Assembly (NCBI GenBank): GCA_030694935.1
Contig: JAUYUA010000013.1
Span: forward strand, 1 to 35,739
Reading direction: 5' to 3'
DNA: 35,739 nt
Source: Lutibacter sp.
GTDB lineage: Bacteria > Bacteroidota > Bacteroidia > Flavobacteriales > Flavobacteriaceae
The stretch's first letter is position 1; each line of letters begins with the position of its first letter. The notes under the pieces are model-generated. The model was not told the DNA's origin. It searched no databases and was given only the letters and a program-made list of their open reading frames with translations. The position numbers and the translations under genes are program-made. Positions 1 to 35,739 of the stretch are shown here, piece by piece.

Positions 1-36
1 GCATATATATTAAGTGTTTAAGGCACTACAAGATAC

Positions 37-77
37 AAAAAAAGGAGTAGATAAACTTGCGTTTCTACTCCTTTTTT
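37..77. terminator. Bidirectional intrinsic terminator
   Basis: An 8-bp perfect stem (GGAGTAGA at 44-51, TCTACTCC at 64-71) is preceded by seven A and followed by six T, so it can work on both strands. On the minus strand it lies about 70 bases past the stop of the NrfD-like gene and closes that operon. On the plus strand it could end a gene lying to the left of the window. Confidence 0.85.
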
Positions 78-143
78 ATTAATATTTAAGTCTTAAATTG
101 ACTTTTTCAGTGGCCTCCAAATTGTTCGGTTTTTTTTTATAAA

Positions 144-1340
144 TTATTCATGGGTAGCTAACTTTTTCCAAGGAGGCATCAACCATAATAAAAAGGTTAA
201 AATTAATAATGGTAAAATCAACCATACTGCAGCCATAAAATAACCTTCTAAACCAGAAGATACTGCATTAAAAGATGTAAATCCACTCAAACTTTTTGAA
301 AATAATTGACCGCCAATAACTACATTCCATCTCATAAAGAAAATACCAATAAGAACAATTATTCCAATAAAAAAATAGATAGCTTTTCTGATTTTCTCAG
401 CTGGTTTATAAATTTGAAAAACGCCTAAAGTTATGAGAGGTAGTATTGTTCCCAATAACACTTGAATATAAATTAAGGTAATATTTAACTTACCCCCTAC
501 TAGTACTTTGATAATATCAAAAGATTCCTCAGCTTCATATATTCGGTGAATTTGATCTAACGATTCTAAAGTAAAATCAATGATTAAAATATATAAAAGA
601 TATTTGGCAATTGTATCTAAACACTCCATATCAATTTTCACTTTCCGTATCCAACTCACAACCATATATATTACCATGACCAATGCAATACCTGAAACCA
701 TCGCTGAAAAAAGGAATATTATTGGCATCAAAACAGTTGACCACCAAGGATTAGCTTTAATCGATCCAAAAATAAATCCAACATATCCATGCAATAAAAA
801 TGCTGATGGTATACCAATAAGTGTAATAAAATAGCCTAGTTTATCATCTAGCTTAGCTGATTTCTCATCTGTATCATGGATACCCAACGTTATTATTTTA
901 TAGAAATATTTTTTGAACCCAGAACTTTTTTTTGACCAAAGGACAAAATCCAGTCTATAATCAAACCAGATTTCTAACAAAAGCACCACCATAAGATACC
1001 ATAAATATACAAATCCAAAAATAGCCATCGCAGAAGTTGGATTGGGAGTCATTAAAATTTCATAGGCTCTTAAAGGGTGTTGTAAATGACTTACTAAAGG
1101 CAGTGTAGCTACCAATAAAAAAGCTAATGCAGTTAATAAAGCCAAATTATAAGTAGGCTTTAACACCTTAACATTAAAAACGCGTTCTAAAGAAGCTAGG
1201 ATAAAAGCGCCTGCAACCAATCCTGTAATGTAAGGATATAAAACAATCATTAAACCCCAATGTAAATCTATCTCATTTGGGTAAATATAGCCGTCTACCT
1301 GAGAAAGCGCTTCGTATAAATGTCTGTAATGCTCTTCCAT
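144..1340 (-). CDS. NrfD/PsrC-like integral membrane quinone-interacting subunit
   Basis: The 398-residue product is almost entirely hydrophobic, with about ten predicted membrane segments. It fits the NrfD/PsrC family, whose members exchange electrons between the menaquinone pool and a periplasmic iron-sulfur partner. The gene starts two bases after the stop of the ferredoxin gene, which encodes just such a partner, so co-translation is likely. Length is in the usual family range. There is no haem motif, so it should pass electrons only through quinone and the adjacent four-cluster protein. The catalytic enzyme it serves is not visible: a terminator follows downstream. NrfD, TtrC, PsrC, MccD and the ActC/F subunits of alternative complex III look alike at this level, so the exact complex cannot be assigned. 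Confidence 0.85.
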   Translation of the reverse strand: MEEHYRHLYEALSQVDGYIYPNEIDLHWGLMIVLYPYITGLVAGAFILASLERVFNVKVLKPTYNLALLTALAFLLVATLPLVSHLQHPLRAYEILMTPNPTSAMAIFGFVYLWYLMVVLLLEIWFDYRLDFVLWSKKSSGFKKYFYKIITLGIHDTDEKSAKLDDKLGYFITLIGIPSAFLLHGYVGFIFGSIKANPWWSTVLMPIIFLFSAMVSGIALVMVIYMVVSWIRKVKIDMECLDTIAKYLLYILIIDFTLESLDQIHRIYEAEESFDIIKVLVGGKLNITLIYIQVLLGTILPLITLGVFQIYKPAEKIRKAIYFFIGIIVLIGIFFMRWNVVIGGQLFSKSLSGFTSFNAVSSGLEGYFMAAVWLILPLLILTFLLWLMPPWKKLATHE

Positions 1341-1342
1341 AA

Positions 1343-2122
1343 TTATCTAACTTCTGAACTTAATCCGTTATAAAATACTCTTGAATGTGTATTTAAATGA
1401 GGTTTTAAAACTTGTGTAGGGTTTTCTTGTAAAAATGCTACCAAATCACTTTTTTTATCTCTTAAATCTCCAAATATTCTTGCATTCGTTGGGCAAACTT
1501 CAACACAAGCGGGCTGTAATCCTTCAGCAATTCTGTGATAACAGAAAGTACATTTATCGGCAACTTTTGTAATTGGATTCATAAAACGAGCTCCGTAAGG
1601 ACAAGCCTGAATACAGTAACTGCAACCAATACAATAGGTTTCATCGACCAAAACTACACCTTCCGGACTTATAAATGTAGCACCAACAGGGCAAGCTTGT
1701 ACGCAAGGTGCTTTAGTGCAATGGTTACATAATTTAGGAACCATAAAAGATTTAAAGATATCTTCATCAGGAACAGATTGTGTTAATCCGCCAATGCCGC
1801 CATTTGGTGATTCTATTTTAACTTCCCCATCATTTTTAACGGTATATTGCTCAACCCAAGTCCTAAAATAAAAAGGTTCTTTTGGCACCATATTTTCTAT
1901 TTTGCAAGCTTCTGCGCATTTTCCGCAACCAACACACTTTTCAACATCAACACCCATTCCCCATAAAGGAAGATCGGCTTTAGCTATTTTGGGTTCTTCT
2001 GCTTTATCTTGGACAAGTGCTTCAAAAGGTTTTATAAGGGAATACAATAAAGTTCCGCCAACCAATGCTGCAGAGGTTTGGAAAAACTTTCTTCTGTTAT
2101 TTACTTTTCTTTCAGTTCCCAT
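1343..2122 (-). CDS. Tat-exported 4x[4Fe-4S] ferredoxin subunit (NrfC/TtrB/PsrB-like)
   Basis: The 259-residue protein begins with a twin-arginine signal (NNRRKFF, Arg10-Arg11) and a hydrophobic stretch to about residue 30, so export in folded form is expected. Four cysteine groups follow: CVGCGKCAEAC starting at Cys63, CNHCTKAPCVQAC, CIGCSYCIQAC, and CTFC with a distant CVEVC. This is the four-cluster pattern of DmsB/NrfC/PsrB-type subunits, which wire a periplasmic redox enzyme or cytochrome to an NrfD-like membrane protein. The start codon lies inside the end of the upstream cytochrome gene (22-base overlap), and the NrfD-like gene follows after two bases. The three form one translationally coupled unit. 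The partner enzyme is not in the window. Confidence 0.9.
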   Translation of the reverse strand: MGTERKVNNRRKFFQTSAALVGGTLLYSLIKPFEALVQDKAEEPKIAKADLPLWGMGVDVEKCVGCGKCAEACKIENMVPKEPFYFRTWVEQYTVKNDGEVKIESPNGGIGGLTQSVPDEDIFKSFMVPKLCNHCTKAPCVQACPVGATFISPEGVVLVDETYCIGCSYCIQACPYGARFMNPITKVADKCTFCYHRIAEGLQPACVEVCPTNARIFGDLRDKKSDLVAFLQENPTQVLKPHLNTHSRVFYNGLSSEVR

Positions 2123-2556
2123 GGTGCGTGTGGATTATGACATTCAATACAATTTTGTTTTTCATAGTGTTCTTTAAAATCTAATTGAGGCACACCTTTT
2201 TTAAGGCGTCCTGGATTAGTGGCATGACATTGCGCACAAAATTCAATGGTTCCTTTCACAATAGGAGGATTTACTTTACAATCTGTAGTTGCATCTATTT
2301 GGGGAGGGTGACAACTTTCACAGCGAACTCCGGAATGAACATCCGTTTCTTTTAAATCAAAAGCATCCTGATGACATTCAGTGCATTTTGCTTCACCTTT
2401 ATAAAAAGAAGCACGAACTTTATTATCATTCATAGAGTTGGCCCTGTAGTGACCAAAATCACCAAATGAATCAGGTGTTAGAGCGCGTTGAATTAAAATA
2501 AAAATACCTACAAATACAACGAACGTAAAGAATAAACGAAAAATTACTTTTGGCAT
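2101..2556 (-). CDS. Membrane-anchored tetrahaem c-type cytochrome
   Basis: The 151-residue protein has one N-terminal hydrophobic segment (about residues 5-23). As no clear signal peptidase site follows, it probably serves as an uncleaved anchor. Four haem-binding motifs follow: CTECH at 58, CESCH at 79, CAQCH at 107 and CIECH at 136. Extra histidines (36, 74, 130) could be distal ligands. It is the first gene of the three-gene electron-transfer unit and would pass electrons between the periplasmic ferredoxin and an unknown enzyme or acceptor. It resembles cytochrome c3/NrfB-like small multihaem proteins. It is too short for NrfA or an octahaem reductase and shows no catalytic CxxCK motif. 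Confidence 0.88.
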   Translation of the reverse strand: MPKVIFRLFFTFVVFVGIFILIQRALTPDSFGDFGHYRANSMNDNKVRASFYKGEAKCTECHQDAFDLKETDVHSGVRCESCHPPQIDATTDCKVNPPIVKGTIEFCAQCHATNPGRLKKGVPQLDFKEHYEKQNCIECHNPHAPWELKEK

Positions 2557-2614
2557 ATTTCTTGTTTTTTAAACCAAAGAATGTTAAACACTTTTATTAG
2601 TTCTATTTTGAATG

Positions 2615-2809
2615 TCATTTATTTTTTTGCACTTTACGATTCCATATTGCGTTGATTGCCAAGGCCGGAAGAAACGCAAAAAGAATACCCGCAAATGGAG
2701 GAATAACCTCTCCATTAATTGCTCTTATGTACATAAAAGCAATAAATAAAATTATTGAAACTAATACTATTAATAAAGTAGCAATTGTTTTTTTATACTT
2801 TGTAATCAT
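2615..2809 (-). CDS. Small two-pass membrane protein, function unknown
   Basis: This 64-residue product has two hydrophobic segments (about residues 10-28 and 38-56), a charged loop between them and a basic C-terminus (NRKVQKNK). I do not recognise the family. It lies 58 bases upstream of the cytochrome gene on the same strand, so it may be the first gene of that operon, possibly an assembly or stability factor. That role is only inferred from position. Codon content and the clean membrane pattern favour a real gene over a chance reading frame. Confidence 0.55.
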   Translation of the reverse strand: MITKYKKTIATLLIVLVSIILFIAFMYIRAINGEVIPPFAGILFAFLPALAINAIWNRKVQKNK

Positions 2810-2898
2810 AATAATTTTATTAAATTAATATAAAACTGCCAATAGTTTAGCAAAACAAAATAACAGTCAGATTGAATGGGGTTCAATTTTACAGTAAA

Positions 2899-2912
2899 AT
2901 GACACAAGTCAT
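2899..2912. promoter_or_regulatory. Crp/Fnr-type palindrome upstream of the cytochrome module
   Basis: ATGAC-ACAA-GTCAT is a perfect inverted repeat with a 4-base spacer, the geometry of FNR/DNR-family sites (TTGAT-N4-ATCAA). It sits about 90 bases before the start of the small membrane protein gene. The nearest possible -7 element is the imperfect TTATTTTG (minus strand, 2856-2863). Regulation of the cytochrome operon by a Crp/Fnr protein is inferred. Confidence 0.45.
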
Positions 2913-3022
2913 CTCCTATATCAATGTCAAAAATTTTATAAAATTCTCATCTGGTAAAAGAGTAAATATTTTTACTTTTTAATTACATGCAACTAAAGTT
3001 ACAAATAAAAACCAAATTTTCA

Positions 3023-3036
3023 ATGATAATTATCAT
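3023..3036. promoter_or_regulatory. Second Crp/Fnr-type palindrome
   Basis: ATGAT-AATT-ATCAT is a perfect 14-base palindrome with the same half-site spacing as the box at 2899. It is AT-rich, so chance is less easy to exclude. A Fur-like reading is also possible because Fur sites contain GATAAT/ATTATC. Confidence 0.35.
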
Positions 3037-3342
3037 ACGCACAGGCATTTACAAAAAATAAAAATATATTGGATATGTTAATATATTTTTCAGGGTCTAA
3101 ATTTTAAAAATACACAAGAGGGGTTTTGTTAATTATTCCCCATTATGAACTGGATTATATGATTCTCAAAATTTAATTTATGATACGTTGAAAAAGTTAC
3201 AGGAACTTTTTATTTATCAATACTTTTAAGCAAATAAATGACTCACATTGGTTTCAATAATAAAAGGCTTAATGAAATTTGAAATATTTTTGAATCCCTT
3301 TCAAACTATTAATCTTTGTTTGGCATGAAATTCCAGTTAAAT

Positions 3343-3378
3343 AAAAAAGCCGATCATTTATAAATGTTCGGCTTTTTT
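3343..3378. terminator. Intrinsic terminator of hemN
   Basis: GCCGA (3349-3353) pairs with TCGGC (3368-3372), and the interior CATTTA/TAAATG can extend the stem. Six A precede and six T follow, giving function on both strands. It lies just past the hemN stop and marks the end of the leftward haem gene series. Confidence 0.85.
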
Positions 3379-3396
3379 ATCATGTTAAAAATTTTG

Positions 3397-4755
3397 CTAT
3401 ATAGTCATCGAGAATATTCTGATATCTGGTTGGTTTTCAACCAAACGCAAATCAAATGCCATGCAAATATTTCGCACAAACATTCTTCCTTCTTCTTTTA
3501 CCACAATTTTGTTGTCAGAAACTTCAATTAAACCGTCTCCTATAATTTCGCCCAAACGCGCGATAATTTCATTTTTAACTTGAGAAGTTAAACCAATATT
3601 CCATTCAGTTTCTAAATTACACATCAAATTTAAAATGTGCTTTCTAATGATCAAATCCGTATCCGTTAACAAATGGCCCCTAAATACTGGTAATTCGCCT
3701 TTATTTACGCGATCTGTATAATCATCTATTTCTTTTTCGTTTTGGGCAAATGCATACCAGGAATCGCTGATTGATGACATTCCCAAACCAATCATCAGTT
3801 CCGTTTTACCGGCAGTATAGCCCATAAAATTACGATGCAGTTTCTTTGATTTCATCGCCTTGTGCAGCGAGTCACTTGGCAAAGCAAAATGATCCATGCC
3901 TATTTCAACATAACCATTGTCAAAAAACAATTGTTTCCCCAATTCATATAAATGGCGTTTTTCATCATCTTTTGGCAAATCACTGTCAACAAAACCTCGT
4001 TGTCCAACACCTTTTATCCATGGCACATGGGCATAACTGTAATAAGCAATTCTATCCGGTTTTAAAGCAATGGTATTTTTAATGGTATTTCTGATGCTTT
4101 CTTCAGTTTGAAAAGGCAATCCGAAAATTAAATCATGACTGATTGATTCGTAGCCTATTTTTCGTGATAAATCGTGTACTTTTTTTACCTGCTCAAAACT
4201 TTGGACTCTGTGAATCGCTTTTTGAACTTTAGGATCATAATCCTGAATTCCAAAGCTGTTTCTACGAGAACCTAAATCGTACATCGTTTGCAGTTGGTCT
4301 TCTGAAGTATGGTTTGGATGACCTTCATAACTAAAATCGAAAATCTCAAATTTATCAGCTCTTTTAAAAATCCCGTTGATTAATTTTTTTAAATTTTCAG
4401 AAGAAAAAAATGTTGGCGTACCGCCACCCAAATGGATTTCTCTAATTTTTGGACGTTTACCCAACAAATCGCAATACAAATCCCATTCTTTTAACACGGT
4501 TTCCATATAAGGCTGCTCAACTTCATGGCGTTTGGTAATTTTTTTATGGCAAGCACAAAATGTACACAAACTTTCACAAAAAGGAAGGTGAATATATACG
4601 CTTATTCCTTCACTGTCATTGCTTTCATTAAACGATTTTACCACCGTTTTTTTCCAGTCCTCCATTGCAATTCCCTCTTTATCCCAAAAAGGAACGGTTG
4701 GGTAGCTGGTGTATCTTGGACCGGGAATATTGTATTTTTGTATTAGGTTTTTCAT
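3397..4755 (-). CDS. hemN: Oxygen-independent coproporphyrinogen III dehydrogenase
   Basis: This radical-SAM enzyme converts coproporphyrinogen III to protoporphyrinogen IX without oxygen. The 452-residue length matches true HemN. The N-terminus has the GPRYTSYPT motif typical of HemN rather than HemW, and the cluster motif C60-x3-C64-x2-C67-x-C69 matches the HemN form CxxxCxxCxC. A GGGTPTF glycine motif follows at about residue 114. It is the last gene of the leftward haem series, 69 bases after hemE, and ends at a strong terminator. No hemF is present in this cluster, so this would be the only coproporphyrinogen oxidase seen here. Confidence 0.96.
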   Translation of the reverse strand: MKNLIQKYNIPGPRYTSYPTVPFWDKEGIAMEDWKKTVVKSFNESNDSEGISVYIHLPFCESLCTFCACHKKITKRHEVEQPYMETVLKEWDLYCDLLGKRPKIREIHLGGGTPTFFSSENLKKLINGIFKRADKFEIFDFSYEGHPNHTSEDQLQTMYDLGSRRNSFGIQDYDPKVQKAIHRVQSFEQVKKVHDLSRKIGYESISHDLIFGLPFQTEESIRNTIKNTIALKPDRIAYYSYAHVPWIKGVGQRGFVDSDLPKDDEKRHLYELGKQLFFDNGYVEIGMDHFALPSDSLHKAMKSKKLHRNFMGYTAGKTELMIGLGMSSISDSWYAFAQNEKEIDDYTDRVNKGELPVFRGHLLTDTDLIIRKHILNLMCNLETEWNIGLTSQVKNEIIARLGEIIGDGLIEVSDNKIVVKEEGRMFVRNICMAFDLRLVENQPDIRIFSMTI

Positions 4756-4824
4756 TTTCTTGTTTGTTATTGCAGCTTGTTAAATAATTATAAATTTTTC
4801 ATTTATAACAAATAAAACCAACAA

Positions 4825-5847
4825 CTATTTGTATTCTTTAACCGCATCAATAAACGCTTTCGCATTTTCTAACGGCACATTTGGCAAAATTCCGTGGCCT
4901 AAATTAACGATGTATTTATCTTTTCCGAAATCGTTGATCATTTTGGTCACAATTCTTTTGATTTCTGCTGGTGGCGACAATAAACGCGCTGGATCCATAT
5001 TGCCCTGAAGCGTTATATTTCCGCCTGTAAATTTTCTTGCCATTTGCGGTGTAATAGTCCAATCTACCCCTAAAGCCGAAGCATTTGATTTAGCCATATC
5101 CTCCAACGCAAACCAGCAACCTTTTCCAAAAGCAATTACCGGTGCATCATCTTTCAATGCTTCAATAATTTGGTTGATGTATTTCCATGAAAATTCCTGA
5201 TAATCAACTGGTGATAACATTCCTCCCCAAGAATCAAAAATCTGCACTGCATCAACACCCGCTTTTACTTTTTCTTTTAAATAAGCAATGGTGGTATCGG
5301 TAATTTTTTGCAATAAAGTATGTGCCGCAATAGGTTTTGTAAAACAAAACTCTTTGGCAATGTCATAAGTTTTAGAACCTTGGCCCTGCACACAATAACA
5401 TAAAATTGTCCAAGGTGATCCGGCAAAACCAATCAACGGAACTTCGTTATTTAGCATTTGCTTGGTCATTTTAATGGCATCCATCACGTATTTTAATTCA
5501 ACAGTCACGTCTGGCACAATCACATTGTCAACATCTCTTTGGGTACGAATCGGTTTTGGCAACCAAGGACCAGTTCCTTCTTTCATTTCCACTTCAATGT
5601 TCATCGCCTGCGGAATCACTAAAATATCCGAAAACAAAATAGTGGCATCCATCCCAAATCTGCGGTAAGGCTGTACGGTAATTTCAGAAGCCAGTTCAGG
5701 AGTTCTGCAACGTGTGAAGAAATCATATTTATCACGAATTTCTCTAAATTCAGGTAAAAATCTTCCTGCCTGACGCATCATCCAAACTGGCGGACGTTCA
5801 ACTATTTCTCCTTTTAGGGCTCTTAAATATAGATCGTTTTTGTACAT
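4825..5847 (-). CDS. hemE: Uroporphyrinogen decarboxylase
   Basis: This enzyme removes four carboxyl groups from uroporphyrinogen III to give coproporphyrinogen III. The 340-residue product carries the family signature [18 protein letters not shown] near residues 18-35, which includes the substrate-binding arginines. The second signature is [16 protein letters not shown]. Length is normal. The gene stands between hemL and hemN on the same strand. It is separated from hemL by a 312-base stretch full of repeats, so it may have its own promoter. No Shine-Dalgarno sequence or clear TAnnTTTG box precedes it. Confidence 0.97.
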
Positions 5848-5863
5848 TTTTCTTTTATTGTAT

Positions 5864-5911
5864 TTGGTATGTTGGTATTTTGGTATTTTGGTATTTTAGT
5901 ATTTTAGATTG
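5864..5911. repeat. Tandem octamer repeat TTGGTATT
   Basis: Six consecutive 8-base units match TTGGTATT: three exact (5872-5895), the others with one to three changes (first unit TTGGTATG; last two TTAGTATT and TTAGATTG). It lies 17-64 bases before the hemE start, within its likely leader or promoter. Copy number could vary by slippage and change hemE promoter spacing. That is a possibility, not shown. Confidence 0.8.
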
Positions 5912-5976
5912 TTGGATTTTTTAACCTTATACTTTTAACTTTTTAAATGCAAACGCACCGGCTGGCCCAATCGCTA

Positions 5977-5997
5977 AAAATGTATACTATACATTTT
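5977..5997. repeat. 21-base perfect palindrome
   Basis: AAAATGTATA and TATACATTTT flank a single central C. It could be an operator for hemE or part of the neighbouring repeat element. The sequence alone does not decide. Confidence 0.7.
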
Positions 5998-6023
5998 CTT
6001 AACGCTCAGTCCTCCCTTCGGGG

Positions 6024-6156
6024 CAATGTCATTAAGTTAAGAGATTTACTCCTTTTTTTGTCCTTCCGAGGCACGAGGAATCTCATTTGTTATGGTTGTT
6101 TGATGTGATTCCTCCTTTGTCGGAATGACAAATATTTCCTTAACTTAATGACATTG
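6024..6156. repeat. MITE-like inverted-repeat element abutting hemL
   Basis: Perfect 18-bp terminal inverted repeats (CAATGTCATTAAGTTAAG at 6024-6041 and its complement at 6139-6156) enclose about 97 bases. The inside can also fold: TTCCGA with TCGGAA, and GAGGAATC with GATTCCTC. There is no room for a transposase. The right end stops four bases from the hemL stop codon. The interior resembles a short repeat I remember from many flavobacterial genomes; this could not be checked here. Confidence 0.8.
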
Positions 6157-6159
6157 GGG

Positions 6160-7455
6160 TTAGGGGGCCTTATTCGCCACCGCTTTCATTGCGATATCAA
6201 TCGCCTTTCTTACTTTATAGATATCTCTTTTGCTCATTGCGGTTCCTAAAAACCAAGCTTCAAATTGAGATGGAGGCAAAAACACGCCATGCTCCATCAT
6301 TTTCCAAAAGAATATTTTAAATTTATTGGTATCACTGGTGAGTGCCGTTTTAAAATCAACCACCGGTGTTTTTGTAAAAAATGGAGAAATCATGGATCCA
6401 AATCGGTTTACCTGCAAATCAATTCCGTTTTCTTTAGCAGCATTAAGTAAAGATCGCTCTAAAAAAAAAGCCGTTTTTTCAAAAGCTGCATACGGATTTT
6501 GTTTTTTCAATTCCGTTAAAGTCGCAATACCGCAAGCCATAGCAATTGGATTACCCGATAAAGTTCCTGCCTGATACATTTCTCCCAAAGGCGCTACCAT
6601 TTCCATAATTTCATTTCTGGCTCCATAAGCACCAACCGGAAAACCGCCGCCAACAACTTTTCCCAAACAAGTAATGTCGGCCTCTACACCCAACAATTCT
6701 TGAGCGCCACCAAATTTTGAACGAAACCCGGTCATCACTTCATCCATGATTAAAAGAACACCGCTTGCTTTGGTTAAATCTCTTAATTCTTCTATAAATT
6801 CTTTGGTCGGATTTACAACACCCATATTACCGGCTATTGGTTCTATAATTACAGCGGCAATATCATCATGCTTCGCTAAATGTTGTTCAACACTGTCAAT
6901 ATCATTATATACCGCAACCAGCGTATTTGCAACAGCTTCCGGCGGAACACCTTTACTTCCGGGAATGCTTAACGTTACCAAACCCGATCCGGCAGCAACC
7001 AACATATCATCTGCGTGTCCGTGATAACAGCCTGCAAATTTGATTATTTTATTTTTTCCTGTGAAAGCCCTGGCCAAACGTATGGCGCTAAAAACAGCCT
7101 CAGTTCCTGAACTTACAAAGCGCACTTTATCCATTCCAGGAAAAGCGTCACAAACAATTTTGGCCAATTTAATTTCTCCAACTGTTGAAGCGCCAAAAGT
7201 TGTTCCTTTTTTTAAGGCTTTTTTTACGGCTTTTTCAACTGTGCTGTTTCTGTGACCCAATATCATTGGCCCGTAAGACAAAACCAAATCGATGTATTCG
7301 TTTCCGTCAACGTCAATAATTTTGCTGCCTTTTGCCCTATCGATAAAAATAGGAACGCCGCCAACAGATTTAAAAGCCCTAACAGGGGAATTTACAGCTC
7401 CCACTAAATTCTTTTTGCCTTTTGTATATAATTCTAATGATTTTTCTAGTTTCAT
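6160..7455 (-). CDS. hemL: Glutamate-1-semialdehyde 2,1-aminomutase
   Basis: This PLP enzyme makes 5-aminolevulinate from glutamate-1-semialdehyde, the step after HemA. The 431-residue product has the early NSPVRAF motif, SSGTEAV (PLP phosphate contacts) and the PLP lysine at Lys266 in CLGKVVGGGFPVGAYG. Length is normal. The gene follows hemB after 111 bases that contain a short repeat. The last codons run into the inverted-repeat element downstream, but the protein end (VANKAP) looks unremarkable. Confidence 0.97.
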   Translation of the reverse strand: MKLEKSLELYTKGKKNLVGAVNSPVRAFKSVGGVPIFIDRAKGSKIIDVDGNEYIDLVLSYGPMILGHRNSTVEKAVKKALKKGTTFGASTVGEIKLAKIVCDAFPGMDKVRFVSSGTEAVFSAIRLARAFTGKNKIIKFAGCYHGHADDMLVAAGSGLVTLSIPGSKGVPPEAVANTLVAVYNDIDSVEQHLAKHDDIAAVIIEPIAGNMGVVNPTKEFIEELRDLTKASGVLLIMDEVMTGFRSKFGGAQELLGVEADITCLGKVVGGGFPVGAYGARNEIMEMVAPLGEMYQAGTLSGNPIAMACGIATLTELKKQNPYAAFEKTAFFLERSLLNAAKENGIDLQVNRFGSMISPFFTKTPVVDFKTALTSDTNKFKIFFWKMMEHGVFLPPSQFEAWFLGTAMSKRDIYKVRKAIDIAMKAVANKAP

Positions 7456-7481
7456 TTTCTTTTATTTTTGTGTAATCGTGT

Positions 7482-7505
7482 CCCTTCGACTTCGCTCAGG
7501 GTGAC
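7482..7505. repeat. Short flavobacterial intergenic repeat
   Basis: The minus strand reads GTCACCCTGAGCGAAGTCGA followed by AGGG, with CCCT/AGGG ends that can pair. I recognise it as a very common short intergenic repeat in Bacteroidota; its genome copy number was not checked. It sits between hemB and hemL. Confidence 0.65.
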
Positions 7506-7566
7506 CTTTTGTTCATTTGTAAAATTAAATCTAAACGATTCAACAACTCAACGGTTAAACTTGTTT

Positions 7567-8532
7567 TTAACGTTTCAATAATAATTTGGCAACATCTTTT
7601 GCAAAATAGGTAATAATAATATCGGCTCCTGCCCTTTTCATCGACAGCAAACTTTCCATCATCACCCGATCGCCATCAATCCAACCTTTTTCGGCAGCTG
7701 CTTTTATCATCGCATATTCACCGCTCACATTATAACAGGCAACCGGACGGTCGAAATTGTTTTTGACATCTCTTATGATATCCAAATAAGCCAAAGCCGG
7801 TTTTACCATTAAAATATCGGCACCTTCCTGATCGTCAAAAGTGGCTTCACGCAAGGCTTCATCTCTGTTTGACGAATCCATTTGGTAAGTTCTTCGGTCT
7901 CCAAAAGTTGGTGCAGAATCTGCAGCATCCCTAAACGGACCATAATATGCTGATGCGTATTTTACGGCATAAGACATTATTGGAAGATCGTAAAAACCGG
8001 TATTGTCTAAAGCCTCTCTAATGGTTGCAATCATACCATCCATCATTCCCGATGGCGCCACCATATCGGCTCCCGCTTTTGCATGGGAAATTACTTGTTT
8101 GGCAATGTTCAATAAAGTTGCATCGTTGTCAACATCATTATCGTGAATTACGCCACAATGGCCATGACTTGTATATTCACAAAAACAAACATCGGTTATG
8201 ACATATAAACTCGGATAATTTTTTTTGATGAAACGGATGGCATTTTGCATAATTCCGTTATCGTTCCAGGTTTCAGAACCAATTTCATCTTTTTTTGATG
8301 GAATTCCAAAAAGCAATACTGCAGGAATATCCAATGCAACCACTTCATCCAGTTCTTTTGAAATTCTGTCTAATGACCATCTTTTGATTCCTGGCATGGA
8401 AACAATTTCGGTTTCAATATTTGTCCCTTCTTCAATAAACAAAGGATAAATTAACTCGTCAACGGTAAGTCTGTTTTCCCTTACCAAACGACGAATATTT
8501 TCAGTTTTACGAAGGCGTCTTGTTCTATTCAT
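7567..8532 (-). CDS. hemB: Porphobilinogen synthase (5-aminolevulinate dehydratase)
   Basis: This enzyme condenses two 5-aminolevulinate molecules to porphobilinogen. The metal site [14 protein letters not shown] is the cysteine-rich, zinc-dependent form. The two active-site lysines are in SYAVKYAS and [10 protein letters not shown]. The ATG at 8532 gives [15 protein letters not shown], the usual N-terminus; a TTG two codons earlier is unlikely. The start overlaps the hemD stop by 8 bases, which suggests translational coupling. The product is about 321 residues, normal for the family. Confidence 0.97.
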
Positions 8533-9193
8533 AATCAAAATATTGATTTACAGATTCTATTACATTTTCAACTGTTGGCTCATCGGCCACAAATACATTT
8601 TCAAAATCGTCGATGGCTTCGGAAGCGGTTGTGTTTCCAATACAAAAAGCCACACTTTGGGTGTCGGTATTTTTTGATAAATAACTTTTTACTGATGACG
8701 GACTAAAAAATAAAATGCCATCATACGTGTTTTTTATTTTTACGGGCTTGAAATTGGTGGTGTAAACTTCAATTTCATTCACCTTAATATTATTCTCGGT
8801 TAACATTTCCGGCAGTTCATTGCGTCGCAAGTTTCCACAGAAAAAATGAACCTCATCAATGTCTTTATTCAGTAAGATTTCGTCGGCTAATTCCTCAGCT
8901 GAGTGTGCTATTACTGTTACTTTAACGTTTTTCTCCTCTAAAAATTGCGCCGTTTTATCGCCAACGCAATACACGTTTTCAAATTGTAATTCGCTGGCTG
9001 TAAACTGGTTAAAAATGCCTAAAATAGCATTTTTACTTGTGAAAATGGCGTTTTTGATTGGATTTTGTAGTTTAATGGAAGTATTGAAAGAAATCTCAAT
9101 CAATTCAATTTCATCTACAATAAAATGATGCAGCAGTTCCTTTTGCGATTGGGAAAGCTTTTTGGTGGACAGGATTTTTTTTTTTGTGTTCAT
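8525..9193 (-). CDS. hemD: Uroporphyrinogen-III synthase
   Basis: HemD cyclises hydroxymethylbilane and inverts ring D. The family is poorly conserved, but the 222-residue two-lobed pattern fits, as do the motifs IFTSKNAI and [15 protein letters not shown] (the usual FTSxxAV and FxSPSGV sites) and the late [10 protein letters not shown]. Position between hemC and hemB supports this. The ATG follows the hemC stop directly, with no gap. Codons 3-7 contain a run of eleven A (9175-9185), a possible slippage site right at the start of the gene. Confidence 0.92.
9175..9185 (-). repeat. Homopolymer A11 near the 5' end of hemD
   Basis: Eleven T on the plus strand are eleven A on the coding strand, inside codons 3-7 (MNTKKKI). 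Any gain or loss of one base would shift hemD out of frame almost at once. Confidence 0.9.
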
Positions 9194-10114
9194 CTATTTC
9201 TTCATTTCAGCTTTTATGCTTTCCATTAATTTTTTTCCGCCGTTATTTAATACTTCTTCAGCACAAATTTTACCCAAATTTTTCCATTCACTTAATGGAA
9301 CTGTTTTTTCGACTTCCACTTTTTCTGAACCGTCAATGGCAATTAAAATTCCTTTAAAATAGATTTTATCGCCTGTAATTTTTGCATTTCCACCGATTGG
9401 CGCGGTACAACCGCCTTCCAATGTTTTCATAAACTGACGCTCAACAGCAACGGCCATTTCAGTTTCTTTATGGTTTATTTGAACGCAAATATCAAGGATT
9501 TCAGTGTCGGCTTTTAAAGCGGTGACCATGATGGCGCCTTGTGCTGGTGCTGGAATCATCCAATCCAACATCACATGATTTTTTGGAAGCAAGTCGATGC
9601 GTTCCAAGCCGGCAGCGGCAAAAATAGCCCCATTCCAGTTGTTGTCAATCAATTTTTGCAAACGCGTATTTACGTTCCCTCTTAAATCGGTAATGTTATG
9701 TTTCGGATATTTATGCAACCATTGCGCGGTTCGTCGTAAACTTCCAGTGGCAATAGTAGCGCTTTCCTGATTTTTTAAAAAATCTTTATTATTTTTTAGT
9801 ACCAAAACATCGCTGATATTGGCTCTTTCCAAAACGGCAGCCTGAGCGATTTTTTCATGAAAATCGGTTGGAACATCTTTTAAAGAGTGAACTGCAATAT
9901 CAATTTCTCCCCGAAGCATCGCATTATCCAGCGTTTTAGTAAACAACCCAAAACCGCCTATTTGGTGTAATGGCTTGTCCAAAACCTCATCGCCGGTTGA
10001 CGTAATTTCAATAATTTGAGCTTGGTATCCTAAATTTTCAAGTTGTGATTTAACTAAATTTGCTTGCCATAATGCGAGTTGACTTGCTCTTGTCCCTATT
10101 TTAATCATTCTCAT
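9194..10114 (-). CDS. hemC: Hydroxymethylbilane synthase (porphobilinogen deaminase)
   Basis: HemC links four porphobilinogens into hydroxymethylbilane. The product (306 residues) starts MRMIKIGTRASQLALWQA, where GTRxSxLAxxQ is the family signature. It carries HSLKDVP, TGSLRRTAQ and the cofactor-attachment cysteine Cys236 in LEGGCTAPIG. Two ATG codons are possible (10114 and 10108); both overlap the end of hemA (stop at 10101-10103). The hemD ATG follows its stop immediately, so hemA, hemC, hemD and hemB form one tight coupled block. Confidence 0.97.
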   Translation of the reverse strand: MRMIKIGTRASQLALWQANLVKSQLENLGYQAQIIEITSTGDEVLDKPLHQIGGFGLFTKTLDNAMLRGEIDIAVHSLKDVPTDFHEKIAQAAVLERANISDVLVLKNNKDFLKNQESATIATGSLRRTAQWLHKYPKHNITDLRGNVNTRLQKLIDNNWNGAIFAAAGLERIDLLPKNHVMLDWMIPAPAQGAIMVTALKADTEILDICVQINHKETEMAVAVERQFMKTLEGGCTAPIGGNAKITGDKIYFKGILIAIDGSEKVEVEKTVPLSEWKNLGKICAEEVLNNGGKKLMESIKAEMKK

Positions 10115-11366
10115 TTAAAATCAACTCTTTAATATTAAACATTTTACTGATAACGCTTATGCTTAAATCAACCGAAGTTTCTTCGTCTTTTAAATGTTTA
10201 ACAAATTGTGTGGTAATTTTTTGAATCATGCGGTTTGTCAAAAACTCGGCGTGTTCAATATTAAAATCTTTTAACCTTCTTGATTGAAAATCAATTTCAT
10301 CGTGTTGAATTGCCTGAAGTGATTCTTTTAAAGCATTAACGGCAGGCACATATTTACGTTGTTCAATCCAATCGTTAAATTCACCCTTATATTTTTGAAT
10401 AATGGCTTCAGCGGCAGGAATTTCATTTTTACGGGTTTCTATGGCTAGATCCGTAATTTTTGAAAGCTCATCAACATTTACCAAAGTCACGCCTTCAATA
10501 TTTTTTACAGAAATATCAACATTTTCTGGCATTGACAAATCTAAAATCAATATTTGTTTGCCGTTTTTTAAATGGGCTTGGCTTATGGTATGAGTATCCG
10601 CTCCTGTTGAAACAATTAAAATATTGGTATCTTCAATTTCTTTTGTTAAGTCGGCATAATTTTTTACGGTTATTTCAGGGTGTTCCGCTTTAAATTCCAA
10701 AGCTCTTTCGTGAGTTCTGTTAATGAGCGTCACATTTTTGTTTGAAGTATATCCCAATACATTTTTACAGGTATTTTTTCCTATATCACCCAAACCGAAA
10801 ATAAGAATTTTTTGCTCATTATAATTGCGAATATTTTCCATAATATAATGAATGGCAGCGTAAGCTACAGAAGTTGTGCCCGAACTTAATTGCGTATTGT
10901 TCTTAACATCTTTGCTGGCCTGTAAAACCAAATTCATCAATCTTTCTAAATAAGCATTGGTGGTTCCTGCAATTTTAGCTTGCTTAAACGACTCTTTTAA
11001 CTGGCTTACAATTTCGTAATCGCCTAAAATTTGGCTGTCTAAACCAGTACCTGTTTTAAACAAATGACGAACGGCATCTTTATTTTTATAAACATAAGAA
11101 ACTTTGATAAAATCTTCAACAGTTCCATTTGAATATTTGATGATTAAACTAATCAATTCAAAAGGATGTTTGGCAAAACCGGTTATTTCAGTTCTATTGC
11201 AAGTCGATAAAATAAAAATCCCGTCGATTCCTGATTCTTTCGCCTCCTTCAACAATAGTTTTTGATTTTCTTTTGTGATACTGAAAGCGCCTCGCACTTT
11301 TACATCAGCTTTTTTATAACTTAACCCTACACAGTATAATTTTGTAGGCATGTTTTCTAAACTCAT
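10101..11366 (-). CDS. hemA: Glutamyl-tRNA reductase
   Basis: HemA commits charged glutamyl-tRNA to tetrapyrrole synthesis. The nucleophile is Cys56 in LSTCNRTE. The family motifs GLDSQILGDYEIVSQLKES and the NADPH-binding ILIFGLGDIG follow. An open frame extends back to 11420, but that would start upstream of the predicted promoter and add residues not usual for the family. The ATG at 11366 (MSLENMPTKLYCVGLSYKKA), or the one at 11351, is preferred. It is the first gene of the leftward haem series and is divergent from the AraC regulator. The promoter is overlapped by a repeated 14-mer, so regulation at this first step is likely. Confidence 0.95.
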   Translation of the reverse strand: MSLENMPTKLYCVGLSYKKADVKVRGAFSITKENQKLLLKEAKESGIDGIFILSTCNRTEITGFAKHPFELISLIIKYSNGTVEDFIKVSYVYKNKDAVRHLFKTGTGLDSQILGDYEIVSQLKESFKQAKIAGTTNAYLERLMNLVLQASKDVKNNTQLSSGTTSVAYAAIHYIMENIRNYNEQKILIFGLGDIGKNTCKNVLGYTSNKNVTLINRTHERALEFKAEHPEITVKNYADLTKEIEDTNILIVSTGADTHTISQAHLKNGKQILILDLSMPENVDISVKNIEGVTLVNVDELSKITDLAIETRKNEIPAAEAIIQKYKGEFNDWIEQRKYVPAVNALKESLQAIQHDEIDFQSRRLKDFNIEHAEFLTNRMIQKITTQFVKHLKDEETSVDLSISVISKMFNIKELILNEND

Positions 11367-11388
11367 AAAAATAGTGTTATCAATAAGT

Positions 11389-11402
11389 ATCGTCAAAAGT
11401 AC
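11389..11402. promoter_or_regulatory. Operator-like repeat 1 (ATCGTCAAAAGTAC), overlaps hemA -7 box
   Basis: This is the first copy of the 14-mer ATCGnnAAAAGTAC. On the minus strand it contains TACTTTTG, the predicted -7 element of hemA, so a protein bound here would block or position RNA polymerase. Confidence 0.6.
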
Positions 11403-11421
11403 GAAGTTATAGTTGTACAAA
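11394..11421 (-). promoter_or_regulatory. Predicted hemA promoter (TTTG-N16-TACTTTTG)
   Basis: On the minus strand the -7 box TACTTTTG (11394-11401) and an upstream TTTG (11418-11421) are separated by 16 bases, shorter than the usual spacing of about 19. Transcription would begin near 11389 and leave a leader of roughly 20-40 bases before the hemA ATG. Confidence 0.6.
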
Positions 11422-11423
11422 AC

Positions 11424-11437
11424 ATCGATAAAAGTAC
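11424..11437. promoter_or_regulatory. Operator-like repeat 2 (ATCGATAAAAGTAC)
   Basis: Second copy of the 14-mer, 35 bases from the first and just upstream of the hemA -33 region, in the same orientation. Confidence 0.6.
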
Positions 11438-11444
11438 TATTATT

Positions 11445-11459
11445 ATCGACATAAGTTAC
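11445..11459. promoter_or_regulatory. Operator-like repeat 3 (degenerate)
   Basis: ATCGACATAAGTTAC is a diverged copy with one inserted base. It starts 21 bases from copy 2, two helical turns, a spacing often seen for direct half-sites of AraC-family regulators. Confidence 0.45.
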
Positions 11460-11507
11460 CGTACCTAATTTATAATGTTTCTAAATAAGGTAATTTTGAA
11501 TAAAAGT

Positions 11508-11521
11508 ATGATAATTGTCAG
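11508..11521. promoter_or_regulatory. Crp/Fnr-like site, imperfect
   Basis: ATGAT-AATT-GTCAG has both TGAY and RTCA half-sites with a 4-base spacer but unequal ends. It lies between the hemA and araC promoters, about 35 bases upstream of a better site at 11543. Confidence 0.35.
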
Positions 11522-11542
11522 CAAAATATGGCGTCAAAAACT

Positions 11543-11556
11543 ATGACTTTTATCAT
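11543..11556. promoter_or_regulatory. Crp/Fnr-type box before the araC-like gene
   Basis: ATGAC-TTTT-ATCAT. Its centre (11549.5) is 56.5 bases before the last base of the predicted araC -7 box. That places it near -61.5 if transcription begins about five bases after that box, a classical activator position. Confidence 0.5.
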
Positions 11557-11578
11557 CTTTTAATTACTAAGATGTTTT

Positions 11579-11606
11579 TTTGAATGAATTTTTATTCCTA
11601 TTTTTG
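11579..11606 (+). promoter_or_regulatory. Predicted araC-hemH promoter (TTTG-N16-TATTTTTG)
   Basis: The -7 box TATTTTTG (11599-11606) has TTTG 16 bases upstream (11579-11582), the same spacing as in the divergent hemA promoter. The start codon is 35 bases further on. Confidence 0.6.
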
Positions 11607-11640
11607 CCTTAATTTTGAAATTAATTCGTAAAAATATCTT

Positions 11641-12534
11641 ATGAAATCCAATTTAGAGAATTATAAAAATATCGACAAAAGTACTCAGTTTATTTTTAGT
11701 GAAACGGATACATTTAAAGTTTTTAATTTAAATAACCTGTCAGACAACGATGAGTTTTTTAAACTTTCCTTAACTAAAAACTACATTCAAATTTATTTTT
11801 GCTGCAACAACGAGTGTAAAGTTGCCTTTAAATTTGAACATTGCGTCATGCCTTTAACTGAAGGAAATTCAAGTATGGTTTATTTCAAGGATGAGAAAAT
11901 GGATTTGCTTTTTAAGTTGCCGCCAAATTCTGAGATGCTTGCAATTTTAATTTCTATTGAACATTTTCATTCCTTATTTTCCATTAACGGAACTGTTTTA
12001 TTTAACTACAGCAGCTTAAAGGGAGAAAACCCAATTATTGAACCCAAAGAAACGAATTCTTCTATAAAATTAATTTTAAACCAATTAAAGACCAAACAAA
12101 CAAACGATTTGCTCAGGCCAATTTATATCAAAGGAAAAGTATACGAATTATTGAGCTATTATTTCAGTCAGTCCTCAGAAAATGAAACGGAAAATTGTCC
12201 TTACATTTCTAATGAAGAGACTGCCAGCAAAATAAAACAGGCAAAACAGCTGATTATCACAAACATGAACAATCCGCCTTCACTTGCCGATTTGGCAAAA
12301 GAAGTTGGACTTAACATCAAAAAATTAAAAACTGCCTTTAAAGAAATTTATGGCGTTCCGGTTTTTACTTTTTTGCTGAACCATAAAATGGAATTGGCAA
12401 AAACATTGCTGCAGGAACAACAAATGAATGTGAACGAAATAGCCTCTCATCTGGGATATAGCGCTTCCAGCCATTTTATTGCCGCGTTTAAAAGAAAATT
12501 CGGCATTACACCAAAACAATTTTCAAAATCATAA
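11641..12534 (+). CDS. AraC-family transcriptional regulator of the haem cluster
   Basis: The 297-residue protein has an unrecognised N-terminal sensor half and a C-terminal AraC DNA-binding domain (about residues 200-295) with two helix-turn-helix units: SLADLAKEVGLNIKKLKTAFKEI and the typical ending VNEIASHLGYSASSHFIAAFKRKFG. It is divergent from hemA and 13 bases upstream of hemH, so haem synthesis is the obvious target. The sensor half has a cysteine cluster (Cys54, Cys55, Cys59, Cys68 next to His67) and a Cys186-Pro187 dipeptide like haem regulatory motifs. Haem or redox sensing is therefore plausible but inferred. A copy of the 14-mer found at the hemA promoter lies at codons 11-15, possibly for autoregulation. 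Confidence 0.92.
   Translation: MKSNLENYKNIDKSTQFIFSETDTFKVFNLNNLSDNDEFFKLSLTKNYIQIYFCCNNECKVAFKFEHCVMPLTEGNSSMVYFKDEKMDLLFKLPPNSEMLAILISIEHFHSLFSINGTVLFNYSSLKGENPIIEPKETNSSIKLILNQLKTKQTNDLLRPIYIKGKVYELLSYYFSQSSENETENCPYISNEETASKIKQAKQLIITNMNNPPSLADLAKEVGLNIKKLKTAFKEIYGVPVFTFLLNHKMELAKTLLQEQQMNVNEIASHLGYSASSHFIAAFKRKFGITPKQFSKS
11671..11684. promoter_or_regulatory. Operator-like repeat 4 inside the araC-like gene
   Basis: ATCGACAAAAGTAC matches copies 1 and 2 at all twelve fixed positions and lies 30 bases into the regulator gene. A downstream copy could serve autorepression or looping with the hemA-side copies. Confidence 0.5.
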
Positions 12535-12547
12535 TGATACCACAACA

Positions 12548-13567
12548 ATGAAAGGAGCTTTATTAGTAAATTTAGGATCGCCAAACAGCACTTCAACAAA
12601 AGATGTCAGAAATTATTTAGATGAATTTTTAATGGATGAACGGGTCATTGACGTGCCTTATTTACTCCGTGCATTTTTAGTGAAAGGCATTATTTTAAAT
12701 ACCCGTCCAAAAAAATCGGCGGCGGCCTATAAAAAAATATGGTGGGATGAAGGCTCTCCTTTAATTGTGCTTTCGAAAAGATTGCACAAAAAAGTACAGG
12801 AAAACACCAATATTCCTGTTGAATTGGCCATGCGATACGGAAATCCGTCCATGAAAAGCGGCATTCAAAAATTGGCCGAGCAAGGCGTTGATGAAATTTT
12901 ACTTATTCCGCTTTATCCGCAATTCGCCATGGCAACCACAGAAACCATTGAAGTTTTGGCAAAAGAAATTATAAAAAAACACTTTCCAAATATAAAACTG
13001 AACATGGTTCCCGCGTTTTACAACCAACCCGATTATGTTGAAGCCTTAAGCGACAGCATTCAAACTTCTCTTGAAGAATTAAAACCTGAACACCTACTTT
13101 TTTCTTATCACGGCGTTCCGGAAAGGCACATTAAAAAATCGGATGTCACAAAATCGCATTGCACAATCGACGGCAGTTGCTGCAATACGCCATCAGCAGC
13201 CCACGAATTTTGCTACCGACACCAGTGCTATGAAACCACCAAAAATGTTGCCGCAAAATTAAATTTAGAAGAAGGAAGTTACAGCACTTCCTTTCAATCT
13301 CGTTTGGGACGTGACCCTTGGCTGCAGCCTTATACCGATAAAACCATAGACAACTTTGCCACAAATGGCTTAAAAAAATTGGCGGTGGTTACGCCTGCAT
13401 TTGTTTCTGATTGCTTAGAAACATTGGAAGAAATTGGCATGGAAGCAAAACATTCATTTAAAGAAAATGGAGGTGAGGATTTTAATATGATTCCTTGCTT
13501 AAATGATGATGACAAATGGGTAAAAACATTGTCTGATTGGATTAAAGATTGGGCGGAAACAAAATAA
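12548..13567 (+). CDS. hemH: Ferrochelatase
   Basis: HemH inserts ferrous iron into protoporphyrin IX. The ATG at 12548 gives MKGALLVNLGSPNS, the normal ferrochelatase N-terminus; the open frame further upstream only overlaps the AraC gene. The catalytic histidine is in LFSYHGVPERH. The 339-residue product contains the conserved QSRLGRDPWLQPYTD. Unusual is a cysteine-rich stretch, C-x5-CC-x9-C-x4-C, after the catalytic loop. It could hold an internal [2Fe-2S] cluster, as reported for some bacterial ferrochelatases, or be a structural feature of the clade. The gene is co-transcribed with the AraC regulator (13-base gap). Confidence 0.96.
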   Translation: MKGALLVNLGSPNSTSTKDVRNYLDEFLMDERVIDVPYLLRAFLVKGIILNTRPKKSAAAYKKIWWDEGSPLIVLSKRLHKKVQENTNIPVELAMRYGNPSMKSGIQKLAEQGVDEILLIPLYPQFAMATTETIEVLAKEIIKKHFPNIKLNMVPAFYNQPDYVEALSDSIQTSLEELKPEHLLFSYHGVPERHIKKSDVTKSHCTIDGSCCNTPSAAHEFCYRHQCYETTKNVAAKLNLEEGSYSTSFQSRLGRDPWLQPYTDKTIDNFATNGLKKLAVVTPAFVSDCLETLEEIGMEAKHSFKENGGEDFNMIPCLNDDDKWVKTLSDWIKDWAETK

Positions 13568-13624
13568 TCAACCTAAATTCATTTAAATTTAGTAACTTTA
13601 AAATTATTTTTTATCAAAAACGAT

Positions 13625-13861
13625 ATGAATACACTTGATTTAAAACAAGAACTCATCGACAGAATCTCAAGAATTGATGATGTTGATTTTCTCAATGCAA
13701 TTAAAACCATTTTAGATGGTAAGAAAAAGGAGTCTTTTATTAAACTAACGAATGATCAAGAAAAAGAACTGTTAAAAGCAAGTGAAGAAGGCAAAAAAGG
13801 CATCTTTATTCCCCAAACTGAAATGGATAAAAAGGTTGAAGTTTGGCTAACAAGGAAGTAG
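13625..13861 (+). CDS. Probable antitoxin of a ParE/RelE-like module
   Basis: The 78-residue acidic/basic helical protein (MNTLDLKQELIDRISRIDD...) resembles the small addiction-module components that precede RelE/ParE toxins in Bacteroidota. No DNA-binding fold could be recognised by eye. It overlaps or abuts the toxin gene, the usual antitoxin-first order, and starts 57 bases after hemH. The assignment rests mainly on the partner gene. Confidence 0.75.
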   Translation: MNTLDLKQELIDRISRIDDVDFLNAIKTILDGKKKESFIKLTNDQEKELLKASEEGKKGIFIPQTEMDKKVEVWLTRK

Positions 13862-14145
13862 TGTGGACAAGAAATTCGGAAATTCAATTACAAGAAATTT
13901 TGGAATTCTTTGCAGCGAGAAACAAAAGCAGCCGGTATTCCCTGAAGCTTTATAAGAAATTTAAATCTGAACTCAATCGCGTGGCTCAAAATCCAGAAAT
14001 TGGAATTAAAACGAAGCTTGCTTTGATAAAAGGTTTAATTGTAGGTGATTATATTTTATTCTATGAAATATTTGAAGATAAAATTATGGTTTTAAAAGTA
14101 TGGGACTGCAGACAAAATCCCGAAAAACTGGATATTGCCAGATAA
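13861..14145 (+). CDS. RelE/ParE-family toxin
   Basis: The product (about 94 residues from the GTG at 13861, 100 from a TTG at 13843) has the ParE/RelE pattern: an N-terminal VVWTRNSEIQLQEILEFF strand-helix, a central RYSLKLYKKFKSELNRVAQNPEIG helix, then GDYILFYEIFEDKIMVLKVWDCRQNPEKL. Members either cleave ribosome-bound mRNA or poison gyrase; which applies is unclear. The GTG overlaps the antitoxin stop (TAGTG), typical coupling. The alternative TTG start would add a six-residue extension in a 19-base overlap. Confidence 0.85.
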   Translation: MWTRNSEIQLQEILEFFAARNKSSRYSLKLYKKFKSELNRVAQNPEIGIKTKLALIKGLIVGDYILFYEIFEDKIMVLKVWDCRQNPEKLDIAR

Positions 14146-14245
14146 AAATCATTAATGCCTCAATTTGTGAATCTTCAAATCTGTGACTTCTATTAAAAAT
14201 TAGGCAAAAAATTAATAAGTGCTGATAATTAAGTAATTGATATTG

Positions 14246-14290
14246 AAAAACCTGATAGTGCGGAATTTATATTCGCGTTATCAGGTTTTT
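14246..14290 (+). terminator. Intrinsic terminator with REP-like loop
   Basis: AAAAACCTGATA (14246-14257) pairs fully with TATCAGGTTTTT (14279-14290). The 21-base loop, GTGCGGAATTTATATTCGCG plus T, resembles a repeat found again at 16684 and 16796. It would end the toxin-antitoxin transcript and can act on both strands. Confidence 0.75.
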
Positions 14291-14392
14291 CTTTTTATTT
14301 CAACAATAACACAGACGCCAAAACCAATCAAAATATTAAAAGTCCTTTTGATGATTTGTGTTAAAAAAAAGCTATTTTTGATATGCCCTAAA

Positions 14393-14452
14393 GCGAAACA
14401 AACCTTCACAAAGCTACCCAAATTTGGGTGTAAAAACGAAGGTTTGTTTCGC
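14393..14452. repeat. Nested 60-base inverted repeat
   Basis: The outer arms GCGAAACAAACCTTC (14393-14407) and GAAGGTTTGTTTCGC (14438-14452) are perfect complements. An inner perfect palindrome ACCCAAATTTGGGT lies at 14416-14429. No T-run follows, so it is not a simple terminator. A recombination site or cruciform is possible. Confidence 0.75.
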
Positions 14453-14606
14453 ATATAAACAAGTATCAGCAAGCGTAAAAGACGACACGACAACAAGAAA
14501 ACGAACAACAGAAACAAGAAAAGGTAAATTTTGTCAAGTTAAATCAGAAATAGAAACAATATAACAAACGGACAATGATAAAAAATTGATTAAGTAAAAT
14601 AACACA

Positions 14607-15212
14607 ATGGCTAAACGATTAAAAGCAGAGTCTGAGAAAAAGGTAAAAATTATGGTAGGTTCAACCGTTTACGGATTTGAAGATCAGCTATCACAAATTG
14701 TAGCCCAGTTAAATACATTGGGTTATGATGTGCTGAATTCTCATTACGGTAGTATTAAGGCAAACCCAAACTTGTCTAATCTGGATAATTGCTTAAAGGC
14801 AGTAGCTGAATGTGATTTATTTTTGGGCATTATTCGCCCTTATTGTGGCACAGGCAACATTGGAGAAAAGAACATCACATTTGAAGAAATAAAAGAAGCC
14901 ATCCGATTAAAAAAACCTTATTGGTTTTTGGTGCATCGGGATGTTGTTTACACTCGTCTACTTTTAAAGAAAATGAAACTCAAAAGCGGTGATGAAGTGA
15001 TATTTACTGATAATCGACTTTTTGCCAAACTTTCTATTGAAATGTATGAGTATGTTATTAAGAACCATATACCGGTTACACTGCGCAATGGCAACTGGGC
15101 ACAGGAATTTTATCGCTTAGATGAAATGATGGTGTATATCAACGCTCAGTTTACCGACAAAGATTTTATCAATGAAGTAATGAACCCTAAAAATAGCAAC
15201 GATGGAAAATAG
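14607..15212 (+). CDS. DUF4062-domain protein
   Basis: The 201-residue protein starts with a basic tail, then VKIMVGSTVYGFEDQLSQIVAQL (about residues 13-35), LGYDVLNSHYG, and LKAVAECDLFLGIIRPYCG (about residues 63-81), followed by ITFEEIKEAIRLKKPYWFLVH. This is the Rossmann-like DUF4062 fold, thought to be related to TIR/SLOG nucleotide-handling domains. Family members often occur with ATPases or NTPases in conflict systems. The stop overlaps the start of the Schlafen-type gene by 11 bases, so the two are made together. A sensor or nucleotide-modifying role is inference; the catalytic residues are not known to me. Confidence 0.8.
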   Translation: MAKRLKAESEKKVKIMVGSTVYGFEDQLSQIVAQLNTLGYDVLNSHYGSIKANPNLSNLDNCLKAVAECDLFLGIIRPYCGTGNIGEKNITFEEIKEAIRLKKPYWFLVHRDVVYTRLLLKKMKLKSGDEVIFTDNRLFAKLSIEMYEYVIKNHIPVTLRNGNWAQEFYRLDEMMVYINAQFTDKDFINEVMNPKNSNDGK

Positions 15213-16662
15213 TTTTATCATAGAAAATCTGTTGCAACAGAAAGAAGGCGTTCGTTTAGAGTTTAAAGCAAAGCCCAATATTGATGCCATTGCAAAATCC
15301 ATTACGTCATTCATCAACACGCAAGGCGGTGATTTAGTCGTAGGAATTGACGATAATAAAAACGTTCTGGGGATTGAAAACGCACAACAGCAATCGGTTA
15401 CAATACAAAATGCTTTGGTAGAATTGATTAAACCTACTGCACCCATTTCGGTTCAGGTAATCAACTACAAGAAAAAAGAAGTTATTTTAATTAGCGTTTG
15501 GGAAGGGGCTAAAAAGCCTTATCAATATAAAGGTGCTATTTATAATAGAATTGGTCAGATAACAAAAACGACCAATCCTGAGAAACTAACCAATCTAATT
15601 TCGCAACGCAAACAAGCCGATTTTCACTGGGAGCGGATGCCAGTGCTGGGGGCTGAGTTAATAGATTTAGATACAGTAGAAATTAAACAAACGATTAAGC
15701 TTTATCAGGAATACAAGAAAGACGCTAAAATAGAAGATGTAGAAGATTTTTTAATTCAGGTAGGACTGCTGCAAAATGGCAATATTACCAATGCTTGTAT
15801 GGTATTGTTTGGTAAAAATCCAATACGCTTTATTCCACAATCAAGAATCAGGCTTACACTATATCCTACCAAAACATCAGGAAACCAGTTTATTGATGAT
15901 AAAATGTTTGAAGGAAACATTTTTAAAAACGTCAGGGCAATATTTGAATATTTGGATATTGTTTACGGTAAGAATCTAACAGTCAAAGGACTTCTAAGAA
16001 CAGACAAACCCAATTATCCTGTATTGGCTTTGCGTGAAGGCATCTTAAATGCTATTGTACACCGTGATTATAATTCTGTAAAGGGATTTCTTCAAATATC
16101 AATCTATTCAGATAGGACAGAAATTAGCAATTATGGAGCATTGCCTGATGGTATTACAGTCGCTGATTTAAAAGTGGAACATAATTCTATTCTTCGTAAT
16201 CCTGATATTGCTCAAATGTGTTTTTATAGAAAGCACATAGAAATGCTTGGAACAGGAACACAAAGAATGATTAGGGATTGTAAGGAGAATAAGTTTAAGG
16301 TTCCTGTATGGAAGCAAAACAATAATATTACTACTGTTACTTTTCCTGATGTAACACACAATAGAAAAGATAAATCATCTAGTGATGCTGTAAATGATGC
16401 TGTAAATGATGCTGTAAAAAAAGGAATTATTGATGCTATAAGTGATGCTGTAAATGATGCTTTAATTGATGCTGTAAAAGTTATTAAAACCAATAAAAGT
16501 GCTTCAATACTTGAAATTATGGAAAGTACAGGCAAATCAAATGCTACAGCTAAGCGTTACTTGCAAATATTAAGAGAGATAGGGTTAGTAGAATTTAAAG
16601 GTGCTGCAAAAACGGGCAAGTATCATTTAACATTTAAAGCAGAACGCAAATTGAAACAATAA
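15202..16662 (+). CDS. Schlafen AlbA_2-domain protein with ATPase and winged-helix domains
   Basis: This 486-residue protein has an N-terminal Schlafen AlbA_2 domain (about residues 14-120: GVRLEFKAKPNIDAIAKSIT and GGDLVVGIDD). A GHKL-type ATP-binding domain like that of RecG-related transcriptional regulators follows (N-box LREGILNAIVHRDY at 277-290; MLGTGTQRM at about 348). A low-complexity DAVN repeat occupies residues 395-425, and a winged helix (about 432-470, SILEIMESTGKSNATAKRYLQILREIGLVE) ends the protein. It is translationally coupled to the DUF4062 gene. Such proteins are annotated as regulators or putative helicases; some Schlafen-type proteins are RNA nucleases or antiviral. Defence or stress function here is a hypothesis. 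Confidence 0.85.
   Translation: MENSFIIENLLQQKEGVRLEFKAKPNIDAIAKSITSFINTQGGDLVVGIDDNKNVLGIENAQQQSVTIQNALVELIKPTAPISVQVINYKKKEVILISVWEGAKKPYQYKGAIYNRIGQITKTTNPEKLTNLISQRKQADFHWERMPVLGAELIDLDTVEIKQTIKLYQEYKKDAKIEDVEDFLIQVGLLQNGNITNACMVLFGKNPIRFIPQSRIRLTLYPTKTSGNQFIDDKMFEGNIFKNVRAIFEYLDIVYGKNLTVKGLLRTDKPNYPVLALREGILNAIVHRDYNSVKGFLQISIYSDRTEISNYGALPDGITVADLKVEHNSILRNPDIAQMCFYRKHIEMLGTGTQRMIRDCKENKFKVPVWKQNNNITTVTFPDVTHNRKDKSSSDAVNDAVNDAVKKGIIDAISDAVNDALIDAVKVIKTNKSASILEIMESTGKSNATAKRYLQILREIGLVEFKGAAKTGKYHLTFKAERKLKQ
16381..16480 (+). repeat. In-frame tandem repeat coding DAVN units
   Basis: The unit GATGCTGTAAAT and close variants occur three times at 16384-16419 and again at 16444-16479. The block beginning AGTGATGCTG repeats after exactly 60 bases. 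Units are 12 bases, so copy changes would keep the reading frame and change only linker length. Confidence 0.85.
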
Positions 16663-16683
16663 TTACCGGACTTAGAGAAAAAA

Positions 16684-16710
16684 CCCGATAGCGCGAATTC
16701 GTAATAGTGC
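16684..16710. repeat. REP-like motif copy
   Basis: CCCGATAGCGCGAATTCGTA followed by ATAGTGC resembles the reverse complement of the loop sequence at 14251-14285 (shared GATARCGCGAAT). It lies 21 bases after the AlbA gene, so copies bracket the DUF4062-AlbA pair. Confidence 0.5.
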
Positions 16711-16795
16711 TTTCTTTAAAAGTGAAGGTTAAAAGTTCAAACTAAAAAAGTTCAAGCATACATTTGAGATGCCCAATATTTAATGTTTACTTCAT

Positions 16796-16817
16796 GTACG
16801 GAATACAAATCCGCGCC
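16796..16817. repeat. REP-like motif copy
   Basis: GTACGGAATACAAATCCGCG plus CC. Read on the minus strand it is a GCGCGGATTTGTATTCC form with imperfect dyad symmetry, the third related copy around the accessory patch. Confidence 0.5.
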
Positions 16818-16948
16818 ATTAAGTGCCTAAAAATAAATACTTCAAAAAACAGATAATATTTCATATAAAAATTACGAAATGTTTAGCCATAAGTTGATTT
16901 TTTATAAATAACTATAAATAAAATATCGATTAAGTTAATATTATTTAA

Positions 16949-16972
16949 ATATTCAACACTTTTATTGAATAT
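16949..16972. promoter_or_regulatory. Inverted repeat upstream of iorA
   Basis: ATATTCAA (16949-16956) and TTGAATAT (16965-16972) are perfect complements with an 8-base spacer, about 95 bases before the predicted iorA transcription start. A second, weaker one, GTTTAT/ATAAAC, lies at 16983-17003. They may be binding sites for an amino-acid-responsive regulator, but AT-richness makes chance possible. Confidence 0.35.
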
Positions 16973-17009
16973 ATAATAGTTTGTTTATCAATAAGTTATA
17001 AACTTTCGG

Positions 17010-17023
17010 TTGATTTTTATCAT
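17010..17023. promoter_or_regulatory. Crp/Fnr-type box before iorA
   Basis: TTGAT-TTTT-ATCAT matches the FNR consensus TTGAT-N4-ATCAA at nine of ten fixed bases. Its centre is 36.5 bases before the last base of the iorA -7 box, close to -41.5 from the expected start, the position of a class II activator. No TTTG -33 box is present, as expected for an activator-dependent promoter. Confidence 0.55.
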
Positions 17024-17045
17024 ACAAAATACGAAATCGTTTTCA

Positions 17046-17053
17046 TAAATTTG
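17046..17053 (+). promoter_or_regulatory. Predicted iorA -7 element TAAATTTG
   Basis: Exact match to TAnnTTTG, 35 bases before the iorA ATG. Confidence 0.6.
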
Positions 17054-17088
17054 TGCCATTATAATTACAATTTTAACAACTGAAATTT

Positions 17089-18705
17089 ATGAAAAAACTT
17101 CTATTGGGTAATGAAGCATTGGCACAAGGCGCCATTGATGCCGGATTGTCAGGTGTTTACGCCTATCCAGGAACACCTTCTACCGAAATAACCGAATATA
17201 TCCAAAAGTCAAAAATAGCACAAGAATTAAAGATCCATTCCTCTTGGTCGGTCAACGAAAAAACCGCGATGGAAGCCGCACTTGGAATGTCTTATGCCGG
17301 AAAAAAATCGATGGTGGTGATGAAACACGTTGGTTTAAACGTAGCGGCGGATGTTTTTATGAATATGTCAGTTTCCGGAATTAATGGCGGATTGGTGGTT
17401 GTTGTGGCCGATGATCCTTCGATGCATTCCTCACAAAACGAACAAGATTCAAGGTATTATGGCAAATTTGCCATGATTCCTATTTTAGAGCCTTCCAACC
17501 AACAAGAATGCTATGATATCACCAAATATGCTTTTGAACTTTCCGAAAAATTAGGATTGCCTGTTCTCATTCGATTGGTTACACGATTGTCGCACTCAAG
17601 AGCCGGGGTTGTTACAGGTGAAAGGATTGCACAAAATGAAATTCATTTACCAAAAATTTCTACACAATTTCAGTTAATTCCAATGCACGCTCGTGGCCGA
17701 TACAAACATTTGGTTGATATTCAGCCAGATATGCTAGAAATATCAGAAAATAGCACGTTTAATACATTCCATGAAGGCACCAATAAAACCATCGGAATTA
17801 TTGCATCAGGAATTGCCTATAATTATTTGATGGAAAATTTTGAGGAAGGCAATTGCCCTTATCCGGTTTTAAAAATTTCGCAATATCCGTTGCCAAAAGA
17901 ACCCATAAAACATTTGTTTGACACTTGCAAAAAAATATTGGTATTGGAAGACGGCTATCCTTTTATTGAAGAAGCCATTTCCGACTTCTTAGGCGAAAAC
18001 AGAAAAGTGATCGGACGATTAAGTGGCGATATTCCACGAGTTGGTGAACTAAATCCTGACAATATTGCGAACGCTTTGGGTTTTGATATCGTGATTAACG
18101 AAAATCTGCCAAAAGTGGTTTTGGGAAGACCACCACAATTGTGCATTGGTTGCGGTCACAACGATTTGTTTAATGCCATCAATGTCTTAAAAAACGAATC
18201 GGCAACGCAGCAGGTTTTCGGCGATATCGGCTGTTCTGCCTTAGGCGTTTTGTCACCTTATGAAAGTATCAATACCCTGATTGAAATGGGTTCTTCCATT
18301 ACGATGGCAATAGGCGCTTCCAATGCGGGAATTCATCCGGCAATTGCAGTTATTGGCGATTCCACTTTTACCCATTCGGGTATGACCGGTTTATTGGATG
18401 CCATTATTGAAAAAACACCAATCACCGTTATAATTTCCGACAATTCGGCCATTGCAATGACCGGCGCGCAGGATTCAGCGGCTTCGGGCAGGTTAATTTC
18501 AATTTGCAAAGGTTTGGGCATTGAAGAAGACCATTTAAAAGTGATTACGCCGCTGCATAAAAATTTACATGAAAATATCGATATCATTCGTGAAGAAATA
18601 AATTATAAAGGCGTTTCTGTTGTTATTGCCCAGCGTCCTTGCGTTCAACTTCCGAAGGAGAAAAAAGATAAATTAAAAGAATATACAAACGTGTCAATAA
18701 ATTAA
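17089..18705 (+). CDS. iorA: Indolepyruvate ferredoxin oxidoreductase, alpha subunit
   Basis: With IorB this thiamine-diphosphate enzyme oxidises aryl pyruvates (from Trp, Phe, Tyr) to aryl-acetyl-CoA and reduces ferredoxin. The first part has the pyrimidine-binding and transketolase-like region (YPGTPSTEITEY at 26-37, KHVGLNVAADVF). CIGCGH at 352-357 is the conserved IorA motif, and GDS at 423-425 with DNSAIAMTG at 451-459 binds the cofactor phosphates. At 538 residues it ends soon after RPC, lacking the C-terminal two-cluster ferredoxin domain of archaeal IorA (about 620-650 residues). I believe this short form is common in Bacteroidota. It heads a three-gene operon with iorB (4-base gap) and acd. 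Confidence 0.94.
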   Translation: MKKLLLGNEALAQGAIDAGLSGVYAYPGTPSTEITEYIQKSKIAQELKIHSSWSVNEKTAMEAALGMSYAGKKSMVVMKHVGLNVAADVFMNMSVSGINGGLVVVVADDPSMHSSQNEQDSRYYGKFAMIPILEPSNQQECYDITKYAFELSEKLGLPVLIRLVTRLSHSRAGVVTGERIAQNEIHLPKISTQFQLIPMHARGRYKHLVDIQPDMLEISENSTFNTFHEGTNKTIGIIASGIAYNYLMENFEEGNCPYPVLKISQYPLPKEPIKHLFDTCKKILVLEDGYPFIEEAISDFLGENRKVIGRLSGDIPRVGELNPDNIANALGFDIVINENLPKVVLGRPPQLCIGCGHNDLFNAINVLKNESATQQVFGDIGCSALGVLSPYESINTLIEMGSSITMAIGASNAGIHPAIAVIGDSTFTHSGMTGLLDAIIEKTPITVIISDNSAIAMTGAQDSAASGRLISICKGLGIEEDHLKVITPLHKNLHENIDIIREEINYKGVSVVIAQRPCVQLPKEKKDKLKEYTNVSIN

Positions 18706-18709
18706 ACCT

Positions 18710-19300
18710 ATGCACACAAAAATAAATATCATTTTAGCCGGCGTTGGCGGACAAGGAATTTTAACCATTGCGGCCATTTTGGACACTGCCGCTTTGGATA
18801 ACAATTTAAACATCAAACAATCGGAAGTGCATGGAATGAGCCAACGTGGCGGCGCCGTGCAATCTCACGTGCGAATTTCGGACCAACCTATTTTTTCAGA
18901 TTTAATTCCGCAGGGAAAAGCAGATATCATTATTTCTGTGGAACCTATGGAATTGTTGCGATATTTGCCATTTTTGAAAAAAGACGGCTATTTAATCACC
19001 GATTCCAATCCGTTTGAAAATATTAAAAATTATCCTGAGTTAGAAACACTTTACAACGAAATAAAATCGCACAAAAACCATATTTTAATCGATGCGATGA
19101 AAATAGCAAAAGATTTGGGAAATTCAAAAGCCACCAATATTGTTTTATTGGGTGCAGCTTCATCTTTAATTCCTTTAAGCGATGAAAGTTTTCAAAAAGC
19201 AATAGCCACGCTGTTTGAAAGAAAGGGCGAACGCATTGTTGCAAAAAACCTGGAAGCTTTCTTAAAAGGTAAAGAAATTGCCGCTGAATTAGTTTCCTAA
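18710..19300 (+). CDS. iorB: Indolepyruvate ferredoxin oxidoreductase, beta subunit
   Basis: The 196-residue protein is the gamma-type (POR_N-like) subunit of the 2-oxoacid oxidoreductase family. It shows IILAGVGGQGILTIAAIL near the N-terminus and SEVHGMSQRGGAVQSHVRIS, both hallmarks of IorB. It completes the enzyme with IorA, which ends four bases upstream. No iron-sulfur motif is present here either, so neither subunit carries the electron-exit clusters seen in archaeal IOR. The acyl-CoA synthetase gene follows after 14 bases. Confidence 0.94.
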   Translation: MHTKINIILAGVGGQGILTIAAILDTAALDNNLNIKQSEVHGMSQRGGAVQSHVRISDQPIFSDLIPQGKADIIISVEPMELLRYLPFLKKDGYLITDSNPFENIKNYPELETLYNEIKSHKNHILIDAMKIAKDLGNSKATNIVLLGAASSLIPLSDESFQKAIATLFERKGERIVAKNLEAFLKGKEIAAELVS

Positions 19301-19314
19301 ACACCAATTTATTT

Positions 19315-21378
19315 ATGCTGAACAAAGAATTACTAAATCCCAAAAGCATTGTTGTTATTGGTGCTTCAAACAATATTCACACGCCTGGCGGAAGCGTTTT
19401 AAAAAATTTAATCGCACATCATTTTAAAGGCGAATTGTTTGCCGTGAATCCGAAAGAAACGGAAGTTCAAGGATTAAAATGCTATCAAAATGTTGTTGAA
19501 ATTCCGCAAGTGGATTTGGCAATTATCGCCATTGCAGCAAAATTTACGTTGGAAACCGTCCAAATTTTAACACAACAAAAAAATACCAAAGGATTTATCA
19601 TTTTTTCAGCAGGATTTGGTGAAAAAGATGCAGAAGGCAAACAGTTAGAAGAACAAATAGTTAAAGAAATAAACGCTGTTGGCGGCACACTTTTGGGTCC
19701 GAACAATATTGGGTTGATCAACCAACATTTTGCCGGTGTTTTTACCGTGCCAATTCCAAAATTAAATCCGAAAGGCGTCGATTTTATTTCAGGTTCGGGT
19801 GCTACCGCCGTGTTTATTATGGAAGCTGCCATGGCAACCGGGTTGACGTTTTCGAGCGTTTATTCCGTTGGAAATTCCGCGCAAATTGGCGTGGAGGAAG
19901 TATTGGAACATTTAGACGAAACTTTTGAAAAAGGAAAAAGTTCAGAAGTGAAATTACTCTATATCGAAAGCATTGAAAATCCGCAAAAACTCTTAAAACA
20001 CGCAGCTTCCTTAATTGCGAAAGGCTGTAAAATTGCTGCCATAAAAGCAGGAAGTTCCTCAGCAGGAAGCAGGGCCGCGAGTTCTCATACCGGCGCACTT
20101 GCAAATTCTGATGTTGCGGTGGATGCCTTGTTCAAAAAAGCAGGAATTGTGCGTTGCTTCGGAAGAAATGAATTGATTACCGTGGCCGGAATTTTTATGC
20201 ACCAAGAATTAAAAGGCAAAAATATTGCGGTAATTACGCACGCTGGCGGACCTGCAGTGATGCTGACGGATGCCTTATCCAAAAACGGATTGAATGTTCC
20301 TGAAATCAGCGGAAAAAAATCTGAAGAATTACTAAATAAATTATTTTTAGGTTCTTCCGTTTCAAATCCGATCGATTTTTTAGCGACTGGAAATGCGGAA
20401 CAATTGGAAACCATTATTGATTACTGCGAAAATCAGTTTTCGGATATTGATGCGATGGTGATTATATTCGGAAGTCCGGGATTGTTTGAAGTGTACGATG
20501 TTTACGACGTTCTGGACAAAAAAATGAGAGAATGCAAAAAGCCAATTTTTCCGGTATTGCCTTCGGTGGTAAACGTAAAAAAGGAAATCGATTATTTTAT
20601 TGCAAAAGGAAACATCAATTTTCCCGATGAAGTATTGTTTGGAAATGCTTTGGCCAAAATATTTAATACGGAAATTCCAGTTTCTGCAAAAACTGCAACA
20701 ACAAGTTTAGATTTTGATGCAATCAGAAGCATTATCAATACTGCTGAAAACGGCTATTTAGAACCTCAGCAGGTAAAAGAATTGTTATTGGCGGCAAAAA
20801 TTCCATTGGTGAACGAAGCTGTTTGCACCACAAAAAGCGGCTGTTTGAGTGAGGCGCTAAAACTTGGATTTCCGGTGGTGATGAAAGTGGTTGGTCCCAT
20901 TCACAAATCGGATGTGGGCGGTATTTTTCTAAATATCAATTCGGTAAAAAAATTAACAGAATCTTTCAATAAAATCATGAAAATTGAAGGCGCAAAAGCG
21001 GTGTTGATCCAGCCCATGAAAAAAGGCATGGAGCTATTTATCGGCGCTAAAAAAGAAGGAAATTTTGGACATCTAGTCTTGTGCGGTTTGGGCGGCATTT
21101 ACATTGAAGTTTTAAAAGATATCAATGTGGCATTGGCACCAGTTTCAAAAATGGAAGCATCAGCAATGATTCAAAATTTAAAATCGTATAAAATAATACA
21201 AGGAATCAGAAACCAGGAAGGCGTGAATGAAAATTTGTTCGCGGAAATTGTGGTGAAAGTTTCTGATTTATTAATGGCTGCACCGGAAATTGTGGAGCTC
21301 GATTTAAATCCGCTTTTAGGAAATTCAAAAGAAATTTTTGCGGTTGATGCCAGAATTTGTATTGAGAAAAACCACTAA
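19315..21378 (+). CDS. ADP-forming acyl-CoA synthetase (fused alpha-beta acetate-CoA ligase)
   Basis: This 687-residue enzyme hydrolyses an acyl-CoA while making ATP from ADP and phosphate. A CoA-binding Rossmann domain comes first (SIVVIGASNN at 11-20), followed by a succinyl-CoA ligase-like domain with the phospho-histidine His258 in SSHTGALANSD. The C-terminal ATP-grasp domain (about 470-687) has GFPVVMKVVGPIHKSDVGG. The fused order is the common bacterial form. In the operon with iorAB it would turn phenyl- or indole-acetyl-CoA into the free acid plus ATP, the last step of aromatic amino acid fermentation. Substrate range is inferred from context. Confidence 0.93.
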   Translation: MLNKELLNPKSIVVIGASNNIHTPGGSVLKNLIAHHFKGELFAVNPKETEVQGLKCYQNVVEIPQVDLAIIAIAAKFTLETVQILTQQKNTKGFIIFSAGFGEKDAEGKQLEEQIVKEINAVGGTLLGPNNIGLINQHFAGVFTVPIPKLNPKGVDFISGSGATAVFIMEAAMATGLTFSSVYSVGNSAQIGVEEVLEHLDETFEKGKSSEVKLLYIESIENPQKLLKHAASLIAKGCKIAAIKAGSSSAGSRAASSHTGALANSDVAVDALFKKAGIVRCFGRNELITVAGIFMHQELKGKNIAVITHAGGPAVMLTDALSKNGLNVPEISGKKSEELLNKLFLGSSVSNPIDFLATGNAEQLETIIDYCENQFSDIDAMVIIFGSPGLFEVYDVYDVLDKKMRECKKPIFPVLPSVVNVKKEIDYFIAKGNINFPDEVLFGNALAKIFNTEIPVSAKTATTSLDFDAIRSIINTAENGYLEPQQVKELLLAAKIPLVNEAVCTTKSGCLSEALKLGFPVVMKVVGPIHKSDVGGIFLNINSVKKLTESFNKIMKIEGAKAVLIQPMKKGMELFIGAKKEGNFGHLVLCGLGGIYIEVLKDINVALAPVSKMEASAMIQNLKSYKIIQGIRNQEGVNENLFAEIVVKVSDLLMAAPEIVELDLNPLLGNSKEIFAVDARICIEKNH

Positions 21379-21436
21379 ATTCTTAGTAATACCGCTTTTT
21401 GCGTATTCAAAGATAAAAACCAAATAAAATGATAAA

Positions 21437-21462
21437 AATGCAAATCAAACGAAATTTGCATT
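21437..21462. repeat. Hairpin downstream of acd
   Basis: AATGCAAAT and ATTTGCATT pair across an 8-base loop. No T-run follows, so termination is uncertain; it may instead stabilise the 3' end of the ior transcript. Confidence 0.5.
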
Positions 21463-21520
21463 TAGCCGCCAAGAGCGCAAGAAAAATTTAATTATTAACG
21501 CGATTTGGGGTTATATTTTG

Positions 21521-21655
21521 TCAATAGCCGCCTGCTTTAGCTGGCGGGCAAATGTTCAATTTCAAATTGGCTTTAGCCAAAATAATAAGAATGTTTTGGC
21601 TAAAGCCTTCAATACGAACATATTTTAATCCGTAGGCTAAAGCCAACGGCTATTC
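21521..21655. repeat. MITE-like element built of GGCTTTAGCC units
   Basis: The outer arms are imperfect inverted copies (21521-21549 and 21630-21655, sharing AATAGCCG and CTTTAGC cores). The inner arms GGCTTTAGCCAAAA (21569-21582) and TTTTGGCTAAAGCC (21594-21607) are perfect. The whole can fold into a long branched hairpin. I recall similar GGCTTTAGCC repeats in many Bacteroidota genomes; copy number was not checked. Confidence 0.75.
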
Positions 21656-21848
21656 AACCCTTAATTGTCATTATTAATTTGATTTGGTTAGGGATTACTT
21701 CACTTATTTTTTATTTTTTTAAAGGAGTTCAGTGAAACTTGTTTGAAGTAACGCGCAAATTCTGATTTTTTTTTGATTCATTAAAATTCAACCGAATTTT
21801 CCAAATGCAATCACAGCCATAATTTTTTTAAATCTTTGCCCAATATTC

Positions 21849-21870
21849 TGTACGGATTTATGTACATTTG
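21849..21870 (+). promoter_or_regulatory. Promoter and operator of the Phd/YefM-RelE pair
   Basis: The -7 box TACATTTG (21863-21870) is overlapped by an inverted repeat, TGTAC (21849-21853) and GTACA (21862-21866). Overlap of operator and promoter is what antitoxin autorepression would need. Confidence 0.5.
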
Positions 21871-21886
21871 TAAAAAATAAGTGAAT

Positions 21887-22153
21887 ATGCAAACCGTTAG
21901 TGTAACAGAGTTTCGAGGCAATATAAAAAAATATCTAGAACTTGCCGAAAAAGAAAAATTAGTAATCCATAGAAACAAGGGCGTTTCTTTTGTGCTTACA
22001 CCTTTGAATGATAATGATGAAGATACGCTGTTAAGTGATGCCCAAAAAAAAGCAATCGACAAAGGCTTAGAGGCTATATCGAAAGGGAAAGTTATGGCTG
22101 ATGCAGAAGCAAGGAAAAAAATAAAAGAAAAATATCCTAATTTTTTTAAATAA
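21887..22153 (+). CDS. Phd/YefM-family antitoxin
   Basis: The protein begins MQTVSVTEFRGNIKKYLELAEKEK, the standard Phd/YefM N-terminal DNA-binding fold, followed by LVIHRNKGVSFVLTPLND. The charged C-terminal half (to KEKYPNFFK) would wrap the toxin. The ATG at 21887 is preferred; a GTG two codons earlier (21881) is possible. The toxin ATG follows the stop codon directly. It would neutralise the toxin and repress its own promoter, which has an overlapping inverted repeat. Length (88-90 residues) is normal. Confidence 0.88.
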   Translation: MQTVSVTEFRGNIKKYLELAEKEKLVIHRNKGVSFVLTPLNDNDEDTLLSDAQKKAIDKGLEAISKGKVMADAEARKKIKEKYPNFFK

Positions 22154-22447
22154 ATGCTAAACATAATCTGGTCTGACGAGGCAGTAGAGGATGTAATAGA
22201 AAATATTGGCTATTTAGAAAAACACTGGACAAAAAAAGAAGTCGACTCATTCTCTGATAAAATTGATGCGGTTTTAGAGAAATTATCAAAAGGCAATTTA
22301 ACCTTTAAACCCGCTGGCTACAAAAATATTTACGAAGTCCCAATCCTAAAACAAATTACACTTTATTATCAAATTCATGATAACGATATTATCTTAGTGC
22401 GCTTTTGGAACAATTATAGAGACCCTAATAATCTTGGAATTGAATAA
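22154..22447 (+). CDS. RelE/ParE-family toxin
   Basis: The 97-residue protein has the ParE/RelE layout: a WSDEAVEDVIENIGYLEKHW helix pair, a long helix to VLEKLSKGN, then beta strands with GYKNIYEVPILKQITLYYQIHDNDIILVRFWNNYRDP. The ending FWNNYRDP is typical of the plasmid-stabilisation toxin group in Bacteroidota. It directly follows its antitoxin with no gap. Target (mRNA or gyrase) cannot be told from sequence alone. It is unlike the toxin at 13861, so the two modules are probably independent acquisitions. Confidence 0.88.
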   Translation: MLNIIWSDEAVEDVIENIGYLEKHWTKKEVDSFSDKIDAVLEKLSKGNLTFKPAGYKNIYEVPILKQITLYYQIHDNDIILVRFWNNYRDPNNLGIE

Positions 22448-22581
22448 AAAAGATTCCCAAAATTAACCTTTTTTCAAACTGAAACTTCAGCTTAATAACC
22501 TCAACTTTATAAATACCCAAAACGTAATTTGAAAAAACCATATCCGTTTAAAATTTTCTGAATCGGTAGTAAAATGCTAAT

Positions 22582-23193
22582 TTAAAAAGATTTTTCAAAC
22601 GGAATTCGGTTCACGATACTTCGGCCCAACGTAACCTCATCGGCATATTGAAGCTCATCGCCTACCGCAATTCCGCGAGCTATGGTTGAAGTTTTGATAG
22701 GCAAATTTTCCAATTGCCTGTAAATATAAAAGTTTGTGGTATCGCCTTCGATGGTGGAACTTAACGCAAAAATAACCTCTTTTATGGTTCCCGATTTTAC
22801 TTTTTCAATCAAGCTGTCAATGGTTAAATTATGCGGACCAATGCCTTCGATAGGAGAAATTTTTCCGCCTAAAACGTGGTACAACCCCCTAAATTGCGAA
22901 GTGTTTTCAATGGCCATTACATCGCGCACATCTTCAACCACGCAAATAATTTCAGAATTTCGTGAAAGATTTGAACAAATTTCACAAACATCCTTGTCGG
23001 AAATATTGTGGCATTTTTCACAAAATTTAATCTCGTCTACCAATTTATTAAGTGCAGTCGCCAATTGGTGCGTTTGCGACGCCGGTTGTTTTAACAAATG
23101 CAAAACCAATCGCAATGCAGTTCTTTTGCCAATTCCTGGCAATTGAGAAACTTCATTCACGGCATTTTCCAAAATTTTTGACGAAAAATTCAT
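22582..23193 (-). CDS. recR: Recombination mediator protein RecR
   Basis: RecR works with RecO/RecF to load RecA at gaps. The 203-residue product has the helix-hairpin-helix [17 protein letters not shown], a four-cysteine zinc finger ([16 protein letters not shown]) and a Toprim domain ([14 protein letters not shown], then GLYHVLGG). The ATG at 23193 gives [20 protein letters not shown], the usual start; the five-codon longer frame would begin inside the predicted promoter. That promoter (TTG-N19-TATATTTG) is so close that the mRNA may begin at the ATG itself. Confidence 0.97.
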
Positions 23194-23197
23194 GTTG

Positions 23198-23227
23198 CAA
23201 ATATACAATTAGGAAAGATATTCCCAA
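23198..23227 (-). promoter_or_regulatory. recR promoter, consensus Bacteroidota type
   Basis: On the minus strand TTG (23225-23227), 19 bases, and TATATTTG (23198-23205). Only four bases separate the -7 box from the recR ATG, which predicts a leaderless or nearly leaderless transcript. Confidence 0.65.
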
Positions 23228-23269
23228 TAATTTTACTTTCTTTGTTCATCCAAACACTAAAATTTGTAA

Positions 23270-24742
23270 ATGAAACCAATTTATATACTTGCTTTAATTG
23301 CATCCTATTTCTTTTTACTTCTTTTAGTGGCCTACTTCACGGGAAAAAACAGCAGCAACGAAACTTTTTTCAGAGCCAATAAAAAATCTTCCTGGTACGT
23401 TGTCGCTTTTAGCATGATTGGCGCTTCATTATCTGGAGTTACTTTTATTTCTGTTCCGGGTTGGGTTCAAAGCTCACAGTTTAGCTATATGCAAATTGTG
23501 ATTGGCTATTTATTTGGTTATTTCGTGATTGCCTATGTATTGATCCCAATTTATTATAATTTAAAAGTTACTTCAATTTATGAATTTTTAAAGCACCGTT
23601 TTGGAAATTCCGCACATAAAACAGGTGCTGTTATTTTCTTCATATCCAGGGTTTTGGGCTCTGCGTTCAGATTATTTTTAGTGGCAAGCGTATTGCAATA
23701 TTTTATTTTTGACGCTTGGGATGTCCCTTTTGAATTTACTGTGGTGCTCTCTATTTTATTAATTTGGGTTTACACTTTTAGAGGTGGCATTAAAACCGTT
23801 ATTTGGACGGATGCTTTACAAACAATTTTTATGCTCTTCGCCTTATTTGCAACAATTTATATAATTTTAAACAAATTAAACTGGTCGCTTTCTGAACTTT
23901 TTACTTCCTCTGAATTTAAAAACTACGGCAAAATATTCTTTTTTGATGATTTTAACAACAGTAAACACTTTATCAAATCATTTTTAGGCGGCATGTTTAT
24001 TGCCATTGCAATGACTGGTTTGGACCAAGATATGATGCAAAGAAACCTGACGTGCAAAAACACCAAGGAATCACAATGGAATGTGATTTCACTAGGTTTT
24101 GTGCTTATCATTGTCAATTTTGTGTTTTTAACTTTAGGGGCTTTATTGTTTATTTATTCCGAAAAATTCGGGATTGCAATTCCCGTTGTTGATGGTGTCC
24201 TAAAAACCGATTTGTTGTTTCCCGAACTTGCCATTAACGGCGGTTTAGGAATTAGTATCGGCATATTTTTTGTTCTAGGATTAGTTGCTGCCGCCTATTC
24301 AAGTGCCGATGGTGCTTTAACTGCCTTAACAACCTCCTACTGCATTGATTTTTTAGATATTGAAAATAGGGAAAAATCAACCCAAGAATCGCTTCGCAAA
24401 AAAGTGCATGTCGGAATTTCGGTTTTAATGATGCTGGTCATTATAATTTTTAGGTATGTGTTGGAAGAAAATGTTATTAGCAGTTTATTGCTGGTGGCGT
24501 CTTACACTTATGGCCCTTTATTGGGATTATTTGCCTTTGGGATTTTTACAAAACATAGGATAAAAGATAAGTACGTGTGGATTATAGCAATTGCTTCTGT
24601 AATTTTAAGTTATTTATTAAATGCATATTCCGTAAAACTTTTTAACGGCTATTCATTTGGCTATGAATTGTTAATCGTAAATGGGTTACTGACTTATTTC
24701 GGGTTGTATTTAATAAAAAAGCCAACAGTAATAATTACTTAA
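23270..24742 (+). CDS. Sodium:solute symporter (SSS family)
   Basis: The 490-residue protein has about 13 hydrophobic segments and the SSS-family core: an early [34 protein letters not shown] segment, a later [17 protein letters not shown], and [15 protein letters not shown]. It would import a small solute with sodium across the inner membrane. The substrate is unknown: sugars, nucleosides, amino acids or organic acids are all carried by this family. It is divergent from recR, with 76 bases between. A TAAAATTTG box lies three bases before the ATG. A run of eleven A follows the stop. Confidence 0.92.
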
Positions 24743-24773
24743 AAAAAAAAAGAATAAACCAATAAAAGATTTT

Positions 24774-24781
24774 TAATTTTG
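24774..24781 (+). promoter_or_regulatory. pdxH -7 element TAATTTTG
   Basis: Exact TAnnTTTG match, four bases before the pdxH ATG. A leaderless mRNA would result if used; no clear -33 TTG was seen. Confidence 0.45.
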
Positions 24782-24785
24782 TGGC

Positions 24786-25433
24786 ATGGAGAATGATTTA
24801 AGCAATTATAGAAAAAATTACCAAAAAAGTGAACTTTCTGAAGAAGGAATTTCGGAAAATCCGATGGAGTTATTTCAAAAATGGTTTTTTGAAGTAGAAG
24901 AATTTGGAGGAGATTCTGAAGTGAACGCGGTAACAGTTTCTACCATTGGCTCAGATGGATTTCCAAAAGCGCGGGTTGTTTTATTAAAAAAATTCACTTG
25001 GGAAGGATTTGTTTTTTTTACCAATTACAACAGCGAAAAAGGAAAAGCAATTGCCCTAAACCCAAATGTTTGTTTGTCTTTTTTCTGGGCAGGCATTGAA
25101 CGCCAGATTATTATTAAAGGTGTTGCAGAAAAACTTTCAGAAAATTTATCGGATGGTTATTTTGAATCAAGGCCCGACGGAAGTAAATTGGGCGCTTGGG
25201 CTTCTGATCAAAGTGAAGCGGTTCCTTCTCGCCGTTATTTAGATGAACGGTTGGCAACCTTTGAAAAACAATTCGAAAATAAAGAAATCATTCGGCCAAA
25301 ACATTGGGGCGGAATCCTAGTAAAACCAATAAGCATGGAATTTTGGCAAGGACGCCCAAATCGCATGCACGACAGAATAAGATATACCTTACAGGAAGAT
25401 TATAATTGGAAAATTGAGCGATTGGCTCCTTAA
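24786..25433 (+). CDS. pdxH: Pyridoxamine/pyridoxine 5'-phosphate oxidase
   Basis: This FMN enzyme makes pyridoxal phosphate, the cofactor of HemL and GcvP among others. The 215-residue product has the family order: the N-terminal helix, AVTVSTIGSDGFPKARVVLLKK, GFVFFTNYNSEKGKAI (FMN site), SFFWAGIERQIIIKG, and the C-terminal signature EFWQGRPNRMHDRIRY. Length and ending (IERLAP) are normal. It lies 43 bases after the symporter. The histidine phosphatase gene follows in the same direction. Confidence 0.97.
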   Translation: MENDLSNYRKNYQKSELSEEGISENPMELFQKWFFEVEEFGGDSEVNAVTVSTIGSDGFPKARVVLLKKFTWEGFVFFTNYNSEKGKAIALNPNVCLSFFWAGIERQIIIKGVAEKLSENLSDGYFESRPDGSKLGAWASDQSEAVPSRRYLDERLATFEKQFENKEIIRPKHWGGILVKPISMEFWQGRPNRMHDRIRYTLQEDYNWKIERLAP

Positions 25434-25461
25434 ACAGTAACGTTGAAACTCAATAAAAAAA

Positions 25462-25950
25462 ATGAAAACACTCTATATTGTTAGGCACGCAAAATCTTCT
25501 TGGGAATATGAAGGCATAAAAGACATTGACCGACCTTTGAAAGAACGCGGAATTAACGATGCTTATTTGATTTCGAACGTGCTGCAAAAAAAAATTGCGA
25601 CGCCAGATGTGTTTATCGCAAGTTGCGCAAACAGGGCTTTGCATACCGCAATGATTTTTACCTATACTTTTAATTTTCCCTTGGCAAATTTGAGGATCAG
25701 CAAATCGCTTTTCAATTTTAGCGACGGGTATTTGATAAAAACCGTAAAAGCTTTGGATGACGGATTTGATTCGGCGATTATTTTTAGCCACGACCACGGA
25801 ATCAGCGATTTTGTGAATAAATTTGGAAGTATTCACGTAGATAAAGTACCAACTTGCGGCGTTGTTGGCATCAAATTCGACACCAATCATTGGAAAGACA
25901 TTAAGTCGGGAAAAACTTTTTTAACAGAATTTCCTAAAAATTATAAATAG
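25462..25950 (+). CDS. SixA-like histidine phosphatase
   Basis: The 162-residue protein starts MKTLYIVRHAKSSWEYEG; RHA at residues 8-10 is the phospho-accepting histidine motif, and IIFSHDHGISDFVN carries the second catalytic histidine. Size and arrangement match SixA-type phosphohistidine phosphatases rather than phosphoglycerate mutases. In E. coli SixA acts on the nitrogen phosphotransferase system; the target here is unknown. It is eight bases upstream of the Ppx-like gene, so the two are likely co-transcribed and both concern phosphate chemistry. Confidence 0.88.
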   Translation: MKTLYIVRHAKSSWEYEGIKDIDRPLKERGINDAYLISNVLQKKIATPDVFIASCANRALHTAMIFTYTFNFPLANLRISKSLFNFSDGYLIKTVKALDDGFDSAIIFSHDHGISDFVNKFGSIHVDKVPTCGVVGIKFDTNHWKDIKSGKTFLTEFPKNYK

Positions 25951-25957
25951 CACTAAT

Positions 25958-26893
25958 TTGAAAATTGAAAAACTTGCCGGAATTGACATTGGATCTAACG
26001 CCATAAGATTGTTGTTGGTGAATGTAATTACGGAACAAAATAATAACCAAAAGCCAAGTTTTAAAAAATCGGCATTGGTTCGGGTTCCCATTCGTTTGGG
26101 CGCTGATACTTTTTTAAACGGAAAAATTTCAGAAGAAAATAAAATCAGGATGATTAAGGCCATGGAAGCTTTCAAATTATTGATGGAAGTCCACGGCGTT
26201 CAAAAATATAAAGCCTGCGCCACATCTGCAATGCGCGAAGCCAGTAACGGAAATGAAGTTGCCAAAGAGATTTTTGAAAAAACATCGGTCAAAATTGATA
26301 TTATCGATGGCACACAAGAAGCCAAGATTATTTTTGGAACAGATTTAAGCACGGTCATTACCGCTAAAAATTCCTATTTATATGTTGATGTTGGCGGTGG
26401 AAGCACAGAAATAACGCTTTTTTCAAAAGGAAAAATTATCAACTCAAAATCCTTTAAAATAGGAACCGTGCGTTTGTTGGATGACAATAAAGAATTTAAA
26501 AATATTTGGAAAAGCATTGAGCTTTGGGTCAAAGAGAATACAAAAAACTTAAATAGGATTTCTGTCATTGGTTCTGGAGGAAACATCAATAAAATTTTTA
26601 AAATTTCAGGAAGAGCAATTGGAAAGCCATTGTATTTAAGTTACATAAAAAACCAATTAGATTTATTAAGCAATTTAACGTACGAAGAACGTATTATGCA
26701 ACTGGATTTAAATCCGGACAGGGCCGACGTAATTATACCCGCAACCAAAATTTATTTATCCATTATGGAATGGAGCGGCGCAAATAAAATATTTGTCCCA
26801 AAAATTGGACTTGCGGATGGTATTGTGAAAAATTTGTATTTTGAAAAGGATGTCCTATCCCCAGCCCCTACCGCGGCAGGTAAACTTTCCTAA
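25958..26893 (+). CDS. Ppx/GppA-family phosphatase
   Basis: This is an actin-fold phosphatase of the exopolyphosphatase/pppGpp phosphatase family, with the short two-domain form (311 residues) usual in Bacteroidota. Motifs are AGIDIGSNAIRLLL (residues 7-20), CATSAMREASNG, and YVDVGGGSTEITLF; the end of the fold is IGLADGIVKNLYFE. Because the first motif is so near the start and no ATG precedes it, the TTG at 25958 is the likely initiation codon. The last dozen residues (about LSPAPTAAGKLS) and the stop codon come from repeat-like DNA rather than the family sequence. Confidence 0.9.
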   Translation: MKIEKLAGIDIGSNAIRLLLVNVITEQNNNQKPSFKKSALVRVPIRLGADTFLNGKISEENKIRMIKAMEAFKLLMEVHGVQKYKACATSAMREASNGNEVAKEIFEKTSVKIDIIDGTQEAKIIFGTDLSTVITAKNSYLYVDVGGGSTEITLFSKGKIINSKSFKIGTVRLLDDNKEFKNIWKSIELWVKENTKNLNRISVIGSGGNINKIFKISGRAIGKPLYLSYIKNQLDLLSNLTYEERIMQLDLNPDRADVIIPATKIYLSIMEWSGANKIFVPKIGLADGIVKNLYFEKDVLSPAPTAAGKLS

Positions 26894-26911
26894 GGAAAGG
26901 GAGTTTGATTA
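26850..26911. repeat. Repeat-derived sequence at the ppx 3' end
   Basis: A CCCCAGCCCCTACCGCGGCAGG-like GC-rich start leads into the near palindrome CTTTCCTAAGGAAAG (26885-26899). This resembles a common flavobacterial intergenic repeat as I remember it. The gene stop TAA (26891-26893) lies inside the palindrome. Confidence 0.6.
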
Positions 26912-26944
26912 ATTTTAAATTTGAGATTTGGGAACAATGAGAAC

Positions 26945-26964
26945 GGACAGGTCGCGACCTGTCC
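26945..26964. repeat. 20-base perfect palindrome GGACAGGTCGCGACCTGTCC
   Basis: GC-rich, perfect dyad in an AT-rich setting, followed by CTACATTTAATTTTTT. It lies between the convergent ppx-like and purine phosphorylase genes. It is a known type of dispersed palindrome and could also aid termination of either gene. Confidence 0.75.
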
Positions 26965-26970
26965 CTACAT

Positions 26971-27780
26971 TTAATTTTTTATAAACTCTTCAACTAATTT
27001 TCCAACAGATTTTTCTGCAATTTTGGCCACTTTTTGCACTTCTTCGTGTGAAACGGCTTCCACAATGCCTTCAACACCCAAATCGGTAATTACGGAGATT
27101 CCAAAACATGTCATACCCATATGTTTGGCGACGATTACTTCAGGCACGGTTGACATTCCAACCGTATCAGCACCCAATATTTTTACCATTTTATATTCTG
27201 CAGGCGTTTCAAAAGTTGGTCCTTGCAACGCCAAATAAATTCCTTTATGAACCGGAATATTTAACCTTAGTGCCACTTCTTCCATTTTTGCAATCATTTT
27301 TTTGCTGTAAGCCTCGTGCATATCAACAAATCGTGGCCCAAAACGTTCATCATTTTTGCCGTGTAAAGGATGAACCGGCATAAAATTAATATGATCGGTT
27401 ATTATCATAATGTCGCCCACTTTAAAAGCCGGATTTACGCCTCCTGATGCATTTGAAACAATTAAATTTTCAACGCCCAAAAATTTCATCACGCGCACCG
27501 GAAAAACGGTTTGTTCCATCGTCCAGCCTTCATAATAATGAAATCGGCCTCGCATCGCAATCACTTTTTTAGTGCCGATGGTGCCATAAATCAATTCGCC
27601 TGAATGGCCTTCAACCGTTGAAACCGGGAAATTGGGAATTTCATTGTAAGGAATTGAAAATTCAATGTCTATTTTCTCCACCAAATTGCCCAATCCTGTT
27701 CCTAAAATAATCCCGTAATCTGCTTTTGAAATTCCTTTATTTTGTAAGAATTTAACTGTTTCCTGAACTTTGTTCCACAT
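26971..27780 (-). CDS. punA: Purine nucleoside phosphorylase
   Basis: The enzyme cleaves purine nucleosides with phosphate to free base and ribose 1-phosphate. The 269-residue product shows the trimeric PNP-I pattern: GIILGTGLGNLVE (phosphate-binding loop), STVEGHSGELIYG, MRGRFHYYEGW, VSNASGGVNPAFKVGDIM and the late GMSTVPEVIVAKHMG. The N-terminal HSG and RFHYYEG loops fit guanosine/inosine-type enzymes. The start overlaps the end of lpxK by 29 bases, so the two are translated from one transcript. Confidence 0.95.
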   Translation of the reverse strand: MWNKVQETVKFLQNKGISKADYGIILGTGLGNLVEKIDIEFSIPYNEIPNFPVSTVEGHSGELIYGTIGTKKVIAMRGRFHYYEGWTMEQTVFPVRVMKFLGVENLIVSNASGGVNPAFKVGDIMIITDHINFMPVHPLHGKNDERFGPRFVDMHEAYSKKMIAKMEEVALRLNIPVHKGIYLALQGPTFETPAEYKMVKILGADTVGMSTVPEVIVAKHMGMTCFGISVITDLGVEGIVEAVSHEEVQKVAKIAEKSVGKLVEEFIKN

Positions 27781-28789
27781 AATTTTTTATAAGATTGTTA
27801 AACTCATTTTTATGAGTTATAAACGTTGTTTTTATTGAGATGTAATGCAAGTTTTTTAGTTTGCCAAAAATACGGACATAATCCTTCTCTGTTGTTAAAA
27901 TAATATTATTTTTTGAAGATAATTTTTTGTAAACTGAATCTATTTCGGTGATTTCATTTAAACTGAAATGATGATGATCTGCATATTTTAAATGTTTAAA
28001 ATTTAGATTGATGCTTTTTAAATATTTGGTCAACGGATTTGGATTCGCGATTCCGGTTACCAATAAAATTTCAGAATCGGACAAATCGCTTAAATCGATT
28101 GTTGATTCGCCTTTTAATTGCGTATCATAAGTTATTGCTGTAAAAAACACTTGCTGATGTTCTTTTGGATGTAACATTTTAGTAATTTCTGCTTGTGCTG
28201 TTTCTGAAATATCCGCAGGACATTTGGTCACAATAATGGCTTGTGCCCTATTTGCTCCTGAAGCATTTTCCCTTAAATCTCCGGTTGGAAGCATGGTGTC
28301 ATTCACATATAAATTTTCAAAAGTGGTTAACAGAACATTAAATCCGCCCCGAACTTTTCTGTGTTGAAAAGCATCATCCAACAAAATAATTTCCGGCGGA
28401 TTTTCCAATTCCTCCAATTTTGTAATTCCATTGGTTCTGTCTGCATCAACACAAACAATCACTTCAGGATATTTTAAATGAATTTGAAAAGGTTCATCAC
28501 CCAAAATTTCCGCAGAAACAGTTGAATCAGCCATTAAAAATCCTTTGCTTCTTCTTTTATAACCCCTGCTTAAAACCGCAATTTTGTAATCGTTCTTTAA
28601 CAAATCGATTAAATATTCAATCTGGGGCGTTTTTCCGGTTCCGCCAACGCTTAAATTCCCGACCACAATCGTTGGCGTTTTAAATTCCGTAGATTTCAAC
28701 AAGGCAACATCGTATAAATAATTACGCAAACTTGTAATTAATCCATACAATATTGAAAACGGAAATGCTATTTTTCTTAAAAACTCCAC
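27752..28789 (-). CDS. lpxK: Tetraacyldisaccharide 4'-kinase
   Basis: LpxK phosphorylates the lipid A disaccharide precursor at the inner membrane, so the organism makes lipopolysaccharide. The 345-residue product has an N-terminal hydrophobic anchor (PFSILYGLITSLRNYLYD) and the P-loop GNLSVGGTGKT at 44-54. SRGYKRRSKGF and ILLDDAFQHRKV are also family motifs. The initiation codon is GTG at 28787-28789; no ATG fits the conserved N-terminus. The purine phosphorylase gene overlaps its end. Confidence 0.95.
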   Translation of the reverse strand: MEFLRKIAFPFSILYGLITSLRNYLYDVALLKSTEFKTPTIVVGNLSVGGTGKTPQIEYLIDLLKNDYKIAVLSRGYKRRSKGFLMADSTVSAEILGDEPFQIHLKYPEVIVCVDADRTNGITKLEELENPPEIILLDDAFQHRKVRGGFNVLLTTFENLYVNDTMLPTGDLRENASGANRAQAIIVTKCPADISETAQAEITKMLHPKEHQQVFFTAITYDTQLKGESTIDLSDLSDSEILLVTGIANPNPLTKYLKSINLNFKHLKYADHHHFSLNEITEIDSVYKKLSSKNNIILTTEKDYVRIFGKLKNLHYISIKTTFITHKNEFNNLIKNYVEQSSGNS

Positions 28790-28874
28790 TGTTGGCGAAA
28801 ATACAAAACAAATCAGAAAATTTATTCATTATTACTGTAACTTTCTTTGCTAAATTTTATCTTTGTTTCACTAA

Positions 28875-28882
28875 TAATTTTG
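28875..28882 (+). promoter_or_regulatory. -7 element TAATTTTG before the Nif3-type gene
   Basis: Exact TAnnTTTG match. Transcription should start almost at the ATG (28888) of the small open frame and 90 bases before the Nif3 homologue. Confidence 0.5.
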
Positions 28883-28887
28883 ATACT

Positions 28888-28965
28888 ATGAAACGAGCAT
28901 TACAAATCTTGACACATAAAGGAATAATTAATGGCAGGCAGCAATCTGTTACCACTAAAAAATAA
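28888..28965 (+). CDS. Possible 25-residue leader peptide
   Basis: A short frame (MKRALQILTHKG... ending SVTTKK) begins five bases after a good -7 box and stops 11 bases before the Nif3-type gene. It is basic and has no recognised family. It may be a real small protein, a translated leader that helps the downstream gene, or chance. Position relative to the promoter is the only support. Confidence 0.35.
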   Translation: MKRALQILTHKGIINGRQQSVTTKK

Positions 28966-28976
28966 AATTTAAACAG

Positions 28977-30071
28977 ATGAAAATTAAAGATATTGCTGCT
29001 TGCATTGAAGAAATTGCCCCTTTAAATTATGCCGAAGATTTTGACAATGTGGGTTTGTTGGTGGGTGAATTCAACACCGAAGTAACGGGAGTTTTGGTGA
29101 CATTAGACACCTTAGAATCAGTGGTTGATGAAGCTATCGAAAACAATTGCAACTTAATCGTGAGTTTTCATCCCATTTTATTTTCAGGCTTAAAAAAACT
29201 GAACGGCAAAAATTATGTGGAACGTGCTGTGATTAAAGCCATTAAAAACAATATTGCCATTTATGCGATGCATACCGCTTTGGATAATTCATTTTACGGC
29301 GTAAATGCAAAAATGTGTGAAGTTTTAGGATTGAAAAACAAAAAAATATTGATTCCTCAAAAAAATACGCTTAAAAAACTCACCACTTATGCGCCAATTG
29401 CTGAAGCAGAAAAAGTGAGACAAGCGCTATTTAACGCAGGCGCCGGAACTGTTGGAAATTATGACCATTGCAGTTTTAATGCGGAAGGTTACGGAACTTT
29501 TAAGGGAAATGAAAATTCCAATCCTGTTTATGGAGAAAAAGGAAAATTACATCAGGAAAATGAAACTTTAATCAGCGTTATTTTTGAAAAACACAAGGAA
29601 AGAAATATCCTTTCTGCGCTTTTTAAATCGCATCCTTACGAAGAAGTTGCCTACGAAATAGTTGTTTTGGAGAACACAAATCAGGAAATTGGCTTGGGAA
29701 TGATCGGTGAATTGGCGGAAGAAAAGAGTGAAACCGACTTCCTGAATTTCTTAAAAAACACGATGAATTCAAAAGGCATTCGCCATTCGGAATTGTTGGG
29801 TAAACCCATTAAAAAAGTCGCAGTTTTAGGCGGCTCCGGAAGCTTTGCCATTGAGAAAGCCATAGAAGCGGGAGCCGACATTTATGTGACGGCCGACATC
29901 AAATATCACGAGTTTTACAAAGCTGAAAATAAACTGATTATTGCAGACATTGGGCACTATGAAAGTGAACAATTCACAAAAAATCTTTTAGTTGATATAC
30001 TTACAAAAAAATTTCCTAATTTTGCAATCATTTTATCACAAAAAAACACAAATCCAATTTATTACTTATAA
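28977..30071 (+). CDS. Nif3-like dinuclear metal-centre protein
   Basis: This conserved protein of the Nif3/YbgI/DUF34 family has an uncertain role; members have been linked to metal binding and GTP cyclohydrolase-like structures. The 364-residue product is the long form with an inserted PII-like domain between the two Nif3 halves. Metal ligands appear in IVSFHPILFSGLKKL, YAMHTALDNS and IADIGHYESEQ. The coiled-coil gene begins one base after its stop region and is presumably coupled, an arrangement common in Bacteroidota and other phyla. Confidence 0.93.
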   Translation: MKIKDIAACIEEIAPLNYAEDFDNVGLLVGEFNTEVTGVLVTLDTLESVVDEAIENNCNLIVSFHPILFSGLKKLNGKNYVERAVIKAIKNNIAIYAMHTALDNSFYGVNAKMCEVLGLKNKKILIPQKNTLKKLTTYAPIAEAEKVRQALFNAGAGTVGNYDHCSFNAEGYGTFKGNENSNPVYGEKGKLHQENETLISVIFEKHKERNILSALFKSHPYEEVAYEIVVLENTNQEIGLGMIGELAEEKSETDFLNFLKNTMNSKGIRHSELLGKPIKKVAVLGGSGSFAIEKAIEAGADIYVTADIKYHEFYKAENKLIIADIGHYESEQFTKNLLVDILTKKFPNFAIILSQKNTNPIYYL

Positions 30072-30072
30072 T

Positions 30073-30846
30073 ATGGCTAAAAGCAAAGAAGTTACTGTTG
30101 AAGAAAAGTTAAGAGCTCTTTATGATTTGCAATTAATTGATTCAAGAATTGATGAAATTAAAAGCGTAAGAGGCGAATTACCTTTAGAAGTTGAAGATTT
30201 AGAAGATGAAGTTATTGGTTTAAACAAAAGACTTGTTAATTTAGACGAAGAAGTAGCTGCCCTAAAAAAAGAAATTACCGACAAAAAGTTGGTGATTGAT
30301 GAAGCAAATGCTTTAGTAAAAAAATACACAGAACAATCAAAGAAAGTTCGCAACAACAGAGAATTCAATTCAATCAGCAAAGAAACTGAGTTTCAAGAAC
30401 TTGAAATTGAATTGGCTGAAAAAAGAATCAAAGAACACAGAGCCAAAATTGAGCAAAAAAACGAAGTGATTGAAGGCACAAAAGTAAACCTTGCCAGAAA
30501 AGAAGAATTGCTTAAACACAAGGCGGCTGAGTTGAATGATATTATGAGCGATACCGAAAAAGAAGAAAACATTTTACTTGAAAAATCTAAAGAATACGCT
30601 GAATTAATTGATGATAATTTATTGTCGGCCTACAACAGAATCAGATCAAACGTAAAAAATGGTTTGGCGGTTGTTTCTATTGAAAGAGGCGCATCAGGCG
30701 GATCTTTTTTCACCATTCCACCACAAAGACAAGTTGAAATTTCAAGTCGCAAAAAAATCATTACCGATGAATACAGCGGCAGAATTTTAGTTGATGGCGC
30801 TTTGGCTGAAGAAGAAAGAGAAAAAATTGAAAAACTTTTAAAATAA
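30073..30846 (+). CDS. Coiled-coil protein of the C4 zinc-ribbon (zf-RING_7) family, zinc ligands lost
   Basis: The ATG at 30073 gives MAKSKEVTVEEKLRALYDLQLIDSRID, 257 residues. Residues about 20-185 form a long charged coiled coil (LNKRLVNLDEEVAALKKEIT and onward). The C-terminus has the family signature GGSFFTIPPQRQVEISSRKKI, then SGRILVDGAL. In most bacteria this ribbon carries four zinc cysteines (CGGC and CxxCGRIL); here they are Ser, Ser, Asp and Ser, so zinc binding is unlikely. Family members (for example H. pylori HP0958) affect sigma-54 or flagellar RNA, but the role in this phylum is unknown. It follows the Nif3 gene directly. Confidence 0.88.
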   Translation: MAKSKEVTVEEKLRALYDLQLIDSRIDEIKSVRGELPLEVEDLEDEVIGLNKRLVNLDEEVAALKKEITDKKLVIDEANALVKKYTEQSKKVRNNREFNSISKETEFQELEIELAEKRIKEHRAKIEQKNEVIEGTKVNLARKEELLKHKAAELNDIMSDTEKEENILLEKSKEYAELIDDNLLSAYNRIRSNVKNGLAVVSIERGASGGSFFTIPPQRQVEISSRKKIITDEYSGRILVDGALAEEEREKIEKLLK

Positions 30847-30847
30847 G

Positions 30848-30894
30848 TTAACCGCAAATTTCGCTAAGTTTTGCGCAAAGAACGCAAGAAATAT
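30848..30894. repeat. Short GCGCAAAG-type intergenic repeat
   Basis: AACCGCAAATTTCGCTAAG and TTTTGCGCAAAGAACGCAAG form imperfect repeats of a CGCAAAGnnCGC theme. I associate this with dispersed Bacteroidota repeats; a similar piece (CGCCAAGAGCGCAAG) is at 21467-21481. Confidence 0.45.
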
Positions 30895-30901
30895 ATCCTA
30901 T

Positions 30902-30927
30902 AAAGGCTTCCATATCGGAAGCCTTTT
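30902..30927. terminator. Bidirectional terminator between convergent genes
   Basis: AAAGGCTTCC (30902-30911) pairs with GGAAGCCTTT (30917-30926) over a five-base loop, with T-runs after it on the plus strand. It ends the coiled-coil gene and overlaps the stop codon of the opposing methyltransferase. Confidence 0.85.
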
Positions 30928-31741
30928 ATTTTTTAGTTGCTTTGACGGAATAGATCAAAGGAAATAATTTTTCGCCGCCTTTTTGCACAAACATGCCGTC
31001 TTCAGTTTCTTCCATTTCCGGCAACACATTATAAGGCGATTTTTCAAATTCGTGCAAAAATTCAATATGAAGTCCGGCCGCTGTCAACGCCGAAACCACT
31101 TCACCCAAACCGTGGTTCCAGCCATATTCTTTACTGATAATATCGGCATCTCTATTGGTGTAAGTTCCTTTGTATTCCTCATAAATCACCTCACTATTTT
31201 GGTAAGGATAAATGAGCTTAGGCGGCGTTTGCAAATAATCGAACATCCAAACGATGGGGTGAAATTCAATCAAATAAAATACGCCTCCTTTTTTAAGTTT
31301 TTTTGCTATAATTTCTCCCCAGGTTTTTAAATCGGGCAACCAGCCAATAACGCCGTAAGAAGTAAAAACAATGTCAAACTTCCCTTTCACGTTTTTTGGA
31401 ACATCATACAAATTACTTTCAATAAAAGTGGCATCCAAACCCAATGAATCATTTAAAAGTTTCGCATTTTTTATGCCTTCGTTTGAAATATCGATGCCGG
31501 TACATTTGGCTCCAAGCCTGCTCCAGCTCAAAGTATCCTGGCCAAAATGACATTGCAAATGCAACAACGATTTGCCTTTTACTTCGCCCAACTCTTCCAA
31601 TTCAAAAGGATTTAAAGATGTTTTCCCTTTTTTAAAACCATCAACATCATAAAAATCTGATTTGATATGGATGTTTACTTTTTTGTTCCAAGTATCTTTA
31701 TTTACTTCAAAATATTCCTGATTTTTATTTTCCATTAACAT
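30926..31741 (-). CDS. Class I SAM-dependent methyltransferase
   Basis: The 271-residue protein has a class I methyltransferase fold: motif I region LLHLQCHFGQDTLSWSRLGA, then CTGIDISNEGI (motif II acidic residue) and FDIVFTSYGVIGWLPDL (motif IV). The motif I glycine pattern is HFGQD rather than the common GxGxG, a feature of a clade often annotated as small-molecule methyltransferases. The substrate is unknown. Starts at 31741 (MLMENKN) or 31735 (MENKN) are both possible. It is 16 bases downstream of the UbiA-like gene. Confidence 0.88.
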   Translation of the reverse strand: MLMENKNQEYFEVNKDTWNKKVNIHIKSDFYDVDGFKKGKTSLNPFELEELGEVKGKSLLHLQCHFGQDTLSWSRLGAKCTGIDISNEGIKNAKLLNDSLGLDATFIESNLYDVPKNVKGKFDIVFTSYGVIGWLPDLKTWGEIIAKKLKKGGVFYLIEFHPIVWMFDYLQTPPKLIYPYQNSEVIYEEYKGTYTNRDADIISKEYGWNHGLGEVVSALTAAGLHIEFLHEFEKSPYNVLPEMEETEDGMFVQKGGEKLFPLIYSVKATKK

Positions 31742-31757
31742 GCTTTTTAAACTTTTA

Positions 31758-32597
31758 TTATTTGATAAAAATAAGCAATCCCAACCAAATTATGGGAATT
31801 GATTCCACCCAAAAACTGGTGTAATATCGAGATTGTTTTGGCGACGAAAACCATAAGAAAAATCCGGAAATAATTGAAACAATCATCATAACCAGAAAAC
31901 CAAAATACGTAAAATTTTCTTTGACAATTTCCATCAGAAGAAACCCAAACAACAGCAAAGTCCCCAAAACTTTCGCGTTGGTTATTCCCAAAGTTTGTGG
32001 CAAGGTTTTTAACGATTTTGAGTCTGCATTTATATCCCGGATATCAAAAGGAATGGTTATCGCCAGCAAAATTAAAATCCGCTGAAAAAATTCCAAATAA
32101 ACTGCCGAAGTAAAATGGTAATTAGCTTCATATAAAGGAAAAAACACTGAAATTCCCGCCCAGGCTATGCCGATGCTAAAAATTTTTATCATAGGGAAAT
32201 TCCGGAACGAAACTTCCAGTTTTCCTATTTTAAACAATGGAATTGCATAAAAAAACGTCATAAACGCAAAAGGAAAAAGGATTAAAACCGATTTTAGATT
32301 GAATTCGGTAAAAAATAAAATAGTTGCCAAGCCCAAAATCGACAAAATCATTAACGCCAATATTTCTTTTATGTTGATAAAAAACCAATCCTTAAACCAA
32401 TTCAATCTGTTTTTTTTTATTTCATAAAATCGAATAAAATTATAGGATATCAGTATAGAAAAAGTAACAAAAAACGGCGTTAAATTATCATCAATTCCAA
32501 AATTAATCAGCGTGATTTTTGTCAATGAAAATCCGGCCAAAGCAACGTGGATATTGCTGTAAATATAAAAATCAACTATTTTTTTAAACAACCGCAT
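31758..32597 (-). CDS. UbiA-like membrane prenyltransferase homologue
   Basis: From the ATG at 32597 (MRLFKKIVDFYIYSNIHVALAG) the product is 279 residues with about eight membrane segments. Of the UbiA superfamily, the second aspartate-rich site is partly kept (PFDIRDINADSKSLKTLPQTLG), but the first motif is weak (NFIRFYEIKKNR instead of NDxxDxxxD). Either it uses an altered prenyl-diphosphate site or it has lost catalysis. Substrate unknown. An upstream frame to 32645 is open, but a -7 box lies four bases before the chosen ATG. The methyltransferase gene follows in the same transcript, which might mean they act on the same lipid or quinone; that is only context. Confidence 0.75.
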   Translation of the reverse strand: MRLFKKIVDFYIYSNIHVALAGFSLTKITLINFGIDDNLTPFFVTFSILISYNFIRFYEIKKNRLNWFKDWFFINIKEILALMILSILGLATILFFTEFNLKSVLILFPFAFMTFFYAIPLFKIGKLEVSFRNFPMIKIFSIGIAWAGISVFFPLYEANYHFTSAVYLEFFQRILILLAITIPFDIRDINADSKSLKTLPQTLGITNAKVLGTLLLFGFLLMEIVKENFTYFGFLVMMIVSIISGFFLWFSSPKQSRYYTSFWVESIPIIWLGLLIFIK

Positions 32598-32601
32598 CTT
32601 A

Positions 32602-32609
32602 CAAAAGTA
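32602..32609 (-). promoter_or_regulatory. -7 element TACTTTTG before the UbiA-like gene
   Basis: Exact TAnnTTTG match on the minus strand, four bases before the ATG at 32597. It supports that start and a leaderless transcript. Confidence 0.45.
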
Positions 32610-32694
32610 CCGATTTGCAATCATAATGGATTTCTTGGTTAACAAAATATTATAATTAAGTAATTTGAATGGCAGTGCTTTCTGTAATTTTCAT

Positions 32695-32702
32695 TAAATT
32701 TG
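32695..32702 (+). promoter_or_regulatory. gcvP -7 element TAAATTTG
   Basis: Exact TAnnTTTG match 33 bases before the gcvP ATG. The predicted leader of about 28 bases is too short for a glycine riboswitch. Confidence 0.5.
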
Positions 32703-32735
32703 GAATCATTAAAATAAAAAAATACCAAAACATAA

Positions 32736-35582
32736 ATGAAAACAGATTCCTTTGTTTTAAGACATATTGGGCCTCGAGAAAATGAGGTGAAAGAAATGAT
32801 TGCCACCATTGGTGTTCAATCGTTAGATGAATTAATCGACAAAACAATACCAACTGATATTCGATTGGCTCATGAGTTGGATTTGCCAAAAGCAATGAGT
32901 GAGTTTGAGTATTTAACACACATTCAAAAACTTGCAGGCAAAAACAAATTGTTTAAAAATTATATCGGATTGGGTTATCATCCAACCATTCTTCCGGGGG
33001 TTATTCAAAGAAATATTTTAGAAAACCCGGGCTGGTACACTTCTTACACGCCTTATCAGGCTGAAATTTCACAAGGCCGAATGGAAGCTTTGATCACTTA
33101 TCAAACAATGATCTGCGATTTAACAGGCTTAAAAATAGCGAATGCTTCATTATTGGATGAAGGAACTGCGGCTGCAGAAGCCATGCTCATGCTTTATAGT
33201 TCAAGATCTCGCGACAAAATAAAAGCAAATGCCTTAAAATTCTTTGTTTCGAATGAAGTATTGCCGCAAACAATAGATGTTTTAAAAACACGTGCAATTC
33301 CATTAGATATTGAACTTATTTTTGGAGATCACGAAAAATTTGAATTTAGCCCTGAATTTTTTGGGGCACTTATTCAATATCCGGGAAAAAGCGGCGAAAT
33401 TTATGATTATAAAGCGTTTGTTGAAAAAGCGAAAGCTGTTGATGCAAAAATAGCGGTTGCTGCCGATTTATTGAGCTTGTCTTTATTGACGCCTCCAGGT
33501 GAATGGGGTGCAGATGTGGTGGTTGGAACTACCCAACGATTTGGAATTCCGATGGGTTATGGCGGTCCGCACGCAGGATATTTTGCCACCAAAGAAGAAT
33601 ATAAACGCAATTTGCCGGGTCGAATTATTGGCATTTCTGTAGACAAAAACGGAAATCGTGCTTTGCGTATGGCTTTACAAACCAGAGAGCAACACATAAA
33701 ACGTGAGAAAGCAACTTCAAACATTTGCACAGCACAGGTTTTATTGGCCGTAATGGCGGGAATGTATGCCGTTTACCACGGACCAAAAGGCATAAAATAC
33801 ATTGCAACCAACATTCAAAACCTGGCTTCAACCTTACATAAAGGTTTAAAAGATCTTGGTTTAAAACAATTGAACAGCACTTATTTTGACACCTTGCTTA
33901 TTGAAGTTTCCAATGCTGCGAAGGTGAAAGAAATTTCAGAAAAAAATGAAATAAACTTTTATTATCCTTCAAAAAATTTAGTGGGTATTTCAATTAATGA
34001 AACAACCAATTTAGCCGATATCAATGAAATATTAGCCATCTTGGCTGCAGCAGAAGACAAAAAAGCAATCGTTTTAAATGCGATTTCTGAAAATACCATT
34101 CCGTCAAAATTTGCCAGAACTTCGCCATTTATGGAAAATGAAGTTTTTGAAAAATACCATTCGGAAACCGAAATGATGCGTTTCATCAAAAGATTGGAAA
34201 GAAAAGATATTTCATTGACACATTCTATGATTTCATTGGGCTCTTGCACGATGAAATTGAATGCCGCTTCTGAAATGTTTCCAATAAGTTCTCCAAGTTG
34301 GGGAAATATGCATCCATTTGTGCCCATAGAACAAGCACAAGGTTATCAGGAAGTGATTAAAGGTTTGGAAGAAGCGTTGAATGAAATAACAGGTTTTTAC
34401 GCCACTTCATTGCAGCCAAATTCAGGTGCGCAAGGCGAATATGCCGGATTGATGGTGATTAAAGCTTTCCACGAATCAAATGGCGACGGTCACAGAAATA
34501 TTTGTTTAATTCCTTCATCGGCACACGGAACCAATCCTGCATCGGCAGTTATGGCTGGCTTTAAAGTGATTGTTACCAAAACAAACGAACAAGGAAATAT
34601 AGATGTAGACGATATTAGAGAAAAAGCATTGTTGCACAAAGACAATTTGGCTGCTTTGATGGTGACTTATCCTTCAACCCACGGCGTTTTTGAAAGTTCA
34701 ATCAAAGAAATTACGAAGATTATCCACGAAAATGGCGGGCAAGTTTATATGGATGGTGCCAATATGAACGCACAAGTCGGATTGACAAATCCGGCCACCA
34801 TTGGCGCAGATGTTTGCCATTTGAATTTGCATAAAACATTCGCAATTCCTCACGGAGGCGGAGGGCCAGGTGTTGGTCCAATTTGTGTTGCAAAACATTT
34901 AGCGCCGTTTTTACCTTCAAATCCGGTTATTAAAACTGGCGGAGAACACGGAATTACAGGTGTTTCATCGGCTCCTTGGGGTTCGGCTTTGGTTTTGCTG
35001 ATATCTTACAGCTACATAAAAATGTTAGGCTCAAACGGATTAAAACAAGCAACAATATATGCGATTTTGAATGCCAACTACATGAAATCAAGGTTAGAGA
35101 AACATTTTAAAATTTTATATACAGGAGAAAATGGGTTTTCAGCGCACGAAATGATCGTTGACTTTAGAGAATATAAAAACTTTGGAGCCGATGTTACAGA
35201 TATTTCAAAACGCTTGATGGATTATGGATTTCACGCGCCAACACTTTCATTTCCGGTTCATGACACTTTAATGATTGAGCCAACGGAAAGTGAAGGAAAA
35301 CTAGAATTAGATCGTTTTTGCGACACGCTTATCAACATAAAAAGTGAAATTATGGACAATGATGGTGCTTTAATTCCAATGTTAAAAAACGCACCGCATA
35401 CTGAAAGTGAAATCACCGCAAATGAGTGGAATAATTCTTACACACGCGAACAGGCCGCTTTTCCGCTTCCTTACATCAGAGAAAATAAATTTTGGCCATC
35501 TGTGGCCAGGGTTGACAATGCGTTGGGCGACAGGAATTTAATTTGTTCTTGCAATCCTATTGAAGATTATATGGATTCCTAA
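32736..35582 (+). CDS. gcvP: Glycine dehydrogenase (decarboxylating), P protein
   Basis: This PLP enzyme is the first component of the glycine cleavage system. The 948-residue length shows the fused (homodimer) form rather than the split GcvPA/GcvPB. The N-terminus has FVLRHIGPRENEVKEMI. The PLP lysine is Lys700 in HLNLHKTFAIPHGGGGPGVGP, and both halves carry the expected glycine-rich loops (GYGGPHAGYFA). The C-terminal end WPSVARVDNALGDRNLICSC is typical. The other components (GcvT, GcvH) are not in the window. A group II intron end lies about 20 bases beyond the stop. Confidence 0.97.
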   Translation: MKTDSFVLRHIGPRENEVKEMIATIGVQSLDELIDKTIPTDIRLAHELDLPKAMSEFEYLTHIQKLAGKNKLFKNYIGLGYHPTILPGVIQRNILENPGWYTSYTPYQAEISQGRMEALITYQTMICDLTGLKIANASLLDEGTAAAEAMLMLYSSRSRDKIKANALKFFVSNEVLPQTIDVLKTRAIPLDIELIFGDHEKFEFSPEFFGALIQYPGKSGEIYDYKAFVEKAKAVDAKIAVAADLLSLSLLTPPGEWGADVVVGTTQRFGIPMGYGGPHAGYFATKEEYKRNLPGRIIGISVDKNGNRALRMALQTREQHIKREKATSNICTAQVLLAVMAGMYAVYHGPKGIKYIATNIQNLASTLHKGLKDLGLKQLNSTYFDTLLIEVSNAAKVKEISEKNEINFYYPSKNLVGISINETTNLADINEILAILAAAEDKKAIVLNAISENTIPSKFARTSPFMENEVFEKYHSETEMMRFIKRLERKDISLTHSMISLGSCTMKLNAASEMFPISSPSWGNMHPFVPIEQAQGYQEVIKGLEEALNEITGFYATSLQPNSGAQGEYAGLMVIKAFHESNGDGHRNICLIPSSAHGTNPASAVMAGFKVIVTKTNEQGNIDVDDIREKALLHKDNLAALMVTYPSTHGVFESSIKEITKIIHENGGQVYMDGANMNAQVGLTNPATIGADVCHLNLHKTFAIPHGGGGPGVGPICVAKHLAPFLPSNPVIKTGGEHGITGVSSAPWGSALVLLISYSYIKMLGSNGLKQATIYAILNANYMKSRLEKHFKILYTGENGFSAHEMIVDFREYKNFGADVTDISKRLMDYGFHAPTLSFPVHDTLMIEPTESEGKLELDRFCDTLINIKSEIMDNDGALIPMLKNAPHTESEITANEWNNSYTREQAAFPLPYIRENKFWPSVARVDNALGDRNLICSCNPIEDYMDS

Positions 35583-35602
35583 AACCAAATACCTTTTAAA
35601 TT

Positions 35603-35739
35603 AAAGTAGGAGACAAAGTTAAATAAAATATTCATTTAACTTTGTCGTCCTCTCACACCACCGTATGTACTTACGTGTACGGCGGTTTCCTTAAAGTGTA
35701 CTACGAAATAATTGTTTATAGTTCTCTGTTAGACTATAA
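35603..35739 (-). mobile_element. 3' end of a group II intron (domains V and VI), continues past the window
   Basis: Read on the minus strand, about 35657-35686 forms a domain V-like hairpin (ACCGCCGTA with TACGGTGGT, a GTAA loop and an unpaired AC/CA segment). The linker GTGTGAGAGG follows, and 35612-35646 is a 13-bp perfect stem (GACAAAGTTAAAT and complement) of domain VI. AGAGG pairs with CCT-A-CT and leaves a single bulged A, the expected branch point. The intron end is near 35603. The reverse transcriptase gene would lie to the right of the window. Insertion is just after gcvP, in opposite orientation. Identification rests on remembered sequence hallmarks. Confidence 0.75.

Follow-up and report, generated by a model that had tools for sequence, protein, structure and literature searches.

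The window analysed here, a 35,739 bp stretch of a Lutibacter sp. contig, contains a gene for an AraC-family regulator (referred to below as araC) between hemA on the opposite strand and hemH, and most of the near relatives of its genome that carry a genus name are named Lutibacter. The hemA-strand gene run continues behind hemA (6160–10114, − strand). The genes and control features, in order along the window, are as follows:

6160–7455, − strand: hemL (NCBIfam match)
7567–8538, − strand: hemB (NCBIfam match)
8525–9193, − strand: probable hemD, assigned by position only, without an NCBIfam match at 1e-20
9194–10114, − strand: hemC (NCBIfam match)
10101–11366, − strand: hemA, glutamyl-tRNA reductase (TIGR01035 above cut-off; Pfam GlutR_N)
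~11389, − strand: predicted hemA transcription start, from the position of the −7 box
11389–11402, + strand: site 1, an exact copy of the 14-mer that covers the hemA −7 box; an additional operator-like copy specific to the clade
11394–11401, − strand: hemA −7 box, TACTTTTG on the hemA strand (CAAAnnTA, 23 bp from s2)
11417–11437, + strand: s2, predicted promoter-proximal operator half-site, containing the 14-mer at 11424; ~−28 to −48 of hemA
11438–11458, + strand: s2', weaker direct repeat of s2, with ATCG at 11445; ~−49 to −69 of hemA
11469–11485, no strand: palindrome TTTATAATGTTTCTAAA (family form TTTAGA-N5-TCTAAA)
11599–11606, + strand: likely araC −7 box TATTTTTG (main group: TAnnTTTG 85–90 bp before s3 in 70/99 loci)
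11641–12534, + strand: araC-family regulator gene (Pfam HTH_18, 1.2e-20), with a predicted cupin-like N-domain and AraC DNA-binding domain
11664–11684, + strand: s3, predicted lone operator half-site inside araC codons 8–15, containing the 14-mer at 11671
12548–13567, + strand: hemH, ferrochelatase, directly after araC (Pfam PF00762, 1.2e-103; TIGR00109 above cut-off)

The initial annotation of this region described a 14-mer repeated in one orientation at 11389, 11424 and 11671, with a degenerate copy at 11445, and a sequence search bears this description out. The exact sequence ATCGnnAAAAGTAC occurs three times on the + strand within a span of 296 bp, and the degenerate copy lies 21 bp from that at 11424. 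The first copy does cover the hemA −7 box, as had been proposed (CAAAAGTA at 11394–11401, which reads TACTTTTG on the hemA strand). A dinucleotide model predicts 0.005 exact copies for the window, and with up to two mismatches allowed there are 11 matches compared to 4.45 expected, a number reached in none of 100 shuffles. Across the 3.22-Mb genome the only exact matches are the same three (0.46 expected under the dinucleotide model), such that the 14-mer is confined to hemA/araC and not scattered. Its conservation in relatives, which the annotation had named as a check, divides in two: the strict 14-mer is a local form of the Lutibacter clade, and the older, longer element to which it belongs (~21 bp, consensus AAAAA-r-y-r-w-CGCTnAArGt) is family-wide. 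The members of this element in the window are 11417–11437 and 11664–11684.

The AraC protein was matched at E ≤1e-20 in 142 of 149 Flavobacteriaceae genomes, weakly in one of them (G023, E 6.4e-25). A set of 152 loci was examined, including that of the window: the AraC search supplied 30, another 22 came from the 23 close loci, and 100 were retrieved by position. The set does not represent 12 of the 142 matched genomes. In 143 of the 152 loci hemA is divergent and upstream of araC. Two loci cut by contig ends (L060 and L149) were left out of all site counts, four (L069, L105, L130 and L146) were left out of the site profile, and the 23 Lutibacter-type loci were left out of both the profile and the 127-locus counts. 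It should be noted that at 60% protein identity the set collapses to 17 representatives.

Outside of the Lutibacter group, the starts of the araC genes carry the family-wide element. While s3 was placed with extra weight on its CG, a test based on codons is independent of that placement. The third base of codon 11 is C in 120 of 121 araC genes, whereas the codon preferences of those genes predict 20.4 (8 of 129 loci lacked an alignment at codon 11 and do not enter the count), making this the most biased of 294 codon columns even as the encoded residue varies between Ile, Val, Asn, Thr and Asp. Codon 13 encodes a widely variable residue and has A as its third base in at least 116 of 121 genes. 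In the set thinned to below 60% identity, 14 of 15 representatives have C as the last base of codon 11. The bias at codons 11 and 13 indicates that s3 is conserved at the DNA level, and by this comparison the intragenic site is among the best conserved parts of the system. In a few loci (e.g., L037, L103, L146 and L152) the first ATG is downstream of s3 and the element is part of the leader; in L146 it is out of the araC frame. Additionally, the protein alignments of araC in L152 (G030), L037 (G060) and L130 (G122) cross stop codons in frame close to the 5' end; the likely reason is a true start downstream of the operator and not a broken gene.

A profile built solely from the intragenic araC copies was run over the hemA–araC gap, where it identified a corresponding site, s2. 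On the + strand a score ≥8 was reached in 116 of 120 other loci and in 10 of 2400 shuffles, and a score ≥15 in 106 of 120 loci and 0 of 2400 shuffles (7 of the 127 loci had no hemA in reach and were left out); the opposite strand reached ≥8 in 8 of 120. The s2 score fell below 8 in 5 of 127 loci. The motif is A-rich and the control region AT-rich, conditions under which chance or low-complexity repeats might arise, but this explanation is refuted by the three exact copies in the window, against 0.005 expected, and by the comparison of loci with shuffles, and its probability is considered negligible.

The position of s2 relative to the promoter is nearly invariant. In 117 of 127 loci the −7 box CAAAnnTA begins exactly 23 bp hemA-ward of s2, and in four more the distance is 24 bp; the 23-bp geometry is present in 27 of 28 loci of the Lutibacter clade, and it is exact in 11 of 16 in the set of 17 representatives. 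A published study gives the flavobacterial −7 consensus as TAnnTTTG at −12 to −5 (PMC9723704), which would place s2 at ~−28 to −48, where a −33 box is expected. The four-letter core of a second copy, s2', occurs exactly 21 bp beyond s2 in 106 of 116 loci (and in 27 of 28 loci of the Lutibacter clade), compared to never more than 3 of 116 loci at any other offset from 15 to 59. The window shares the geometry of the family (−7 box 11394, s2 11417, s2' 11438). Direct half-sites two helical turns apart beside a promoter are the arrangement expected of an AraC-type operator, and the comparison favours the annotation's suggestion of direct-repeat sites for an AraC-family protein, the 21-bp tandem repeat in particular appearing AraC-like.

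The distance between s2 and s3 is 164–169 bp in 99 of 122 loci (5 of the 127 loci, with s2 scores <8, were left out) and 167 bp in 45 of them, or ~16 turns of 10.5 bp. Variant spacings near 135, 147 and 155 bp have almost the same helical phase; for 16 variant spacings and a period of 10.5 bp, R is 0.57 and the Rayleigh p is ~0.005 with kinship ignored, and, again ignoring kinship, the fit improves slightly at a period of 11.0 bp and worsens at 10.0 bp. The sequence between the two sites has a pairwise identity of ~0.50 compared to ~0.33 expected. Only four of the 17 representatives, all with a scored s2, have a spacing of 166–167 bp, so the loci at 167 bp form one related cluster. Because the intervening sequence is non-random and independent representatives are few, the phase is suggestive only. 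The fixed distance between s2 and s3, set against a wandering araC start, is the stronger argument: measured from the first in-frame ATG of araC, or from the start of its open frame, the position of s3 in the same 99 loci ranges from −22 to +119, and the hemH start varies relative to araC by hundreds of bp. Further, a copy of s3 in G127 has kept a distance of exactly 167 bp from s2, with the araC start now ~1.5 kb further on. Two open reading frames are found between this copy and araC (L251 2000–3740).

These distances bear on two alternative roles for s3. It could be an RNA element for araC translation, its likeness to the hemA sites due to a shared protein/RNA motif, and its location overlapping or adjoining the araC start in nearly all loci would suit such a role. 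An RNA element is difficult to reconcile with a distance to the araC ATG that ranges from −22 to +119 when the distance to s2 is almost fixed, with hemA copies upstream of the predicted hemA transcript, with the variable residue and near-constant third base of codon 13, or with a search of 11200–11900 that returned no Rfam match at E ≤1, and it is very improbable. The second alternative retains the same sites and regulator and dispenses with the loop, s2/s2' serving activation and s3 acting as a roadblock or in simple autorepression. Such a role is in keeping with the position of s3 downstream of the likely araC −7 box (the 70 of 99 main-group loci noted above) and with G122, in which hemA has a site while araC and s3 are elsewhere. 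A roadblock, however, requires no fixed distance from hemA, yet the distance holds at 164–169 bp in 99 of 122 loci, the 16 variant spacings tend to share a helical phase (p ~0.005, kinship ignored) and the s3 copy of G127 has stayed 167 bp from s2 despite the displaced araC. Control of this kind, without a loop, is a plausible alternative to which we assign somewhat less than an even chance.

The Lutibacter clade departs from the main group in several respects. All 22 complete loci whose AraC is close (68–96% identical; L010 and L039–L059) have copies with up to two mismatches to the 14-mer at the three corresponding places, and sites 1 and 2 are always 35 bp apart. The CG just upstream of the −7 box occurs in 28 of 28 loci of the clade (the 23 close loci and L011–L015) compared to 4 of 99 main-group loci, suggesting that site 1 is probably a later, clade-specific addition; its overlap with the −7 box would probably suit direct repression. 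The spacing of s2 and s3 in the clade is 242–261 bp and out of phase with the main group. Covariation of the site base that distinguishes clades (CGA or CGC) with recognition-helix residues was also considered and gave no clean signal; as the signal follows phylogeny, the comparison is uninformative.

Genomes with an altered gene order offer a view of the sites apart from the divergent pair. In four genomes hemA was found apart from araC. The remote hemA of G122 is preceded by a 26.2-bit site with the same geometry, those of G055 and G025 have weaker sites (17.0 and 10.8), and that of G089 has none, though its araC retains its own site; the araC of G055 (L105) has no recognisable s3. Two genomes possess hemA without a clear araC ortholog: in G023 no site precedes hemA, and in G035 the best match, scoring 5.4 at ~155 bp upstream and on the other strand from s2, is not convincing. 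The six other genomes without an araC ortholog gave no matches to hemA, hemB and hemH.

The araC gene is kept in G147, G062, G048 and G008 (completeness 73, 84, 82 and 99%, respectively) where no matches to hemA, hemB and hemH were found, and these are probable haem auxotrophs, judging from gene content, that have kept the regulator. In G147, G062 and G048 araC faces a gene for a TonB receptor, followed by one for an HmuY-family protein (PF14064), with s2 in between and at the usual distance from a −7-like box (one mismatch in G147); in G008 the contig breaks off. Sites thus appear at the promoters of haem synthesis or haem uptake genes despite changes in gene order, as would be expected for a regulator of haem supply.

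The same genomes weigh on the identity of the binding protein. A different conserved regulator might bind these sites with AraC itself just a target, an idea encouraged by the second conserved motif, the palindrome, which suggests another regulator in the region. It fits less well with a 21-bp tandem direct repeat as in araI1–I2, with the lack of a convincing hemA site in G023 and G035, where araC has no clear ortholog, and with araC and the site jointly facing haem-uptake genes, and is regarded as unlikely.

The palindrome TTTAGA-N5-TCTAAA is exact in 97 of 150 loci and has one mismatch in 35 of 150. In the main group it is located ~50 bp before s3, in or near the araC leader, and it is a possible site of a second regulator. 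It resembles the rhizobial Irr box. A role as an iron box was considered and rejected: of two exact matches in the window's own genome (L162 and L163, the latter seen as sequence only), L162 has no iron gene recognisable by eye among its frames. Genome-wide, the palindrome was not enriched in the window's genome, with 35 places compared to 83 for a backward control. In a search of four genomes with a longer form of the palindrome, a second exact copy was found in two, G014 and G071, and both extra copies (L243 and L247) adjoin a gene of 429 codons in which a CxxCH haem-binding motif was recognised by eye, a hint of a link between respiration and haem supply.

A composite pattern (−7 box, 14–16 bp, s2), searched without regard to genes, gave 146 matches in 124 of the 149 genomes. 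Of these, 113 are at the araC locus (including one in G078 that is s3) and 33 elsewhere; the s2 of the window itself, with CGAT, is not captured by the pattern. As a backward control gives 27, chance accounts for most of the 33. Two are the hemA genes apart from araC in G122 and G055, and six were fetched by place, chosen partly for a strong-looking s2. Of the latter, G015:C333 precedes a TonB receptor–HmuY pair and G128:C6 precedes a TonB receptor, while those of G097 and G139 are inside genes and G015:C30 is at a gene edge. The sixth, G058:C11 (L250 2186–2226), scores 24.9, strong for an s2-type site, and precedes a WD40-like (PD40) gene. The s2-type promoters seen before TonB receptors are at L248 1922–1962 and L249 2076–2116, one with HmuY (PF14064) next. 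No matches to hemA, hemB, hemH or araC were found in G015 (84% complete).

In the window's own genome the profile alone gave 24 matches at E ≤10, with s3 the best (0.04) and s2 the fifth (0.28); two of the 22 others (L175 and L176) were viewed for a wider regulon and had nothing haem-related nearby. In 15 of 20 chosen genomes the top profile match fell at the locus of araC or hemA, and in the other five (G047, G062, G008, G023 and G035) it lay elsewhere; two such matches elsewhere that were viewed (L190 and L207) are both inside genes. Profile matches on their own are weak and less specific than those of the composite pattern. Beyond the family, 15 genomes of a class-wide sample of 159 contained an AraC relative at E ≤1e-25, and four of these belong to the Flavobacteriaceae. 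Nine loci of the remaining 11 were scanned (all but L237 and L238): L227 has an s3-like site scoring 24.6 where araC begins and, 198 bp from it, an upstream site scoring 19.6, and the other eight have no such site pair, L229 having a single match of 20.2 on the other strand.

The AraC protein has the double helix-turn-helix of the family, with matches to PF12833 (HTH_18, 1.2e-20) and PF00165 (HTH_AraC, 3.1e-13) above cut-off and to the E. coli AraC domain (2k9s) by both sequence and fold. An AlphaFold model of moderate confidence (pLDDT 67.7; alignment of 19 close sequences) predicts a beta-barrel at 16–137 and DNA-binding helices at 192–287, and Foldseek matches of the model include AraC-family proteins and cupins, among them the BgaR sensor domain; a separate, cupin-like N-terminal sensor domain is therefore predicted at that level of confidence. 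Residues His110, Lys166, Glu169, Cys186 and Pro187 are the same in all 129 sequences compared. The best Foldseek matches are regulators of the ToxT/Rns/CsvR type, which are alike in having a cupin-like N-domain and an AraC DNA-binding domain but share only 11–16% identity and superpose poorly over the whole chain (TM ~0.3), and the model gives no reason to assume their ligands for this protein.

The closest parallel in layout is the arabinose system. The araC gene of E. coli is divergent from its PBAD target, and the flavobacterial regulator gene is likewise divergent from its putative target. In both systems two direct half-sites are just upstream of and overlap the −35/−33 region. According to PMC7408454, the PBAD pair is centred at −52.5 with a lone third half-site 211 bp away, compared to ~−48 and ~167 bp for the flavobacterial pair and lone half-site. 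Unlike PBAD, the flavobacterial system would control haem supply and not sugar use, its promoter-proximal half-site is the stronger, its lone half-site is usually inside coding sequence, it serves a Bacteroidota −7/−33 promoter, and its loop is proposed from sequence layout. Haem synthesis is regulated by Irr in rhizobia. HrrSA/ChrSA are reported to have that role in corynebacteria (PMC9491836). These systems are similar in coordinating haem synthesis or homeostasis with the state of haem or iron, and differ from the flavobacterial AraC in being Fur-family or two-component proteins. In Flavobacterium psychrophilum, haem-synthesis enzymes increase under oxygen limitation (PMC9723704), which fits a regulated haem supply; that text names no regulator and contains neither AraC nor hemA. 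Searches of open-licence PMC papers turned up no description of this regulator, nor of any AraC-family protein regulating haem synthesis in the Flavobacteriaceae.

Collectively, it is likely that the repeats serve an AraC-family regulator of haem supply as operator half-sites, a tandem s2/s2' pair with a lone remote s3 in the manner of araI1–I2/araO2. The sites, their orientation and spacing, the promoter geometry, the conservation at the DNA level and the association with hemA or haem-uptake genes are all supported by sequence. The annotation's proposal that this AraC protein controls hemA and its own gene is favoured by the comparative data, as a site precedes hemA in 116 of 120 other divergent-pair loci, hemA apart from araC keeps a site (clear in one of four genomes and weak in two), the two genomes without a clear araC ortholog have no convincing hemA site, and araC with its site also faces haem-uptake genes. 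We infer that this protein is the binder, that its effect on hemA is activation, that s3 provides repression through a loop, and that it responds to haem or to a precursor of haem as its signal.

As proposed, the AraC-family protein encoded between hemA and hemH, itself conserved across the Flavobacteriaceae, would bind these half-sites. A dimer on s2/s2' (~−28 to −69), in place of a −33 box, would be positioned to activate hemA and the genes behind it. The lone s3 in the araC frame, ~16 turns away in most genera, would serve as the remote grip for a repressing DNA loop, and a loop between s2 and s3 would shut both hemA and araC. With a tandem pair and a remote lone half-site, the layout would work like that of E. 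coli araI1–I2/araO2, and in the Lutibacter clade the extra copy on the hemA −7 box would probably add direct repression. The complete proposal, an AraC-type loop switch for flavobacterial haem supply, with a remote operator in the first codons of the regulator, that governs synthesis in species with the pathway and TonB receptor–HmuY uptake in those that have lost it, and senses haem or a precursor, is given about an even chance.

The analysis provides a testable regulator for which operators, promoter geometry and likely targets are defined across a bacterial family. Site s3 is a clear case of a regulatory site kept within coding sequence against free codon choice, and for the promoters of the Bacteroidota, the position of s2 suggests how an activator may replace the −33 box.
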